Notes under the pieces: generated by a model
The model's input: the letters and a program-made list of their open reading frames with translations, nothing else
Database searches by the model: none
What the model was told of the DNA's origin: nothing
Shown: positions 1-64,000 of the stretch, in pieces
Layout: the number at the start of each line of letters is the position of its first letter
Numbering within the stretch: the first letter of the stretch is position 1
Position numbers and translations under genes: made by a program
Source of the DNA: Koleobacter methoxysyntrophicus
GTDB taxonomy: Bacteria > Bacillota > Thermosediminibacteria > Koleobacterales > Koleobacteraceae
Length of the DNA: 64,000 bases
Direction: 5' to 3'
Assembly: GCF_017301615.1 (NCBI RefSeq)
Contig: NZ_CP059066.1
Span: 1,595,001-1,659,000, forward strand

Positions 1-1
1 C

Positions 2-76
2 CTTGATAAAATGACGGTGGAAATTATGCCTGCCGATGAGATAAACCCCGAATTAAAACAGATATTAAATAAATAG
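2..76 (+). CDS. C-terminal end of an unidentified protein (partial)
   Basis: The window opens inside a reading frame that runs 24 codons to a TAG at 74-76 and ends ...ELKQILNK. Too little is present to assign a family. It is called coding only because the frame is open from the edge and has an ordinary charged composition. Confidence 0.45.
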   Translation, partial: LDKMTVEIMPADEINPELKQILNK

Positions 77-385
77 ATCTTAGATATGACCGGATTTGTG
101 CTAGAAAGCTAAAATATAACCAATTATATATGTAAGCGGGAAAAAGGTCCAAATTCTACAAGTTTTATCAAATTAAAACTGAGTGTCAAAATGATATAGA
201 AACAATAAAAAGGAAGATTCTAAATATTGTTGATACTAGGGGGGCTTGCACAATCCTGTTACCGGATCGGGCGGATTATAGGAAATATAGAAAAAATAGG
301 GGAAAAATTAAAAAATAAAATAAAATAAAATAAATATTAATGTAAATGAAAAAATTGCAACGCTTGTTTCATTATCTCTTACGCC
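77..385. other. AT-rich gap without a supported gene
   Basis: No complete gene is visible. One frame (about 136-318, plus strand) is open for some 60 codons but has no start codon. It contains a segment DTRGACTILLPDR that could be a decayed remnant, but I cannot assign it to a family. The remainder is A/T-rich tracts. The neighbouring downstream aminotransferase remnant suggests the whole stretch is decaying DNA. Confidence 0.4.
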
Positions 386-589
386 TCTAAAGCAGGGGTA
401 ACGGAAAAGGTGGTTAATTATTCGTTTGCAAACGGCTTGATTGTGTATGCATCTAAGGGTGCAATAAACGGGGCTCTGGGTGATGCTATCCTTGTTACAC
501 CGCCCCTTGTTATTAATGAGGAGGAGATGAAGGAGCTGGTGGGCATCCTTGATAAGGTTATCGGTGAGGTGGAAGGGGAGCTTTTGTAG
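386..589 (+). pseudogene. Class III (PLP) aminotransferase, C-terminal remnant
   Basis: The frame has no start codon, begins after a stop at 347, and ends at TAG 587-589. The translated segment carries the tail signature of class III aminotransferases: ...FANGLIVYASKGAINGALGD, then AILVTPPLVINEEEMKEL. It aligns by eye with the intact enzyme at 56197-57543 (GLVVYPGGGSVDGIRGD, then ILIAPPINITGEEIDEL). The PLP-binding core is missing, so this is a 5'-deleted remnant. It ends upstream of a terminator-like hairpin at 685. Confidence 0.75.
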
Positions 590-684
590 TGTTAATTGAA
601 TCTAGTAATGTTTTAAACAATAAAACTCAGAAAAAAATTAAAGAAAAATTTAGTATTTAGAAGAAATAATTTATTATATAAAAA

Positions 685-726
685 AGCCGACAGTATAATG
701 TCTCTACTATACTGGCGGTTTTTTCA
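685..726 (+). terminator. Rho-independent terminator
   Basis: A 12-pair stem with one mismatch (AGCCG-A-CAGTATA against TATACTG-G-CGGTT) is followed directly by a T tract. It closes the transcription unit that once contained the aminotransferase remnant and insulates the sigma-54 promoter downstream. Confidence 0.75.
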
Positions 727-832
727 TTATTTTGAAAGATAAGTTTAAGGTTAGCTAAATGGACAAATATAATGTGGTAGGCCGGTATGGGTATCAAGGT
801 CCGGAAAATAAGCGGCAAAGTTTTCTATAACA

Positions 833-847
833 CTGCAAATTTTGCAG
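833..847. promoter_or_regulatory. Palindrome, possible enhancer site for a sigma-54 activator
   Basis: CTGCAAA-T-TTTGCAG is a perfect 7-bp inverted repeat around one central base. It lies 85 bp upstream of the -24 element at 932, a typical distance for an NtrC-family activator dimer site. The likely ligand is the regulator encoded at 5117-6466. This is inference: only the symmetry and position are seen. Confidence 0.45.
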
Positions 848-931
848 GGTGTAAGTTTGTTTAAAAAAATCTATTTTTATAAAATGCTGTATTTTAGGGA
901 CTTCAAAGGTATTTAAATCTTTATTCTATAG

Positions 932-947
932 TGGCATAGTTATTGCA
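932..947 (+). promoter_or_regulatory. Sigma-54 (-24/-12) promoter
   Basis: TGGCATAGTTATTGCA matches the sigma-54 consensus TGGCAC-N5-TTGCA, with the GG and GC dinucleotides at the required spacing. It sits about 150 bp upstream of the ureohydrolase start with no gene between, so it should drive the ureohydrolase/TAXI operon. A sigma-54 activator gene (5117-6466) lies just beyond that operon. Confidence 0.85.
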
Positions 948-1098
948 CTGATGTTTCTAGGGAGAAGTTTAAAGCCGATACTCCACTCCTTTATAAATAA
1001 TGTGAATTTCTCTTGTTAGGTTTAACAATCCGGGGTTTTTAGACGTTCCTTATACATTCGGTAATCAGGTTATATGGAACTACAAAAGGGGGATTTAA

Positions 1099-2046
1099 AT
1101 GAAAGGTAAAAAAGCAAATATGGCTTTTGTAGGAATATCTACTTTTTGCAAATCTCCGATAATAATGGATAACATGAAGGATTTTGACGTGGCTGTCATT
1201 GGGGTTCCTTATGATGGCGGGATAGGATTTAGACCGGGTGCAAGGTTCGGACCCAGGGCTATCAGGGAGATGTCAACAAGATATGCTTTTGGGGAAACCG
1301 GAACCGATGCCTCAGGGTACTGGGACTTAGAGACAGGTAAAAGAATGCTGGAGGGTGTCAGAATAGGGGATGCGGGGGATGTTGATATTCTGTACCTGGA
1401 CTATGAATATACCTTTAGCCGAATAACCGAAATGATACGGAGGGTCAAGTCGGAAAAAGCGTTTCCGGTAGTCCTTGGGGGAGACCATTCCATAACATAT
1501 CCCGTCGTAAGAGGGCTTTCCGGAGAAGGTCCGATGGGAATAATTCACCTGGATGCCCATCTCGATTTTAAGGATGAGGTTCTCGGAGTGAAGTATGGAA
1601 ACAGCAGTCCGATTAAGAGAATTTCCGAACTGGAATTCGTTGATAAAATTGTTTCCATAGGGACAAGGGGTATCAGGACATCTGAAAAGGACTATAAGGA
1701 TGCTGTTAATTATGGATGTACAATAATACCTTATTCAGAGGTTCAGGAATCGGGAATTGTTTCTGTTTTAAATCAGATTCCATTTATGGACAGGACCTAT
1801 GTAACCATTGATATTGATGTTTTGGACCCGGCCCTTGCTCCCGGAACGGGCAGTCCGGAACCTGAAGGATTATCATATACCCAGCTTATAAATATATTAA
1901 AAGGTATTGCATCCAGGACGGATGTAATAGGGTTTGACCTGGTAGAAGTTAACCCGCAGCTGGACCCAACGGGGTTAACTCCGTTGGCTGCAGCCAGGAT
2001 AACTGTCGAGTTCCTTGGATGGATATTTTACAGGAAGGAGGGATAA
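1099..2046 (+). CDS. speB: Agmatinase-family ureohydrolase
   Basis: Cytoplasmic Mn-dependent hydrolase that removes urea (or formamide) from a guanidino compound; agmatine to putrescine is the family's best-known reaction. All binuclear metal ligands are visible: GGDHS (H130), DAHLD (D152, H154, D156) and TIDIDVLDP (D238, D240), followed by the family motif APGTGSPEPEGLSY. The length of 315 aa is normal. The start has AAAGGGGG a few bases upstream. The gene leads an operon with a TAXI-type TRAP transporter behind a sigma-54 promoter, which suggests the transporter imports the substrate or a related amino acid. Substrate choice among agmatine, guanidinobutyrate and similar compounds cannot be read from sequence, so the symbol denotes the family. 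Confidence 0.85.
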   Translation: MKGKKANMAFVGISTFCKSPIIMDNMKDFDVAVIGVPYDGGIGFRPGARFGPRAIREMSTRYAFGETGTDASGYWDLETGKRMLEGVRIGDAGDVDILYLDYEYTFSRITEMIRRVKSEKAFPVVLGGDHSITYPVVRGLSGEGPMGIIHLDAHLDFKDEVLGVKYGNSSPIKRISELEFVDKIVSIGTRGIRTSEKDYKDAVNYGCTIIPYSEVQESGIVSVLNQIPFMDRTYVTIDIDVLDPALAPGTGSPEPEGLSYTQLINILKGIASRTDVIGFDLVEVNPQLDPTGLTPLAAARITVEFLGWIFYRKEG

Positions 2047-2090
2047 AGAAAAGGTAAAATTTTTATAAATAAAAAAGGGGGATTTAGGAA

Positions 2091-3110
2091 ATGAAGAAAG
2101 TATTAAGTATGCTGTTAATTCTGTGTCTTTTAGCTGTGGTGTTAACAGGTTGCACCGGTAAAACAGAAAAAAAGGAGGAAGGGAAAAAACCTGAAAAGAT
2201 TTATCTGACTATAGTTACCGGTTCTACGGGAGGGACATATTATCCTGTGGGAACCATTCTTGCATCTCTATGGAATGAGAAGCTGGCTGATATGGGGATT
2301 AATGCGTCAGCCCAGTCATCGGGTGGGTCTGTGGAAAACCTCAATATGCTGAAAGCAAAAGAGGCCCAGCTGGCAATTGCCATGAGCAATTTAACGCTGT
2401 TCAGTTATGAAGGCAAGGAAAGGTTTAAGGATAATAGGTTTGAAGATGTCCGGTTTATAACAGCTTTATGGCCTGATGTTACGCAATTTGTAGTTACAAA
2501 AGACTCCGGTATAAATACCTTTGCCGACATTAGAGGGAAGAGGTTTGCTGTAGGTGGAGCAGGTAGCGGAACGGAGTACAGCACGAGGATTATATTAAAG
2601 GAAGTTGCAGGTCTAACATATGATGATTTTCAACCGGAGCATCTGGGATACTTTGAAGCGGCTACAGCCATGCAGAATGGCCAGTTAGCAGGTATGAATG
2701 CAGAAGGAGGAATACCCACTGCTGCCGTTTCCGAGTTATACGCCAGCAAGACCCCTGTAAAGATGCTTGAATTCAGTGATGAGGATTTTACAAAGGTTCA
2801 CAGGGTAGCGCCGTACTACATGAAGGTAATAATCCCTTCGGGGACTTATACCAAACAGGATAAAGAAATCTACACTATTGGAGTTAAGTCAGTTCTAATC
2901 GGAAGAGCGGATTTAGACGAAGAACTGGTATATAATCTCTTGAAGGTGATGTACGATAATCTGGATGAAATTAAAAAATCCCATAAAGCTCTGGAATATC
3001 TGAGCCTCGGAAGGGCGGTAGAAGGCCTGCCTCCTGTTCCCCTACATCCCGGAGCAGTGAAATTTTATAAAGAAAAGGGAATAGATATACCCGGTCACCT
3101 GCTGCCGTAG
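2091..3110 (+). CDS. TAXI-family TRAP transporter solute-binding lipoprotein
   Basis: Extracytoplasmic binding protein of a TRAP importer. An N-terminal lipoprotein signal ends in LAVVLTGC, so it is anchored to the outer face of the membrane. The mature part begins with the TAXI signature TIVTGSTGGTYYPVGTILA and later shows FADIRGKRFAVGGAGSGTE, typical of NMT1/TAXI proteins. The length of 339 aa is normal. It follows the ureohydrolase by 44 bp and precedes the fused permease, separated from it by a hairpin that may raise its level relative to the permease. The ligand is unknown; TAXI proteins are commonly linked to amino-acid or organic-acid uptake. Confidence 0.9.
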   Translation: MKKVLSMLLILCLLAVVLTGCTGKTEKKEEGKKPEKIYLTIVTGSTGGTYYPVGTILASLWNEKLADMGINASAQSSGGSVENLNMLKAKEAQLAIAMSNLTLFSYEGKERFKDNRFEDVRFITALWPDVTQFVVTKDSGINTFADIRGKRFAVGGAGSGTEYSTRIILKEVAGLTYDDFQPEHLGYFEAATAMQNGQLAGMNAEGGIPTAAVSELYASKTPVKMLEFSDEDFTKVHRVAPYYMKVIIPSGTYTKQDKEIYTIGVKSVLIGRADLDEELVYNLLKVMYDNLDEIKKSHKALEYLSLGRAVEGLPPVPLHPGAVKFYKEKGIDIPGHLLP

Positions 3111-3122
3111 AAACCGTAATCC

Positions 3123-3150
3123 GGCTTTCGGGTAATACCGAAAGCCTTTT
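3123..3150 (+). terminator. Intercistronic hairpin (attenuator-like)
   Basis: GGCTTTCGG and CCGAAAGCC form a perfect 9-bp stem around a 6-base loop, followed by TTTT. It lies between the binding-protein gene and the permease gene of one operon. Such elements commonly reduce read-through so that binding protein exceeds permease. Confidence 0.7.
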
Positions 3151-3185
3151 CCAGCTTTTGTAATATAGTGATTAGGAGGGTAATG

Positions 3186-5102
3186 ATGAAGACGGAAGAT
3201 ATAAAACAAGCACGGGAAGAAACGGGAAGAAAGTTAACCGGCAAAATAGCCTTGATTGCTACCATGATTGCCGTATTTACGTCCTTTTTCCACGTGTGGA
3301 TGAACAGTTTAAGTCTGATGATAGCAATAAAACGAAATGCCCTTCACCTGGGATTTATGCTTTGCCTTGCCTTTCTTTTATATCCGGCCAGCAGGAAATC
3401 GCCTAAAGACAGGCCTTCGCTGCTGGATATAATTCTATCCATATTGGGTTTATCTGTAGGTCTTTATATCTATTTGTTCTTTGATTCTATTGTAGATAGG
3501 TCCCTTATTCCCAATACCACCGATTATGTATTTGCGATTCTTGCTATTATTCTGACTTTAGAAGGGGGCAGACGAACCGTTGGACCTATTCTGCCGGTCC
3601 TCTCAATATTGTTTATCTTATATGCAAAATTCGGTTATATTTTTCCGGGGGCATTAGGTCATCCGGGCTTTTCATGGCAGAGAATTTTGACCCGCATGTA
3701 TTTGACCGATGAAGGAATCTTTGGGGTAACCCTGATGGTTTCCTCGTCATATGTCTTCATGTTTATCCTTTTCGGTGCCTTTTTAAGCAAAACGGGAACG
3801 GCCGGATTCTTCAATGATTTTGCCCTGGCTTTTGCGGGGAGAATGAGGGGAGGGCCGGCCCAGGTTGCCGTTATGGCCAGTGGTATGATGGGGACAATAA
3901 GCGGCAGTTCTCAAGCTAACGTAGCTACTACCGGCAGTTTTACCATTCCCCTTATGAAACAGGTAGGATATACCCCCTTTTTTGCAGGAGCGGTAGAGGC
4001 TGCCGCATCTACGGGAGGTATACTGATGCCCCCTATAATGGGAGCATCATCCTTTATAATGGCTTCCTTTTTAGGTATTCCGTACCTCAAAGTGATGTAT
4101 GCCGGGATAATCCCTGCCCTGTTCTATTATTTTGCGATTTTTGTAATGGTGGATCTGGAAGCAAGAAAACTGGGGCTTAAAGGTTTACCTGCCGGGGAAT
4201 TACCTGGCCTTAAGATGGTATTAAAGGAACGAGGTCATTTAATCATTCCGATAATAGTTATCTTGATATTTTTAGTAAAAGGGTATACCCCCTTATATGC
4301 AGCGAATTTCGGTCTTATTGCAACAATAGTTACAAGCATGTTCAGGAAAAATACCAGAATGAGTTTGAAGAAATTCTTAGATGCTATGGAAGAAGGGGCA
4401 AAAACAGCTATTTCCGTGGCTACAGCCTGTGCGGTAGTTGGTTTTATAGTCGGGGTTGTTTCCATGACCGGCATCGGTCAGGTAATAGCCCACAATATAA
4501 TAAGCCTTTCCATGAACCAATTATGGCTGGCATTAATCCTGGTGATGATTTCATCTATTATTCTCGGGATGGGGCTTCCGGCCACAGCCTGCTATATAAT
4601 TACGGCAAGCATTGCTGCACCTGCCCTGGTAAAAATGGGTGTTCTGCCTATTGCAGCCCACTTCTTTGCATTTTACTACGGTACCTTATCTGCGGTAATA
4701 CCCCCTGTCGCCCTAACATCTTATACGGCTGCAGGCCTTGCCGGAGCCAATCCGACTAAAGTTGCCTTTACGGGGCTGAAACTTGCCTTTGCGGGTTTGA
4801 TAATCCCCTTTATGTTTGTTTATTCCCCGATTCTCCTTATGGAGAACCTAGAAACGGGCAGACTTATTCTGGCATTGATAACGGGGATCACCGGAATAAT
4901 TTGCCTCGGAATCGCTGGGGAAAATTACCTGTTCGAGAGGTTGAAGATATATGAGAGGATACCGTTCTTTATAGCAGCGATAAGCCTGGTTAAACCCGGA
5001 AAAACTACGGATTTGATAGGAATAATATTCCTGGGTATAGGCCTTATAGTACACGTTTTAAGAACAAAACAAAGGAGAAGGAGATTGACGGTCCGGCAAT
5101 AA
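3186..5102 (+). CDS. TRAP transporter permease, fused small and large membrane subunits
   Basis: Integral membrane permease of the TAXI-TRAP system: an N-terminal DctQ-like part and a DctM-like part in a single chain of about 638 aa, the usual arrangement for TAXI systems. Many hydrophobic segments and the DctM-like stretch MASGMMGTISGSSQANVATT are visible, with GMGLPATACYI near the C-terminal half. A strong AGGAGGG at 3174-3180 places the start at ATG 3186 rather than at the upstream GTG 3168 or ATG 3183. It is the last gene of the sigma-54 operon and converges on the response-regulator gene, 14 bp away. Confidence 0.9.
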   Translation: MKTEDIKQAREETGRKLTGKIALIATMIAVFTSFFHVWMNSLSLMIAIKRNALHLGFMLCLAFLLYPASRKSPKDRPSLLDIILSILGLSVGLYIYLFFDSIVDRSLIPNTTDYVFAILAIILTLEGGRRTVGPILPVLSILFILYAKFGYIFPGALGHPGFSWQRILTRMYLTDEGIFGVTLMVSSSYVFMFILFGAFLSKTGTAGFFNDFALAFAGRMRGGPAQVAVMASGMMGTISGSSQANVATTGSFTIPLMKQVGYTPFFAGAVEAAASTGGILMPPIMGASSFIMASFLGIPYLKVMYAGIIPALFYYFAIFVMVDLEARKLGLKGLPAGELPGLKMVLKERGHLIIPIIVILIFLVKGYTPLYAANFGLIATIVTSMFRKNTRMSLKKFLDAMEEGAKTAISVATACAVVGFIVGVVSMTGIGQVIAHNIISLSMNQLWLALILVMISSIILGMGLPATACYIITASIAAPALVKMGVLPIAAHFFAFYYGTLSAVIPPVALTSYTAAGLAGANPTKVAFTGLKLAFAGLIIPFMFVYSPILLMENLETGRLILALITGITGIICLGIAGENYLFERLKIYERIPFFIAAISLVKPGKTTDLIGIIFLGIGLIVHVLRTKQRRRRLTVRQ

Positions 5103-5116
5103 ACAAAAAGACTGTT

Positions 5117-6466
5117 TTAACTGTATTCCTTTATTTTATATCTGAGCCCTCTTTCGCTAATACCCAGTATTTCGGCCGTTTTCTTTCTGTTGCCGTTGGT
5201 TTTGTTTAAGGTGGTCAATATAACCTTTTTCTCAATTGTTTTCAAGTCTTCGCCGTAAAATACCGGAATCAGATTTTCGGTTTCTAAATATAAATCCCTT
5301 TTTTCTAAAACTTCAACCGGCAGGTCTTCAATGGTTATATAATGGGCATTAGTTAACGCTACTGCCCTTTCTATTATATTTTCTAACTCCCTAATATTTC
5401 CCGGGAAAGGATACGATTCCAGGCACTTTAAAGCATTTTTATCTATCCCTTTTATCTGTTTGCCCATACTCCTGTTAAATTTGTCTATGAAATGCTTTAT
5501 CAAAAGGGGGATATCTTCTTTTCTTTCTCTAAGGGGAGGCAGGTGAATTGAAATAACATTCAACCTGTAATACAGATCTTCTCTAAAATTACCCTTTTTT
5601 ATTTCCTCCTTCAGGTCTTTGTTCGTAGCTGCTATAATTCTAACATCTATCTTCTTTTTTTCTGTTGCCCCAAGAGGAACAATCTCTTTCTCCTGAATAA
5701 ACCTTAAAAGCTTGGATTGTAAAAAGTATTCCATTTCACCTACCTCATCTAGAAACAGGGTGCCTCTATGGGCTAATTCAAATTTCCCTTTTTTATTCTT
5801 TAAAGCCCCCGTAAAGGCGCCTTTTTCGTATCCGAAGAGCTCGCTCTCCAGTAGTGATTTAGGAATTGATGCACAGTTAACGGTTTCAAAACGTTCCTTC
5901 CTTCTCTTACTCTGGAAATGGATGGCTTTTGCAACCAATTCCTTACCCGTCCCGCTTTCCCCTGTAATTATTATGTTCGAATCAATGTCTTTAACCTTAG
6001 ATATGACATCAAATACCTTTTTAATTGATTCGGATTTTCCTATTATACCCTGATAACCGTATTTTCTGTTAATCTCCTCATTCAACAACCGGATAGTGGT
6101 ATTCATTTTAATGTAATCAAGGCCTTTGGATATAAGAATTTTTAATTCTTCAATATTTATGGGTTTGGTTATATAATGATATGCTCCGGCTTTCATGGCT
6201 TCTACCGATGATTTTATGGTGCCGTATGCCGTCATTATTATTACAACAGCCTCTTTATTACTTTCTCTTATCCTTTTCAATACATCCATGCCGTTATATT
6301 CACCCAGTTTTAGATCTAAAAGAACAATGTCTATATTGCTGTTAAAATAACATTTTAAGGCTTCCTCGGGGGTTTGAGCCACAAAAACATTATATTCATT
6401 TTCCAGCGCAAAAGATAGGGACGAACAAATGGCCTTTTCATCATCTATAATTAAAATATTGTTCAT
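5117..6466 (-). CDS. NtrC-family response regulator (sigma-54 activator)
   Basis: Three domains: a receiver (acidic pair D8-D9, phosphoacceptor D51 in LLDLKL), an AAA+ sigma-54 activation domain (Walker A GESGTGKE, sigma-54-contacting GAFTGA, GEMEYFLQSKLLRF) and a C-terminal Fis-type helix-turn-helix (GNRKKTAEILGISERGLRYKI). The length of 449 aa is normal. It is transcribed after the sensor kinase (29-bp gap). Because it lies beside the ureohydrolase/TAXI operon, which carries a -24/-12 promoter and an upstream palindrome, it is the best candidate for that promoter's activator. Confidence 0.92.
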   Translation of the reverse strand: MNNILIIDDEKAICSSLSFALENEYNVFVAQTPEEALKCYFNSNIDIVLLDLKLGEYNGMDVLKRIRESNKEAVVIIMTAYGTIKSSVEAMKAGAYHYITKPINIEELKILISKGLDYIKMNTTIRLLNEEINRKYGYQGIIGKSESIKKVFDVISKVKDIDSNIIITGESGTGKELVAKAIHFQSKRRKERFETVNCASIPKSLLESELFGYEKGAFTGALKNKKGKFELAHRGTLFLDEVGEMEYFLQSKLLRFIQEKEIVPLGATEKKKIDVRIIAATNKDLKEEIKKGNFREDLYYRLNVISIHLPPLRERKEDIPLLIKHFIDKFNRSMGKQIKGIDKNALKCLESYPFPGNIRELENIIERAVALTNAHYITIEDLPVEVLEKRDLYLETENLIPVFYGEDLKTIEKKVILTTLNKTNGNRKKTAEILGISERGLRYKIKEYS

Positions 6467-6495
6467 AGTACAAACACCCCTTTTACCCTTTTATC

Positions 6496-8427
6496 TTATA
6501 CTAATGGAAACTTCAATATAACCTCGGTCCCCTGCCCTTCAATACTTCTAATTTCTATATTGCCATTATTTTCTTTAACAAATTGATAAGCTATAGATAA
6601 GCCCAGGCCCGTCCCGTATTTTTTCCTTGTGAAGAAAGGTTCGAATATCTTCTTCAAGTCTTCAGGAGGAATGCCGTGACCTGTGTCTGATATTGCAATG
6701 ATAACATGACTGCCTGAAGATTTTCCGCTAATAGTTAACTCTCCACCCAGATCCATGGATTCAACAGCATTCAGCATGATATTTATAATTATCTGTTTAA
6801 ACTGCTGCCTATCTGCATAGACGTATAACCCCTTTTCAAAGACCGGGTTCAGTTTTATCCTGTATTTTTTGAATTGATTCGAGAACAGTATTAGGACTTC
6901 ATCAAAAAGCCTGCTCACATCAAATAATTCCTTAGTATTTTTGTAGGGCTTTGAATAATCAAGGAGATTGTTGAGAAGATTACTGAGTCGTTGAATTTCA
7001 GATGGAACGTATTTGAAGACCTGTTCTCTAAATTCCTGATTATCATATTTATCGGGTATAAGTTCAATGAAGGCTTTTATTGATGTAAGGGGGTTTTTAA
7101 TTTCGTGAGCGATACTTGCTGCCATTTCACCTAAAGCCTGCATTTTATCCTTTATAATCAGGTTTTCCTTTAACCTCTTAATATTGGTTATGTCACTAAA
7201 ACTCACAATGGCCCCTTCTATTTTGTTATTACCGCTGATGAGAGGGTAAATATTATATTCAATGACCTTTGTTATGTCCCCGAATTTCTTTTCCATCTCC
7301 ATAGCTATGTATTTCCTGCCGGTTCTCAGCACTTTAATCAGGTGGGTTCGCTTAAAATAACCTTCAAGTGGGGTTTTTTTATAGTGTTTACCTTCTAATT
7401 TTTCACCCTTCGCATCGATGATCCTTTTACCCGGGTCATTAATGGAAGTAATTATTCCGGCCTTATTGATTGTCGCGATACCGTAAAAGATGCTGTTTAG
7501 AATCTGTTCCTTGAATTGGTCCTGTTTTTTAAGCTGCATGGTGCGTTTCCTTACTTCCAGCTGAAGAAGCCGGTTCAACCTGAAAACGACTACACTGGCA
7601 AATAAGGAAACAGATAAAATTACCAATAAAAAGTATAAGAAACGCTTTAAGAAAATAGGGGGCTTTTGAACATCTTCACCGAACCATTTTCTGTATATTT
7701 TTTCATATGTGCCGTCAGCTTTTATGGCCGTTATCCCCTTGTTAAAGATATCTAATACTGCCTTATTACCTTCCTTAACTGCTACCGCGTATTTTGTCGG
7801 GTTAATCGGTTCCCCCACTATTTTAATTAAATCATTCCACCGGTTTTTCTGTATAATGTAAAGGCCCGTATTTCTATTTCCTACGAAGGCATCTACGTGG
7901 TTTGCTGCTAAGAGTTGCAGCGCTTCTTCCTGATTTTCTGTCCATATTAGTTCGACACCTTCGATATTTTCTAAGAGATAGGTTGAGACGTCTCCTTTTT
8001 GTACAGAAACCTTTTGATCTTTTAGGTCACCTAAATCTACAATATATCTGTTTTCATTCGAGACGAAAATGGCCTGGGAACTTATAAGATATTCTTCGGA
8101 AAAATCGTAATAGGCATCTCTTTTTTCATTATATTTCATTCCCTGGATAGCATCGATTTCACCTTTTTCAAGGGCATCCAATGCCTCATACCAGGTCATA
8201 GGGTGGATTTCAATATCTACTCCCGTTTCTATAGCTATGGCGCGAATTATATCCACATTAAACCCCTTATAAATTCCTCGTTCATCTACATATTCATACG
8301 GGGGAAAGTGATTATCACCGGCTACCTTTATAGTCATATCATTATCGATAGCTTTAACGAATCCGGTTATAGTAAGATAACCTACTAAAAATATACTGAA
8401 AATAAATGACAAACTTTTCCCTTCCAT
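6496..8427 (-). CDS. Sensor histidine kinase with extracytoplasmic solute-binding domain
   Basis: Membrane kinase of 643 aa. Order: N-terminal signal/TM segment; a periplasmic-type SBP_bac_3 domain (about 30-250, beginning IKVAGDNHFPPYEYVDERG and including YKGFNVDIIRAIA, the amino-acid-binding fold); one TM segment near 265-285; a PAS domain (about 305-410); then HisKA (AHEIKNPLTSIKAF) and HATPase_c (IMLNAVESM, DTGHGIPPEDL, GTGLGLSIAYQFV), all with intact catalytic motifs. The ligand is probably an amino acid or related cation, fitting the adjacent ureohydrolase and TAXI transporter. It forms an operon with the downstream regulator. Confidence 0.92.
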   Translation of the reverse strand: MEGKSLSFIFSIFLVGYLTITGFVKAIDNDMTIKVAGDNHFPPYEYVDERGIYKGFNVDIIRAIAIETGVDIEIHPMTWYEALDALEKGEIDAIQGMKYNEKRDAYYDFSEEYLISSQAIFVSNENRYIVDLGDLKDQKVSVQKGDVSTYLLENIEGVELIWTENQEEALQLLAANHVDAFVGNRNTGLYIIQKNRWNDLIKIVGEPINPTKYAVAVKEGNKAVLDIFNKGITAIKADGTYEKIYRKWFGEDVQKPPIFLKRFLYFLLVILSVSLFASVVVFRLNRLLQLEVRKRTMQLKKQDQFKEQILNSIFYGIATINKAGIITSINDPGKRIIDAKGEKLEGKHYKKTPLEGYFKRTHLIKVLRTGRKYIAMEMEKKFGDITKVIEYNIYPLISGNNKIEGAIVSFSDITNIKRLKENLIIKDKMQALGEMAASIAHEIKNPLTSIKAFIELIPDKYDNQEFREQVFKYVPSEIQRLSNLLNNLLDYSKPYKNTKELFDVSRLFDEVLILFSNQFKKYRIKLNPVFEKGLYVYADRQQFKQIIINIMLNAVESMDLGGELTISGKSSGSHVIIAISDTGHGIPPEDLKKIFEPFFTRKKYGTGLGLSIAYQFVKENNGNIEIRSIEGQGTEVILKFPLV

Positions 8428-8620
8428 TATAACAAAACCACCCGTTAAAAAAACTTTCTTAAAATTTACAATTCGTGTTTTTTCGCCAGAATCTTGCAGT
8501 AAAAATATGATTTTTTTGTTAAGTATAAGAAGGTAAAGGATAAAGAAAATAGAATATAAAGCAATAAAAAGGCTAATATTTTAAATAACCAAAATATCAA
8601 TCTAAATGGAGGATGTGATT

Positions 8621-8962
8621 TTGAAGGTAGTTTTTTACGGGGATAAAGAACGAAAATTGCTTTTGGAAAAAGAGTTGAAGAGAATAACAGAAATAATTAA
8701 AAGGCTTGATATAAAAAAAGCTGTGCTTTTTGGTTCCTGTGTAAAAGGAGATATAGGGAAAAATTCTGATATCGACCTGTTGATAATTAAAGATACAGAG
8801 AAGCGGTTTTTAGACAGAATTGATGAAATAATACGGATTATTGATCCGAAAGTTGCTGTTGATATTCTTGTATACACACCAAATGAAATTGAAGAACTTT
8901 TAAAAGTCAATTCTTTCATAAAAGAAATCTTAAAAGAGGGGAGAGTAATACATGAAAGCTGA
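8621..8962 (+). CDS. MNT-type minimal nucleotidyltransferase
   Basis: Small polymerase-beta-fold nucleotidyltransferase. The motif LFGSCVKGDIGKNSDIDLLI supplies the GS and the DxD metal-binding aspartates. A GGAGG at 8608-8612 favours the TTG start at 8621 over the earlier in-frame ATG 8606, which overlaps the binding site itself. It overlaps the following HEPN gene by 11 bp. MNT-HEPN pairs are widely regarded as toxin-antitoxin modules in which MNT can modify the HEPN partner, but for this subtype the activity is unproven. Confidence 0.82.
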   Translation: MKVVFYGDKERKLLLEKELKRITEIIKRLDIKKAVLFGSCVKGDIGKNSDIDLLIIKDTEKRFLDRIDEIIRIIDPKVAVDILVYTPNEIEELLKVNSFIKEILKEGRVIHES

Positions 8963-9362
8963 GCCGTTGCATGAGGGAAAACGGTGGATGACTCAGGCCG
9001 AATATGATTTAAAGGATGCTGAATTTACCTTTAAAGGGAAAAGATATAATCTAACGTGTTTTCTAGCCCAACAATCGGCAGAAAAGGCTTTAAAAGCATT
9101 TCTTTATTCTAAAGGGGCAGAACAGGTATGGGGACATAGTGTAGCTGAATTATGTGAAGAAGCTATTAAAATTGATGAAATATTTAAAAAACTAAAATCT
9201 GAAGCAGCTCCATTGGATAAGTTTTATATACCGACACGGTACCCAAATGGTTTACCGGGGGGTATACCTGCAGAAGCCTTTGATAAATATGATGCTGAAA
9301 GGGGACTAGAAATGGCCAAGCGAGTTATAAATTTTATTAAAGAAAAGTTGGGAGAGGAGTAA
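8952..9362 (+). CDS. HEPN-domain protein, partner of the MNT gene
   Basis: An all-helical HEPN protein of 136 aa. The hallmark stretch LTCFLAQQSAEKALKAFL is present, followed by GHSVAEL and a C-terminal TRYPNGLPGG...YDAERGLEMAKRVINFI. I do not see a clear Rx4-6H RNase motif, so it may be the non-nuclease subtype. It overlaps the MNT gene, implying co-translation, and is followed after 5 bp by the U32 peptidase gene, which may be co-transcribed. Confidence 0.82.
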   Translation: MKAEPLHEGKRWMTQAEYDLKDAEFTFKGKRYNLTCFLAQQSAEKALKAFLYSKGAEQVWGHSVAELCEEAIKIDEIFKKLKSEAAPLDKFYIPTRYPNGLPGGIPAEAFDKYDAERGLEMAKRVINFIKEKLGEE

Positions 9363-9367
9363 CACTT

Positions 9368-11884
9368 ATGCTTAACAGTCTTCCCGAACTTCTCGCTCCG
9401 GCCGGCAGCTGGGACAGCTTCAGGGCAGCCGTTGAAAATGGGGCAGATGCCGTATATTTAGGGGGCAAAGCCTTCAGTGCTCGGAGCTATGCTGCGAATT
9501 TTGATAACCATGAAGTAGAAAGAGCCGTCGAATATGCCCATCTCCGGGGAGTAAGGATATATGTTACTGTTAATACCCTCCTGGATAATGGAGAATTAAT
9601 GCAGGCTGCAGAATATACCAGATTTTTAAATAACATTGGAGTGGACGGAATAATTGTTCAGGATTTAGGTCTGCTCCATATAATTAAAAACAGTCTGCCG
9701 GATATGGAAATTCATGCGAGCACCCAGATGACCATCCACAATATCGAGGGGGCTAAGGCCCTTGAGGAGATGGGAGTAAATAGAATCGTCCTGGCCAGAG
9801 AGCTTTCTCTGGAGGAAATAAAGGAAATAGCCCGCGAGACTGCGGTAGAGCTTGAAGTATTCGTTCACGGGGCCCTTTGTTTTTGTTATTCAGGGCAGTG
9901 CCTTATGAGCAGCCTTATAGGCGGCAGAAGCGGAAACAGGGGGAAATGTGCCCAGCCGTGCCGCCTCAAGTTTTCCCTAAAGGCATCAGACGGAAGAATA
10001 GTAATGGAGGATAAGCACATATTAAGCCCAAAAGACCTGAATATGATTAAATTCCTTCCCGAGCTGGTAAATATCAGTGGAATAAAGGCTCTTAAAATCG
10101 AAGGGAGGATGAAACGACCCGAATATGTGGCCGTTGTCACCAGGGCATACCGGCGAGCCCTTGACAGGATCAGGGATAACCCTGAATGCTTCAATATAGA
10201 GGATGAAGAATACCGGGAGCTAATTCAGATATTCAGCAGGGGTTTTACTACGGGCTATTATTACGGAAGACCCGGAAGGAATATGATGAGTTATGAAAGC
10301 GGCAAGAACCGGGGTTTATTGATAGGTAAGGTCCAAAATGTCGATAAGGGAGGGCTGAGTTTTATCAGACTTTACGGCAGTCTGAGCAGGGGTGACGGTA
10401 TTGAAGTGTGGAGCCGAAAGGGGAACAGTTACGGGACCACCATCGATTATATGGAGATAAACGGGGAAAAAGCAGAGAAGGGCAGCAGGGGCCAGATTGC
10501 CGGAATCAAAATGAGGGGAAGAGTGCATCAGGGGGACCTTGTATATAAAACATCTGATATAGGCCTCATTGCAAGGGCGCAGCAGAGCTTTGCAGGAGAA
10601 AAACCCTTACGAAAAATACCTGTAGTTATGGAAGCGGAACTAATGGCAGGAAAGCCTTTAAGCTTGAAAATAAAAGACCTAGACGGAAATGAGGTAACCG
10701 TTTTTTCAAAATCCTATGTGGAAAGGGCTGTAAACAAACCCCTTACCGAAAGTGATATCAGGTCAAAACTTGATAGGCTTGGGAATACCCCGTATCGTTT
10801 GGAAAGTTTGAAGATAAAGATGGATAATGGGGTTACCCTTCCTTTCAGGGAACTTAATGAAACCCGGAGGCAGGGGGTAGACCTTCTCAGCAAAGAAAGG
10901 ATTCGAAGATACACACGTAAAGGAATTGAATACAGGGATTTTCAGGATAGGATTTTCCCGCTGTTTATATCTGAGGGGCAGCAAACAACAAAGAAGAAGA
11001 CCTCTTTAACGGTTAGGGTGGATAGTGTCAGGGGGGTAAAAATAGCCTGTGAGTCAGGGGCAGATGAGATATATTTCGGAGGGGAAGGCTTTTTTGGAAA
11101 AGGATTTTGTATCGGGGAATACAGGGAAGCCCTGGAAATCGCCGGGAGATACGATAAAAAGATGTATTTTGCCTTACCCAGAATTACTGATGTTGCCCAA
11201 ATGGAAGAAATCAAAGGTCGTATCAAGGTTTTAAAAGACCTTAAGCCCTATGGATTTTTAGCCAGCAATATAGGTATTTTATATGAACTGAAGGAATATG
11301 ATGTTAATTGCATTGCCGATTTCCCCTTAAATGTGTTTAATTCCCTGACAGCTAAAGTCTTAAATGAAAGGTTCAATGTAAGCCGGATAACCCTTTCTCC
11401 TGAATTAAGATTGTCCCAAATTCGTGATATAGTTTCGGGACCTACTTTTATGGAGCTGGAAGTAATAGGCCACGGCTTCCTGCCCATGATGGTTACAAAA
11501 CACTGCATTATTCAGAGTATTGTTTTAGGGGGGAGCCCCAACGAATGCGCGGGGATCTGCAAAAAGGGGGAAGAATATGTTTTACTGGACAGAATGAAAA
11601 AGGAATTTCCCTTATGGCAGGATGATAATTGCCATACCCACATTATGAACTGTGTAGAACTCATGACCCTGGAAGAGGTCCCTCAATTAGTAAATACGGG
11701 AATATTCAGCCTGAGAATAGAGGGCCGCCGGAGGGAATATGGTTTAGCCGAAGTTATAAGAGTTTACAGAAAGGTTCTTGATATGGGGGATGAGGGGCTG
11801 GATAGTCCGGATGTTCAGAAATTTATTGAAAGCATGAAAACCAGGGGTTATACTAAAGGCCATTTATTAAGGGGAGTAGAATAA
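9368..11884 (+). CDS. Peptidase U32 family protein (with DUF3656-like region)
   Basis: A large U32 protein of 838 aa. It starts LPELLAPAGSWDSFRAAVENGADAVYLGG, the family hallmark, and carries the cysteine-rich signature CFCYSGQCLMSSLIGGRSGNRGKCAQPC near 176-205. A second, related half begins near 550 (VKIACESGADEIYFGG). Long two-part members of this family include E. coli RlhA, which acts with prephenate in 23S rRNA hydroxylation; shorter ones modify tRNA uridine. An RNA-hydroxylation role is therefore likely, but protease activity has also been claimed for the family. The start has GGAGAGGAG upstream. A hairpin follows the stop. Confidence 0.88.
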   Translation: MLNSLPELLAPAGSWDSFRAAVENGADAVYLGGKAFSARSYAANFDNHEVERAVEYAHLRGVRIYVTVNTLLDNGELMQAAEYTRFLNNIGVDGIIVQDLGLLHIIKNSLPDMEIHASTQMTIHNIEGAKALEEMGVNRIVLARELSLEEIKEIARETAVELEVFVHGALCFCYSGQCLMSSLIGGRSGNRGKCAQPCRLKFSLKASDGRIVMEDKHILSPKDLNMIKFLPELVNISGIKALKIEGRMKRPEYVAVVTRAYRRALDRIRDNPECFNIEDEEYRELIQIFSRGFTTGYYYGRPGRNMMSYESGKNRGLLIGKVQNVDKGGLSFIRLYGSLSRGDGIEVWSRKGNSYGTTIDYMEINGEKAEKGSRGQIAGIKMRGRVHQGDLVYKTSDIGLIARAQQSFAGEKPLRKIPVVMEAELMAGKPLSLKIKDLDGNEVTVFSKSYVERAVNKPLTESDIRSKLDRLGNTPYRLESLKIKMDNGVTLPFRELNETRRQGVDLLSKERIRRYTRKGIEYRDFQDRIFPLFISEGQQTTKKKTSLTVRVDSVRGVKIACESGADEIYFGGEGFFGKGFCIGEYREALEIAGRYDKKMYFALPRITDVAQMEEIKGRIKVLKDLKPYGFLASNIGILYELKEYDVNCIADFPLNVFNSLTAKVLNERFNVSRITLSPELRLSQIRDIVSGPTFMELEVIGHGFLPMMVTKHCIIQSIVLGGSPNECAGICKKGEEYVLLDRMKKEFPLWQDDNCHTHIMNCVELMTLEEVPQLVNTGIFSLRIEGRRREYGLAEVIRVYRKVLDMGDEGLDSPDVQKFIESMKTRGYTKGHLLRGVE

Positions 11885-11887
11885 ATT

Positions 11888-11917
11888 ATAAGAAGGCCGT
11901 GGAAATGACCTTCTTAT
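11888..11917 (+). terminator. Hairpin after the U32 gene
   Basis: ATAAGAAGG and CCTTCTTAT form a 9-bp stem just after the stop codon, with a 12-base loop. No long T tract follows, so termination would be moderate. Its right arm abuts the decayed gene on the other strand. Confidence 0.5.
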
Positions 11918-12054
11918 TAATAGTTTACCGGGATCAATGGATTAAATGACCCTTTTGTATCCTCTACATTCTGTTGGGCTTCGACAAAGGTCAGGCCGGC
12001 ACCGGCTTTGGCAAAAGCTAAAAAAATTTTTGAAACCCCAGGAATCTTTCTAAT
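11917..12054 (-). pseudogene. Isocitrate lyase/PEP-mutase superfamily remnant
   Basis: On the minus strand a 45-codon frame bounded by stops reads ...IFLAFAKAGAGLTFVEAQQ, then NVEDTKG...NPLIPVNY. This resembles the PEP mutase/2-methylisocitrate lyase segment where an A-Y-A-x-A-G-A-D stretch is followed by a FVEAPQS-like stretch. No start codon, catalytic core or conserved continuation is present, so it is a decayed fragment. The assignment rests on this short similarity alone. Confidence 0.5.
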
Positions 12055-12191
12055 CTATTCAACATGGGAGATTTTCAAGTTTTCCTGCCATTTGTAGGCT
12101 TATATCAGAGCTGAATAAAAAAAATGATTCGGGTTACAATAATTTCTAGTATTAAATGGAGTTCTGCCTGCCTTCTGAAAGGGGAGTGAAT

Positions 12192-12602
12192 ATGTATCAG
12201 TTTAATATATCCCATGATGGAATAAGGGCTGAGATAAGTGACGGGGATGAAATCCTTGATGTTTTTCTTGAAAATGGAGAAATAAAGGTTAAATTACCGT
12301 ATGATATTGATTTACAGGCCTTATCGAAGGACATTGCCGAACGGGGATACTTTATTTCGACCGATGAATGGGATAATTCTGAGACCCAGTCGTGGGGAGA
12401 AGCTTTTGATAAGGAGGGATATTATCCCAATTCAATATATAAAGAAAGGGGACAGTGGATTTTTACACTTTCTCCTGAAGATTACCAGCTGGTTGATCCA
12501 GATAAAGGGGAGAAAAAGCCCGTTATAGGAGAAAGATTTAAAGAGGAGTTTGATAAGTGGTACCCGATTATAAAAAAATCGAAAATTGAGCGGAATAATT
12601 AA
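12192..12602 (+). CDS. Hypothetical protein, 136 aa
   Basis: Soluble acidic protein starting MYQFNISHDGIRAEI. GGGGAG just upstream fixes the start at ATG 12192 rather than the longer in-frame possibility at 12156. It contains repeated short beta-like segments and aromatic residues (YFISTDEWDNSETQSWGEAF) but no motif I recognise, no signal peptide and no membrane segment. It stands alone between the U32 gene and a small Zn-ribbon gene. Confidence 0.65.
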   Translation: MYQFNISHDGIRAEISDGDEILDVFLENGEIKVKLPYDIDLQALSKDIAERGYFISTDEWDNSETQSWGEAFDKEGYYPNSIYKERGQWIFTLSPEDYQLVDPDKGEKKPVIGERFKEEFDKWYPIIKKSKIERNN

Positions 12603-12693
12603 CCATTCAGATCTGATATTTAAAAATAAGGGGGATACTCTGAAAATTAATAAGAAAACGGATTGAAGAAACTAATTCCGTTCAAAAAGGCAT

Positions 12694-12722
12694 TTGATGA
12701 AATTTTCTAAACGAGGTATAAT
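12694..12722 (+). promoter_or_regulatory. Sigma-A-type promoter
   Basis: TTGATG, a 17-bp spacer and a perfect TATAAT (12717-12722). Transcription would begin near 12729, producing a short leader that contains a Shine-Dalgarno/ATG and ends in a terminator hairpin before the Zn-ribbon gene at 12882. Confidence 0.75.
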
Positions 12723-12754
12723 TAAAAAAATAACCAAAAAGGTGATTAATTATT

Positions 12755-12853
12755 ATGAGAATTCTTTATATAGCAAATAGCATCGATATAGTATTTTTTA
12801 AAAACCACCTTCCTAAAACGGGAGGTGGTTTTTTATATGCCCTTCTTTATTGA
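12755..12853 (+). CDS. Possible 32-aa leader peptide or small protein
   Basis: AAAAAGGTGA at about 12736-12745 precedes an ATG at 12755, opening 32 codons (MRILYIANSIDIVFFKNHLP...). The last third of the frame runs through the terminator hairpin 12801-12834, so its translation would disturb that hairpin. This could be an attenuation device for the downstream gene or a chance frame. There is no diagnostic codon run. Confidence 0.3.
   Translation: MRILYIANSIDIVFFKNHLPKTGGGFLYALLY
12801..12834 (+). terminator. Terminator/attenuator hairpin upstream of the Zn-ribbon gene
   Basis: AAAACCACCTTCC and GGGAGGTGGTTTT form a long stem with one G-T wobble, followed by TTTTTT. It lies about 80 bases after the predicted start of transcription at 12729 and before the coding start at 12882, so it would stop most transcripts unless overridden. 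Confidence 0.75.
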
Positions 12854-12881
12854 TGAGCAGCCGGCGGGAGGAGGTGTATTA

Positions 12882-13067
12882 ATGGGTGTATTCCAGAATA
12901 TTGTTAAAGATTATAGTGAAAAATGCATTAAATGCGGGAAAGAGGCCTATGAAGGGATTTACTGTGATGAATGTTCTGATGTATTTATATGCAGTGATTG
13001 TTTGAAAGAAAACCCCGGAATTATGAAAAAAACAGGGAGATTCAAATGGGTTTGTGTAAAACATTAA
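12882..13067 (+). CDS. Small cysteine-rich (zinc-ribbon-like) protein, 61 aa
   Basis: GGAGGAGGTG places the start at ATG 12882. The product has CIKCGKEAYEGIYCDEC followed by CSDC, four CxxC-type cysteine pairs/half-pairs, suggesting one or two structural zinc sites. It has no membrane segment. Function unknown. It is flanked by terminator hairpins on both sides, so it is a single-gene unit. Confidence 0.7.
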   Translation: MGVFQNIVKDYSEKCIKCGKEAYEGIYCDECSDVFICSDCLKENPGIMKKTGRFKWVCVKH

Positions 13068-13083
13068 ATGCTGTAAGGAATGT

Positions 13084-13119
13084 GAAGGTTCCCAAAACGG
13101 GAACCTTCTTAAATTTTTT
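13084..13119 (+). terminator. Rho-independent terminator
   Basis: GAAGGTTCCC and GGGAACCTTC form a perfect 10-bp stem with a 5-base loop, followed by TTAAATTTTTT. It ends the Zn-ribbon transcript. Confidence 0.85.
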
Positions 13120-13355
13120 AAAAGGTGTATTTTTTTCAATAAATGCCAAAAATACAAATGTAAAATGTATAATCTTAAGGTTTTTATCTTAGACAAGGGT
13201 CTTAATTTTGAAAAAATGTACATATTCAAAAAGAAAAATAGAGGAATATTATATACTAATGTAGAATTTACCGTAAATGAAATAGAACACCGGACACAAA
13301 CAAAAAATCAGGCTTTTTATGTATAAAATCAAATTTGAAAGAAAGGGGTAGAAGA

Positions 13356-13943
13356 GTGTTAAAATACGAACAGATTAGGGACCTGATTATGAACGATGCT
13401 TTCGATGCAGGGTTAGATGTGTACAATATCAGGAATTATATCGAGATGGAAACCCTTGACAGAACATTCAAAATATCATGTGTCCCTATAGGATTTAAAC
13501 CGGGAAGCGGGATAACAGCAGAAATTAGTTTTGATTGGGACTGTATGTATAGTTCTGAATCCATTTACGGGTCTTCATGTGACCTTTATCATGATGAGGC
13601 TGTTAATTGCCCCCATATGGAATATGAACCCGATGCTTTTATTGAGCTTGAGATAAAGTTTAATTTCCCCGTAAGCAGAGCTGAAGACATCCCTGAAATC
13701 TACAGAAGGATAAAAAAGGTGCTTCAAAATGAGATTTCCCATAATAATTATCCGCAGATAAAATTTGAGATATCTGTGCTGGCAGATGGAAGGGTGGTAG
13801 TCCACGACTCATACGCATATATGTTTTGGGAAGTACCTTTTAATGACTACGATATTGATTTTTCAAGGATTTTTAATGAAATAAAAAATATCCTTATTGC
13901 GCTCTATGAATCGAACGTTTTCAAAACCAAAAAATGGAAATAA
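13356..13943 (+). CDS. Hypothetical protein, about 195 aa
   Basis: Soluble protein beginning with GTG 13356 (MLKYEQIRDLIMNDAFDAG). An in-frame upstream ATG at 13335 is possible, but the purine-rich GAAAGGGGTAGAAGAG precedes the GTG. Alternating beta/helix composition, a C/H cluster (SSCDLYHDEAVNCPHMEY) and no signal or membrane segment. I do not recognise the family. It is followed after 34 bp by the aminopeptidase gene and may share its transcript. Confidence 0.65.
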   Translation: MLKYEQIRDLIMNDAFDAGLDVYNIRNYIEMETLDRTFKISCVPIGFKPGSGITAEISFDWDCMYSSESIYGSSCDLYHDEAVNCPHMEYEPDAFIELEIKFNFPVSRAEDIPEIYRRIKKVLQNEISHNNYPQIKFEISVLADGRVVVHDSYAYMFWEVPFNDYDIDFSRIFNEIKNILIALYESNVFKTKKWK

Positions 13944-13977
13944 AAATATCCTTAACTTACAAAAGGAGGCACGACCA

Positions 13978-15093
13978 TTGAAAGATCCGAGGATTGAAAC
14001 CCTGGCGAAAAATCTTATTTCTTATTCGGTGGAATTGAAACGGGGCGAAAAAGTCTTGATAGAGGTATCGGGAAGTGAGACAATTCTTACCGGAGAGATA
14101 ATTAAGCAGGTCTATCAGGCAGGCGGCATCCCTTTTGTTAACATAAAATCCCCACGTATCTCGAGGGAATTATTAATGGGAGCAACGGAGGAGAGCATTA
14201 AGGCGATGGCATCTTATGATATAGTAAGGATGAAGGATATGAAGGCCTATATCGGCATTTATGCAGCAGATAATGTCAACGAATTTTCCGATGTTCCACC
14301 CGAAAAACTCAAAATCTTCATGGAACATTACAGTAAACCAGTTCACAGCAATATACGTGTAAGGAATACAAAATGGTGCGTCCTCCGGTACCCTACGCCC
14401 TCTATGGCTCAAATGGCTGAAATGAGCACTGAAGCCTTTGAAGACTTTTATTTCAACGTGTGCAACCTGGACTACAATAAGATGTCTAAGGCAATGGACC
14501 CTCTGGTTGAATTGATGGAGAAGACTGATAGGGTTAAGATATTGGGCCCGGGGACAAATTTAAGTTTCTCAATTAAAGGGATTCCGGCAATTAAGTGTGA
14601 CGGCAAGTTTAACATCCCTGATGGAGAGGTTTTTACTGCACCCGTAAAGGAGTCCGTGGAGGGGCATATTACATTTAATACACCGACGGTGTTCCAGGGG
14701 GAAACCTTTTATAACATCTATCTGGAATTCAAAAAAGGCAGGATAATAAAAGCGACTTCGGATAAAACTGAGAAATTAAACCACATCCTTGATACCGATA
14801 AAGGGGCAAGGTATATAGGGGAATTCGCTATAGGGTTGAATCCCTATGTAGAAAAACCTATGAAGGATACACTCTTTGATGAAAAAATAATGGGAAGTTT
14901 TCACCTCACACCTGGCCATTGTTATGATGAAAGCAGCAACGGAAATGAGTCGGCCATACACTGGGATATGGTATGCATCCAGAGGAAGGAATACGGCGGA
15001 GGAGAGATATATTTCGATGACATTCTTGTGAGGAAAGACGGGATTTTTGTTTTGGATGAGTTAAAGGATTTGAACCCGAAGGCGTTGAGATAG
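13978..15093 (+). CDS. M29-family aminopeptidase
   Basis: Cytoplasmic metallo-aminopeptidase of the thermophilic AmpS/AmpT (M29) family, 371 aa. AAAGGAGG followed by TTG 13978 fixes the start. It begins RIETLAKNLISYSVELKRGEKVLIEV, typical of M29. The C-terminal metal-binding region shows GEFAIGLNP, GSFHLTPGHCYDESSNGN and SAIHWDMVCI, supplying Glu, His and Asp ligands. It would release N-terminal residues from imported peptides, consistent with the amino-acid-fermenting gene content nearby. A strong terminator follows. Confidence 0.88.
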   Translation: MKDPRIETLAKNLISYSVELKRGEKVLIEVSGSETILTGEIIKQVYQAGGIPFVNIKSPRISRELLMGATEESIKAMASYDIVRMKDMKAYIGIYAADNVNEFSDVPPEKLKIFMEHYSKPVHSNIRVRNTKWCVLRYPTPSMAQMAEMSTEAFEDFYFNVCNLDYNKMSKAMDPLVELMEKTDRVKILGPGTNLSFSIKGIPAIKCDGKFNIPDGEVFTAPVKESVEGHITFNTPTVFQGETFYNIYLEFKKGRIIKATSDKTEKLNHILDTDKGARYIGEFAIGLNPYVEKPMKDTLFDEKIMGSFHLTPGHCYDESSNGNESAIHWDMVCIQRKEYGGGEIYFDDILVRKDGIFVLDELKDLNPKALR

Positions 15094-15138
15094 TGGCGAA
15101 TCGAGATTTTCTTACAAATCAGAGCTTCTTTATATAAA

Positions 15139-15170
15139 AAGGGTAAAACAAAAACTGTTTTACCCTTATT
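15139..15170 (+). terminator. Terminator after the aminopeptidase
   Basis: AAGGGTAAAACA and TGTTTTACCCTT form a perfect 12-bp stem with loop AAAAC, followed by ATTT. It separates the aminopeptidase from the agr-like locus. Confidence 0.75.
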
Positions 15171-15314
15171 TGCATATCTACTAAGCTGATAGTTCAAGAA
15201 AAAACTGATAGTTTAAGAAAAAAATTGAAAGAGATTGTCGTTTGGTATAGAATAAAAATACCAATAATATATTTATCATTACATCTGTTATTACATCTTT
15301 TAGGGGTGGCTGCT

Positions 15315-16502
15315 ATGAATGATAATGAAGAAACGGGGATAAAGAATTTAAACGAATATCTTGCTGTTATTCAAATTGTTAGCCTTCTGCTGTTACTTAT
15401 AATTAGCAGCTCTCTACTACCCGGTGAAGCAAACAAGTTGCCCGACAATTTCAAGATTATAACTATCGGTATATGGGTAATAGGTTTATTCTTTATTTAT
15501 ATAATTTGGATTTTCTTTTTAGGGAGAAGAAAAAGAAGAATAAACACCAAACCTAGCAGACTAGATATATTATTGTCAATTATTTATTTTTTTTTGATTA
15601 CAGCAATCATATACAAAACTGGAGCACATGAGAGCCCTTACAAAAATATATTTTTACTTTTAGTGGTAATGCACACATTAAAATTCGGAACGGTATTTGG
15701 TGCAGTATCAGTTATATTCAGTTCCATCGGTATTATGTTAAATGACCTAATAATATTAAAACGGATTTCAAACAATCCTTACCTTGAAGCTGATATAGTT
15801 TTAATAGGTGTCCTTATTATAACTAACTGGCTGCTTGGGAGTTTTATTAAAATGATAGAGGATGATGCCGTTCATAGGGCGCGTTTGGAAACAATTGCGG
15901 AAATGGCAGGGGAAGTTGCTCACGAAATAAGGAACCCCCTGGTTGCTGTTAAGGGTTTTATTCAATTGGAAGGCTTAAAAGAAGAATCTTCCCTTGACAA
16001 AGGGGTAATTAAGCTGCTTTTGCGCGAAATTCAAAGGATTGAGGAAATAATTGCAGAATTTCTAAAACTCGGTGAAGCTTATGAACTAAAAGTAACAGAA
16101 ATAGATTTGAGGGTACTTTTTAAAAGAATTAAATTAATGATGAAAACTCAGTTAGGGTTCAAAAACATATTTATAGAAATAAAAGTGGATGAACATGTGC
16201 CGTTGATTAAAGGGGATGTTATGCTTTTAAGACAGGTATTTGTTAATATCGTCAAAAAAGCCTTTGAAACTGTTGGTAACGGCGGGAAAGTGGAGATTAG
16301 CGCAAGTTACGTAAATAATGAAGTCAAAGTTGAAATAAGTGCCAATAGAAAAACCAGAGGGCCTTTTTTACATGCCCAAAAAGAAAAACAGGCCATTGGG
16401 TTGACAATAAATGAAATGATTATAGAAAAACATAAAGGGCGTATTGAAGTATTAACGAAATCAGATGGAGGCCTGCAATTTACGGTTTTTTTGCCTGCTT
16501 AG
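15315..16502 (+). CDS. Histidine-kinase-like membrane protein with degenerate ATPase domain
   Basis: About 395 aa: a membrane sensor of roughly 5-6 segments (1-185) followed by HisKA (AHEIRNPLVAVKGF, H203) and a HATPase_c-like end. Start ATG 15315 is supported by GGGGTGG upstream and by alignment (NEYLAV...) with the related sensor of the c-di-GMP enzyme at 19581. The shared sensor core is TGAHES-YKN...YLEADIV...TNWLLGSFIK. In the ATPase region the usual N-box NA is VKKA, and the DxGxGI loop is replaced by SANRKTRGP, so ATP binding may be lost while the phosphoacceptor histidine remains. It may act as a phosphotransferase or a regulator without kinase activity. It stands first in the agr-like locus. 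Confidence 0.8.
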   Translation: MNDNEETGIKNLNEYLAVIQIVSLLLLLIISSSLLPGEANKLPDNFKIITIGIWVIGLFFIYIIWIFFLGRRKRRINTKPSRLDILLSIIYFFLITAIIYKTGAHESPYKNIFLLLVVMHTLKFGTVFGAVSVIFSSIGIMLNDLIILKRISNNPYLEADIVLIGVLIITNWLLGSFIKMIEDDAVHRARLETIAEMAGEVAHEIRNPLVAVKGFIQLEGLKEESSLDKGVIKLLLREIQRIEEIIAEFLKLGEAYELKVTEIDLRVLFKRIKLMMKTQLGFKNIFIEIKVDEHVPLIKGDVMLLRQVFVNIVKKAFETVGNGGKVEISASYVNNEVKVEISANRKTRGPFLHAQKEKQAIGLTINEMIIEKHKGRIEVLTKSDGGLQFTVFLPA

Positions 16503-16846
16503 GTTGAGTAATTTTGAAAAAAGTCTTAAAAGTTTTTTAAAAGCCTAAGCAGGAAAAAAATTTTTTATGTTGAAATTAAAAATAAAAATGCTGAAAATGG
16601 TGCAGAAACCAGAACTTGGCTTGGGGTGATGTGTATGATAAATGTGCCCTGGTATACCGTAATGTTGAGAGCAATTCCTGAAGTAATTGGGCTTATATTG
16701 TTATGCCTTGCGATTATTAATGAAAATGTTGAAAGTAAAAGGAAAAGACTTTTAAACGTCACTATTATAACAATTTTTAGTACATTTACGCTTAAAATGC
16801 TTCCGATAAGATTCGGCATAAATACCCTTTTTTTGATAATATTAGA

Positions 16847-16867
16847 TTCGATATCAGTAGCGTTGCA
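16847..16867 (+). repeat. Left target duplication and IS terminal inverted repeat
   Basis: TTCGATA (16847-16853) is the left target-site copy. The IS end TCAGTAGCGTTGCA (16854-16867) matches the other end in inverted orientation over 14 bp. A further TGTCAAG block occurs at the same inward offset on both ends, so the imperfect inverted repeat is about 38 bp. Confidence 0.92.
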
Positions 16868-18455
16868 CAAAAATTTTAAGACGGTGTCAAGCATAAAAAT
16901 GATAAATCATGGTTATTACTTTATATTCTAAATATGTTATATTTTTACAGTTGCTTTTCTTCCCTGCGGTTAAAGGAGCAATCTCTTAAAGGTAGCCCTT
17001 TCCACATTTTAACATTAAGTATTCTTTTAGAGTATTACCGGATCATAAGTTAAATCGTCCAAATGATCCGCCTCGCCTGCTATCACCTGCCTTAGGGTTT
17101 CTTGAAATATCCTTTCATGGTCTATTTTCCGCCGTCCTTTGGAGCTTCGTTTAGGCTTACGATAAAGCTTCTGGACAAAATAAGGAAATGGTTCGTAAAG
17201 GCAGGTTTTAAGAAGTCTTTGAATCTGCAGTAACGGCCCTTCATAACCTGTTTTTAGCTTGATTAGCTTCAACATACAATAGGCGATAAGAGCTATGTAG
17301 AGCTGCATTTCTACGGCCTGCTGGCTTAAACTGTAAAAATGTTTAATATACAGATGCTGCTTAATCCACTTGAAGAAAAGCTCGATCTGCCAGCGGTAGC
17401 GGTAGATATCGCCTATTTCTTCCGCAGGCAGTTCAAAGTTGTTCGTAATAATAATGATCGGGTTGCCGTTAAGGTCTTCTGTTTCGATAGACCTTAGGGG
17501 GTGGTGCATCTTTGTCAATCCGTCTTTGCCCAGGATAACGATGCGATCTTTTTTAATGACGCTGCCGGGCTTTACAGGGAGTTCTTTAACTACTTCTACC
17601 AAGGCGTTTTTCTTTAAGCGGCTGGCAAAAAATATTCCTTGTTCGCAGTAATCATCAAACTTTTTATAATCGAGATAACCCCGGTCGAAAACGTTAAAGG
17701 CATCTTTTGATTCAACAACCAGTTCATCCATCTGGGTTTTATCCGCTTTCTTAGCAGGAGTAATTATGGCAGCATCGGGGAGGACCCCTTTTTCAAACAA
17801 CCTCAGTCTTAAGTGTATCTTGATACCGCCTTTGGTTTTCCTAAAACTTGCCCAGCGATAGCGGGTTATACAAAGGCTGATAATCGAGGAATCGATCAGG
17901 TAAAGGTTGCCCAGTTCCTGTCTTATGGGTTTAAACCCTGTTTGGAAACCCACCTGCCGTACAAGATCCTGAAAAAGGGTCTGAACCGTTTCCGGCATCA
18001 TGCTTCTTAATTTGCGAGAAAGCTGGGAAAAGCTAATGGAATCAAGTTTGATTGCTTTGCTGAATTCTCTGTTACAAAGGTTATTGCTGATTTCCCTTAA
18101 TGACCTTAGTTGCTCCAGTTGGGCAAAGACCATTAAAATAATAAATTTAATGGCCGTTAGCTTTTTGACATACTTATCAACTTCTAGTTTTTGCAGCAGT
18201 TGATGAAATTTTTGTGAAAAAATTGGTTCAAACAGTTGATTAAATGTGGAATTTGTGGTATCCTTGCCTTGCATTTTTTATTCTCCTTTATATTAGGGAT
18301 TATGGCAAGGACTACCATATATCCCTATTATAAAGGATTTTTCTTTATTATGCAAGGTTTATATTACCGTTTTACGCATTTGCTAGTTATATCTTTTGTT
18401 TTCTTATTAATCCGTTACTTGACAAATTGAATTTTGCTTTATGCAACGCTACTGA
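16854..18455 (-). mobile_element. IS4-type insertion sequence, about 1.6 kb
   Basis: The element is 1602 bp, bounded by 14-bp perfect (longer imperfect) inverted repeats and flanked by 7-bp direct repeats TTCGATA. It carries one intact transposase gene on the minus strand. Since both ends, the target duplication and the transposase look intact, the insertion is probably recent. A 7-bp duplication is short for classical IS4 but reported for some subgroups of the family. Confidence 0.92.
17027..18274 (-). CDS. IS4-family DDE transposase
   Basis: 415 aa. An N-terminal DUF4372-like region (FHQLLQKLEVDKYVKKLTAI) precedes the DDE core: first Asp in LYLIDSSI, second in NVFDRGYLDYKKF, and Glu in YRYRWQIELFFKWIKQ, the Y-R-E-K signature of IS4 transposases (K in the same helix). 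There are no stops or frameshifts, so it is probably active. It is transcribed against the interrupted host gene. Confidence 0.93.
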   Translation of the reverse strand: MQGKDTTNSTFNQLFEPIFSQKFHQLLQKLEVDKYVKKLTAIKFIILMVFAQLEQLRSLREISNNLCNREFSKAIKLDSISFSQLSRKLRSMMPETVQTLFQDLVRQVGFQTGFKPIRQELGNLYLIDSSIISLCITRYRWASFRKTKGGIKIHLRLRLFEKGVLPDAAIITPAKKADKTQMDELVVESKDAFNVFDRGYLDYKKFDDYCEQGIFFASRLKKNALVEVVKELPVKPGSVIKKDRIVILGKDGLTKMHHPLRSIETEDLNGNPIIIITNNFELPAEEIGDIYRYRWQIELFFKWIKQHLYIKHFYSLSQQAVEMQLYIALIAYCMLKLIKLKTGYEGPLLQIQRLLKTCLYEPFPYFVQKLYRKPKRSSKGRRKIDHERIFQETLRQVIAGEADHLDDLTYDPVIL

Positions 18456-18462
18456 TTCGATA
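18442..18462 (+). repeat. Right IS terminal inverted repeat and target duplication
   Basis: TGCAACGCTACTGA (18442-18455) is the reverse complement of the left IS end. TTCGATA (18456-18462) is the second target-site copy. The host reading frame resumes as D-S-I-Y-L-N across it. Confidence 0.92.
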
Positions 18463-18726
18463 TATCTAAACGTTTTTATGGATATTAATATGTGGAAAGC
18501 AATAACAGGGTTTATTGCTTCCTTAACGATACTTTCCCTCTCAGAATGGTTAACTGTCATTATAGCCGTAAAGATACTAGGAATATCAATGGATATGATT
18601 TTTTCTAATTCCCTTTATTATACTTTATTTGGGATTCCAAGCCTTTTGGCCTTATATCTGTTAGCGTTTTTAAAATTCAGGTATAATCTTAAAAAAGATT
18701 TTTACAAAAGGGCAGGTTAAAAATAA

Positions 18727-19350
18727 ATGGGTATTGAAGAAATTTCTAGAATATTAGCGCTTAAAATTTCTTCAAGGATTTCTTTAAAAAGCGAGGAGCG
18801 GGAAATCATTGAATACGGATTAAAGGTCTTCCTTTCTGAGGTTCTTTCTTTGTCAATATTATTTATAGTGCTGTTCGTAGCGGGTTTAATAAAGACGGGT
18901 ATGAGTATTCTAATTCCAGCAGGAATGCTGCGGAAGTTTTCTGGAGGGGCACACTGCAGTTCCCCTATGTGCTGCACCATATTAGGGGTTATGACTGTTC
19001 CGCTGTTTGCATTTTCGGTTGAAAGGCTGCTAATTTTGGGAGAAAATAAATTACTAGCAGCAGCAGTTTGCTTGAATGTTTTGAGTTTTTTTAACTGTTT
19101 AAAATATGCGCCGGCTGATTCCCCGCAAAAGCCGATTAATGAGGTATCTAAAAAAAGGCTGAAGAGGGGTGCCCTTTTGTTGATTTTAATTGCTTTCTCG
19201 GTTTTAATAGCGGGTTATCTTTTACGTTACATCGATATATCATTCCTGTTAGCAGCATCAGTCGGTTTTTTTTATCAAAGTATTACCCTGACTCCTGCCG
19301 GTTATGGATTTACAGCGTCCATGGACAGGCTAATGCGGAAAATCATATAG
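18727..19350 (+). CDS. agrB: AgrB-like membrane protease of a cyclic-peptide signalling system
   Basis: Polytopic cysteine protease that cuts the C-terminal tail from an AgrD propeptide and forms the thiolactone ring. 207 aa, normal length. The catalytic motif is RKFSGGAHCSSPMCC: His76 and Cys83 have the same seven-residue spacing as the S. aureus pair, and about four membrane segments follow. It starts 6 bp after the interrupted membrane gene and ends 34 bp before the propeptide gene. Insertion of the IS upstream could reduce its expression unless a promoter lies in the IS or in the remaining 3' part of the broken gene. Confidence 0.93.
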   Translation: MGIEEISRILALKISSRISLKSEEREIIEYGLKVFLSEVLSLSILFIVLFVAGLIKTGMSILIPAGMLRKFSGGAHCSSPMCCTILGVMTVPLFAFSVERLLILGENKLLAAAVCLNVLSFFNCLKYAPADSPQKPINEVSKKRLKRGALLLILIAFSVLIAGYLLRYIDISFLLAASVGFFYQSITLTPAGYGFTASMDRLMRKII

Positions 19351-19384
19351 CTCAAAAAATAAGGCTGAAAGGGGGTATATTTAA

Positions 19385-19516
19385 ATGAAAAAACTGATAA
19401 AGCTGGCATTTGTTTTCTTTGCTGCTTTTTTAACTTTGATAGCCCAAATTAACGCCGTATCCGCATGTTCTTTCCTTTGGTACCAGCCTGAACTGCCGAA
19501 CAGCCTGAAAAAATAA
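19385..19516 (+). CDS. agrD: AgrD-like cyclic lactone autoinducer propeptide, 43 aa
   Basis: AAAGGGGG lies upstream of ATG 19385. The propeptide has an N-terminal hydrophobic/amphipathic part (MKKLIKLAFVFFAAFLTLIA), a core VSACSFLW and a tail YQPELPNSLKK. By analogy with Listeria AgrD, where a ring-forming C plus four residues is followed by Y-E-P, the thiolactone ring would be Cys27-Ser-Phe-Leu-Trp31, and YQPELP would be the AgrB recognition tail. It directly follows agrB. Ring boundaries are inferred, not seen. Confidence 0.9.
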   Translation: MKKLIKLAFVFFAAFLTLIAQINAVSACSFLWYQPELPNSLKK

Positions 19517-19525
19517 TACCTCTCT

Positions 19526-19558
19526 ATTAAGAAGGTTGGAAGGCTCAACCTTCTTAAT
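19526..19558 (+). terminator. Hairpin terminator after agrD
   Basis: ATTAAGAAGGTTG and CAACCTTCTTAAT form a perfect 13-bp stem with a 7-base loop just after the agrD stop, followed by ATTTT. It also rules out the upstream in-frame TTG at 19536, inside the stem, as the start of the next gene. Confidence 0.8.
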
Positions 19559-19580
19559 ATTTTACTTTGGGGTGTTTAGC

Positions 19581-21281
19581 TTGAATGAAAAGAGAATGAA
19601 ACGAAACAGCTGTATAAATGAATATATTGCTATAGCAAAAATATTTTGCGCTTTATTAATATCCATAATTCTAATATCATATTTTTTTATAGATAGGCTC
19701 TCAATATTTAACAGTATATGGATGATAATTTCTTTATATATCTTTATCCTTATTTTAATGTTAAGTCTCTGGAATTATTTTCAGAAAAACATAACCGGCT
19801 GCAGTTTTGTGCCCAAGATATTAGATGTTTTTATCTTGCTAATTTTCTTCTTTTCAATAACCTTTATAATATATTTTACAGGTGCCCATGAAAGCAATTA
19901 TAAAAACCTTTACTTCCTTTTAACTATAATATATACCTTAAGGTTTGGTTTGAATTTTGGAATTGCGGTTTCTATGCTCAGCTCCGCAGGTATTGTGTTT
20001 AATGATATTGTACTCCAACCGGCTCTTGAATACAACATCTATTTAGAATCCGATTTGATAACTATAGCCATCCTCTTTTTAACCAGCTGGCTTTTAGGAA
20101 ACTTCATTAAAACCGAGGAAAAACGCCTGCAGCAGCTTGAAAAAATAGCTAATGTCGACGGGCTTACAGGTTTATACAACCATCGTTTTTTCCAGGAGAA
20201 ACTGGATTGGGAAATAAAAAAGTGCGAACGGAACAAAAAGAGCCTTGCACTAATGATGATAGATATAGATTTTTTTAAACTATATAATGACTCTTACGGC
20301 CACTTAAAAGGTGATATCTTATTAAAGGAATTCAGTCAGATTATATTAAGTAATATCAGAAAATGCGATACTGCTGCAAGATACGGCGGTGATGAATTTA
20401 CTGTAATATTCCCGGATCTAGATGGGAAGCAGGCACGGTCCATAGGAGAGCGGCTGCAAAAGACTATCAAGGAAAAATTTAATAAGGATTTTAATTTTAC
20501 GAATAATACCATGTCGGTTTCTATTGGGATAGCCCTATACCCTGAACATGCGGATAATAAAAAGGACTTGATAAAAAAAGCAGATGAAGCCATGTATAAG
20601 GCTAAATATGTTAACAATAAAATCCAGCTGTATTATTCGGTACTGGATGACTTAAAATCAACTATGAATAATTCCGAAATTGAGCTGTTAAATTCAATAA
20701 AAACCCTCATTTCTATAATTAATGCAAAGGATAGGTATACATTCGGTCATTCAGAAAGGGTTGTCTGTTATACAAGGGTTATAGCAGAAGCCTTGGGTTT
20801 AAAAGGAAAAGATTTAAAAACACTGATATATGGAGCTTATCTGCATGATATAGGGAAGATTGAGATAGATAGAGAAATTTTAAATAAGCAGGGGGCATTA
20901 ACTGAGGATGAGTGGGAAATTATAAAAAAACATCCTAATTGGGGGGCTGACATAATTAAGCCCATATCTTCCCTTGTAGATTCCCTGCCTGTAATATTGT
21001 ACCATCATGAAAAAATGGACGGGACGGGCTATCCTTTTGGTTTAAAAGGTAGAGAGATTCCTTTATCTGCAAGAATATTAGCGGTTGCCGATAGTTTTGA
21101 TGCCATGACCTCTGATAGACCTTATAAAAAAGCAATGTCTTTAAAAGAAGCAATAAAAGAATTGGAGAGGGACTGTAATACCCACTTTGATTCAAAGATT
21201 GTCAGGGCTTTTGTTCAGGTAATCGATAAATATAAAAACGTAGACGAAATTTTGGATGATTTAAGTATTAAGGATTTCTAA
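19581..21281 (+). CDS. Membrane diguanylate cyclase / HD-GYP phosphodiesterase
   Basis: Makes and/or degrades c-di-GMP at the membrane; 566 aa. GGGGTG precedes TTG 19581. Residues 1-200 form a polytopic sensor resembling that of the kinase-like protein at 15315 (TGAHES-YKN, LRFG-NFG, YLESDLI, TSWLLGNFIK). Then a GGDEF domain with intact active site G269-F273 and an inhibitory RxxD site (R260-D263), then an HD-GYP domain with HD at 422-423 and HHEKMDGTGYP ending at 485. Both catalytic sites look complete. Its place right after agrD and its shared sensor suggest that the peptide signal, or the same stimulus, is converted to c-di-GMP changes. Confidence 0.92.
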   Translation: MNEKRMKRNSCINEYIAIAKIFCALLISIILISYFFIDRLSIFNSIWMIISLYIFILILMLSLWNYFQKNITGCSFVPKILDVFILLIFFFSITFIIYFTGAHESNYKNLYFLLTIIYTLRFGLNFGIAVSMLSSAGIVFNDIVLQPALEYNIYLESDLITIAILFLTSWLLGNFIKTEEKRLQQLEKIANVDGLTGLYNHRFFQEKLDWEIKKCERNKKSLALMMIDIDFFKLYNDSYGHLKGDILLKEFSQIILSNIRKCDTAARYGGDEFTVIFPDLDGKQARSIGERLQKTIKEKFNKDFNFTNNTMSVSIGIALYPEHADNKKDLIKKADEAMYKAKYVNNKIQLYYSVLDDLKSTMNNSEIELLNSIKTLISIINAKDRYTFGHSERVVCYTRVIAEALGLKGKDLKTLIYGAYLHDIGKIEIDREILNKQGALTEDEWEIIKKHPNWGADIIKPISSLVDSLPVILYHHEKMDGTGYPFGLKGREIPLSARILAVADSFDAMTSDRPYKKAMSLKEAIKELERDCNTHFDSKIVRAFVQVIDKYKNVDEILDDLSIKDF

Positions 21282-21302
21282 AAAATGAGTATCATGAAAC
21301 CG

Positions 21303-21411
21303 CATCCGTGCTTCACTCACTCTGAAATTTGGCTTTCCGCCATCCATGGCTCCAAGTCAAATAAGTTGCTCCGCGATGTAATCCTACGGGTAAGCGTTTC
21401 CTGAGTAAAGT
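21303..21411 (+). repeat. Dispersed intergenic repeat, copy 1
   Basis: Contains CTCACTCTGAAATTTGGCT, shared (one change) with the copy at 45970, and TACGGGTAAGCGTTT, shared (one change) with the copy at 26187. The inner arms AATTTGGCTT and AAGTCAAAT make an imperfect hairpin. It lies in the 350-bp gap between the c-di-GMP enzyme and the liv operon. I see no gene in that gap. Confidence 0.7.
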
Positions 21412-21633
21412 ATATAATCAATTTATTTAAAAAAGACCTTGAAAATATAGAAAGATTAAAAATAATGTTTTCAGTAAAGAAGGAAAATTCAATTTAATGT
21501 AGAAAATGTATATATTATTATTAAATTAAATATTTATTAATACAGGTGAATTGGGAGGTGAAGCAAAAACAGTTTGATAGACCGTTTTACAGAAACAACG
21601 AACAAAAACTACATAAAAATAGGGGGGGTCAAA

Positions 21634-22806
21634 GTGAAAGCAAAATGGCTTTCTGCATTATTGGTTATAATCCTGGCTGTTTCCCTTTTAGCAGCCGGCT
21701 GCGGCAAGAAAGAGGAGGCTCCGGCCCAGGAGGAAACCGTTAAGGTAGGCTGGATAGGTTCCCTTACGGGGGACCAGGCGATCTGGGGACAGTGTGAGTT
21801 AAACACGATCAAGATGCTTTTTGAGGAAATCAATGAAAAGGGAGGCATCTTAGGCAGGAAGCTCGAGGTTATAGGTTACGATACCAGAGGAGATGCGATG
21901 GAAGCCGTCAATGCCGTTAAGAGGCTTACAAGTCAGGATAAGGTTATTGCTGTTTTAGGACCGAATGCCAGCGGTCAGGCAATACCAATTTCTTCTGTAT
22001 TAGAGGAAATGAAGGTTCCTGATATTGCTACCGTTGCTACAAATCCGAAGGTTACTGTGGTTGATGGGAAGGTGAAGCCCTTCAACTTCAGGGTCTGCTT
22101 CATTGACCCGTATCAAGGTGCAGTAGCTGCAGGATATGCCTATGATGTGTTGGGCTTCAGGAAGGCGGCGATCCTGTATGATATAGCTGATGATTATTCT
22201 CAGGGTCTAACGGAATTCTTTGAAAAGCATTTTATTGAAAAGGGTGGGGAGATAGTTGCCAAAGAGGCTTTTAAATTCGGGGATACCGATTTTAGGCCTC
22301 AGCTGAGCAAAATAAAGGCAGCAAATCCTGAAGTGATATTTATGCCTTACTTCTTCAAAGAGGTAGCCCTGAGCGCAAACCAGGCACGAGAACTGGGAAT
22401 AGACTGCGTGCTGATGGGTGGTGATGGTTGGCCTTCGGAAGTCCTTCTGGAAATGGCGGCTGATGCCGTAAATGGCAGCTATTTTGTAAATCACCTCGAT
22501 TTTGACGATCCGGAGGTTCAGGACTTCAAGACCCGTTATATGAAAAAATACAACAGGAAGGTGGAACTGAACGGTTACCTGGCTCATGATGCCGTAATGC
22601 TCTTAATTGATGCTATAGAAAGGGCCGGGAGCTTTGATCCGGTAGCTATAAGGGATGCCCTGGAAACTGCTGAAATCAAAGGGATTACCGGGACCATTAA
22701 GATCGGAAAGGATACCCATAATCCTGAAGGGAAAGAAGCTGCCATTATCAAGGTTGTAGATGGCGAGTATGTATTCCAGCAGAAATATGCTCCCAAAATT
22801 GATTAG
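21634..22806 (+). CDS. livJ: Branched-chain amino acid ABC transporter, substrate-binding lipoprotein
   Basis: Extracellular binding protein of the LivJ/LivK type (Peripla_BP_6 fold). GGGGGG precedes GTG 21634, and the protein begins KAKWLSALLVIILAVSLL with lipobox LLAAGC, a better start than 21574. The mature domain shows KVGWIGSLTGDQAIWGQ and ...TIKMLFEEINEKGGILGRKLEV, typical of the family. About 390 aa. First gene of a complete five-gene importer. The ligand may be leucine/isoleucine/valine or another amide or amino acid; the family is broad. Confidence 0.9.
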   Translation: MKAKWLSALLVIILAVSLLAAGCGKKEEAPAQEETVKVGWIGSLTGDQAIWGQCELNTIKMLFEEINEKGGILGRKLEVIGYDTRGDAMEAVNAVKRLTSQDKVIAVLGPNASGQAIPISSVLEEMKVPDIATVATNPKVTVVDGKVKPFNFRVCFIDPYQGAVAAGYAYDVLGFRKAAILYDIADDYSQGLTEFFEKHFIEKGGEIVAKEAFKFGDTDFRPQLSKIKAANPEVIFMPYFFKEVALSANQARELGIDCVLMGGDGWPSEVLLEMAADAVNGSYFVNHLDFDDPEVQDFKTRYMKKYNRKVELNGYLAHDAVMLLIDAIERAGSFDPVAIRDALETAEIKGITGTIKIGKDTHNPEGKEAAIIKVVDGEYVFQQKYAPKID

Positions 22807-22834
22807 CATAAAATTGGCTTAAACAGCTGAGAAT

Positions 22835-22868
22835 TTAACTTGGGGGGAGTAATTTCCCCCTGGGTTAA
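22835..22868 (+). terminator. Intercistronic hairpin between livJ and livH
   Basis: TTAAC-TT-GGGGGGA and TCCCCC-TG-GGTTAA form a stem with small internal mismatches. It is placed between binding-protein and permease genes, like the hairpin at 3123, and probably sets their ratio by mRNA stabilisation or partial termination. Confidence 0.65.
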
Positions 22869-22895
22869 ATTTAATTATTTTAAGGAGAGGTGACG

Positions 22896-23774
22896 ATGAC
22901 ACAACTGATACAGCAGCTGATAAACGGTTTGTCTATAGGGAGTGTTTATGCCCTGATGGCTGTAGGCTATTCCCTGGTCTACAGTATAATGAACTTCAGC
23001 AATTTCGCACACGGCGGTGTAATAATGTTAGGGTCTTATTTTGGATTCTTCCTTTTAACCCTTTTTAAACTACCATTTACAGCAGCTTTTTTAGGGGCTG
23101 CTTTAGGTGCAGCTGTAGTTGCAGTGATAATTGAAAGGGTTGCTTACAGCCCCTTAAGGGCCCGCAATGCTCCCTTCCTTTATTTCATAATATCTGCCAT
23201 GGGGGCTTCTATTTTCCTGGAGAATTTTGTTATAGCAACTATAGGCCCAACCTTTAAGACTTACCCTCCTGTTTTCCCTAAAGAACCCTTTAGATTTGGC
23301 CCTCTCTTTGTAGGCCGTCTTGATATGATGATGTTTTTAATTTCCGTAGTATGCCTTGCTGCGCTGGTCTATTTTATAGATTTTACGAAAACGGGTAAGG
23401 CTATAAGGGCAACGGCATACAACATGAGGGCCAGTGTGCTTATGGGGATTAACACCGATATGGTAATCATTATAGTTTTCGGAATCGGTGGAGCTCTTGC
23501 AGGGATAGCCGGTGTGCTTTTTGGTATGAAATATACGGTTTACCCCCAAATGGGTTTTATTACCCTAAAATCATTTATTGCTGCGGTTTTCGGAGGATTG
23601 GGGAGCCTTCCGGGAGCGGTTATAGGTTCAATCCTGTTGGGTGTTATTGAGACGCTGACATCCGGATATATCTCATCCCAGCTGAGAGACCTTATTTCCT
23701 TCAGCCTCCTTATAATTATTCTGGTTATCAGGCCCATGGGGCTTATGGGCAGGATAACAGAAGAAAAGGCATAG
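22896..23774 (+). CDS. livH: Branched-chain amino acid ABC transporter permease (LivH type)
   Basis: Eight or so hydrophobic segments. The family start QLINGLSIGSVYALMAVGYSLVYSIMNFSNFAHG is clear. AAGGAG favours ATG 22896 over GTG 22890. About 292 aa, normal. It pairs with LivM and is encoded 15 bp before it. Confidence 0.92.
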   Translation: MTQLIQQLINGLSIGSVYALMAVGYSLVYSIMNFSNFAHGGVIMLGSYFGFFLLTLFKLPFTAAFLGAALGAAVVAVIIERVAYSPLRARNAPFLYFIISAMGASIFLENFVIATIGPTFKTYPPVFPKEPFRFGPLFVGRLDMMMFLISVVCLAALVYFIDFTKTGKAIRATAYNMRASVLMGINTDMVIIIVFGIGGALAGIAGVLFGMKYTVYPQMGFITLKSFIAAVFGGLGSLPGAVIGSILLGVIETLTSGYISSQLRDLISFSLLIIILVIRPMGLMGRITEEKA

Positions 23775-23789
23775 AAGGAGGGAAGGAAA

Positions 23790-24695
23790 ATGGACTGGTT
23801 TTATATAAAAGGCATCTTAATCCTTTCAGGAATAAACCTGATGGCCGTTTTAGGATTATCCCTTTTAACCGGCTTTACCGGGCTTTTTTCCTTCGGGCAT
23901 GCAGGGTTCATGGCCCTGGGAGCTTATGCTACAGCGGTGATGACGGTTAAGTTCGGGATTCCTTTTATTCCCGCTTTACTGGTAGGAGGGCTGACAGCGG
24001 CCCTGGCCAGTTTATTTATAGGCCGACTGACCTTAAACCTAAAAGGGGATTATTTTTGCATAGCTACCCTGGGATTTGGTGAGGCTATAAGGCTTATTCT
24101 GGACAATATCCAGTATTTCGGAGGGGCCAGGGGGTGGCCTGGTATTCCCCAGGAAACCACCCTGTTAAAGGTAGTTATATTGAATATTATAGCTATAATT
24201 ATCCTCAAAAACCTTATCAGGTCCCGCCACGGGAGAAATATGATCGCTATAAGGGAAGAGGAACTGGCTTCGAAAATAGTTGGTATCGATGTATTCAGGT
24301 ACAAGATGATATCCCTTCTGATAAGTGCATTTTATGCCGGGATTGCAGGAGGGATGCTGGGTCATTATGCTACCTTCTTACAGCCGAAGATGTTCAGCCT
24401 GGTTAAATCCACCGAGCTTACCATTATAGTTATATTCGGCGGTTTAGGGAGCATTACCGGAAGTGTTCTCGGTGCTGTCGTCCTTACGGCCCTTCCCGAG
24501 CTTTTAAGGGCCTTTGCCCAATGGAGGTTGGTAGTTTACGGGGCTGCCGTAATATTTATAATGATCAGCAGGCCCGAAGGATTGATGGGAGGTAAGGAAC
24601 TCAGCTTTATGACGATAAAAAGCGTCTTAAGGTATACAAAACCCTGGAGAAAAATCGGGGCATTTACCGAGGGAAGGAGACAGGGGAGACTATGA
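23790..24695 (+). CDS. livM: Branched-chain amino acid ABC transporter permease (LivM type)
   Basis: 301 aa with many membrane segments and the LivM signature [31 protein letters not shown]. The later EAA-like loop region [17 protein letters not shown] contacts the ATPases in this family. GGAGGGAAGG precedes the ATG. Its stop overlaps the livG start by 4 bp, implying coupled translation. Confidence 0.92.
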
Positions 24696-25474
24696 CAGTA
24701 CTTGAACTTAAAAAAGTAACCAAGAAATTTGAAGGCCTCGTTGCGGTAGAGGATGTAGATATGGTCGTAAAAAAAGGCAGCATATCCGGCTTAATAGGCC
24801 CGAACGGTGCAGGCAAAACTACCATATTCAACCTCATAACGGGGATTTATGATGTCACAGAAGGGGAGATAATCTTTGAAGATAGGCCTATTCACGGGAT
24901 GGAACCTCATAAAATAGCCGGGTTAGGGATTACTAGGACCTTTCAGAATATTAGATTGTTTAAAAAATTAACTGTATATGAGAACATTCTAACTGCATGT
25001 CATAATAATGTCAATTACTCTATTGCTTCTGCCCTCTTACGGATTCCTCCCTTTTCTTCCCAGGAAAAGGTCTTAAAAAAGCAGGCTGAAGAACTAATGG
25101 ATTTCATGGGTCTATCCGAAAGAAAGGACTATATAGCAAACGGTCTGCCCTACGGGCTCCAGAGGAGGTTGGAAATAGCCAGGGCACTGGCCTTAAAGCC
25201 GAAACTCCTCCTGCTGGATGAACCCGCAGCAGGGATGAACCCCGATGAGACGGAAAAGCTCATGCTCCTTATAAAGAAAATAAGGGAAGTTTTCAACCTG
25301 ACAGTCCTTGTTATAGAACATCATATGGACCTTATAATGGGTATATGTGAAAATATTACGGTCCTGAATTTTGGCAGGAAACTGGCAGAAGGAAAGCCTT
25401 GGGAAATTCAAAGGGATCCTAAGGTTATTGAAGCTTATCTGGGTGAGGAGGTTATACAGCATGCTCAGGGTTGA
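24692..25474 (+). CDS. livG: Branched-chain amino acid ABC transporter ATPase (LivG type)
   Basis: 260-aa ATPase. Walker [11 protein letters not shown]-loop region [11 protein letters not shown], a signature region at [13 protein letters not shown] (a Y-G-x-Q-R-R-x-E variant, normal for LivG), Walker [14 protein letters not shown], switch His in VIEHHMD. It overlaps livM by 4 bp and livF by 14 bp. Confidence 0.93.
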
Positions 25475-26186
25475 AAATCTTCATGTATTTTACGGGGGGA
25501 TTCATGCCTTAAAGGGGATTTCCCTGGAGGTCAATCAGGGGGAAATAGTTACCATAATAGGGGCTAATGGGGCGGGCAAATCAACACTTTTAAATACGAT
25601 ATCGGGAATTCTCAAGCCAAAGGAAGGTAGGGTCCTGTTTAAGGGGCACCCCCTGCCGTCCAAACCTTTTAAGGTAGTTGAATTGGGGATATCACAGGTG
25701 CCGGAAGGGCGACTGGTTTTTGCGAATCTTACCGTTAAGGATAATTTAATCCTAGGGGCATATTTGAGAAGAGATAAAGAAAATATAAAAAAGGACCTGG
25801 ATAGGGTTTATGACCTGTTTCCTAGATTAAAGGAAAGAAAGAATCAGATGGCAGGGACCTTGAGCGGCGGAGAACAGCAGATGCTGGCCATAGGAAGGGG
25901 ATTAATGAGCGCCCCCCAGATTCTCCTTCTGGATGAACCATCACTGGGGCTTGCCCCGATTCTGGTCCAGACCATCTTCAATATTATCGAAGAGATCAAG
26001 GCCCTGGGTAAGACCATCCTCCTGGTAGAACAAAATGCATACAAGGCTTTGTCGGTGGCAGATAGGGCATATATACTGGAACAGGGGCGGATAACCAGAG
26101 AGGGATTAGCACGGGATATGATAAAGGATTCCGCCATCCAGGAAGCGTACTTAGGGGTAAAAAAGCAGGAGGAAATTATCCTTTAG
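25461..26186 (+). CDS. livF: Branched-chain amino acid ABC transporter ATPase (LivF type)
   Basis: 241 aa from ATG 25461 ([20 protein letters not shown]), preceded by GGGTGAGGAGG inside livG. Walker A GANGAGKS, signature LSGGEQQMLAIGRGLM, Walker B LLLDEPSLGLAP, followed by LVEQNA. Last gene of the liv operon; a dispersed repeat follows. Confidence 0.93.
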   Translation: MLRVENLHVFYGGIHALKGISLEVNQGEIVTIIGANGAGKSTLLNTISGILKPKEGRVLFKGHPLPSKPFKVVELGISQVPEGRLVFANLTVKDNLILGAYLRRDKENIKKDLDRVYDLFPRLKERKNQMAGTLSGGEQQMLAIGRGLMSAPQILLLDEPSLGLAPILVQTIFNIIEEIKALGKTILLVEQNAYKALSVADRAYILEQGRITREGLARDMIKDSAIQEAYLGVKKQEEIIL

Positions 26187-26290
26187 AAATGCACTTGAGG
26201 CTCTATGCCATCCTTTGTTCCGAGCCAAATTAACAGTCGCTTATGTGTTTGTCATTGATCAAGTACTACGGCTAAGCGTTTTATAGTCAG
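26187..26290 (+). repeat. Dispersed intergenic repeat, copy 2
   Basis: Shares GCCAAATTAACAGTCGCTT exactly with copy 3 (45970-46078) and TACGGCTAAGCGTTT (one change) with copy 1. The GGCTC...GAGCC arms can pair. It lies between the liv and nucleoside-transport operons, in the same orientation as the other copies. Confidence 0.7.
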
Positions 26291-26371
26291 AAAAAAATAT
26301 CAGACATAGGAGGATTTCCCTTTTGCTTATCGAATACATTTATTGAAAAATAAAAATCAGGGGGGAAATTC

Positions 26372-27466
26372 ATGAAAAAGTTAATAGTATCCGGTATTGT
26401 GATTCTGCTGGTTCTTTCTCTTGTTCTTGCTGGATGCGGACAGAAGGAGCAGACACCTCCGGCCGAACAGGGAAAACAGGAGGAAAAGGCAGAGCCCCTC
26501 AAAGTAGGGCTGGTTTTCGATGTGGGTGGAAGGGGAGACCTTTCTTTCAATGACATGGCTTATGCCGGCCTGGAAAGAGGGAAAAATGAATTTGGTGATA
26601 AGATTGAAATTAAGTATCTGGAACCCTCGGGGGGAGGGGAAAACAGGGAACAGCTGTTAAGGCTCTTGGCAGAAGACGGGTACGACCTGATATTTGGGGT
26701 TGGGTTTATGTTTACTGACCATATTGAAAAGGTATCCAAGGAATTCCCCGATACGAAATTCGGCTTAATTGACGGGTACATCCCTGACCTGACAGAGGAT
26801 TCAAATGTAAGCTGCCTTCTGTTCAAAGAACAGGAAGGCTCCTTCCTGGTAGGGGCTGCAGCAGCCTTAAAGAGCAAAACCAATAAAGTAGGTTTTGTCG
26901 GCGGGATGAAGATACCGTTGATCGAACGGTTTGAAGCGGGCTATATGGCAGGAGCCAAATACGTAAACCCCGGTATAGAGATAATTTCCGATTATATCGG
27001 CACAACAGGAGATGCATTCAAAGACCCGGTTAAGGGTAAAGAACTCACACTGAAGCAGATAAATTCGGGAGCCGATGTAGTCTATCACGCTTCCGGTGCT
27101 TCCGGAATAGGGGTTATTGAAGGAGCTGTATCTAAAGGGAAATTTGTTATCGGTGTGGATGCCGACCAGTCACTAACAGCTAAAGAGGATCAAAAACCAT
27201 ACATCCTGACAAGCATGCTTAAACGGGTCGATGTGGCTGTATTCGATACTATAAAAGCCCTGGTTGAAGGGAATTTTAAGGGAGGATATACCATATTCGG
27301 TGTTGCAGAAGATGGCGTAGGATATGCCGAGAACGAATTCAACAAAGACCTAATAAAGGACATCAAACCGCGTCTTGAAGAACTAAAACAAAAGATAATA
27401 AAGGGTGAAATAAAGGTGCCTGTTGATAAAAAGGAATATGAAGAGTTCGTTAAAAACCTCAAGTAA
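26372..27466 (+). CDS. BMP-family ABC transporter substrate-binding lipoprotein
   Basis: 364 aa. The lipoprotein signal ends in LVLAGC. The mature part has KVGLVFDVGGRGDLSFNDMAYAG, the hallmark of basic-membrane-protein (PnrA/TmpC/BmpA) purine-nucleoside binders, then FGLIDGY, KVGFVGGM and VYHASGASGIGVIEGA. AGGGGGG precedes the ATG. It forms one system with the ATPase and two permeases downstream. Nucleosides are the usual substrates of this family. Confidence 0.92.
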   Translation: MKKLIVSGIVILLVLSLVLAGCGQKEQTPPAEQGKQEEKAEPLKVGLVFDVGGRGDLSFNDMAYAGLERGKNEFGDKIEIKYLEPSGGGENREQLLRLLAEDGYDLIFGVGFMFTDHIEKVSKEFPDTKFGLIDGYIPDLTEDSNVSCLLFKEQEGSFLVGAAAALKSKTNKVGFVGGMKIPLIERFEAGYMAGAKYVNPGIEIISDYIGTTGDAFKDPVKGKELTLKQINSGADVVYHASGASGIGVIEGAVSKGKFVIGVDADQSLTAKEDQKPYILTSMLKRVDVAVFDTIKALVEGNFKGGYTIFGVAEDGVGYAENEFNKDLIKDIKPRLEELKQKIIKGEIKVPVDKKEYEEFVKNLK

Positions 27467-27486
27467 TTGAATAAACATACCATAAC

Positions 27487-27509
27487 GGGGTGACCTTAAA
27501 AGTCACCCC
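27487..27509 (+). terminator. Intercistronic hairpin after the BMP gene
   Basis: GGGGTGAC and GTCACCCC form a perfect 8-bp stem with a 7-base loop. No T tract follows, so it more likely stabilises the upstream binding-protein mRNA than terminates fully. Confidence 0.6.
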
Positions 27510-27539
27510 TCCTTTACGCACTAAAAAGGGGGGAAAACG

Positions 27540-29075
27540 GTGGAGGCTAATGAAAATGGCATAATAAGGCTGAAGGGAATAACCAAAACCTTTCCCGGGG
27601 TGGTTGCTAATAGCGATATCAATATAACCATACAATCCGGCGAGGTCCATGCAATCGTCGGGGAAAATGGTGCCGGCAAGAGCACATTAATGAAAGTTCT
27701 GGCAGGTCTTTACCAGCCCGATTCCGGACATATTTACGTAAGGGGTAAAAAACAGATTATTTCTTCCCCAAGGGCAGCCATAAACCTGGGGATCGGAATG
27801 GTTCACCAGCATTTTATGCTGATACCGAGGTTTACGGTGCTTGAAAATATAATACTGGGGGCAGAAGCTTCAAAATCGGGGATGATAAATTTCAGCGAAG
27901 CCCGGAAAAATGTAAAAGAGTTATGTGCCAGATATAATTTCAGGTTAGATTTAGATGTTCCCTTAGAAGAACTTTCAGTCGGTCAGCGCCAAAGGGTTGA
28001 AATAATTAAGGTTTTGTACAGGGGAGCTGATATCCTCGTGCTGGATGAACCTACAGCCGTGCTGGCTCCTCAGGAAGTGAATGACCTTTTTGAAAATTTA
28101 AAGAAGCTGAAGGAGCAGGGTAAAACCGTAATATTTATAAGCCATAAGCTGGACGAGGTCCTGAATATTGCCGACAGGATTACGGTATTACGCAAAGGTA
28201 AGGTTGTAGGGACTATCGGCCGTACCGATGTAACCAAGAGCCGGCTGGCCGAGATGATGGTCGGCAGGCCGGTGCTTTTTAAGCTCAAAAGACCCGATGC
28301 CGTACCGGGGGATATCCTTTTAGAAACAAAGAACCTGACGGTAGTTTCGAGGGATAACCGGGAGATTTTGAAAAATATTTCCATAAAGATAAGAGGAGGA
28401 GAGATATACGGTATTGCAGGTATCGAAGGAAATGGCCAGAAGGAACTGGCAGAAGCCTTTATCGGGCTGCAGAGTATCGTTTCGGGTTCGGTATATATAG
28501 CCGGGAAAAGGATAAATGGGCTGGATGCAGGGGCCATCAGGAAGATTGGGGTTGCCTATATATCCGAAGACCGCCATCAGCAGGGCCTGGTCCTCCCTAT
28601 GAAGGTATGGGAAAACTGTATCCTTGGTTCCCATAGAGATAAAAGATTTTCTTCAGGCTTCAGGTTATTGCTAAACAATATCCTTTCCTTTACAAGGGAA
28701 AAGGTGAAGGAATTTAATATAAGCCTGGGGTCCATATTCAGTCCAGTAAAAAATCTTTCGGGAGGAAATCAACAAAAGGTTATACTGGCAAGGGAACTGA
28801 GCTATGAACCTATGGTTATTATTGCTGCCCAACCCAATAGGGGGCTGGATATAGGGTCAGCTGAATTTGTCAATAACCTTCTCCTGAAAGCCAGGGGTGA
28901 GGGTAGGGCCGTGCTCTTAATATCCGCCGATTTAGAGGAAATACTGACACTGGCTGACCGCATAGGTATTATCTACAACGGTAGAATCATAAAAGAATTT
29001 ACTTCCGATGAAGTGACCCCCGAAGAAATAGGCTACTATATGCTGGGGGGAAAGGGAAAGGCGGAGGTGGTCTAG
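27540..29075 (+). CDS. Nucleoside ABC transporter ATPase, two ABC domains
   Basis: 511 aa with two tandem ATPase domains, as in NupO/RbsA-type proteins. N-terminal domain: GENGAGKSTLM, LSVGQRQRVEI, LVLDEPTAVL. C-terminal domain: the Walker A position reads GIEGNGQKEL (the usual degenerate form in the second half), LSGGNQQKVILAREL and IIAAQPNRGLD (normally DQPTRGLD, a slightly altered Walker B). GTG 27540 follows AAGGGGGG. It abuts the first permease gene. Confidence 0.92.
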   Translation: MEANENGIIRLKGITKTFPGVVANSDINITIQSGEVHAIVGENGAGKSTLMKVLAGLYQPDSGHIYVRGKKQIISSPRAAINLGIGMVHQHFMLIPRFTVLENIILGAEASKSGMINFSEARKNVKELCARYNFRLDLDVPLEELSVGQRQRVEIIKVLYRGADILVLDEPTAVLAPQEVNDLFENLKKLKEQGKTVIFISHKLDEVLNIADRITVLRKGKVVGTIGRTDVTKSRLAEMMVGRPVLFKLKRPDAVPGDILLETKNLTVVSRDNREILKNISIKIRGGEIYGIAGIEGNGQKELAEAFIGLQSIVSGSVYIAGKRINGLDAGAIRKIGVAYISEDRHQQGLVLPMKVWENCILGSHRDKRFSSGFRLLLNNILSFTREKVKEFNISLGSIFSPVKNLSGGNQQKVILARELSYEPMVIIAAQPNRGLDIGSAEFVNNLLLKARGEGRAVLLISADLEEILTLADRIGIIYNGRIIKEFTSDEVTPEEIGYYMLGGKGKAEVV

Positions 29076-30194
29076 ATGAAAAAGAATTTGAAGTATAAGA
29101 TATTGGAAGGGATATCCCCTATTGCAGCTATGTTCCTTGCTGCGGCTCTGAGCTCTATTATAATCCTGGCAATTAAAAAGAATCCCGTTGAAGTTTATTT
29201 TACAATGTTTACCTTTAGTTTCAGACGGATGGACAGCATTGCAGTTATATTGTTTAATGCTACGCCCCTTATTTTTTCAGGGCTGGCCGTTGCATTGAGT
29301 TTCAGAGTGGGGCTTTTCAATATAGGGGTTGAAGGTCAGTATCTGATAGGTGCGTTTATGGCAGCCCTGGCAGGGTTTGCTGTTAAGGGCCTACCCTGGT
29401 TTATCCATTTTCCTATGGTGGTGCTGGCGGCAGCTTGCGGCGGCGGATTATGGGCCTTATTGCCTATTGTTTTAAAAATAAAACGGGGAGTTCATGAAGT
29501 AATAACCACGATAATGATGAATTATATTTCCTTTTCCCTTATTCATTTCTTCATAGCCGACATTTTCATGGATAAACAGCAAAAAATGCTGATGGGCCTT
29601 GGCAGCCCTATTATAAGGATGCCGAAAATCCAGCCTTCGGCTCTTATACCGGGTATGCATTCATTTCTTTCAATATTCGGTATAAACCTGCCAAAGCACG
29701 TATATCTGAACTGGTTTTTCCCTTTAGCCATTCTGCTGGCTTTCGGTATTTTTTATCTCCTGTGGTTTACGCCGTTCGGTTATGAGCTGAGAGTAGTAGG
29801 CCATAATCGCACAGCGGCCAAAGCTTCGGGGATTAATCCTCAGAAGGTATACATAAAAGGCTTTCTTTTAAGCGGTGCGATAGCAGGCCTTATTGGTTTG
29901 AGCGACCTGCTGGGCTACTTTGGGTACATGGACCTGGATTTCCCTAAAGGCTACGGGTTTACCGGCATAGCCGTTGCACTTATCGGTAAGAACAATCCCC
30001 TGGGTGTAATCCCTGCAGCCCTTCTCTTCGGATTCTTAAACAGGGGAGCTGAAGGCATCCAGACCTTTATCGGTGTACCTATGGATACGGTAGTAATTCT
30101 GCAGGGGTTGATGATCCTGAGCATAGTAATAATTTCCGAAGTAATGGTTAGATATATAAGAAACCTTGAGAAAAAGGAGGCCAGGCTGTCATGA
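29076..30194 (+). CDS. Nucleoside ABC transporter permease 1
   Basis: 372-aa polytopic permease of the NupP/YufP type. LIFSGLAVALSFRVGLFNIGVEGQYLIGAF is the characteristic segment, and later GYELRVVGHNRTAAKASGIN is the cytoplasmic loop contacting the ATPase. GGAGG precedes the ATG, which directly follows the ATPase stop. It overlaps permease 2 by 4 bp. Confidence 0.92.
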   Translation: MKKNLKYKILEGISPIAAMFLAAALSSIIILAIKKNPVEVYFTMFTFSFRRMDSIAVILFNATPLIFSGLAVALSFRVGLFNIGVEGQYLIGAFMAALAGFAVKGLPWFIHFPMVVLAAACGGGLWALLPIVLKIKRGVHEVITTIMMNYISFSLIHFFIADIFMDKQQKMLMGLGSPIIRMPKIQPSALIPGMHSFLSIFGINLPKHVYLNWFFPLAILLAFGIFYLLWFTPFGYELRVVGHNRTAAKASGINPQKVYIKGFLLSGAIAGLIGLSDLLGYFGYMDLDFPKGYGFTGIAVALIGKNNPLGVIPAALLFGFLNRGAEGIQTFIGVPMDTVVILQGLMILSIVIISEVMVRYIRNLEKKEARLS

Positions 30195-31105
30195 TTATAA
30201 CGGAAATGCTTGCGTCGGCAATCAGGATGGGAATACCGATCCTCCTTGCATCACTGGGGGCCATCTATTCCGAACGAAGCGGGGTTGTGAATATCGGCCT
30301 TGAAGGGATGATGATGACGGGGGCCTTCTGGGGTGCCCTGGGAGCCTATTTTTACGGCCCCTTTATGGGGGTTATCCTGGCACTGATAGCAGGTCTCTTA
30401 ATGGCTTTAATTCATTCAATTGCAACTGTTACCTTTAGGGTAGATCACATCGTCAGCGGTGTTGCCCTTAATATTCTGGCTTATGGAAGCTGCCGCTTTT
30501 TAAGTATAGCTATTTTTAAGATGGCCACCACCAGCCCCCATGTAGAAAGATTCAGACCTGTGGATATCCCTGTATTAAAAGATATAACTTTACTGAAGCC
30601 TCTTGTTAGCGGGATATCGCCCCTGATAATCCTCGCCTTTCTATTGGTTCCACTGACCTGCTTCATTTTAGAAAATACCGTGTTCGGTTTACGCCTCCGT
30701 TCAGTGGGAGAAAACCCATGGGCTGCCGATTCCTTAGGGATAAAGGTGCTTTACATGAAATACTGTGGGGTTCTCTTAAGCGGCCTGCTGGCAGGCCTGG
30801 CCGGTGCATACCTCGCTATCGAACACACGGGGATGTACGTTGAAGGGATGACGCAGGGCAAGGGTTATATAGCTCTGGCAGCAATGATAGTGGGTAATTG
30901 GTCTCCCATCGGAGCCCTTGCTGCAGCCCTGATTTTCGGTCTTGCTGAGTCGTTAAGCTTCAGGGTTGTTGAAGGGGGAGCTATTCCTTATCAGTTCATT
31001 AAGATGATTCCTTATATTCTGACTATCGTAGTATTGAGCGGGTTTGTGAGTAAATCCACCCCTCCGGCATCCGTCGGTATACCCTATGACAGGGATTCAG
31101 GTTGA
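30191..31105 (+). CDS. Nucleoside ABC transporter permease 2
   Basis: 304-aa permease of the NupQ/YufQ type: IPILLASLGAIYSERSGVVNIGLEGMM at the N-terminus and FGLRLRSVGENPWAADSLGI as the coupling loop. It completes the BMP-type importer. The region after it holds a decayed HD-GYP gene. Confidence 0.92.
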   Translation: MIITEMLASAIRMGIPILLASLGAIYSERSGVVNIGLEGMMMTGAFWGALGAYFYGPFMGVILALIAGLLMALIHSIATVTFRVDHIVSGVALNILAYGSCRFLSIAIFKMATTSPHVERFRPVDIPVLKDITLLKPLVSGISPLIILAFLLVPLTCFILENTVFGLRLRSVGENPWAADSLGIKVLYMKYCGVLLSGLLAGLAGAYLAIEHTGMYVEGMTQGKGYIALAAMIVGNWSPIGALAAALIFGLAESLSFRVVEGGAIPYQFIKMIPYILTIVVLSGFVSKSTPPASVGIPYDRDSG

Positions 31106-31192
31106 CAGTTGCAAACCGAGCAAACCTGAGATATAGTTATATACAATTATAGGGCCGAAAAAGACTAGTTCTGTGTTTTTCCCCGGCTTGCC

Positions 31193-31549
31193 GAGATACC
31201 GTTTTCCCCAAGGATAGTAGCGGTTTCGGATGTATATGATGCCATGACTACAGACAGGGTTTATAAGCCTAAATCATCGCCAAATGAGGCAGTCGAATAT
31301 ATAAATTCTCTATCAAATTACCATTTCGATTATAAAATAGTAAAAACCTTTATCAGAGGGGTTTCAATATATCCCACGGGGAGCTATGTTGTTCTTAATA
31401 CGGGAGAAAAAGGCTGTGTTATAAGTCAGAACGAAAACCTGCCTACCCGACCTATAATAAGGGCAACGGAAGATAAATACGGCAACCCGATAGATAAGAT
31501 TTATGACTTGATGATATGCACTTCGATATTTATACAGGAAATGCTATAG
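31193..31549 (+). pseudogene. HD-GYP protein, C-terminal remnant
   Basis: The frame reads EIPFSPRIVAVSDVYDAMTTDR then VYKPKSSPNEAVEYI, matching the segment after the GYP motif in HD-GYP proteins (compare EIPLSARILAVADSFDAMTSDR at the end of the 19581 gene). The tail IYPTGSYVVLNTGEKGCVIS is also typical. The HD and GYP catalytic motifs and any start are missing; upstream of 31193 the frame degrades. It is either a 5'-deleted pseudogene or, less likely, a small protein from the internal ATG 31244. Confidence 0.8.
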
Positions 31550-31601
31550 TGTATGTAGAATATATTCGGGGGTATTCTGGAAGGAGTTTTATATATTAAA
31601 A

Positions 31602-33185
31602 ATGAGACAAGCCCGTAAGACGCCAGTAAAAATGAAGAACAAAATCATATTCCTGGTTGTATTACTTATTATCATAACTCTCCTGACCGTCGGTGTTATA
31701 ATTGAAAGGGTTGTGGTTGCAAGGTTTGAAAACCGCCTGGGACAGCATGCCCTGGATATTGCCCATTCCGTTGCCGAGATTCCCGAGATCAAGGAATATA
31801 TAGGGAAACCCAACGGTCATCTGGTTATACAGCCAATAGCTGATGAAATAAGAAAGAAGACCGATGCCGAATTTATTGTGGTAATAGATATGAACAGGAT
31901 CAGGTATTCCCATCCAGTTCCGGAAAGAATAGGGAAAACTTTTGTAGGTGGAGACGAAGGCCCCGTTCTTCAGGGGATGGAATACACATCAAAGGCTGTG
32001 GGGACATTAGGCCCTTCGTTAAGGGCACTTGTGCCTGTATACAAGGATGGCAGGCAGGTAGGAGCGGTAGCCGTGGGTATAATGATTACCGATGTCAATG
32101 CAATGATATGGAGCTTAAGGCGCTGGATAATCCTGGCTATAATCCTAGGTCTGGTCATTGGTGTAATAGGGGCTAATTACCTGGCGGAAAACATAAAAAA
32201 GGCCATGTTCGGCCTTGAACCACATGAAATTGCTAAGCTCCTTAAAGAAAGAGAAGCTGTGCTGGAGTCTGTTAGGGAAGGGATTCTAGCCGTTGATAGA
32301 GAAGGAAAGGTAACTGTTTTAAATAATGAGGCACGAAGGCTTCTGGGAATAAATAAAGATATAAAAGGGGAAGATGTATCCCTGTATGTTCCCAATACGC
32401 GCCTGAAAGAGGTAATAAAAACGGGACAGGCTGAATATGACCAGGAACAGAGAATCTTAAATGCCAGAATCCTGACAAACAGGGTGCCGATAAAGGTAAA
32501 TGATGAGGTTGTGGGAGCTATTGCAAGCTTCAGGGATATGACTGAGGTCCGGGCAATGGCAGAAGAACTTACAGGGGTTAAGAAGTATGTAGATGCCTTG
32601 AGAGTCCAAAATCATGAATTTTTAAATAAACTTCATACTATCTCGGGCCTTATACAGCTTGGGGAAAATGACAGTGCCGTTGAATATATCTCAAAGGTAT
32701 CCAATTTTCACCAGAATATTATTTCCTTTATCACCAGGAAGATTAAAGACCCTTCTGTAGGCGGGCTGCTCTTGGGTAAAAGCGGGAGGTGCCGGGAGCT
32801 AGGGATAGATTTTAACGTTGACCGGGATAGCTTTCTGGGGCCTTCAAAAAATATAGACAGCAACACCCTTGTGGTTATCATTGGTAATCTCATTGAAAAT
32901 GCCATGGAAGCGGTATTAAAGGTGAAAAAGGGGAAAAGGAAGATATACTTTTCCATATTTGATGAATCCAACAGGGTATTTATTACTGTTAAGGATACGG
33001 GACCGGGAATCCCCGATGAAATTAAAGACAGGGTGTTTGAAAAGGGTTTTACAACGAAAAAGGATGAGGATGGGGGTTATGGTCTCTATCTGGTCAAATC
33101 GCTAGTAGAATCTTATAATGGAGAGATTTACTTCGATTCCGTATTGGGCCGGGGTACCGAGTTTACGGTGAATCTACCTAATTAG
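31602..33185 (+). CDS. CitA/DcuS-family sensor histidine kinase
   Basis: 527-aa membrane kinase. TM near 10-30; an extracytoplasmic PAS-like (sCache) domain with the CitA/DcuS signature RIRYSHPVPERIGKTFVGGDE and LGPSLRALVPV; TM near 175-195; a cytoplasmic PAS domain; then a SpoOB-type phosphoacceptor region (QNHEFLNKLHTISGL) and HATPase_c (GNLIENAMEAV, DTGPGIPDEI, GYGLYLVKSLV). The ligand is probably citrate or a C4-dicarboxylate. The response regulator follows 9 bp downstream, and the citrate genes come next. Confidence 0.93.
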   Translation: MRQARKTPVKMKNKIIFLVVLLIIITLLTVGVIIERVVVARFENRLGQHALDIAHSVAEIPEIKEYIGKPNGHLVIQPIADEIRKKTDAEFIVVIDMNRIRYSHPVPERIGKTFVGGDEGPVLQGMEYTSKAVGTLGPSLRALVPVYKDGRQVGAVAVGIMITDVNAMIWSLRRWIILAIILGLVIGVIGANYLAENIKKAMFGLEPHEIAKLLKEREAVLESVREGILAVDREGKVTVLNNEARRLLGINKDIKGEDVSLYVPNTRLKEVIKTGQAEYDQEQRILNARILTNRVPIKVNDEVVGAIASFRDMTEVRAMAEELTGVKKYVDALRVQNHEFLNKLHTISGLIQLGENDSAVEYISKVSNFHQNIISFITRKIKDPSVGGLLLGKSGRCRELGIDFNVDRDSFLGPSKNIDSNTLVVIIGNLIENAMEAVLKVKKGKRKIYFSIFDESNRVFITVKDTGPGIPDEIKDRVFEKGFTTKKDEDGGYGLYLVKSLVESYNGEIYFDSVLGRGTEFTVNLPN

Positions 33186-33194
33186 GAGGGGTTG

Positions 33195-33881
33195 ATGTTG
33201 AAAAGCATAAATGTGCTGATAGTTGAGGATGACCCGATGGTAATGGACATCCATAAGAGGTTTATATCATCGATAGAAGGCTTCAAGATAGCAGGTGAAG
33301 CTTTTAAGGGTTCCGATGCCCTGAAGATTATGGAACATAAAGAGGTAGATCTGGTTATCCTTGATATCTTTATGCCCGAACTGGACGGAATCGAAACATT
33401 AAAAAAAATAAGGGAAAACGGCGATGACGTGGATGTAATCCTTATAACCGCTGCCTCGGAAGGGAATATTATAAAAGAAGTGGTGAGGTTTGGAGCCTTT
33501 GACTATATAATAAAACCCTTTAAATTCGAAAGATTTAAGTCAGCCTTGGATTCATATAAAAGGGTCTTCGAGAAGATGAACTGCGGCTCATGTGAGTTCA
33601 GCCAGGAGGATATTGATAACGTTTTTATCCCTAAAAGCAAAAAAAGCATGCATAACCCGCTTCCCAAGGGACTTCAGACCGCTACACTAAAAACCATTGT
33701 GGGCTATTTAAAAAACAGCAGGGTTCCCCTTTCTGCCGATGAAGTGGCCGGTCTTTCCGGGGTGTCCAGGGTTACGGCCCGCCGTTATTTGGAATACCTG
33801 ATAGCGTCGGGGAGGGCGGTGGTTGAACCCTGTTACAGGGAAGTAGGAAGACCCGTAAACAAATACAGGCTGATGGAATAA
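33195..33881 (+). CDS. CitB/DcuR-family response regulator
   Basis: About 228 aa. Receiver with EDD at 11-13 and phosphoacceptor D57 in LVILDIFMPELDGI, then a linker and a C-terminal helix-turn-helix (PLSADEVAGLSGVSRVTARRYLEYL) typical of CitB/DcuR regulators. AGGAGGGG favours ATG 33195 over the TTG at 33192. Probably controls the malic enzyme, carrier and citrate lyase genes downstream. Confidence 0.93.
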   Translation: MLKSINVLIVEDDPMVMDIHKRFISSIEGFKIAGEAFKGSDALKIMEHKEVDLVILDIFMPELDGIETLKKIRENGDDVDVILITAASEGNIIKEVVRFGAFDYIIKPFKFERFKSALDSYKRVFEKMNCGSCEFSQEDIDNVFIPKSKKSMHNPLPKGLQTATLKTIVGYLKNSRVPLSADEVAGLSGVSRVTARRYLEYLIASGRAVVEPCYREVGRPVNKYRLME

Positions 33882-33882
33882 T

Positions 33883-33911
33883 ATACCCTTTTAAAAAAGG
33901 GTATTTTTTTA
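33883..33911 (+). terminator. Rho-independent terminator
   Basis: ATACCCTTTT and AAAAGGGTAT form a 10-bp stem with a tiny loop, followed by seven T. It separates the two-component genes from the metabolic genes. Confidence 0.85.
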
Positions 33912-33957
33912 TGAACAAAATTTACAAAAATGGTCTTTATGACCCAATTATTGATTA

Positions 33958-33986
33958 TTGACAATTTTTAAAATTATACTTAAATA
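33958..33986 (+). promoter_or_regulatory. Sigma-A-type promoter of the citrate/malate genes
   Basis: A perfect TTGACA (33958-33963), a 17-bp spacer and TAAATA (33981-33986) lie about 70 bp upstream of the malic enzyme start. The surrounding AT-rich DNA between 33912 and 33990 would hold the regulator's binding sites, but I could not identify them. Confidence 0.6.
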
Positions 33987-34055
33987 AGGCAAAAGTTAAA
34001 TAAATTCAGTAATTGTAACCATTTAAAACTTTAAATTTAGAAAGGAGAAGTGATA

Positions 34056-35282
34056 ATGAATTTGAAGGAAGAAGCCCTTAAACTCCACAGAGATAACACG
34101 GGAAAAATCAGCGTTATAAGCAAGGTAGCCGTTAAAAACGCAGAGGATTTGAGCCTAGCATATACTCCCGGAGTTGCAGAACCGTGTAAGGAAATAGCAA
34201 AGAATTCAGACAGGGTATATGAATATACTGCAAAAGGGAATCTTGTTGCAGTTGTAACCGATGGAACAGCAGTTTTGGGTCTGGGAGACATCGGACCGCT
34301 GGCTGCTCTGCCTGTAATGGAAGGGAAGGCGGTGTTGTTTAAGGCTTTTGCAGGTGTTGATGCATTCCCAATATGTTTGAATACAAAGGATATTGACAGA
34401 ATAGTTGAAACGATAAAACTGCTGGAACCTACCTTCGGAGGTATTAACCTGGAGGATATAGCTGCTCCAGCTTGCTTTGAAATCGAAGAACGCCTTAAAG
34501 AGGAGATGAGTATACCTGTATTTCATGATGACCAACATGGTACAGCTATTGTTACTACAGCAGGGCTTATCAATGCCTTGAAGGTTGTCAACAAAAAACT
34601 GGATCAAATTAAGGTATTTATAAACGGTGCAGGGGCTGCTGCAATAGCTATAGCAAAACTGCTGCTTCACTTAAAGGTTGGGGATATAGTAATGGCTGAC
34701 AGCAGAGGTGTTATATATGAAGGAAGAAAGGAGGGGATGAACCCATACAAAGAACAGATAGCCCGAGCCACAAATAGAGGAAGAGTTAAAGGGAAGCTTG
34801 TTGATGGAATAAGGGGAGCCGATGTTTTTATCGGTGTATCGAGGGCTAATGTACTTACCGCGGAAATGATAAGGTCTATGGCACAGGCCCCGGTGATTTT
34901 TGCTATGGCTAATCCGGTGCCGGAAATACTGCCGGATGAAGCAAAGGCAGCTGGCGCAGCAGTAATCGGAACCGGTCGTTCCGATTATCCAAATCAGATT
35001 AATAATGTGCTTGCTTTTCCGGGCGTGTTCAGAGGAGCCCTGGATGTAAGGGCAGTGGATATAACGGAAGAAATGAAACTAGCTGCCGCATATGCCATTG
35101 CCGATTTGATTCCCGATAACGAACTTTCTCCTAACTATATTATACCCGACCCGTTTGATAAAAGGGTAGCCGCAGAGGTAGCAGCTAGCGTAGCACGTGT
35201 GGCTATGGAGACTGGTGTGGCAAGGGCTAAAAGGGACCCAGATGAAATCCGAAGGAGGACAGTTGAACTGGCAAAAATTTAA
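34056..35282 (+). CDS. NAD(P)-dependent malic enzyme
   Basis: Oxidatively decarboxylates malate to pyruvate; some relatives in citrate operons act as oxaloacetate decarboxylases. About 408 aa, the short bacterial form. Catalytic and binding motifs: LAYTPGVAEPC (catalytic Tyr), GLGDIGPLAALPVMEGKAVLF, DIAAPACFEIEERL, FHDDQHGTA, INGAGAAAIAIAKLL (Rossmann). AAGGAG supports ATG 34056. Next to the citrate carrier and citrate lyase it probably handles the oxaloacetate or malate produced, as no separate oxaloacetate decarboxylase gene is seen here. Confidence 0.92.
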   Translation: MNLKEEALKLHRDNTGKISVISKVAVKNAEDLSLAYTPGVAEPCKEIAKNSDRVYEYTAKGNLVAVVTDGTAVLGLGDIGPLAALPVMEGKAVLFKAFAGVDAFPICLNTKDIDRIVETIKLLEPTFGGINLEDIAAPACFEIEERLKEEMSIPVFHDDQHGTAIVTTAGLINALKVVNKKLDQIKVFINGAGAAAIAIAKLLLHLKVGDIVMADSRGVIYEGRKEGMNPYKEQIARATNRGRVKGKLVDGIRGADVFIGVSRANVLTAEMIRSMAQAPVIFAMANPVPEILPDEAKAAGAAVIGTGRSDYPNQINNVLAFPGVFRGALDVRAVDITEEMKLAAAYAIADLIPDNELSPNYIIPDPFDKRVAAEVAASVARVAMETGVARAKRDPDEIRRRTVELAKI

Positions 35283-35343
35283 GCTGGTAAAAATTAACCT
35301 GAGTAATGGCATAATCACAAATCTAAAAAAGGAGTTGTGTTAT

Positions 35344-36615
35344 ATGGAAAAGAAGTCTAGTTTGAGGCTTGCTGGTCTGCCGGTGAATATTTTCCTGGCA
35401 GCTGCGGTAATAGTCATAGCGGCGATGTTTATGGGTAAACTGCCAAAAGGTATGATTGGGGCATTTGCTTCAATGATGGTTATCGGAGCGATTATGGCAT
35501 TTATAGGTGATAGAACCCCGGTCGTTAAAGACTATCTCGGTGGTGCCCCCATAGTAGCCATCTTTGGAACGGCATTCCTTGTATATTATAAAATCATGCC
35601 GGAGGCCACTATCGAGAATATTACGACCTTTATGAAGGGTGGAGGCTTTTTGAATTTCTATATTGCTGCACTTATAACCGGAAGCATATTAGGAATGAAT
35701 TCGAAACTTTTAGTTATGGCAGGAGCCAGATACGCAGCTCCCCTCATTGCTGGAGTTATCACGAGTTTCGCCTTTGCAGGGATAGTAGGAGGCATAATGG
35801 GATACGGCTGGAGGGAAGGCATCCTTCATATAGCCATGCCCATAATGGGCGGCGGAATGGGTGCCGGGGCCGTTCCCATGTCCCAGATATACAGCAAGTT
35901 TTTCGGAACGGACCCTGCCCCGATCCTTTCTATACTAATCCCCGCCCTGGCTTTGGGTAATGTGTTTTCAATCGTTGCTGCAGGTTTGCTGGACAAGCTG
36001 GGGAAGGCCAGACCTGAACTTACGGGCAACGGCCAGCTGATGCAGGGGTTTGAATTCCAGCAGGATATAGAAGAGGTTCCCGATATTAAACTGATGGGTG
36101 CCGGAATGCTGATGTCCTGTGCGTTCTTCGTATTAGGCGGAATTCTGAATAAATTTATCCCGGCTATTCACTCCTACGCGTTGATGATTATATCCGTGGC
36201 ATTATGCAAAATCGCTGGAATAATCCCTGAAGAGGTTGAGAAGGGTGCAAACCAGTGGTATAAATTTATAGCAAGAAACCTCACCATGGCCCTGCTTGTT
36301 GGTATAGGTGTGGCATACACAAACCTAGGGGATGTAATAAACGCTATTTCAGTCCAGTACATTGTACTTGTGGCGGTGGTGGTATTTGGCGCTATTGTCG
36401 GTTCGGGATTCGTCGGCAAACTTGTGGGCTTTAACCCCGTTGAATCGGCAATTACTGCTGGATTATGTATGGCCAATATGGGAGGCACGGGGGACGTAGC
36501 CGTCCTTTCAGCTTCAAACAGAATGGAGCTTATGCCTTTTGCCCAGATATCATCCCGGCTTGGAGGAGCGCTAATCCTGATTATCGCCAGCATACTTCTG
36601 CCAATTATAGGATAA
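35344..36615 (+). CDS. 2-hydroxycarboxylate (citrate/malate) transporter
   Basis: 423-aa membrane carrier of the 2HCT family (CitS, CimH, MaeN). Two re-entrant-loop motifs are visible: PIMGGGMGAGAVPMS in the N half and MANMGGTGDVAVLSASNRM in the C half, followed by SSRLGGAL, which contains the substrate-binding Arg. AAAGGAG precedes ATG 35344. It probably imports citrate with Na+ or H+. Placed between malic enzyme and citrate lyase genes. Confidence 0.92.
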   Translation: MEKKSSLRLAGLPVNIFLAAAVIVIAAMFMGKLPKGMIGAFASMMVIGAIMAFIGDRTPVVKDYLGGAPIVAIFGTAFLVYYKIMPEATIENITTFMKGGGFLNFYIAALITGSILGMNSKLLVMAGARYAAPLIAGVITSFAFAGIVGGIMGYGWREGILHIAMPIMGGGMGAGAVPMSQIYSKFFGTDPAPILSILIPALALGNVFSIVAAGLLDKLGKARPELTGNGQLMQGFEFQQDIEEVPDIKLMGAGMLMSCAFFVLGGILNKFIPAIHSYALMIISVALCKIAGIIPEEVEKGANQWYKFIARNLTMALLVGIGVAYTNLGDVINAISVQYIVLVAVVVFGAIVGSGFVGKLVGFNPVESAITAGLCMANMGGTGDVAVLSASNRMELMPFAQISSRLGGALILIIASILLPIIG

Positions 36616-36618
36616 CTG

Positions 36619-36650
36619 TTAGGGCCTTTCAGGCCCTAATTCCCATTTTT
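36619..36650 (+). terminator. Hairpin after the 2HCT carrier gene
   Basis: TTAGGGCC and GGCCCTAA form a perfect 8-bp stem with loop TTTCA, and a T-rich stretch (TTCCCATTTTT) follows. Probably partial termination before citC. Confidence 0.7.
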
Positions 36651-36678
36651 AGGAACAAACCTAAAAGGGAGTGGTATC

Positions 36679-37713
36679 GTGTTTTACGAAAGGGAGATTA
36701 ATCTAAACAGGAGTGAAGAAGCAAACAAAGTGAGAGGATTTCTTAATTCTCTGGGGCTTAAATTCCCTGAAGGCAGCGAATATACCGTAGGGGTCTTTTA
36801 CGGGGAAGAGATTGTCGGGACGGGTTCTCTTGCAGGCAGTGTTTTACAGGGAATAGGCATTGCCCCTCAATTTCAGGGAGAGGGTATTTCGGCACGGATA
36901 ATTACCAATCTGATGAAAAAGGCCTTAGGAAAGGGCAGGGAACACCTTTTCATATTTACTAAACCTGAGACGGCAGCTCAGTTTCAAAATCTGGGTTTTA
37001 AGAAGGTCGCGGAGGCCCTGCCCTTTGCTGTATTACTTGAATGGGGAGGTCAGGGGATTGATGGCTTTAAAAGCCATTTAATGAAAATATCCCGTAATAA
37101 GCCTGAAGGGGCGTCCTGTATTGTAGTAAACTGCAATCCCTTTACTATGGGCCATCGCTATCTCATAGAAAAAGCGGCACGAGAAAGCCCTTGGCTCTAT
37201 ATACTGGTTGTCGAAGAAGACCGTTCCCTGTTTCCCTTCCATGTAAGGTTTCGATTGATAAAGGAAGGGGTAAAAGACTTAAAAAACCTTTCGGTGATCC
37301 CCGGGGGAGAATATGTAATCTCTTCTGCTACCTTTCCCTCATATTTCACAAGGGAAGAGGACCTGGCTGCAGCCCAGGCATCCCTTGACCTGGAAGTGTT
37401 TTCTACTCATATTGCTCCGCCTTTAAAGGTTATAAAGCGTTATGTAGGGGAGGAACCCTACTGTCCGGTCACATCGGTCTATAACAGATGCATGAAAGAA
37501 CTGCTTCCCCAAAAAGGCATTCAGGTTGTAGAGGTGCCCAGGTTGAAGATAGGGGTAGAGGCCGTTAGCGCTTCAAGGGTAAGGGAACTTATAAAACGGG
37601 GGGGAGTAGAAAAAACCCGGGAACTGGTGCCGGAATCCACATACAGTTATCTTGTTTCTCCTGAAGCGAGGGAAGTTATCGAAAGGATAAAAAGGAGCAG
37701 TTCAAGGCATTAA
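36679..37713 (+). CDS. citC: [Citrate (pro-3S)-lyase] ligase
   Basis: Acetylates the thiol of the citrate lyase acyl carrier protein using ATP and acetate, which switches the enzyme on. 344 aa, normal. An N-terminal GNAT-like domain (GIAPQFQGEGISARII) is followed by a nucleotidyltransferase domain with NCNPFTMGHRYLIEKAA and later ISASRVR-like EAVSASRVREL. GTG start after AAAAGGGAG. First gene of citCDEFXG. Confidence 0.93.
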   Translation: MFYEREINLNRSEEANKVRGFLNSLGLKFPEGSEYTVGVFYGEEIVGTGSLAGSVLQGIGIAPQFQGEGISARIITNLMKKALGKGREHLFIFTKPETAAQFQNLGFKKVAEALPFAVLLEWGGQGIDGFKSHLMKISRNKPEGASCIVVNCNPFTMGHRYLIEKAARESPWLYILVVEEDRSLFPFHVRFRLIKEGVKDLKNLSVIPGGEYVISSATFPSYFTREEDLAAAQASLDLEVFSTHIAPPLKVIKRYVGEEPYCPVTSVYNRCMKELLPQKGIQVVEVPRLKIGVEAVSASRVRELIKRGGVEKTRELVPESTYSYLVSPEAREVIERIKRSSSRH

Positions 37714-37733
37714 AAGAAAGGGAGGTTAAGCCA

Positions 37734-38009
37734 GTGAAACTAGCAAAAATGTCTATTGCCGGTTCTCTAGAATCCAATGATGCCCTTATTACCATTCAAC
37801 CGGTGGATAAAAGGGGAGTAGAACTGGTGATAGAGAGCATAGTGGAAAAGCAGTTTAAAGACAGGATCGAAAAGGCGGTCCGGCAGGTCCTTAAAGATTA
37901 TGACATTGATGGCGTTTATGTTAGGGTTCAGGATAGGGGTGCCCTTGACTGTACGCTTAAAGCGAGGATGGAAGCGGCCATTCTGAGGGGAAAGGGGGAT
38001 TTGCAATGA
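37734..38009 (+). CDS. citD: Citrate lyase acyl carrier protein (gamma subunit)
   Basis: 91 aa. MKLAKMSIAGSLESNDALI places Ser14 where the triphosphoribosyl-dephospho-CoA prosthetic group is attached in characterised CitD proteins. GTG start after GGGAGG. It overlaps citE by 4 bp. Confidence 0.94.
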   Translation: MKLAKMSIAGSLESNDALITIQPVDKRGVELVIESIVEKQFKDRIEKAVRQVLKDYDIDGVYVRVQDRGALDCTLKARMEAAILRGKGDLQ

Positions 38010-38890
38010 AGGGTATAAGGAGAAGCCTTTTATTTGTCCCCGGAAACAGCCCGGGGATGATCCTGAACGGATGCATCTTTGGGGCCGACAGTGTTGTATT
38101 CGATCTCGAGGATGCCGTTTCTACGGGGGAAAAGGATGCAGCTAGGATACTGGTCAGGAATGCGTTAAAAACCCTGGATTACGGTAATACCGAAAGGATA
38201 GTGCGGATAAATTCCCTCAAAACCCCATACTGGATGGATGACCTCAATATGATAATCCCGGCAGGACCTGATGTAATAATGCCTCCTAAAGTCCAGGGAG
38301 ACGAAGATATACATCGGATAGAATCATATATTTCGGGTATTGAAAAGGACAGGGGGATACCTGCAGGCAGGATAAAACTGATCCCTTTAATTGAATCGGC
38401 CTTAGGGGTTGAAAAGGCCTTTGAAATTGCAGTGGCCAGCAAGAGGATAACAGGTATCTTCCTAGGAGGCGAAGACTTGACAGCCGATATAGGTGCAAAG
38501 CGAACAAAAAAAGGGGATGAAATATTCTACAGCCGTTCCCGGATAGTCATTGCAGCAAAGGCTGCAGGGGTAAGTGCCATAGATACCCCTTACACCGATG
38601 TCAATGATGAAGAAGGCCTGATTCAGGATGCGGTTTTAGCCAGGGGAATGGGTTTTAACGGCAAGGCAGTTATATCCCCGAGACACGTAGAGCACGTAAA
38701 CAGGGTATTTACCCCTACCGAAGAGGAGATAGAGTATGCCAGAAGGGTTCTAGAGGCAACAGCAAGGGGAGAAAAGGAAGGGAAGGGTGCCGTTTCCCTC
38801 GACGGGAAGATGATAGATGCCCCCATAGTGGCAAGAGCAAAACAGATATTGGAGATAGCAGAGACCTTGAAGGGAGGCAGGTTGCGGTGA
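38006..38890 (+). CDS. citE: Citrate lyase beta subunit (citryl-ACP lyase)
   Basis: Cleaves citryl-ACP to oxaloacetate and acetyl-ACP. 294-aa TIM-barrel of the HpcH/HpaI/CitE type: RRSLLFVPGNSPGMI, DSVVFDLEDAVS, and ESALGVEKAFEIA, with GGEDLTADIGAKRT. It overlaps both neighbours by 4 bp, implying tight translational coupling. Confidence 0.94.
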   Translation: MKGIRRSLLFVPGNSPGMILNGCIFGADSVVFDLEDAVSTGEKDAARILVRNALKTLDYGNTERIVRINSLKTPYWMDDLNMIIPAGPDVIMPPKVQGDEDIHRIESYISGIEKDRGIPAGRIKLIPLIESALGVEKAFEIAVASKRITGIFLGGEDLTADIGAKRTKKGDEIFYSRSRIVIAAKAAGVSAIDTPYTDVNDEEGLIQDAVLARGMGFNGKAVISPRHVEHVNRVFTPTEEEIEYARRVLEATARGEKEGKGAVSLDGKMIDAPIVARAKQILEIAETLKGGRLR

Positions 38891-40290
38891 AAAAACTGGT
38901 AGGTTCATTAAAAGAAGCCATTAAGCTGTGCGGTCTTGAAGATGGAATGACAGTTTCATTTCACCACCATTTAAGGAACGGTGATTATGTCCTGAATATG
39001 GTTATGGATACCATTGCAGAACTGGGATATAAGGAAATAAAGGTTGCTGCCAGTGCCGTTTTCCCTGTGCATGAACCCCTGATTAATCATATAAAGCAGG
39101 GAGTTGTAACTCAAATAGATACAAACTACATGAGTGGGCCAGTTGGAGAAGCTATATCAAGAGGGCTTATGAGTAATCCGGTAGTCTTTAGAACTCACGG
39201 TGGAAGACCAAGAGCCATTGAGACCGGAGAGCTTCCCATTGATGTGGCCTTTATAGCTGCTCCCTCATCGGACTGCTACGGGAATATAAATGGGGTTGAC
39301 GGCCCATCGGCCTGCGGTTCACTGGGATATGCATTCCCCGATGCCATGCATGCCGAGAAGGTGGTGGTAATAACCGATAATCTAGTGAATTATCCCCTTA
39401 CCCCCATATCTATAGACCAGACGAGGGTTGATTATGTGGTAGTAGTAGATAGTATAGGGGACCCTAAGGGGATTGTCTCGGGGAGTACCCGGATTACCCG
39501 CGATCCGGTAGGGCTTACGATTGCCAGGTATGCTGCAGAAGTAATAGAACATTCCGGTTTATTGAATGACGGATTTTCGTTCCAGACGGGGGCCGGGGGG
39601 GCATCCCTTGCTGCTGCGTATTATTTAAAAAAGTTTATGAAAGAGAAAGGAATAACGGGGAGTTTCGGGCTGGGAGGGATAACCGGTTATTTCGTAGAGC
39701 TCCTTGAAGAAGGCCTGTTCAAAACCCTCCTGGATGTCCAGTGTTTTGACCTGGATGCTGTCAGGTCCATAAAAGCCAATCCTAACCACCAGGAAATTTC
39801 CGCTTCGTTCTATGCGAATCCGGAATCAAAGGGATGTGCCGTTGATAAGCTGGATATAGTCATCCTGGGAGCAACGGAAATAGATACGTCTTTCAATGTA
39901 AATGTCCATACCGATTCTAACGGAATAATCATGGGTGGTTCAGGCGGGCACAGTGATACAGCAGCCGGGTCAAAGCTGGCCTTGATAGTTGCCCCCCTTA
40001 TCAGAGCAAGGCTGCCCGTGTTGGTTGACAGGGTCCTTACGATAACTACTCCCGGTGATACCGTGGATGTTCTAGTGACGGAAAGGGGTATATCAGTGAA
40101 TCCCAAAAATGAAGGTCTAAGGGAAAGGCTTACAGAAGCAGGTCTGCCCGTTGTTGATATCCATGAATTAAAGAAAAAGGCAGAAGCCCTTACAGGTAAA
40201 CCGAATCCCATCAAAACGGGTGGGAAGGTGGTTGCCCATGTAGAGTATCGGGACGGTCGGATAATTGATACTATAAAGAATACAGAATGA
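38887..40290 (+). CDS. citF: Citrate lyase alpha subunit (citrate:acetyl-ACP transferase)
   Basis: Swaps acetate for citrate on the carrier protein. 467 aa: DGMTVSFHHHLRNGDYVLN at the N-terminus, ...MSGPVGEAISRG, and GGSGGHSDTAAGSKLA plus TERGISVNPKN in the C half, all characteristic of CitF. Slightly shorter than the ~500-aa enteric forms. Confidence 0.93.
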   Translation: MKKLVGSLKEAIKLCGLEDGMTVSFHHHLRNGDYVLNMVMDTIAELGYKEIKVAASAVFPVHEPLINHIKQGVVTQIDTNYMSGPVGEAISRGLMSNPVVFRTHGGRPRAIETGELPIDVAFIAAPSSDCYGNINGVDGPSACGSLGYAFPDAMHAEKVVVITDNLVNYPLTPISIDQTRVDYVVVVDSIGDPKGIVSGSTRITRDPVGLTIARYAAEVIEHSGLLNDGFSFQTGAGGASLAAAYYLKKFMKEKGITGSFGLGGITGYFVELLEEGLFKTLLDVQCFDLDAVRSIKANPNHQEISASFYANPESKGCAVDKLDIVILGATEIDTSFNVNVHTDSNGIIMGGSGGHSDTAAGSKLALIVAPLIRARLPVLVDRVLTITTPGDTVDVLVTERGISVNPKNEGLRERLTEAGLPVVDIHELKKKAEALTGKPNPIKTGGKVVAHVEYRDGRIIDTIKNTE

Positions 40291-40320
40291 ATGCAATATG
40301 AAAATATAAGGGTGATGAAA

Positions 40321-40839
40321 ATGCAAGAAAGAATCCTTAAGGCAAGGGAACGGCGGTGGAATACCCGTTGTTCCCTGGCGGACAAATTTTCCCTCCCTGT
40401 AGTTTCAATTACCGTGAACATCCCCGGGCTGGTCAAGACCAGGGGTGAATATATCAGGGCCCACAGCATTATATTAGAGGATTTTGAGAAGGTTGTGAAA
40501 GATAAAGGGTTTGCCATAGTGTACCGAGATCTAAGATTGGCAGATGATGGCCCGGAGGCCTTTGTGGTGTTGGAAGGTGGGGAAGTTCAGCTAAAGAGGG
40601 TATGTGTGATGATCGAAGAAACCCACCCTCTGGGGCGTTTAGCTGATATAGATGTGATGGACAGTAGAAAAAGGGTTTTAAGCCGTCAGGATATAGGTGC
40701 TCCTGAAAGGAAGTGCTATTTATGCGATGAACCGGCACAAAGGTGTATTATATTGAGAAAACATCCCCTTGAAGAAGTAATCAAAGAAGTGAATAGGATT
40801 CTGGCTGATTACGGAATAAAGGGGCAGGCTTATGTATAA
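40321..40839 (+). CDS. citX: Citrate lyase holo-ACP synthase
   Basis: Transfers the triphosphoribosyl-dephospho-CoA precursor to CitD. About 172 aa: RRWNTRCSLADKFSLPVVSI and YLCDEPAQRCIILRKHPLEE, both family-typical. AAGGGTGATG supports ATG 40321 (or 40315) rather than 40291. Its end overlaps citG by 8 bp. Confidence 0.92.
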   Translation: MQERILKARERRWNTRCSLADKFSLPVVSITVNIPGLVKTRGEYIRAHSIILEDFEKVVKDKGFAIVYRDLRLADDGPEAFVVLEGGEVQLKRVCVMIEETHPLGRLADIDVMDSRKRVLSRQDIGAPERKCYLCDEPAQRCIILRKHPLEEVIKEVNRILADYGIKGQAYV

Positions 40840-41725
40840 TTCGGTTGCATTTAAAATAGCCGGTACGGCTTTGAGGGCAATGCTTTATGAGGTATGTGCT
40901 GCCCCTAAACCCGGCCTTGTTGACAGGGAAAGCCGGGGAGCCCATAAAGATATGGACATTTTTACCTTTATGAATAGTTCGGCTGCTATTTTTCCGACTA
41001 TGTACCGCTGTGCCCTCACGGGTTTAGAAAATCCTGACATACCTCCGCAGGAGGTATTTTCGAGGATCAGGGAAATCGGGCTTCAGGGGGAAGAAGATAT
41101 GTTTAGTGCCACCGGAGGCATAAATACCCAGAAGGGTCTTATCTTTGCCCTGGGGAATATATGTGCTGCTGCCGGCCGACTAGCGGGAAAGGGGGAAGAT
41201 TTGACCGTAAAGAACATTACAGCTACCGTTTCTTTGATGGTAAGTGGAATAGTTGAAGAAGAACTGAAGAAGTTGCCCGATGAAAAGAAGGGCTTTTCAG
41301 AGAATAAACCTCTTACTGCCGGGCAGAAGCTGTTTCTCAGGTACGGAGTTACCGGGATAAGGGGAGAGGTTGAGAAGGGGTTTCCTACAGTTATTAAATA
41401 CGGCCTTCCCGTCTTTAGTGGACTTCTTAACGAGGGCGTAACTCTAAACGATGCCATGGTAAATACACTTCTGCATATAATGACGGCCTCCGAAGATACC
41501 AATGTTTTATGGAGGGCCGGCAGGCAGGGCATTTCCCATATGAGAAAACAGGCAGAGAAAGCCATTAAACTGGGAGGTATGAAAACACGGGAAGGGTTAG
41601 AAGCAATCCGCAAAATGGACAGGGAGTTCATTCAGAAGAATATAAGCCCTGGGGGGTCTGCCGATCTATTGGCTGTAACGGTAATGCTGTACCTAATAAG
41701 CACTATTGACATTAAGAGATTTTAA
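40832..41725 (+). CDS. citG: Triphosphoribosyl-dephospho-CoA synthase
   Basis: Makes the precursor of the citrate lyase prosthetic group from ATP and dephospho-CoA. 297 aa: AAPKPGLVDRESRGAHKDMD and GLQGEEDMFSATGGINTQKG, both hallmark CitG segments, and EDTNVLWRAG near the C-terminus. Here citX and citG are separate genes, unlike the fused forms in some lactic bacteria. Last gene of the operon. Confidence 0.93.
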   Translation: MYNSVAFKIAGTALRAMLYEVCAAPKPGLVDRESRGAHKDMDIFTFMNSSAAIFPTMYRCALTGLENPDIPPQEVFSRIREIGLQGEEDMFSATGGINTQKGLIFALGNICAAAGRLAGKGEDLTVKNITATVSLMVSGIVEEELKKLPDEKKGFSENKPLTAGQKLFLRYGVTGIRGEVEKGFPTVIKYGLPVFSGLLNEGVTLNDAMVNTLLHIMTASEDTNVLWRAGRQGISHMRKQAEKAIKLGGMKTREGLEAIRKMDREFIQKNISPGGSADLLAVTVMLYLISTIDIKRF

Positions 41726-41803
41726 TATTATAGTTAATTACATAATTAAATTACTAAATTTAGTTTTAAGGCCTGTGGGGGGCTTGTATAGGAGGGGAAA
41801 ATT

Positions 41804-42994
41804 GTGAGTGTAATTGTAGCATTTGTGGTGGTTGCCGGTATCATGGCAATCGGAGACATAGTATCCGCAAAAACGAAAGCATTTATACCTTCGGTATTCG
41901 TGGCTGCTGTCCTTTTTCTTGCTGGTTTTTGGACTTTCCTGCCTCAAAACCTCATTGACATACCGGGTCTTGGCATGCCCCTTGCCCTTATGTCAATGTA
42001 TCTTTTACTGGTCCATATGGGGACCCTGATGAGCGTCAGGGAACTTGTAGCACAGTGGAAGACAATAGTTATTGCGCTGAGCGGCATAGCAGGTATGTGT
42101 GTGCTGCTTCTAACCATCGGCAGACTGCTGGTAGGAAGGGAAGCTATCATAGCTGCTACTCCACCCCTTACAGGGGGGATTATTGCAGCCATTATGATGT
42201 CTGATGCTGCTACTGCTAAGGGGTTGACGAGCATGGCCGTCCTTGCCATTGTAATGTATGTTATGCAGGGATTTGCCGGTTATCCCCTTACTGCCCTCGC
42301 CCTCAAGAAAGAGGGAACTAGGCTGCTTGACATCTACAGGAACGACAAGGAGGAGCTTGCAAAATTGAATTCTCAGCAGGTTTCTGAAGCCGAAGCCGGA
42401 AGAAGCAGATTTCAAATATTCCCGCAGATGCCCGAAAAGTACCTAACCGTATTTGTGATAATAACCAAACTGGCTCTGGTAGCATGGGCTTCAGTAGCCT
42501 TTGCTGGTTTGATAAATAATGCCATTTCTCCCTTTGTAATCTGCCTGCTTTTCGGTGTCATTGCTGCTGAGACGGGGTTTTTAGAAAGAAAACCCCTTGT
42601 CAGGTCAGGTTCTTTTGGCTGGCTCATGTTATCCCTTATGGCATATATATTTGCTCAGCTGGCCAAAGCAACCCCCGAGATGCTGAAGGAGATAGCAGGT
42701 CCTCTCGTTATAATTATTGTTATCGGTGTTGCGGGGATGGCTGTAGTATCTACAATTGTAGGCAGGCTTTTAGGCTATTCTAAGGCAATGGCCTTTGCCC
42801 TGTCGCTTACAGCCCTTTACGGTTTTCCGCCCAACTACATCCTCACCGAGGAAGCGGCTAATGCACTGGCAGAAAGCCCGGAAGAGAAGGAATTCCTCAT
42901 GAACCAGATGCTTCCAAAGATGCTGGTCGGAGGATTTACGACAGTTACTGTGGTATCTGTTATACTAGCTGGATTTTTTGCTGAGATGCTGTAA
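41804..42994 (+). CDS. Putative permease of unknown specificity
   Basis: 396-aa polytopic protein with ten or so hydrophobic segments in two halves separated by a charged stretch near 180-205 (RNDKEELAKLNSQQVSEAEAG). PPLTGGIIAAIMMSDAA and SLTALYGFPPNY occupy comparable places in the two halves, recalling carriers of the glutamate:Na+ symporter type, but I cannot place it firmly. GTG 41804 follows AGGAGGGG. It precedes two M20 amidohydrolases and probably imports their substrate. Confidence 0.7.
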   Translation: MSVIVAFVVVAGIMAIGDIVSAKTKAFIPSVFVAAVLFLAGFWTFLPQNLIDIPGLGMPLALMSMYLLLVHMGTLMSVRELVAQWKTIVIALSGIAGMCVLLLTIGRLLVGREAIIAATPPLTGGIIAAIMMSDAATAKGLTSMAVLAIVMYVMQGFAGYPLTALALKKEGTRLLDIYRNDKEELAKLNSQQVSEAEAGRSRFQIFPQMPEKYLTVFVIITKLALVAWASVAFAGLINNAISPFVICLLFGVIAAETGFLERKPLVRSGSFGWLMLSLMAYIFAQLAKATPEMLKEIAGPLVIIIVIGVAGMAVVSTIVGRLLGYSKAMAFALSLTALYGFPPNYILTEEAANALAESPEEKEFLMNQMLPKMLVGGFTTVTVVSVILAGFFAEML

Positions 42995-43064
42995 ACAAAA
43001 GGGCAATAACTTGATTGAATATTTGACCCCCCGGCCTTAAAAATTTTTTACTGGAGGGATAACT

Positions 43065-44309
43065 TTGCTCACCTGCATTGAAAGGATAAAAAAAGATATT
43101 GAAGAACTGGCTAAATTCAATGCTACCCCCGGAAAAGGGCTCACAAGATTCTCCTTTACGGAGGAGGACAAAGGAGCCAGGGAATACATAAAAATGAGGA
43201 TGGAGGAAGCAGGTCTTGAGGTTTATGAGGATGCTGCTGGAACGGTGGTAGGTCGGAAGAAAGGCTGTGATGACAACCTGCCCGTTGTAATGATCGGGTC
43301 CCATTTTGACTCCGTCAAAAATGGAGGCAATTTCGACGGGCCTGCAGGGGTTATAGCAGGCCTTGAGATTGCAAGGGTCCTTCATGAAAAAAACATAAAA
43401 ACAAAACACCCCATGGAATTTATTGCAATGATTGAGGAAGAAGGCGGGAGGTTTGGCGGCGGCCTCTTCGGCAGCAGAGCTATGGCAGGAAAGGTTTCTA
43501 AACACGAACTGGAGACCTTTAAAGATGAAAACGGGATTACCATAGGGGAAGCCATGCGGAAGTTCGGATTTAACCCCGATGATATAGATAGGGCACGACG
43601 GGACCCTAAAACCCTTAAAGCCTTCTTTGAGCTTCATATAGAACAAGGACCGGTTCTCGAGGCAGAACATAAAGATGCAGGTATTGTCGATACCATAGTT
43701 GGAATAGACCAGTATGAGGTTGAGATTACCGGGAGACCGGATCATGCCGGGACCACACCGATGAACATGAGGGCCGATGCCCTTGTTTTATCCAGTTCCG
43801 TTATTCAGGATATTAACAGGCTGGCTAAAGAAGCGGGAGAAGGCACCGTAGCCACTGTTGGCAATTTAAAGGTCAGCCCCGGGGCTGCCAATATAGTTCC
43901 CGGTAAGGTGGTATTCACTATCGATATAAGATCTCGTAACGGCAGTATTATAAAGGATATAGCTGGGAAAATTGACGGGATTTTGAAGGAAAGATGCACT
44001 GCCGAAGGATTATCGTACAGGATGGAAAGTAAGATATCAGTTCCCCCTGTAAAACTTCCCGAACACATAATTCAGATATTAAAGCAAAAAGCGGAAGAAA
44101 TGGGCCTGGCTTACAAACAGATGATGAGTGGAGCCGGTCATGATGCTATGGTAATGGCGGGAATTACCGATGTGGGTTTGATTTTTGTCCCCAGCAAAGC
44201 AGGTAGAAGTCACTGCCCTGAAGAGTGGACCGATTACGAACAGCTCCAAAAAGGGATAGAACTCGTTCTAAAAGCTGCCCTCGAAATTGCGGAGGTGGAG
44301 AAACAGTGA
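43065..44309 (+). CDS. M20 hydrolase, N-carbamoyl-L-amino-acid hydrolase/allantoate amidohydrolase type
   Basis: Zinc amidohydrolase of 414 aa. Metal ligands: His and Asp in GSHFDSVKNGGNFDG, Glu in MIEEEGGRFGGGLFG, His in HIEQGPVLE, and the C-terminal His in GAGHDAMVMAG. Substrates of relatives are N-carbamoyl amino acids, ureidoglycine or allantoate. TTG 43065 follows GGAGGG. It overlaps the next M20 gene (GTGA junction), so the two are co-translated. Confidence 0.88.
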   Translation: MLTCIERIKKDIEELAKFNATPGKGLTRFSFTEEDKGAREYIKMRMEEAGLEVYEDAAGTVVGRKKGCDDNLPVVMIGSHFDSVKNGGNFDGPAGVIAGLEIARVLHEKNIKTKHPMEFIAMIEEEGGRFGGGLFGSRAMAGKVSKHELETFKDENGITIGEAMRKFGFNPDDIDRARRDPKTLKAFFELHIEQGPVLEAEHKDAGIVDTIVGIDQYEVEITGRPDHAGTTPMNMRADALVLSSSVIQDINRLAKEAGEGTVATVGNLKVSPGAANIVPGKVVFTIDIRSRNGSIIKDIAGKIDGILKERCTAEGLSYRMESKISVPPVKLPEHIIQILKQKAEEMGLAYKQMMSGAGHDAMVMAGITDVGLIFVPSKAGRSHCPEEWTDYEQLQKGIELVLKAALEIAEVEKQ

Positions 44310-45469
44310 ATGTAAGGGAGTTAGCTGAAAAATACAGGGATGTAATAGTTGCGTGGAGAAGGGAATTCCACGAGAATCCCGAATTAACGGGGGAAGAAAT
44401 CAGAACCGGAAACAGGGTTCAGGAAGAGCTGGAGAAAATGGGGATAGAAGTAAGGCGGATGGCCAGGACAGGGGTTTTGGGGATACTTAAAGGGAAGACC
44501 CCGGGGAAAACCGTTGCCCTGAGGGCTGATATGGATGCCCTGCCCGTAACAGAAGCCAATGAAATACCTTATAAGTCCAAGAACCCCGGTGTTATGCATG
44601 CCTGCGGCCATGACGGCCATGTAGCAATGCTTTTAGGGGCTGCAAAAATCCTCAGCCAGATGAAGGATGAACTGAAAGGAACCGTTAAATTCATCTTCCA
44701 GCCTGCAGAGGAGTCGGCCTGGGGTGCAAAGAATATGCTGGAAGAAGGGGCTATGGAAGGTGTGACAGGCATCCTAGGTATTCACCTGTGGGCCGACCTG
44801 CCGTGTGGGAAGGTATCGCTGGAGGCCGGCCCCAGAATGGCTTCAACCGACATATTTAAAATCTTTGTAAAGGGCAAAAGCGGACACGGTTCCATGCCCC
44901 ACCAGGGGATTGATGCTATAGTGGCCGCTTCGGCAATAGTCTTAAACCTCCAGTCTATCGTAAGTAGGGAAACGAGTCCTCTAGAACCTGCCGTTGTCAG
45001 TATAGGGAAATTCAACGGCGGGGCGCGGTGGAACGTCCTGTGCAATGAGGTGGTCATGGAAGGGACAACCAGGTGTTTTAATACCGAGATACAGGAGAAC
45101 TTCCCCGGGATGATTGAAAGGATAGCAAAGAATACTGCTGAAGCATACAGGGCAGAGGCAGAGGTTGAATATACCGTAGGCACTCCTGTTCTCATTAATG
45201 ATGCCGATATGTCGCGGCTGGCTGCAGGGGCAATAACCAAGCTCTACGGCCTGAATGCTTTGGTTGAAATGGAAAAGGTGATGGGAGGAGAAGATTTTGC
45301 TTTTCTCAGCCGGACTGCCCCGGGAGTAATGGCCTTTGTAGGTGCCGGAAACAAAGCGAAAGGGGCCTGTTATCCCCATCACCATGAGAAGTTTAATATA
45401 GATGAGGACGCATTACCTATAGGGACATCCCTTTATGCCCAGTTTGCCGTTGATTTTTTGAATAGGTAG
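44306..45469 (+). CDS. M20D amidohydrolase (N-acyl-amino-acid/hippurate hydrolase type)
   Basis: About 387 aa. Motifs: REFHENPELTGEE, ALRADMDALPVTE, MHACGHDGHVAMLLGAA, FQPAEESAWGAKNMLEEGA, a dimerisation domain starting GKSGHGSMPHQGIDAI, and VMGGEDFAFL. These supply Cys/His/Glu metal ligands of the M20D family. GTG 44306 overlaps the previous stop. It probably frees an amino acid from an N-acyl compound. Confidence 0.9.
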   Translation: MNVRELAEKYRDVIVAWRREFHENPELTGEEIRTGNRVQEELEKMGIEVRRMARTGVLGILKGKTPGKTVALRADMDALPVTEANEIPYKSKNPGVMHACGHDGHVAMLLGAAKILSQMKDELKGTVKFIFQPAEESAWGAKNMLEEGAMEGVTGILGIHLWADLPCGKVSLEAGPRMASTDIFKIFVKGKSGHGSMPHQGIDAIVAASAIVLNLQSIVSRETSPLEPAVVSIGKFNGGARWNVLCNEVVMEGTTRCFNTEIQENFPGMIERIAKNTAEAYRAEAEVEYTVGTPVLINDADMSRLAAGAITKLYGLNALVEMEKVMGGEDFAFLSRTAPGVMAFVGAGNKAKGACYPHHHEKFNIDEDALPIGTSLYAQFAVDFLNR

Positions 45470-45507
45470 GGTTTTAAAAGATCGATAAATGTTCACGAAA
45501 ATGATTA

Positions 45508-45540
45508 TTAAAAAGGCAGGATTTTTATCCTGTCTTTTTA
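45508..45540 (+). terminator. Rho-independent terminator
   Basis: AAAAAGGCAGGAT and ATCCTGTCTTTTT form a 13-bp stem with one G-T pair, ending in a T tract. It closes the permease/M20 operon. Confidence 0.85.
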
Positions 45541-45637
45541 AACTTATGTGTTTGGTTTTCTTTTACATATTGGTATTATTATGAATAAATTTTTAAAAAT
45601 AGGTTAATATAACCGTTAGAAAGGAGGTCTATTGAGA

Positions 45638-45823
45638 ATGATGACTACGTTTCATATTATTCACGTAGTGGTCGGTGCATGGCTTGCTTTTATAAATTAT
45701 ACTAGGATGCTCGATCCATCGACACTTGCGTGGAATAATATTATTCTCGGCATAGTTGTCGCTGTATACAATGCTTATTATCTGTTTGCCAAAGGTAATG
45801 TAGATGTAAAAAATAAATCCTGA
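45638..45823 (+). CDS. Small membrane protein, about 61 aa
   Basis: AAGGAGG at 45621-45627 serves ATG 45638 (or TTG 45632). Two hydrophobic segments: FHIIHVVVGAWLAFINY and NNIILGIVVAVYNAYYLFA, ending in a short charged tail. This resembles SPW-repeat-like two-helix proteins but the family is not certain. Single-gene unit ending in a terminator. Confidence 0.65.
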   Translation: MMTTFHIIHVVVGAWLAFINYTRMLDPSTLAWNNIILGIVVAVYNAYYLFAKGNVDVKNKS

Positions 45824-45828
45824 TGAGA

Positions 45829-45854
45829 AAGGTCGGTCAAAACCGGCCTTTTTT
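45829..45854 (+). terminator. Rho-independent terminator
   Basis: AAGGTCGGT and ACCGGCCTT (one G-T pair) followed by TTTTTT directly after the small membrane protein. Confidence 0.85.
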
Positions 45855-45969
45855 CATCCTTTTCCTCCACAAAAGAGGATAGCAGCAAACACCTTCTCCT
45901 TAACATTGATTCCCAATTACAGCTAAATTAAATATATGACTATCCCCTTAGCTCAGGAAGAATTAAATG

Positions 45970-46078
45970 GCATCCCTCTGTTTGCCGTTCGCTCCTCTCT
46001 TAGCTCTGCTCACTCTGGAATTTGGCTCTTCGCCATCTAGGCTAGGAGCCAAATTAACAGTCGCTTCTCAAAAGAGTA
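45970..46078 (+). repeat. Dispersed intergenic repeat, copy 3 (most complete)
   Basis: Contains CTCACTCTGGAATTTGGCT (near-identical in copy 1) and GCCAAATTAACAGTCGCTT (identical in copy 2). AATTTGGCTC and GAGCCAAATT are a perfect 10-bp inverted repeat around a 17-base loop, so a stable hairpin is expected. It fills most of the 345-bp gap between the small membrane protein and the PHP gene, which holds nothing else that I can see. Confidence 0.75.
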
Positions 46079-46169
46079 GAAGTTTATACTCTAAAAGGAT
46101 ATAATAGATTCGGAAGGGTTTTCGTATATTATAAGACTTATGGAATGCTCGATAAATGGAGGAAAATAT

Positions 46170-47024
46170 ATGCAGTACGCTGATTTGCATTTACACTCGA
46201 CGGCTTCTGATGGCACCAGTTCACCAGAAGAAGTAGTGAGAAGGGCAGGGGAGCTGGGTTTTTCCGTCATATCCTTAACTGATCATGATTCTGTTGGAGG
46301 ATTGGAACAGGCTATTTCCATAGGGGAAAAACTCAATATGGAAGTTATCCCGGGCATAGAACTGTCTACCCTGCACATGAATGAAGAGGTTCATATTTTG
46401 GGGTATTATGTAGACTGGAAGGACGGCAGGTTGAAAAACAAGCTGGAATATTTTATTCGAGCCAGGAAATCAAGGGCCGATAAAATGATTGAAAAGTTGA
46501 ATTCCATGGGTATAAATATAGCCAGGGAAAGGGTATTGGAACTTGCAGGTTCCAACTTTGTCGGAAGGCCCCATATCGCCCGGGCAATGTTAGAAAAAGG
46601 CTATATAAAAGACCTGTCAGAAGCCTTTACTGCTGATTTTATAGGTAAAGGCGGCAGGGCCTATGTTGAAAGGCATAAGATATCACCCTTTAAAGCAATA
46701 GAATTGATTTTATCAGTGAAAGGCATACCTGTACTGGCTCACCCCGGGGTATTTAAGCGGGATGAATGGATTAAGGAAGAACTCATAAGAGAATTAGTTG
46801 ACGGCGGTTTAATGGGCATAGAAGTGTTTTATCCCCAGCATTCTGCAGAACTTACGGAATACTATTTAAAGGTTGCAAAAAAATATAGACTCCTTGTTTC
46901 AGGTGGGTCTGATTATCACGGGGAGAATTCAGGGAGAAATATATTAGGAAGCGTTAAGCTCCCCATTGGATACGTTTATGAGCTTAAGGATAAAGTATCT
47001 TTACTAAAAATGCAGCTCTATTGA
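46170..47024 (+). CDS. PHP-domain phosphoesterase
   Basis: 284 aa. Metal-binding motifs in order: ADLHLHSTASDG, SLTDHDSVGG, IPGIELST, HILGYYV, VLAHPGVF, SGGSDYHGEN. This set matches the TrpH/YciV-type nucleoside-3',5'-bisphosphate phosphatase or short-RNA 5'-3' exonuclease subgroup. GGAGG favours ATG 46170 over the upstream 46140. Converges on a minus-strand gene 9 bp away. Confidence 0.88.
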   Translation: MQYADLHLHSTASDGTSSPEEVVRRAGELGFSVISLTDHDSVGGLEQAISIGEKLNMEVIPGIELSTLHMNEEVHILGYYVDWKDGRLKNKLEYFIRARKSRADKMIEKLNSMGINIARERVLELAGSNFVGRPHIARAMLEKGYIKDLSEAFTADFIGKGGRAYVERHKISPFKAIELILSVKGIPVLAHPGVFKRDEWIKEELIRELVDGGLMGIEVFYPQHSAELTEYYLKVAKKYRLLVSGGSDYHGENSGRNILGSVKLPIGYVYELKDKVSLLKMQLY

Positions 47025-47033
47025 CAAGTCTTT

Positions 47034-47522
47034 TTACTTTATAGTTTCATATTTCGTATAAAAATCACGCATGGGTTCAGTTATATCTATGTAAAACTGC
47101 CCCCTCCCGAACCATGAAATCGGGATATCAGGCCGCCGGAGGGGGAAATCCATAGTATTGCCTTTGTTATTGAATAATCTAATCCCAAGATAATATGTTA
47201 GATTTCCCTGGTCTAAAAAGATGTCATTTTTAACCTTTAATTTTACCGTATCGCCCGGAGAATAAAGGTTTAGGTTAATAAGTTCGGAAGGTTCCCCTTC
47301 AATGGCTCCCATCCCGGATAACAGCATTTTAGGGTTATAACGCTTCTTTCTGCCCAGACCGGATAGCCTTTTGTGTTTTACCAGCATACCGTTGATTTGA
47401 TAGATATCTTCACCTATGCTGCCGGGGACCGGCAGGTTGTTGATAATTAATTCTGCAGTGAAATAATTTCCTGCGTTAACAATAAAGGAATTTTCAGAAA
47501 AAATATCTATCCCTAGAATCAT
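47034..47522 (-). CDS. Hypothetical protein, 162 aa
   Basis: Soluble, no signal peptide or membrane segments. Alternating hydrophobic and polar residues suggest a beta-sandwich (YFTAELIINNLPVPG, TVKLKVKNDIFLDQGNLTYYLGIRLF). Family not recognised. It is a single gene on the minus strand with GGAGGGG upstream of the ATG. Confidence 0.65.
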   Translation of the reverse strand: MILGIDIFSENSFIVNAGNYFTAELIINNLPVPGSIGEDIYQINGMLVKHKRLSGLGRKKRYNPKMLLSGMGAIEGEPSELINLNLYSPGDTVKLKVKNDIFLDQGNLTYYLGIRLFNNKGNTMDFPLRRPDIPISWFGRGQFYIDITEPMRDFYTKYETIK

Positions 47523-47689
47523 TCTGTTCCCCTCCCGAGTTTCATTAATATATAGTTTATAATATTCAAGAGAGAGCCGGATGTGAAAAATTTTATTTAA
47601 AAAATTTAAAAAAAAGAAGGATTTTTATAAAAAATGTAGTATTAAATAAGTAAATATTTTTTTCACATATATGGAGAGAGGAAGGCGAA

Positions 47690-48037
47690 GTGAAGCATAT
47701 AGGGGAATTTAAACAAAAACTGTTGAAAATCAACAATCAGGTAAACCAAAACCTCTACGGTAGGGGGTTGGTGTGGCAAAAGATAGATATAATTGAAGAC
47801 AGGATTATAATTGTGGCGGAAAATATACGGATTCCTGTCCTGGCGAAGATCGATGATAAAAATGCATTTACAACCAGGCTGATGGACCTGGCTTTGTTAA
47901 ATGAATTTAAGATTAGATTGAGAGAGGAGTTTGAAAACAATTTTCCATATAAAATTAAGTCTGTAATGAAGGATTACGACCCAAAAGCGCAGCTGGCTGC
48001 TACTATCATAATTCTAGAAAACCCTCTGGAAATATAA
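47690..48037 (+). CDS. DUF2294/MpsC-family protein
   Basis: 115 aa, starting with GTG 47690 after GGAGAGAGGAAGG. The fold-typical pattern GRGLVWQKIDIIEDRIIIVAE and ...LREEFENNFPYKIKSVMKDYDPKAQLAATIIIL matches DUF2294, members of which (MpsC) are linked to a Na+-translocating, membrane-potential-generating system in staphylococci. No MpsA/B partner is seen here, so function is unclear. Confidence 0.75.
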   Translation: MKHIGEFKQKLLKINNQVNQNLYGRGLVWQKIDIIEDRIIIVAENIRIPVLAKIDDKNAFTTRLMDLALLNEFKIRLREEFENNFPYKIKSVMKDYDPKAQLAATIIILENPLEI

Positions 48038-48048
48038 TGTGTGGAGAT

Positions 48049-48064
48049 AAGCGCTAAAGCGCTT
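48049..48064 (+). repeat. Short palindrome after the MpsC-like gene
   Basis: AAGCGCT-AA-AGCGCTT, a 7-bp perfect inverted repeat followed by AAAAATT. Possibly a small terminator or operator at the start of the structured gap 48049-48186. Confidence 0.5.
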
Positions 48065-48115
48065 AAAAATTAATAGAAAAGACTGGCTGGAGGAAATCCT
48101 TATTTTGGATAGCCG

Positions 48116-48186
48116 AAAGACCGTCAATTTGATAATACTTGGTAGAAAAATTCTACCCGGTAATATCAGATGGGCGGTCTTTTTGT
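48116..48186 (+). terminator. Long compound hairpin (terminator or RNA switch expression platform)
   Basis: An outer stem AAAGACCG/CGGTCTTT followed by TT encloses an inner hairpin: TGATA-A-TAC..GGTAGAA against TTCTACC..GTA-A-TATCA. The upstream GGCT...AGCC arms (48085-48113) can form another stem. A structure this long is unusual for a plain terminator, and it lies about 110 bp before the NIF3-like gene. Confidence 0.55.
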
Positions 48187-48291
48187 ATTTTGCCTACCTG
48201 CAGGTAGATTTTTTCGTTTACCGTAAAAGGGGTGATCAAAAAGTTTGAAGAAAAACGATATAAAAATATTTGAAAGGGGACAGGTTAAAAC

Positions 48292-49317
48292 ATGACTGAA
48301 AGGATAGTAAAAGTAAAGGACATTATCGATACCCTTGATAAAATTACCGGAGGGAGGGTGGTAAAGGGAAGGGAAGACCTGTTTTGCGGGAAAAACCCTT
48401 TCGTTGTAGTAAAGTCTTCAAACATACCGGGAAAGGCAGTTATGGAGATACCGGGAATAGTGTGGGGAGATCTGAATAAACCGGTCAGGAAATTAGCCGT
48501 TGCCATGACTTTAACGGAATGCAAGATTGAACTGGCAGGGGCTACGGGAGTGGATGTAATAGTAGCTCATCACCCTATTGCAGATGCCGCTAATTCCGGA
48601 GGGGTAACCCTTAAGAACTATTTAGGCCTTTATAACATTGCAGCAATTGAACTTCATGAAGCCTTTCACGGTTTACATCCCGGGATTTCGTATATCCACG
48701 GCATTAAAGCCCATAGAGTAGATATAGCGTATGGCGGTATCCCCGGAAACATAATGTATGTAGGGACAACCCTTGAGGGTATAGAAACCCTGGGGGATAT
48801 TCTGAACAGGTTGAGGGAATTTATGAACTATGAGGTAGAGGAAGAGATGTTAGAGTCAGAGCGCCAGGTGAGGGGATGCAGAGAAATTCTCGAGACAAAT
48901 ATCGTTACGGGAGGAAAGATCTTTAACGGAAGTATCGACAGCAGGGTAAAAAATGTACTCCATATATTTCCCCATACCGGTTTTACCCCTGAACACCTGG
49001 AACAGGTTATGAAGGAGCATCCTGAAGTCGATACCGTTCTGGCTACTATCAGCAGGGTTCATGAGGACAGCCCGCTGGTGTTAAAAGCACAGGAATACGG
49101 CCTTAATTTTATAGCAGGCAATTCCCATGCAATGGAGATATACGAAAACGGGTTGCCGCTGGCTGCAGCACTGAACTATTACCTGGGAAGGGATGTAAAA
49201 ATCCTGATATTCAACGAAAGGGTAACATCCACACCGGTAGAAATGTTTGGATCTAAGGCTGTAAGGGAATATGCAAAATATATTACAGAGAACTTCCTAA
49301 TAGAAAAAGGAAAATAG
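48292..49317 (+). CDS. NIF3-like dinuclear-metal-centre protein
   Basis: 341 aa. VDVIVAHHPIADAAN resembles the NIF3 metal-binding region, and the C-terminal part NFIAGNSHAMEIYENGLPLAAAL resembles the closing His/Glu motif of that family. The intervening insert is unlike typical NIF3/YqfO. AAAGGGGAC precedes ATG 48292. It is followed after 83 bp by a gate-type membrane protein and may work with it. Enzymatic activity unknown. Confidence 0.6.
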   Translation: MTERIVKVKDIIDTLDKITGGRVVKGREDLFCGKNPFVVVKSSNIPGKAVMEIPGIVWGDLNKPVRKLAVAMTLTECKIELAGATGVDVIVAHHPIADAANSGGVTLKNYLGLYNIAAIELHEAFHGLHPGISYIHGIKAHRVDIAYGGIPGNIMYVGTTLEGIETLGDILNRLREFMNYEVEEEMLESERQVRGCREILETNIVTGGKIFNGSIDSRVKNVLHIFPHTGFTPEHLEQVMKEHPEVDTVLATISRVHEDSPLVLKAQEYGLNFIAGNSHAMEIYENGLPLAAALNYYLGRDVKILIFNERVTSTPVEMFGSKAVREYAKYITENFLIEKGK

Positions 49318-49400
49318 AAAGGGGGGATTAGAAGGGCATCGCCAAATTTTATCTTATGAAATAGTAATTATTCGAAAATTATTAAAAAGGAGGAAGTTAT

Positions 49401-50495
49401 ATGAGTATAATGGAAAAGGAAGTTACCGGGAAAAGGGAAATGACCACCATCGAAATAATAGGTCTGGTGATGGTGGGAGCAGCTGTCCTCGGGATTCTGT
49501 TTATTCCCGAACATCTGGCCGGAGCGTTTAACGCCATGGCTACCAGGATTAAAACCAGTGTTTTTGATGTTTTCATAATGGGTTCGGTTGGTGTTGCCAT
49601 CATCGCCAGCGTTGTTACCGGAAGGATCCTGGAGAGGCTTGGATTTACCGATGCATTAATACGTATTTTTGTACGATATGCAGAAAAGATAGGTGTAAAT
49701 TCTGCTGTCGTTATTCCGGCGGTATACAACATCTTAGGAGATATTAATGCAGCGGGAAGGATAGCAGGCCCTACACTGAAAAAGGCCAATGCTACTAAAG
49801 ACGAACAGAAGATAGCCATAGCTACCATGGTCCAGTCTCAGCAGTCTTTTTCGACCTTTATGTTCGGCCTTCTGGCCTTCAGTTTGGGGGGTGTAAAGGC
49901 ATTCCCTGTAATAATTGTTGCCCTGCTGCTGCCTTTGCTGGTCGTACCCCTCCTGTTAAGCAAAACCATCTACAGGAATACAAAACCCGTTTCCCTTGAT
50001 GTGCTTCCAAGATTTACACCGACAACGGGATTTGCCCAGACCCTATTTGGGGCCGCCAGAGAAGGAGCTGAACTGCTGTTTTTGCTGATAATCCCTGCTG
50101 CTGCAGCTGTTTTTGCAATAATCGCTATCCTGGAGTATGTCGGTATCTGGCAGCCTATTCAGAACGGTTTGGCAGCTGTATTAACTTCCTTATCTATCCA
50201 TGCTGAAACGGGGATAATTTCCGTAACGGTTGCACCTACCCTTGCTATGGCAACTATGGTTAATCAGCTTAAAGAAGGCATCCAGATAGCCCCGAATCTT
50301 ATTATAGGGTCATGGATTCTAGCATCATCCGGATTTCCGATAGGTACTGCTCTGGGTCAGATACCTACCGTTTGGGCCGGGGTTTCCGACCTTAGCGAGA
50401 GTGAGGCCATGCAGGCTGTGATCCTGGGCCTGGTTATGAGGATTATAACTGCTGCCGCTGCCGGATTACTGCTGACACCGCTCATTGTAAAGTAG
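49401..50495 (+). CDS. Gate/nucleoside-recognition-like membrane protein
   Basis: 364-aa polytopic protein. The N-half segment SVFDVFIMGSVGVAIIASVVTGRILERLGF and mid region PAVYNILGDINAAGRIAGPTL recall the gate-type proteins grouped as the C. difficile CD0519/CD1768 membrane family. AAAGGAGG precedes ATG 49401. Substrate unknown. A strong terminator follows. Confidence 0.65.
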   Translation: MSIMEKEVTGKREMTTIEIIGLVMVGAAVLGILFIPEHLAGAFNAMATRIKTSVFDVFIMGSVGVAIIASVVTGRILERLGFTDALIRIFVRYAEKIGVNSAVVIPAVYNILGDINAAGRIAGPTLKKANATKDEQKIAIATMVQSQQSFSTFMFGLLAFSLGGVKAFPVIIVALLLPLLVVPLLLSKTIYRNTKPVSLDVLPRFTPTTGFAQTLFGAAREGAELLFLLIIPAAAAVFAIIAILEYVGIWQPIQNGLAAVLTSLSIHAETGIISVTVAPTLAMATMVNQLKEGIQIAPNLIIGSWILASSGFPIGTALGQIPTVWAGVSDLSESEAMQAVILGLVMRIITAAAAGLLLTPLIVK

Positions 50496-50524
50496 ACCGT
50501 AGGTACAATCTTGCAATACCCGAA

Positions 50525-50557
50525 GAAAGCCGTATCTGTTTTTTAGATACGGCTTTC
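50525..50557 (+). terminator. Terminator between convergent genes
   Basis: GAAAGCCGTATCT and AGATACGGCTTTC form a perfect 13-bp stem with a T-rich loop. It can serve the plus-strand gate-protein gene and, because both flanks are moderately A/T-rich, perhaps rsgI on the minus strand. Confidence 0.8.
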
Positions 50558-50589
50558 TCATTATGGGGTGCCTTATAGCTGTTAACCTA

Positions 50590-51888
50590 TCAGCTTCTTT
50601 TCCTGTCCTTAGGGTTTTTCTTTAGATTGTCGATTCTATTTTTAATTTCGTCAATCTGTTGAATGATTTCTCCCCTTCTTTTATTGATCTTGTCCTCGAT
50701 TTCCTTCTGTTTCTCTTCTAATTCCCGGTCTACATCGTGGATATTTTTGTTATCGCCGGTATCATCATGGTCCTCATTACCCCTATCATCATTATCTTCT
50801 TTATTGTTGGTATTCTTTTTACTGCTGTTTTCCCCATCCTTCTTCGGTCCTTTTATTTCGTTATAACCGGGAGAAAAGGGGATTTTTTCAGGTTGATCGA
50901 TTTTCGGCACCTGGGGCTCATTTAGGTCCTTATTTGTGCTATCTTTTCCATTTCCATTTCCTTTGTCGTTTGGCCCGGGTTTTTCAGGAGGAATTCCTTT
51001 TTTATCCTCGTTCGTATCATTATGCTTTTCAGGTTCTGAAGGGTTTTTGTTTGCTTTTTTATCATTTTCTTTTTTTTCCTTTTCTCTGTCATCAGGAACC
51101 GACTTTTCGGGAAGAAGGTCTTCTTTCCCGTGTTTTTTCCCGTGGTAATCCTTTTCTTCAAAGATTTCATCAGGGTCAAGCTCTTTAAGGATTTCCTTAA
51201 CGGGTTTTTTCCAGAGCTCGGGTTTATCCTTTACCTTCTGTTTTATTTCTTCGTCCAGTTCCTTTTTAATCATATAGGCGTTTAGCTGTATATTCTGTTT
51301 TTCCGCTTCCGCCAAATCGGTTTTTTCAGCCTTTCTGACCTTTACATAACCATCTAAATTCCTTTCCTCCAGTTCTTTCACAACTGGTTTTTCTACTTCC
51401 CGGGGATCTATAGTTGCAAGGCCTGTTTTTACGACGGTTATTTGGATAACATTTGTTTTCGTTTCATTTATAAATCCCGTATCTATAGCCTTAACAATTA
51501 TTTCTTCCAGCCCTTTTTCTACCTTTAAACCTATGAGATGGGTATGATTCAAAAGAATCTGACCATCTTCATTTAAGGCTTCTGCCTTAACGATGTTTTT
51601 GATCGGCGAAACCCCCAGCTGAATGCCCGGATTTATATCTATGGCCATATATGCGGTTGGAATCTTATACAAATAGATCAGGGAAGAAAAGGCCATTACC
51701 AGAACGGCTGCTGCGGTAGCCATGATTTTCCATGGGATTACCTTTCTGTCTTCTTTTATTTCTATTTCCGTTCCTATAAGAGGCGGGGGACCGTTATATA
51801 TCCTTTTTACAAACTGGCCATCTCGGGTTGCCAGATATACGTATCTATCCTTTACATCAATTACGATTCCTTTTATACTGGCCATCAT
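50590..51888 (-). CDS. rsgI: RsgI-type anti-sigma factor
   Basis: About 432 aa from ATG 51888, which overlaps the sigI stop as ATGA, with GGAGGGGG inside sigI. Order: cytoplasmic RsgI N-domain (MASIKGIVIDVKDRYVYLAT, about 1-55); one TM (TAAAVLVMAFSSLIYLY, about 65-85); an outer domain with YMAIDINPGIQLGVSP; then a long low-complexity Lys/Glu/Asp/Pro/Asn-rich tail and a final Lys/Glu coiled coil. Unlike cellulolytic clostridial RsgIs it has no carbohydrate-binding module. It presumably sequesters SigI until an outside signal arrives. Confidence 0.92.
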   Translation of the reverse strand: MMASIKGIVIDVKDRYVYLATRDGQFVKRIYNGPPPLIGTEIEIKEDRKVIPWKIMATAAAVLVMAFSSLIYLYKIPTAYMAIDINPGIQLGVSPIKNIVKAEALNEDGQILLNHTHLIGLKVEKGLEEIIVKAIDTGFINETKTNVIQITVVKTGLATIDPREVEKPVVKELEERNLDGYVKVRKAEKTDLAEAEKQNIQLNAYMIKKELDEEIKQKVKDKPELWKKPVKEILKELDPDEIFEEKDYHGKKHGKEDLLPEKSVPDDREKEKKENDKKANKNPSEPEKHNDTNEDKKGIPPEKPGPNDKGNGNGKDSTNKDLNEPQVPKIDQPEKIPFSPGYNEIKGPKKDGENSSKKNTNNKEDNDDRGNEDHDDTGDNKNIHDVDRELEEKQKEIEDKINKRRGEIIQQIDEIKNRIDNLKKNPKDRKRS

Positions 51889-52589
51889 TTCCCCCTCCTT
51901 TCTGAAAATATGTAACTCCTGAAGCCGGAAAGTTCGTCGTGGGTTAATACTACGAGCATGGCTACTATGTACTTTCTCCATCTTTCTAAAAGCCTTTTAT
52001 TAGTTTTAGTAATTGTACATATATCTTTTGCAGGCAGCTGTTTGTTCCTTTTAAATTTTTCAACCATTTGAGGGTGCTGGCTTATTAAAAGAGCCAAATT
52101 CATCAGCTGAAATCTGGTTTTTCGGTGAGTGGGTGAGTTGGATGTAAGGTCTTCGATAGTAATACCGTATCTGGATAATATTTCAGAAAAGGCCATAACC
52201 TCAAAGGCCATGTTCTGGTTTTCCGTTTCAATTTGGTAGAGTTCCATAGATTTTTTTAATGTATATGTACTTATTTCAGAATCTTCATCTGATTCCAGTG
52301 ATATGTGAGTGCATTTAGATTCCTTTCTGAAATAATCGACGAGACGGTTCCTTATAACTATTTTGGCGTAATTAAGGAATTCCTTCCCCGATGAACGATC
52401 ATATGAATCTATTGCTTCATTAAAGGCTATTAGAGCAACACTGAGTTCATCATCATTGGCCCAATCTAACTGCCGTCTGCAAATTAATGATGAAATTTTT
52501 AAAATGAAATTTCGGTGTTCCTGAATAAAAGAATTGCGTATATACGGGCTGTTTTTAGCCTGGAGGGCTAATTCAGTATTTTTATCCAT
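51885..52589 (-). CDS. sigI: RNA polymerase sigma factor SigI
   Basis: 234 aa. The N-terminal half has a sigma-70 region 2-like segment (WANDDELSVALIAFNEAIDSYD, LNYAKIVIRNRLVDYFRKE); the C-terminal half has the SigI-specific region (LPAKDICTITKTNKRLLERWRKYIVAMLVVLT) in place of region 4. It starts after GGAGGG and is translationally coupled to rsgI. In B. subtilis SigI answers heat and envelope stress; in cellulolytic clostridia, extracellular polysaccharide. A SigI-like promoter precedes it, implying autoregulation. Confidence 0.93.
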   Translation of the reverse strand: MDKNTELALQAKNSPYIRNSFIQEHRNFILKISSLICRRQLDWANDDELSVALIAFNEAIDSYDRSSGKEFLNYAKIVIRNRLVDYFRKESKCTHISLESDEDSEISTYTLKKSMELYQIETENQNMAFEVMAFSEILSRYGITIEDLTSNSPTHRKTRFQLMNLALLISQHPQMVEKFKRNKQLPAKDICTITKTNKRLLERWRKYIVAMLVVLTHDELSGFRSYIFSERRGK

Positions 52590-52614
52590 TCATTATTCCC
52601 TCCTATTATATTAA

Positions 52615-52644
52615 TTCGTTGAAAAAGGTTTTTTTAACAGGGTT
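52615..52644 (-). promoter_or_regulatory. SigI-like promoter for sigI-rsgI
   Basis: Reading the minus strand, AACCCT lies 20 bp upstream of CGAA, the pattern reported for SigI-dependent promoters (CCC-rich -35, CGAA -10). The -10 ends about 25 bp before the sigI start codon, leaving room for its GGAGG. The -35 (AACCCT) is a weaker match than that of the divergent promoter. Confidence 0.55.
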
Positions 52645-52659
52645 AAAAAAACTTTTTTT

Positions 52660-52689
52660 ACCCCCTGAAAAATTTGCCAAGCTTACGAA
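52660..52689 (+). promoter_or_regulatory. SigI-like promoter for the copper-amine-oxidase-domain gene
   Basis: ACCCCC (52660-52665), a 20-bp spacer and CGAA (52686-52689) match the SigI consensus well. Two copies of ATGATATCA (52701 and 52715, 14 bp apart) follow and could be an operator. The gene at 52762 would therefore belong to the SigI regulon. Confidence 0.65.
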
Positions 52690-52761
52690 TTATATAATAG
52701 ATGATATCAACTAAATGATATCAGAAAAAAAAAACCATTACAATGAGGGGAGGAATTCTTT

Positions 52762-53703
52762 ATGAAAAAAGGTTTTAAAATCCTGACTATTATTACTATG
52801 ATAGCGTTTGTTTTAAGTTTTTCAGTGGCCGCAATGGCACAGGAAGAGTACACCGATAAAGGAAAAGGCAAGCAATTTGCTCCCGGCCAGCTGAAAAAAG
52901 CTGTAGGGCAGAATGAAATCTTAGAAGACACCGGAGGTACAGGGGAAAATGGCGAGGCAATTGAGGAAGAAAACAGTGAAAATGATGGGGAAGATGAAGA
53001 GACGGTTAATAACCTTTTAAAGGGGCTCAAAAATAAAAAACAGGATAAAAAACTGATCTTAAAACAGGTTAGAGAGACATTAAGAAGTGAAGGTCAGGCC
53101 GGAATCGGGGTTATAGTAAAAGGAAAGTTAGCAAAATTTGAGGTTCCTCCAGTAGTAAAAGCCGGCCGCACTCTGGTTCCCTTTAGAGCTATAACCGAAG
53201 CTTTAGGGGCCGAAGTTTCATATGACCCTGAAACTATGACAGTAACAGTTGTAAAGGGCGATACAGAAGTTGTACTGACCCTAGGGAGCACAATAGCTCT
53301 AGTGAACGGTGAAGAAGTTGAAATGGATACGAATCCCGAATTAATCAGCAACAGGACATTTGTTCCTATAAGGTTCCTGAGTCAGGCTTTGGGGGCTGAT
53401 GTTGAATACGACCCAGATAGCGATATGGTAGTTGTTGATGATGAAGAAGAAACGGAAGAAACAGAAGAGGTTGATGAAGAAGTGGAAGAGGAACTGGCAG
53501 AAGAAGTAGAAGAGGAAGAAATTGACGAAAATGAAGAAGTAGAAGAGGAAGTAGAAGAAAATGAGGAATTAGAAGAAGCAGAAGAAGAAACCCAGAATGA
53601 AGAAGTAGAAGAATCCACCGAAGAAGAAACAGAAGAAGAAGCCCAGAATGAAGAAGTAGAAGAATCCACCGAAGAGACTCTTGAGGAAGAACAAAATCTA
53701 TAA
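52762..53703 (+). CDS. Secreted copper-amine-oxidase N-domain (stalk) protein with acidic tail
   Basis: 313 aa. A signal peptide (MKKGFKILTIITMIAFVLSF, cut near AMA-QE) leads to an acidic linker, then two half-repeats of the copper amine oxidase N-terminal fold (VKAGRTLVPFRAITEALGAEV, and NRTFVPIRFLSQALGADVEYD), common in clostridial cell-surface proteins. The last 80 residues are almost all Glu/Asp, with a 17-residue tandem repeat. No anchor motif is visible; it may bind wall material or cations. GAGGGGAGG precedes ATG 52762. Confidence 0.88.
   Translation: MKKGFKILTIITMIAFVLSFSVAAMAQEEYTDKGKGKQFAPGQLKKAVGQNEILEDTGGTGENGEAIEEENSENDGEDEETVNNLLKGLKNKKQDKKLILKQVRETLRSEGQAGIGVIVKGKLAKFEVPPVVKAGRTLVPFRAITEALGAEVSYDPETMTVTVVKGDTEVVLTLGSTIALVNGEEVEMDTNPELISNRTFVPIRFLSQALGADVEYDPDSDMVVVDDEEETEETEEVDEEVEEELAEEVEEEEIDENEEVEEEVEENEELEEAEEETQNEEVEESTEEETEEEAQNEEVEESTEETLEEEQNL
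53591..53678 (+). repeat. 51-bp tandem repeat in the acidic tail
   Basis: The units begin CCCAGAATGAAGAAGTAGAA at 53591 and again at 53642, exactly 51 bp (17 codons) apart, encoding QNEEVEESTEE blocks. The second unit is partial. Such repeats typically vary in number between strains. Confidence 0.85.
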
Positions 53704-53728
53704 TATATATTGTGGTTAATTCTCTGTA

Positions 53729-53766
53729 TACCCCTTCCGGAAGAGCCGGAGGGGGTAAATTTTTTT
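53729..53766 (+). terminator. Rho-independent terminator
   Basis: TACCCCTTCCGG and CCGGAGGGGGTA pair over 11-12 bp with loop AAGAG, followed by AAATTTTTTT. It ends the SigI-controlled gene and insulates the sigma-54 regulator gene. Confidence 0.85.
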
Positions 53767-53888
53767 GAAGGTTACTCTGTGGAATAAAGTTTATGAAAGA
53801 AATATCATTAAATGAGAAAAGGATTTTTCTTTAATATAGAGAAGTAGATAACGAAGAAAACAATAAAGGGAGGGGCCCTTCAAAGCAT

Positions 53889-55952
53889 ATGAATGAAAAA
53901 ATTATCCACGTTCTTTCAATAGATAAAAAGGTTAATAATTTTTTAGTAAAGACTTTAAAAGATATAATCGGAGATAAACTCCACGTTGTCGGTTTTTGTT
54001 TTGAGGAGGGAGTAAAGGGGCCGAAATCAGCCCCCCTTGTTTTAATTTCCGGTAAATTTTTGTACGAAAGGGCCAGAAAAGTATATCCTTACAGCAAGAT
54101 TATCAGTGCAAAAAGGACTATCAACGGTTCAAATTTGGAAAAGCTGTTTATTTTGCCGAAGGGCAAAAAGGTCCTTGTTATAAACCACCCGAAGGAGACA
54201 ACAATAGAAACCATTTGTTCATTAGAGGAAATGGGTATAAACCATCTGGAATATATACCGTACTGGAGGGGAAGCGGGATAGACATCAGGGATATCGATA
54301 CCGCTATTAGTCCGGGGATGATCCACTTATGCCCTGAAGAAATCAAAAATAAGATAGATATAGGCAGCAGGCCGATAGCATTTTCCACCTTTGCCGAAAT
54401 AATGATATATTTCGGTTTAAACATAGAATTCATTGATAAATTTGCTTATGAATATGGAAGACGTCTTGTTAATGCCGGCCAGAAGATAAGTGAAGCATAT
54501 CAAAGGGCAGAAGGCTTAAGAAAAAACCTGCAGTCCATATTCGCTGAAATAGATGATGCAATCGTTTCTGTGGATGAACATAATAGAATTTCCGAATTTA
54601 ATCCTGTTGCGGAAAAACTGCTGGGTTTTTCGAAGAAAGAAATAATTGGAAATAAAGTCGATTCGGTCTTTAAAGATATCGAAGGTTTTTCTTCTTTAAT
54701 TGCAGATAAAGAAAAAAAGGACAAACTCCTGAATCTTAATGAGAAAAGAATTTTATGTTCATATATACCATTGAGCAAAGAATCGGGAGAGAGCTATATT
54801 ATTACTTTCAAAGAAGTTTCGAAAATACAGAAACTAGAGGAAAATATACGAAGAGTTCTCTACAAAAAAGGCTTTGTGGCTAAATATACCTTTGATGACA
54901 TTGCTGGTAATAGTGAAGCTATAAAAAATACAATAAGTAAAGCCCAAAAAATTGCAAAGAGCAATTCAACGGTTTTGATAATCGGGGAAAGCGGGACAGG
55001 CAAAGAGCTATTTGCACAGGCTATCCATAATGAGTCTTCCAGAAAGCCAAGACCTTTTGTAGCGGTAAATTTTGCGGCACTGCCAGAAAACCTTGTGGAA
55101 AGCGAGCTGTTTGGGTATGAAGAAGGGGCATTTACTGGGGCTAAAAAGGGCGGGAAAGAAGGCTTGTTTGAACAAGCCCATGGGGGGACTATATTTCTTG
55201 ATGAAATAGGAGATGCTTCTTTAAGTATTCAGGCCAGGCTTTTAAGGGTATTACAGGAAAAAGAAGTAATGAGGTTGGGGGCTACTAAGATTTTGCCGGT
55301 AGATGTAAGAGTTATCGCTGCTACAAATAAGGATTTAAAGCAGCTGGTTGAAAAAGGGTTGTTTAGGGAAGACCTATACTACCGTTTGAGGGTTCTTCCT
55401 CTAACATTACCTCCTTTGAGGGAGAGGAAGGAAGACATACCTGTATTAGCTGAAATCTTTATGAAAAAGTATGGAATATCAAAAAGGCTTTCTAAAGAAG
55501 CACAATACTGTATGGATAAATATAACTGGCCGGGGAATGTAAGGGAATTAGAGAATGTAATGGAATACGTAGCAAATATTTCTGAAGGCGATATAATACA
55601 GGTAGAGGATCTGCCTTTAGATGTAAATAATATTTCAATTAAAGATAGGGGTTCTAATGGAGACAGGGATATTAAATTACTTATCGAGAAGCTGGATTGT
55701 TTGTTTAACCTGAAGGATGTAGAATTTATATTAGAGGTTTTAAAAGGTTATAAAGATAAAAATATCAGGATCGGCAGAAGGAAGCTGGCCGATTTGGCCA
55801 GGTTAAAAGGCATGGAACTAACAGAGGAAAAAATCCGGACGTTATTGAAAAACTTACAGCAATATGGGCTGGTCTTAAGGGGACGTACAAGACAGGGTAC
55901 CGTTCTGACTAAAAAAGGAGAAACTATATTAGGGTATATTAGGGGAGAATAG
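53889..55952 (+). CDS. Sigma-54-dependent regulator with atypical N- and C-terminal domains
   Basis: 687 aa. Residues 1-205 are a sensory region I do not recognise (two Rossmann-like parts, including [20 protein letters not shown]). PAS about 210-310; AAA+ domain about 335-560 with Walker A GESGTGKE (G366) and GAFTGA (G413), and [20 protein letters not shown]. The C-terminus (590-687) is not a Fis helix but a winged-helix-like segment ([27 protein letters not shown]...LTKKGETIL). There is no receiver, so it responds directly to a signal. The downstream aminotransferase gene has a -24/-12 promoter and is its likely target. Confidence 0.9.
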
Positions 55953-56064
55953 GGTTTCCTAAACTCCCCTAATTTTTTGAATATTACAGGGAGTTGTACA
56001 AGGGCAAACCATAAAATATCATTCAAATGCCTTTTGATTCGGGGAAAAGCCTTACAACCATAGA

Positions 56065-56080
56065 TGGCATGGTTTTTGCT
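56065..56080 (+). promoter_or_regulatory. Sigma-54 (-24/-12) promoter
   Basis: TGGCATGGTTTTTGCT fits TGGCAC-N5-TTGCW with correct spacing. It lies about 115 bp upstream of the aminotransferase start and just after the sigma-54 regulator gene. A short palindrome TTGTACAA at 55994-56001 could be part of an enhancer site. Confidence 0.85.
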
Positions 56081-56196
56081 AAATTTAAAAAATGACGAGA
56101 TTAAAGGGAAGAAGAAATAACCAAGGAGGTTGCAATAAAAAATAGCAACATACTTTTATTCGAACCTTGTGATTTATATTTTAGGAGGGTGAAACA

Positions 56197-57543
56197 ATGC
56201 CTAAATGTCCGAAGGACAATGTATTTTACAGGAATTTAAACTGGCATTATCCGAAGATAGTAAAAGGAAAAGGGATCTATCTTTATGGTGAGGATGGGAA
56301 GAGATATATAGACGGGTGCTCCGGTTCTGCAGTTGCGAATATAGGCCACGGGAATGAAGAGGTAGCAAAAGCCATGGAACAGCAGGCAAAGACCATTGCC
56401 TTTACCCATTTATCGAGGTTTACAACAGATGCAATAGCAAATCTGGCTGATAAGATAGCAGAAATGACACCTGGGGACCTGAACAAGAGCTATTTCGTTT
56501 CCGGAGGTTCGGAAGCAACAGAAACGGCAATAAAGATGACGAGGCAGTATTTCCTCGAAAGAGACGGAAAGACGACAAAATACAAGATTATCGCCAGGAA
56601 ACACAGCTTCCACGGCAATACCATCGGTGCCCTTTCAATGACGGGCCATGTGGGCAGGAGGAGGAAATACATACCCTATCTTGCCGAATTCCCACATATA
56701 GTAGCACCCTACTGTTACCGCTGTCCCTATGAAGAGAGTTATCCTGAATGCGGTGTAAGGTGTGCCTATGCCCTGGAAGAAGAGATAAAGGAACAGGGCC
56801 CTGAAAACGTGGCTGGCTTTATAGCAGAACCCGTTGTAGGTTCAGCGTGCCCCGGTATGCACCCGCCGAAGGAATACTTCTCCATAATAAGGGAGATATG
56901 TGATAGATACGATGTGCTGATGATAATCGATGAGGTAATGGCCGGTTTTGGGAGGACCGGTAAGAATTTCGGAATCGACCACTATGGAGTTGTTCCGGAT
57001 ATCATGACCACGGCAAAGGGTATGAGCTGCGGTTATTCACCTCTGGGGGCTGCTGTTGTCAGCGATAAAATATACGATACCTTTGCTCAGGGTTCCGGGC
57101 GCTTCGTTCACGGCCATACCTATGGGGGTAATCCCCTGTCCTGTGCCGTAGGATGTACTGTTCTGGATATTATCAAGCGGGAGAACTATATAGAAAATGC
57201 AAGGGTTCAGGGAGAGCACCTAATGGAGAAACTCCAGAAACTTTATGAATATCCTATTGTTGGCGACATAAGGGGCAGAGGGCTGATGATCGGTATAGAG
57301 TTTGTTAAAGACCAGAAAACGAAGGAACCTTTCGACACTTCTGCCAATATCCAGGGCAAGGTTACCGTAAGCTGTCTGAACCACGGCCTTGTGGTTTATC
57401 CCGGCGGCGGTTCTGTGGACGGTATCAGGGGTGACCACATCCTTATAGCACCTCCAATTAATATAACCGGGGAGGAGATCGATGAACTGTTTGACCGCCT
57501 TGAAAAAGGTATCAAGGATGTTTGTGAATCTGTAAACAGATAA
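56197..57543 (+). CDS. Class III (PLP-dependent) aminotransferase
   Basis: 448 aa. Features: YIDGCSGSAVANIGHG, SGGSEATETAIKM, the cofactor-binding DEVMAGFGRTGKNFG, and the Schiff-base Lys in MTTAKGMSCGYSPLG; the C-terminal GGGSVDGIRGDHILIAPP is typical. A cysteine-rich insert YCYRCPYEESYPECGVRCAY is notable and may bind metal. The amino donor could be an omega- or beta-amino acid; the class is too broad to say. Driven by a sigma-54 promoter. A 5'-deleted relative sits at 386-589. Confidence 0.9.
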   Translation: MPKCPKDNVFYRNLNWHYPKIVKGKGIYLYGEDGKRYIDGCSGSAVANIGHGNEEVAKAMEQQAKTIAFTHLSRFTTDAIANLADKIAEMTPGDLNKSYFVSGGSEATETAIKMTRQYFLERDGKTTKYKIIARKHSFHGNTIGALSMTGHVGRRRKYIPYLAEFPHIVAPYCYRCPYEESYPECGVRCAYALEEEIKEQGPENVAGFIAEPVVGSACPGMHPPKEYFSIIREICDRYDVLMIIDEVMAGFGRTGKNFGIDHYGVVPDIMTTAKGMSCGYSPLGAAVVSDKIYDTFAQGSGRFVHGHTYGGNPLSCAVGCTVLDIIKRENYIENARVQGEHLMEKLQKLYEYPIVGDIRGRGLMIGIEFVKDQKTKEPFDTSANIQGKVTVSCLNHGLVVYPGGGSVDGIRGDHILIAPPINITGEEIDELFDRLEKGIKDVCESVNR

Positions 57544-57859
57544 TTATAGAACAGCGAGAAAAGAGACTGCAGCGATAAATTTTGTGATTCTAAAAGAGGT
57601 CTTGATAAATAGATACATTTTTCAAACATCGAATCGGCAGTCATAGTATAAAAATATAGCTATTTTTATGATATTTTTTAGATTTATTTTTATTGCGTTA
57701 TCATGCAGGACTTGCTTCTGCTTTGGTTAGATTCTGTATTATTATAATTCGACTAAAGTGGAGGGAATTTCTGCTGATATAAATGTAAACCCTTTTAAAA
57801 TCTATACTTTTAGGGTTTACAAAAGCTAAAAATATAAAGAATAAGGAGGGTATAAATGA
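57544..57859 (+). other. Intergenic region with hairpins before dcuC
   Basis: No gene. It holds a perfect small palindrome AAAAATATAGCTATTTTT near 57651 and a larger inverted repeat GTAAACCC (57785-57792) with GGGTTTAC (57813-57820), which may be an operator or terminator near the dcuC start. No convincing -35/-10 or -24/-12 pair was found. Confidence 0.5.
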
Positions 57860-59242
57860 ATGTTTGGATTACTTATTGGGTTAGTTGTTACTATTATAGC
57901 TGTTAGAGCATTGTTAAAGAAGTATTATCCCCATGCTGTATTATTGGCTGCTGGGCTATTTATGATGGCTATGGCAACTATTATCAATCAAGCATCGGTG
58001 ATAGGGGACAAAACAACAGGCAGTTTTTTTGTTGACCTTTTTGAGTTTATTAAAAATACTGCTGGAGCACGGGTAGGTGGTTTAGGACTTATTATCATGT
58101 CTGTGGCAGGGTTTTCCGTATATATGGATCATATAGGAGCATCTAGAGTATTATCTAACCTGGCAACTAGTCCTCTTAAAAAGCTTAATAAGCCATATCT
58201 GGTACTTGGTCTGTGCTATACTGTCGGTCAGATACTTAATGTCTTTATACCGAGTGCATCAGGATTAGCACTGTTGTTAATGGTTACAATGTATCCTGTA
58301 TTATTGTCGCTAGGTATTCCTAAGATATCAGCTGCTGCTGTAATTGTTACAACAGCCTGTCTGGATTTGGGACCGGCTTCAGGAAATGCAAACCTTGCAG
58401 CTAAAACAGGTGGAATTGATGTTGCAGAATATTTTGTTAGCTATCAAATTCCTGTTTCAGTGTTAGTTATACTGGTAATTACAGTTTTGCATATAATCGT
58501 TCAAAGTTATTTTGATAAAAAAGAAAAAATTTATAATAATAGAGAATTAAACATTGCAGCGAAAGACTCAATTACATCCGATGAAGAAAAATTACAAAAT
58601 GATGCGCCTAAATTTTATGCTATTTTGCCGATAATACCTCTTGCTCTACTATTAGTATTTAGTCAATTTTTTATCACTTCAATAAAAATGAATGTAATTA
58701 CAGCAATGTTTATTGGTTTATTTGTTAGCTTAATATGTGAATTTTTTGTTAAAAAAGACCTCAAGAAGGTATTTGCTAGTATAAAGGTTTACTTTGACGG
58801 GATGGGGAGAAATCTGGCATTAGTTATTACATTAATTGTTGCTGGAGAAACTTTTGCAGGAGGACTAAAATCTATTGGAGCTATTGGTTATATTATTGAC
58901 AGTGCAAAAAATTTAGGTATGGGTATTGAACCCATGATGATTGTTATGACGGTAATAATATCAGTGACCGCGCTATTAATGGGATCAGGAAATGCAGCAT
59001 TTTTTGCATTTGCTCCGTTAGCACCCCAGGTTGCAGCAGCAGTAGGTGCAAACCCTTTAATTATGTTGCTTCCAATGCAATTAGCTTCGGGCATTGCTAG
59101 GAGTGCATCACCCATACTTGCTGCAACGATAGCTGTTGCAGGAATGACAGACCTTAATACATTAGATGTTGCCAAGAGGGCTTTAATTCCAATGCTGGGA
59201 GGTCTTATTGCAACTATTGTTGGAACTCTATTATTTATTTAA
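57860..59242 (+). CDS. DcuC-family C4-dicarboxylate/anion transporter
   Basis: 460-aa carrier with about 12 hydrophobic segments. It has the DcuC-type region NVFIPSASGLALLLMVTMYPVL and ACLDLGPASGNANLAAKTGG, with a charged central loop near 205-250 and SGIARSASPILAATIAVAGM near the end. AAGGAGGG precedes ATG 57860. Codon choice looks more A/T-ending than in flanking genes. It probably carries the substrate or product of the adjacent M81 enzyme or aminotransferase. Confidence 0.85.
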   Translation: MFGLLIGLVVTIIAVRALLKKYYPHAVLLAAGLFMMAMATIINQASVIGDKTTGSFFVDLFEFIKNTAGARVGGLGLIIMSVAGFSVYMDHIGASRVLSNLATSPLKKLNKPYLVLGLCYTVGQILNVFIPSASGLALLLMVTMYPVLLSLGIPKISAAAVIVTTACLDLGPASGNANLAAKTGGIDVAEYFVSYQIPVSVLVILVITVLHIIVQSYFDKKEKIYNNRELNIAAKDSITSDEEKLQNDAPKFYAILPIIPLALLLVFSQFFITSIKMNVITAMFIGLFVSLICEFFVKKDLKKVFASIKVYFDGMGRNLALVITLIVAGETFAGGLKSIGAIGYIIDSAKNLGMGIEPMMIVMTVIISVTALLMGSGNAAFFAFAPLAPQVAAAVGANPLIMLLPMQLASGIARSASPILAATIAVAGMTDLNTLDVAKRALIPMLGGLIATIVGTLLFI

Positions 59243-59330
59243 ACCTAAGTTGAAAATGCCCTTAAACAAGCTGGCAAGCGAGATATACAGGCCGCTTGCC
59301 AATCTAAAATCTTTGAGAGGGGGAAATCAA

Positions 59331-60806
59331 TTGGGAAAAAGGCTAAAAATAGCATTTGCAAGGTTATTTCATGAATCGCATTCCTTTTCTTCCCAAAAAA
59401 CTGATTTAGATAGATTCAAAGAGAGAGAGCTTTATTTCAAAAATGATATTTATTCCCATTATAAAAATACGAAAACCGAGGCGGGTGCATATGTTGACTT
59501 TGTCGTGAAATATGATATAGATGGGTTTCCAATTATCTCAGCAGCGGCTAACCCATCAGGATTAGTAACCTATGATACTTATATTTACTTAAAAAACTAT
59601 ATAGCTGAGAATTTAAAACAATTAGGAGAAATTGATGGTCTGTATCTATCCTTACATGGGGCAATGGTTGTAGAAGGAATAAATGATCCTGAAGGAGATT
59701 TATTAACGGAATTGAGAAGAATTGCTAATGACATACCAATAGCAATAACCCTTGACCTGCATGCTAATGTTAGCAAAAAAACTGCTGAGTTATCAGATAT
59801 CTTAGTTGGATATAAAACATATCCCCATACTGATCAATATGATGTTGCCGAAAGGGCGCTGCTTTTGTTGCTGAAGTATATAAATGGTGAGGTTCAACCT
59901 AAAAACTATTTTAAGAAACTCCCGATTATGCTCCCTAGTATGAATATGTTAACAAACGATGGGCCTATGGCTGAATTAATAAATGAAGCTAAGCGGTATG
60001 AGAAAATTCAAGATATATTTAATATATCTATCTTCGGTGGCTATCCTTATTCTGATATTGAAGATGTAGGGGTTTCGATTGTTGTAACGGCTATGGAAAA
60101 CAATAGGGCTGTTGAAGATATTATTCTGCATTTATCAAAACTTATCCAAGAGAAAAAAGATGAGTTCTTAGTTAGAATCCCCAAACCCAAAGAGGCTATT
60201 GAAGAAGCTATGAGAGAAAAATTATGGCCAACAGCATTGGTTGATGTTGCAGATAATCCCGGTAGTGGAGGGAGTGCAGATACAACTTTATTGCTTCGAA
60301 CATTAATAGACTTAAATGTTAAAGGTGTGGCATTTGCTTTTATTTCAGATCCTGAATCAGTTGATAAGGCAATTAAAAACGGTGTTGGTCAAAAAGTCAA
60401 ACTAAATCTTGGGGGTAAAACCTCTAAATTATATGGTGAACCGGTAAAGATCGAGGGTGTAGTTAGGACTATAACTGATGGAATTTATTATAATAAAGGG
60501 CCCTGGGCAACTGGCCTTAAAGTAAACTTTGGAAGGACTGCTGTTGTTTCAATTGATGGGATTGATATTATCCTTACAGAAGGGTGTCAATCTCCAAATG
60601 ACCCTCAAATATTTAGAAGAAATGGTTTAGAACCAACTGATTATAAAATCTTGGCTATGAAAGCCAAAAACCATTTTAGGGTCGGGTTCCAGGATATAAT
60701 AAAAAGAGTTATACCTGTAGATGCACCCGGTGTTGCTGGTTTAGACCTAACAAAGTTCCCATATAAGAATATTCCAAGACCTATATGGCCATTGGACAAC
60801 ATTTAG
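59331..60806 (+). CDS. M81-family metallopeptidase (MlrC-like)
   Basis: 491 aa. TTG 59331 follows GAGAGGGGG; the upstream in-frame part to 59208 overlaps dcuC and is not needed. Family motifs: RLFHESHSFSSQKTDLDRF, LSLHGAMVVEGINDPEGDLL, ITLDLHANVS, GYKTYPHTDQYDVAERA, and DVADNPGSGGSADTTLLLR. Relatives include microcystinase C, a zinc peptidase that opens amide bonds of amino-acid derivatives. The natural substrate here is probably a small amide. A/T-ending codon use is shared with dcuC. Confidence 0.88.
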   Translation: MGKRLKIAFARLFHESHSFSSQKTDLDRFKERELYFKNDIYSHYKNTKTEAGAYVDFVVKYDIDGFPIISAAANPSGLVTYDTYIYLKNYIAENLKQLGEIDGLYLSLHGAMVVEGINDPEGDLLTELRRIANDIPIAITLDLHANVSKKTAELSDILVGYKTYPHTDQYDVAERALLLLLKYINGEVQPKNYFKKLPIMLPSMNMLTNDGPMAELINEAKRYEKIQDIFNISIFGGYPYSDIEDVGVSIVVTAMENNRAVEDIILHLSKLIQEKKDEFLVRIPKPKEAIEEAMREKLWPTALVDVADNPGSGGSADTTLLLRTLIDLNVKGVAFAFISDPESVDKAIKNGVGQKVKLNLGGKTSKLYGEPVKIEGVVRTITDGIYYNKGPWATGLKVNFGRTAVVSIDGIDIILTEGCQSPNDPQIFRRNGLEPTDYKILAMKAKNHFRVGFQDIIKRVIPVDAPGVAGLDLTKFPYKNIPRPIWPLDNI

Positions 60807-60816
60807 GCTGTTTTCA

Positions 60817-60847
60817 AAGACTCCTTCCCTTCAAAGGTTGGAGTCTT
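60817..60847 (+). terminator. Hairpin after the M81 gene
   Basis: AAGACTCC and GGAGTCTT form an 8-bp stem; the loop contains CCTT/AAGG. No T tract follows, so it may be an mRNA-processing or weak termination site between the M81 and thiolase genes. Confidence 0.5.
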
Positions 60848-60886
60848 CCAACCGTAAGGGCAAATAAAAGGCAGGAGGTTGATATA

Positions 60887-62080
60887 TTGAAATCTGTTGT
60901 AGTAACATCGGCAGTTAGAACAGCTATCGGTAAAATAGGGGGCACGTTAAAGGATGTTCTGCCTGAGGAGCTGACGAGAGTGGTAATTGAAGCCGCCCTA
61001 TCGAAATCGGGGTTAGAAAAATCAATGGTAGATGAAGTAATAATAGGTCAGACAAAACAGACTACAGATGCACCGAATATAGCCAGAGTAGCTGCTTTAA
61101 AGGCCGGAATACCCGAAGAGGTCCCCGCTTATACCATACACCGGCAGTGTTCGTCGGGAATGCAGGCAATTATAAATGCTGTATGGCAGATTCAAGCAGG
61201 GTATGCGGATATAATAATTGCCGGGGGAGTGGAGAGCATGAGTACGGCACCGTATTATCTGAGGAGAGCAAGATTTGGTTATGGTTCTGGCAACGGCGAA
61301 CTGCTGGACCCGAATACCGAAAGCCAGCCCAAATCACAGCCCGAAGATGTTTACGGCAGGTTTAATATGGGTTTGACAGCAGAAAATTTAGCTGAGATTT
61401 ATAAAATAACAAGGGAACAGCAGGACGAATTTGCCTTTTTAAGCCAGAAGAAAGCTGTTGAAGCTATTGATTCAGGAAAATTCAAAGATGAAATAGTTCC
61501 CGTAGAGGTAAAACAGAAAAAAGAAAGGATTGTTTTTCGGGAGGATGAGCATCCGAGAAGGGATACGAGCCTGGAAAAACTGGCCAGGTTAAAACCCGTT
61601 TTTAAAGAAAACGGTACCGTGACGGCGGGCAATAGCTCGGGCAGGAACGACGGAGCGGCCGCTGTAGTTATAATGTCAGAAGAAAAGGCTGAAAAGCTCG
61701 GTATCAGACCGATGGCTAAATTTATTTCGGCAGGTATAGCGGGGGTTAACCCGAGAATTATGGGAATAGGTCCTGTGCCGGCCACAAAAAAGGCCCTGGA
61801 AAGGGCGAAACTGGGTTTAGAAAATATGGGGCTCATTGAACTAAATGAAGCTTTTGCTGCCCAGAGTTTAGCTGTTATAAAGGAATTAGGGCTGGATAAA
61901 GATGTAGTTAATGTAAATGGGGGTGCAATTGCCCTAGGCCATCCGTTAGGCTGTTCGGGAACAAGGATAACTGTAACGCTAATCCATGAAATGATTAAGA
62001 GGGAAGTCAAATATGGCCTGGCTACAATCTGTGTTGCAGGAGGATTGGGTGTATCAACAATTTATGAATTATACACGTAG
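60887..62080 (+). CDS. Acetyl-CoA acetyltransferase (thiolase)
   Basis: Condenses two acetyl-CoA to acetoacetyl-CoA or cleaves 3-ketoacyl-CoA. 397 aa. GGAGG places the start at TTG 60887. Catalytic residues: Cys88 in HRQCSSGMQA, His in NEAFAAQS and GGAIALGHPLGCSGTR, Cys in CVAGGLG. With the CoA-transferase subunits downstream it can process or form a 3-oxoacid such as acetoacetate. Confidence 0.93.
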   Translation: MKSVVVTSAVRTAIGKIGGTLKDVLPEELTRVVIEAALSKSGLEKSMVDEVIIGQTKQTTDAPNIARVAALKAGIPEEVPAYTIHRQCSSGMQAIINAVWQIQAGYADIIIAGGVESMSTAPYYLRRARFGYGSGNGELLDPNTESQPKSQPEDVYGRFNMGLTAENLAEIYKITREQQDEFAFLSQKKAVEAIDSGKFKDEIVPVEVKQKKERIVFREDEHPRRDTSLEKLARLKPVFKENGTVTAGNSSGRNDGAAAVVIMSEEKAEKLGIRPMAKFISAGIAGVNPRIMGIGPVPATKKALERAKLGLENMGLIELNEAFAAQSLAVIKELGLDKDVVNVNGGAIALGHPLGCSGTRITVTLIHEMIKREVKYGLATICVAGGLGVSTIYELYT

Positions 62081-62159
62081 GATTGACTCTTAGGGTTTTT
62101 AGAGGGTTATACGGTAATAGGTAACAAATGTAAATATGCTGTTTTTAGGGGTGATTTTC

Positions 62160-62954
62160 ATGAGAGAATGCAGACAATCTGGGTTCAGCAACAAAATTCG
62201 AAATGCAAAGGATGCTATATCGATGATTAAACCTGGTTCTACGATTCTAGTAGGCGGGTTTGGTCTTGCAGGGGTCCCGGAATACTTAATAGAAACCCTT
62301 GCTGAAAGCGGAATTAATGGATTAACAATAGCAAGTAATGACTTAGGTTCACCAGGGGTAGGTTTAGGTAAACTACTTACAAATAATCAGGTAAAAGCCC
62401 TGATCGGTACGTATTATAACTGGAATCCAGAAGTTGCCAAGGCTTACAACGAGGGCAGAATAGATGTAACATTGGTCCCCCAGGGGACCTTTGCAGAAGC
62501 AATCCGAGCAGCAGGGGTGGGAATACCGGCCTTTTATACCCCAACTGCAGCAGGGACCAAGCTCGCAGAAGGAAAAGAAACCAGGGTTTTCAACGGAAGA
62601 ACATATGTGTTAGAACATGCCATCCATGCTGATGTGGCACTGATTAAGGCATATAAGGCTGATAAAATAGGAAATTTGATTTACTATAAAACTGCTCGCA
62701 ATTTCAATCCCATTATGGCTATGGCAGCCGATTTAGTAATCGCACAGGTTGATGAAGTGGTGCCGGTGGGAACCCTCGACCCTGAATGTATCGTTACGCC
62801 GCATATATTTGTAGACGTAATAACACTGTCGGAATCAGGTTCCTATTTTAAGACAATAAATAAGCATATGGAGCTTAATATTTTAAATGATTTAATGTTC
62901 GGGGAGGTTTACCGAAAGCAAAAAGAATTCTTGCACGACGGGAGGGAAAGATAA
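62160..62954 (+). CDS. 3-oxoacid CoA-transferase, subunit A
   Basis: 264 aa. Begins with AKDAISMIKPGSTILVGGFGLAGVPEYLI, the subunit A signature with the GGFG CoA-binding loop. The ATG at 62160 after AGGGGTGA is preferred over the TTG/ATG at 62136. Its stop overlaps the subunit B start by one base. Confidence 0.92.
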   Translation: MRECRQSGFSNKIRNAKDAISMIKPGSTILVGGFGLAGVPEYLIETLAESGINGLTIASNDLGSPGVGLGKLLTNNQVKALIGTYYNWNPEVAKAYNEGRIDVTLVPQGTFAEAIRAAGVGIPAFYTPTAAGTKLAEGKETRVFNGRTYVLEHAIHADVALIKAYKADKIGNLIYYKTARNFNPIMAMAADLVIAQVDEVVPVGTLDPECIVTPHIFVDVITLSESGSYFKTINKHMELNILNDLMFGEVYRKQKEFLHDGRER

Positions 62955-63634
62955 TGAATAATATATTATCTGAAGAAGAAGCAAAGATAAGGATTGCAAA
63001 AAGGATAGCTAAAGAATTTATGGCAAGCCCAGGGATATTAATAATAAACCTGGGAGTAGGGATACCAACAATGGTTGCAAACTTCATTAAAGGGGAGAAT
63101 ATCTATATTCAGACTGAAAATGGTATGCTTGGCGTAGGGCCGCTGGCATCGGAGGATAAGGCAGACCGCAACCTTATTAATGCGGGGAGGCAGCCCGTAA
63201 CAGAAACACCGGGATGCAGTTATTTCGATAGTGCAATGTCTTTCGGTATGATCAGGGGTTCCCATGTAGATGCTACGGTTATAGGCGCCTTTGAAGTGGA
63301 TCAAGACGGTAATATTGCCAACTGGATAATTCCAAACGGTAAACAGTTAGGTGTAGGTGGAGCAATGGACCTTGTGAGCGGTGTAAAAAAAGTAATAGTA
63401 GCCATGCAGCATACCACCAAAAATGGCAAACCGAAGATAGTAAAGAAGTGCAGCCTACCTATAACTGGTATCGGTGAAGCTGATATGATTGTTACCGAAC
63501 TCGCTCTGTTTTGTTTTGAAAGCGGCCGGTTAGTTTTAAAAGAGATCTCACCTGAGATTTCTCTTGAAAATTTAAAAGATGTAACAGAGGCAGAATTCAC
63601 AGTAAGCTTTGACCTTAAGGAGTTTGAAATTTAA
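62954..63634 (+). CDS. 3-oxoacid CoA-transferase, subunit B
   Basis: 226 aa. LGVGIPTMVANF is typical of subunit B. The catalytic glutamate is E55 in IQTENGMLGVGP. GGAGGG lies before the ATG. With subunit A and the thiolase it can link a 3-oxoacid to acetyl-CoA, gaining a CoA thioester for energy conservation. Confidence 0.92.
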   Translation: MNNILSEEEAKIRIAKRIAKEFMASPGILIINLGVGIPTMVANFIKGENIYIQTENGMLGVGPLASEDKADRNLINAGRQPVTETPGCSYFDSAMSFGMIRGSHVDATVIGAFEVDQDGNIANWIIPNGKQLGVGGAMDLVSGVKKVIVAMQHTTKNGKPKIVKKCSLPITGIGEADMIVTELALFCFESGRLVLKEISPEISLENLKDVTEAEFTVSFDLKEFEI

Positions 63635-63644
63635 AGGGTGAAGA

Positions 63645-63679
63645 GGGGAGTATAACCTAAAGTCTATACTCCCCTTTTT
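63645..63679 (+). terminator. Rho-independent terminator
   Basis: GGGGAGTATA and TATACTCCCC form a perfect 10-bp stem with a 10-base loop, followed by five T. It ends the CoA-transferase operon. Confidence 0.88.
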
Positions 63680-63683
63680 ACTT

Positions 63684-64000
63684 TCAACCGAAGAACAACT
63701 GATTGAACCATATCTTGATATTCATAATCCTCCTGATATCTTCTATTTTTAGAATCCGGTACCTAACGGCAAACACCAGATACACCGGTAATCCTGTAAA
63801 CAGGGCCAAACAGATCCTGACTATTTCTTCCCGTATGTATGATGAAAAAGCACTGTAAATAAGAAACAAAACAAGGCCAAAAACAGCGGACGGTATTAAA
63901 GGCATGAAAAACCAGGAACCTGCGAATTCTATGATATTTACCCGTCTGTTTAATGCCCTCAAGTTGAGGATAAAACCTATTAAAGAGCTTATAACGAATC
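63684..64000 (-). CDS. Polysaccharide flippase/SpoVB-like membrane protein, C-terminal part (partial)
   Basis: The minus-strand frame is open from the window edge to its stop at 63684-63686. It encodes about 105 residues: ISSLIGFILNLRALNRRVNI, two hydrophobic segments (FAGSWFFMPLIPSAVFGLVL, IVRICLALFTGLPVYLVFAV) and a short amphipathic tail. The shape resembles the C-terminal end of MATE/PST flippases such as SpoVB, but the diagnostic parts lie outside the window. Confidence 0.6.
   Translation of the reverse strand, partial: FVISSLIGFILNLRALNRRVNIIEFAGSWFFMPLIPSAVFGLVLFLIYSAFSSYIREEIVRICLALFTGLPVYLVFAVRYRILKIEDIRRIMNIKIWFNQLFFG

Follow-up and report, generated by a model that had tools for sequence, protein, structure and literature searches.

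The usual view of Agr peptides is that AgrC and AgrA carry their signal to transcription, and we know of no earlier agr system whose output is directly a second messenger. The staphylococcal agrBDCA system resembles the cassette described here in its AgrB protease, its AgrD pre-peptide and an AgrC sensor half that is homologous to a small membrane protein of the cassette, which we call TM160. It differs in that the cassette lacks the AgrC kinase and AgrA, encodes the sensor half as a separate protein and has as its output a c-di-GMP enzyme or a HisKA kinase borne on a membrane module. The agr1 locus of Clostridioides difficile is, like the locus studied here, a kinase-less clostridial locus with agrBD and no AgrC-AgrA pair, and its AgrD1 promotes sporulation by a pathway stated to be unknown (PMC11210211); here, in contrast, candidate sensor and output genes sit inside the cassette. 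The C. difficile agr regulon also ties agr to c-di-GMP turnover, as it affects c-di-GMP genes transcriptionally via AgrA (PMC3754575), whereas here the cassette itself contains the enzyme gene. The open papers searched (subscription journals and bioRxiv lay outside this scope) described links from agr to c-di-GMP at the level of transcription only, and none was found that described an agr cassette containing its own c-di-GMP enzyme or an AgrC sensor half encoded as a separate protein. GGDEF plus HD-GYP proteins with MASE, PilS or DUF4118-type sensors show the same fusion of membrane sensor and enzyme, but the gene for the cassette enzyme, unlike theirs, is linked to agrBD and to the gene for a separate AgrC-type sensor.

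The window, the whole stretch of DNA that was analysed, comprises 64,000 nucleotides of Koleobacter methoxysyntrophicus and covers 1.595-1.659 Mb of its 3.10-Mb single-contig genome. The initial annotation had placed a kinase-like gene, agrB, agrD and a GGDEF plus HD-GYP gene in this locus, and its gene coordinates were correct. A third membrane gene, TM160 (16626..18720), had been missed; it lies between the kinase gene and agrB and is interrupted by an IS4-family element. The features of the locus, in window positions, are:

15225..15253, forward strand: possible promoter (TTGAAA-17-TAGAAT) 5' of the module-kinase gene, from a consensus scan only, in which promoter-like sites in the region were no commoner than in shuffles
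15315..16502, forward strand: module-bearing histidine-kinase-like gene (module ~15315-15872; HisKA/HATPase ~15894-16502)
16626..16854, forward strand: 5' part of the interrupted TM160 gene, a putative stand-alone AgrC-type sensor half (empty-site check, profile match)
16855..18454, reverse strand: IS4-family insertion sequence, 1,600 bp (empty-site check)
17027..18274, reverse strand: IS4-family transposase, 415 aa (NF033592, E=1.2e-76)
18464..18720, forward strand: 3' part of TM160, downstream of the second target-duplication copy (empty-site check, profile match)
18727..19350, forward strand: agrB, 207 aa (PF04647, E=6.5e-32)
19385..19516, forward strand: agrD, 43 aa (TIGR04223, E=1.2e-12)
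19525..19559, forward strand: terminator-like hairpin at the junction of agrD and the c-di-GMP enzyme gene (15-bp stem, T-rich tail)
19581..21281, forward strand: module-GGDEF-HD-GYP gene (PF00990, 8e-49; PF13487, 1.5e-40), with module ~19581-20132, GGDEF ~20148-20606 and HD-GYP ~20703-21200

No Rfam families were found in the window. At 8606-9362 two small overlapping ORFs resemble, by eye, a nucleotidyltransferase/HEPN toxin-antitoxin pair.

The element within TM160 has 13-bp terminal inverted repeats (CAGTAGCGTTGCA), is flanked by a perfect 9-bp target duplication (ATTCGATAT) at 16846-16854 and 18455-18463, and has no other full-length copy in the genome. Removing it in silico restored an empty site with a single stop-free open frame of 161 aa. 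TM160 is a five-TM protein of about 161 aa, confidently modelled by AlphaFold as helical (mean pLDDT 88), and its family sits 5' of agrB in most module cassettes and has no entry in Pfam or NCBIfam. At L152, L180, L183, L189, L207, L213 and L215 a tandem TM160 pair lies 5' of agrB, perhaps to recognise two different peptides or to form a heteromeric sensor. A profile search of this genome found no intact paralogue, and the idea of an intact second copy elsewhere was rejected. The absence of a classical AgrC-AgrA pair noted in the initial annotation extends to the genome on the sensor side, where the only AgrC-type sensor sequences are the two IS-split TM160 halves; AgrA is absent from the locus, the single LytTR gene of the genome lying at 2.82 Mb.

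Profile comparison related TM160 to AgrC. The cassette TM160 profile matched fused GHKL kinases at other agrB loci over their N-terminal ~150 residues (hhalign, 1e-26) as well as small proteins encoded 5' of separate two-TM GHKL kinases (hhalign, 3e-32). The fused kinases in turn matched the staphylococcal AgrC model NF046015 colinearly through both the membrane and kinase parts, for example residues 18-423 against 7-394. Searching 398 genomes with the TM160 profile recovered frames of ~150-200 aa or ~440-490 aa, corresponding to stand-alone and AgrC-fused forms, and agrB was also present in 137 of the 146 TM160-positive genomes (hand count). Among 108 stand-alone TM160 genes, 67 adjoined agr genes and a module protein and 32 adjoined agr genes and a split GHKL kinase, an agr association that is partly selected because agrB or module matches guided the choice of stretches. 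None of the 108 had both a module protein and a GHKL kinase nearby, and this mutual exclusion of partners is not affected by the choice of stretches. Our best reading of these similarities is that TM160 is a free-standing AgrC sensor half and a candidate peptide receptor. The link to AgrC rests on profile similarity; no solved structure resembled TM160 or the module, as Foldseek searches of both models against the PDB returned nothing below E=0.001 and profile searches against PDB sequences returned nothing useful.

Agr genes are also carried by phage phiCDHM1 and by Brevibacillus and Paenibacillus phages (PMC3901668). In Brevibacillus phage Davies the membrane proteins gp44 and gp45 (L229, 11244-12648) adjoin the phage AgrB, as TM160 does in the cassette, and match the TM160 profile (E ~1e-6); they may be phage-borne AgrC sensor halves without a kinase. 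None of the four proteins of the Davies agr locus matched the module.

The two proteins flanking agrB and agrD had been described as sharing one membrane module, and this was borne out by BLASTP, which aligned their N-termini over 189 residues at 38% identity (E=2e-28); every motif named in the initial annotation falls inside this alignment in both proteins. The likeness is far beyond chance. In the structure model the module is a six-helix membrane domain of ~185 residues (mean pLDDT 77.5) whose long last helix continues into the output domain. A genome-wide search found it at only two sites, both in the agr locus, and none was found on plasmids. The module showed weak and mostly sub-threshold similarity to DUF4118, 6TM_PilS and MASE1 and, by hhalign, no similarity to TM160 or AgrC; the possibility that it is an AgrC homologue was rejected (hhalign probability below 1%). 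The paired modules of one locus were mutual nearest or near-nearest relatives despite their differing outputs in the window, L071 and L077, and were not so in L073.

The output domains of the two proteins differ in their state of preservation. In the c-di-GMP enzyme of the window the RKCD I-site, RYGGDEF, LHDIGK and HHEKMDGTGYP are all intact. Across 60 module-GGDEF-HD-GYP proteins, HHExxDGxGYP was present in all 60 and HDxGK in 58, with a canonical GGDEF or GGEEF in ~38 and an RxxD I-site in 3. Because the HD-GYP motifs are near-universal and GGDEF is often degenerate, these motifs suggest that c-di-GMP hydrolysis is the likelier conserved activity of the cassette enzymes. The kinase of the window keeps its phospho-accepting His box (AHEIRNP), but its N-box reads NIVKKAFE, with the second Asn lost, and both the G1 box (DxGxG) and the G2 box (GTGLGL, GxGLGL) are lost, so that by its motifs the protein is probably a pseudokinase. 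In a genome of the same family (G001) the module-kinase has also lost the phospho-accepting His, which is replaced by Gln, a second degenerate copy in the family; in other module-kinases the motifs are largely intact. The G001 gene (L078, 7461 onward) lies at a locus with neither agrB nor TM160.

The module profile was searched genome-wide without reference to agr in 149 relatives and 398 genomes of the phylum, agrB was searched separately in the same genome sets, and gene neighbourhoods were read in 140 stretches. Strong module genes (E<=1e-20, away from contig edges) numbered 77. All 56 strong module-GGDEF-HD-GYP genes and 12 of the 20 strong module-kinase genes adjoined agrB/agrD; of the remaining kinases three adjoined TM160 only and five neither TM160 nor agr, and one further module gene was a fragment. 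By hand count of genomes, agrB was present in 59 of 64 genomes with the module versus 108 of 334 others (Fisher p=5e-20). TM160 was found in 49 of the 56 c-di-GMP cassettes, rising to 52 after a closer look. The usual order was TM160, agrB, agrD and module-enzyme; the gaps between these genes had medians of -7, 2 and 59 bp, an operon-like spacing. The two-output layout of the window was also seen in L073, and with another gene order in L071 and L077. Thus the initial proposal that the module and agrBD belong together, with both c-di-GMP and histidine-kinase outputs, was upheld by genome-wide linkage. It had set as a check whether the module is rarely found beside agrB elsewhere, and the outcome was strongly the opposite. 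The arrangement is a recurrent and widespread clostridial cassette and is not peculiar to this genome, where it looks damaged.

Two other neighbourhoods were seen in the same stretches. At L149, L154, L191 and L193 module-kinases of ~420-430 aa (that of L154 being a contig-end fragment) have a conserved context without agr or TM160 and adjoin two genes of ~575-620 aa on the opposite strand. At L173 and L174 a GGDEF-containing protein of 789-800 aa is encoded directly 5' of TM160, a second c-di-GMP gene nearby.

The catalytic residues of AgrB, His76 and Cys83, are invariant in an alignment of cassette AgrBs, and AgrD has the features of its family, namely a leader, a Cys/Ser ring and a PxxP-type C-terminal tail. 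The processing pattern of S. aureus AgrD is known and, together with position in AgrD sequences, was used to place the predicted ring CSFLW (19466-19480), which is followed by the tail YQPELPNSL. Mass spectrometry has confirmed such a lactone pentapeptide for C. thermocellum (PMC5322536). At the junction of agrD and the module gene (loci L060-L199), 30 of 57 cassettes have a terminator-like hairpin, versus 8 of 150 control junctions and 0.55 expected in shuffles, and the stem is often GGTGG...CCACC. Co-expression of agrD and the enzyme is therefore not simple in many cassettes, and the hairpin may determine how much peptide is made relative to enzyme.

The best explanation, to which we give a probability of roughly two in three, is an agr cassette with a split AgrC, in which the signal would run from the peptide through TM160 and the module to c-di-GMP. 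The usual AgrC kinase would have been taken apart, with TM160 encoded alongside AgrB, AgrD and a module-GGDEF-HD-GYP protein, and the module fused alternatively, or in the window additionally, to a HisKA-type kinase. AgrB would trim AgrD and export it as a five-residue thiolactone, here probably CSFLW, which would bind TM160. TM160 and the module would form a membrane complex with the module as partner and output adaptor, and its last helix would relay the change to the cytoplasmic enzyme. This would alter c-di-GMP turnover, most likely the hydrolysis step catalysed by HD-GYP. Against this explanation, the copy in the window lacks an intact TM160, some module-kinases are remote from agr and TM160, TM160 is tied to AgrC by profile similarity, and the hairpins complicate co-expression of agrD and the enzyme gene.

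The initial annotation read the locus as a circuit in which a peptide or shared stimulus acts through the module itself, and of this reading the linkage of module, agrBD and outputs stands. That the module is the receptor, with TM160 an accessory such as a chaperone, an immunity protein or a peptide re-uptake factor, now appears unlikely. It is a membrane domain at the N-terminus, where sensors classically sit, is joined to two kinds of output, and in this strain survives where TM160 is broken; some module-kinases also have no TM160 nearby and, as these lie far from both agr and TM160, the module can work without either. However, the cassettes nearly always carry TM160, to which the homology with the AgrC sensor half belongs, and the module has no AgrC similarity, so the module is not the likeliest receptor; TM160 also partners GHKL kinases where the module is absent, and the module resembles general domains of the 6TM_PilS, MASE1 and DUF4118 type. 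It is more improbable still that the cassette is merely co-transcribed or co-regulated, with an enzyme that answers another stimulus and a peptide that does not control it. Linkage alone does not prove interaction and the hairpins at the agrD-enzyme junction suggest that each side is expressed at its own level, but the linkage is strict across many families and module proteins replace the AgrC kinase half beside the same sensor in a mutually exclusive manner.

For this genome only, and compatibly with the split-AgrC explanation elsewhere, the chance that the locus is a remnant in decay that no longer serves in sensing falls just short of even. TM160 is split with no intact paralogue, the ATP site of the kinase is lost, and the related G001 lacks agrB and TM160 and has a module-kinase without its phospho-accepting His; on the other side, agrB, agrD and all GGDEF and HD-GYP catalytic motifs are intact. 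With TM160 split and the kinase devoid of ATP-binding motifs, the circuit in this strain is probably deaf; the peptide may still be made and is probably not sensed by the TM160 route. The phosphorelay arm of the initial proposal is open to doubt in this strain, whose kinase no longer has the N-box Asn or the G1 and G2 boxes.

More broadly, the data raise an even chance of a modular split AgrC receptor in Clostridia, in which a single free-standing subunit that binds the peptide, TM160, would be combined in evolution with exchangeable membrane partners, namely a GHKL kinase or the module joined to either a HisKA kinase or GGDEF-HD-GYP; the last would give an extracellular peptide one-step control of c-di-GMP without a response regulator or transcription. 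If the split-AgrC explanation is true, the cassette would be, as far as we know, the first agr system to act directly on a second messenger. Annotation pipelines miss TM160 because it has no Pfam or NCBIfam family, which may explain the apparent lack of a receptor in AgrC-less loci. Clostridial agrBD loci without AgrC are many, and the cassette would provide candidates for their receptors; it also suggests a direct line from cell-to-cell signalling to c-di-GMP.
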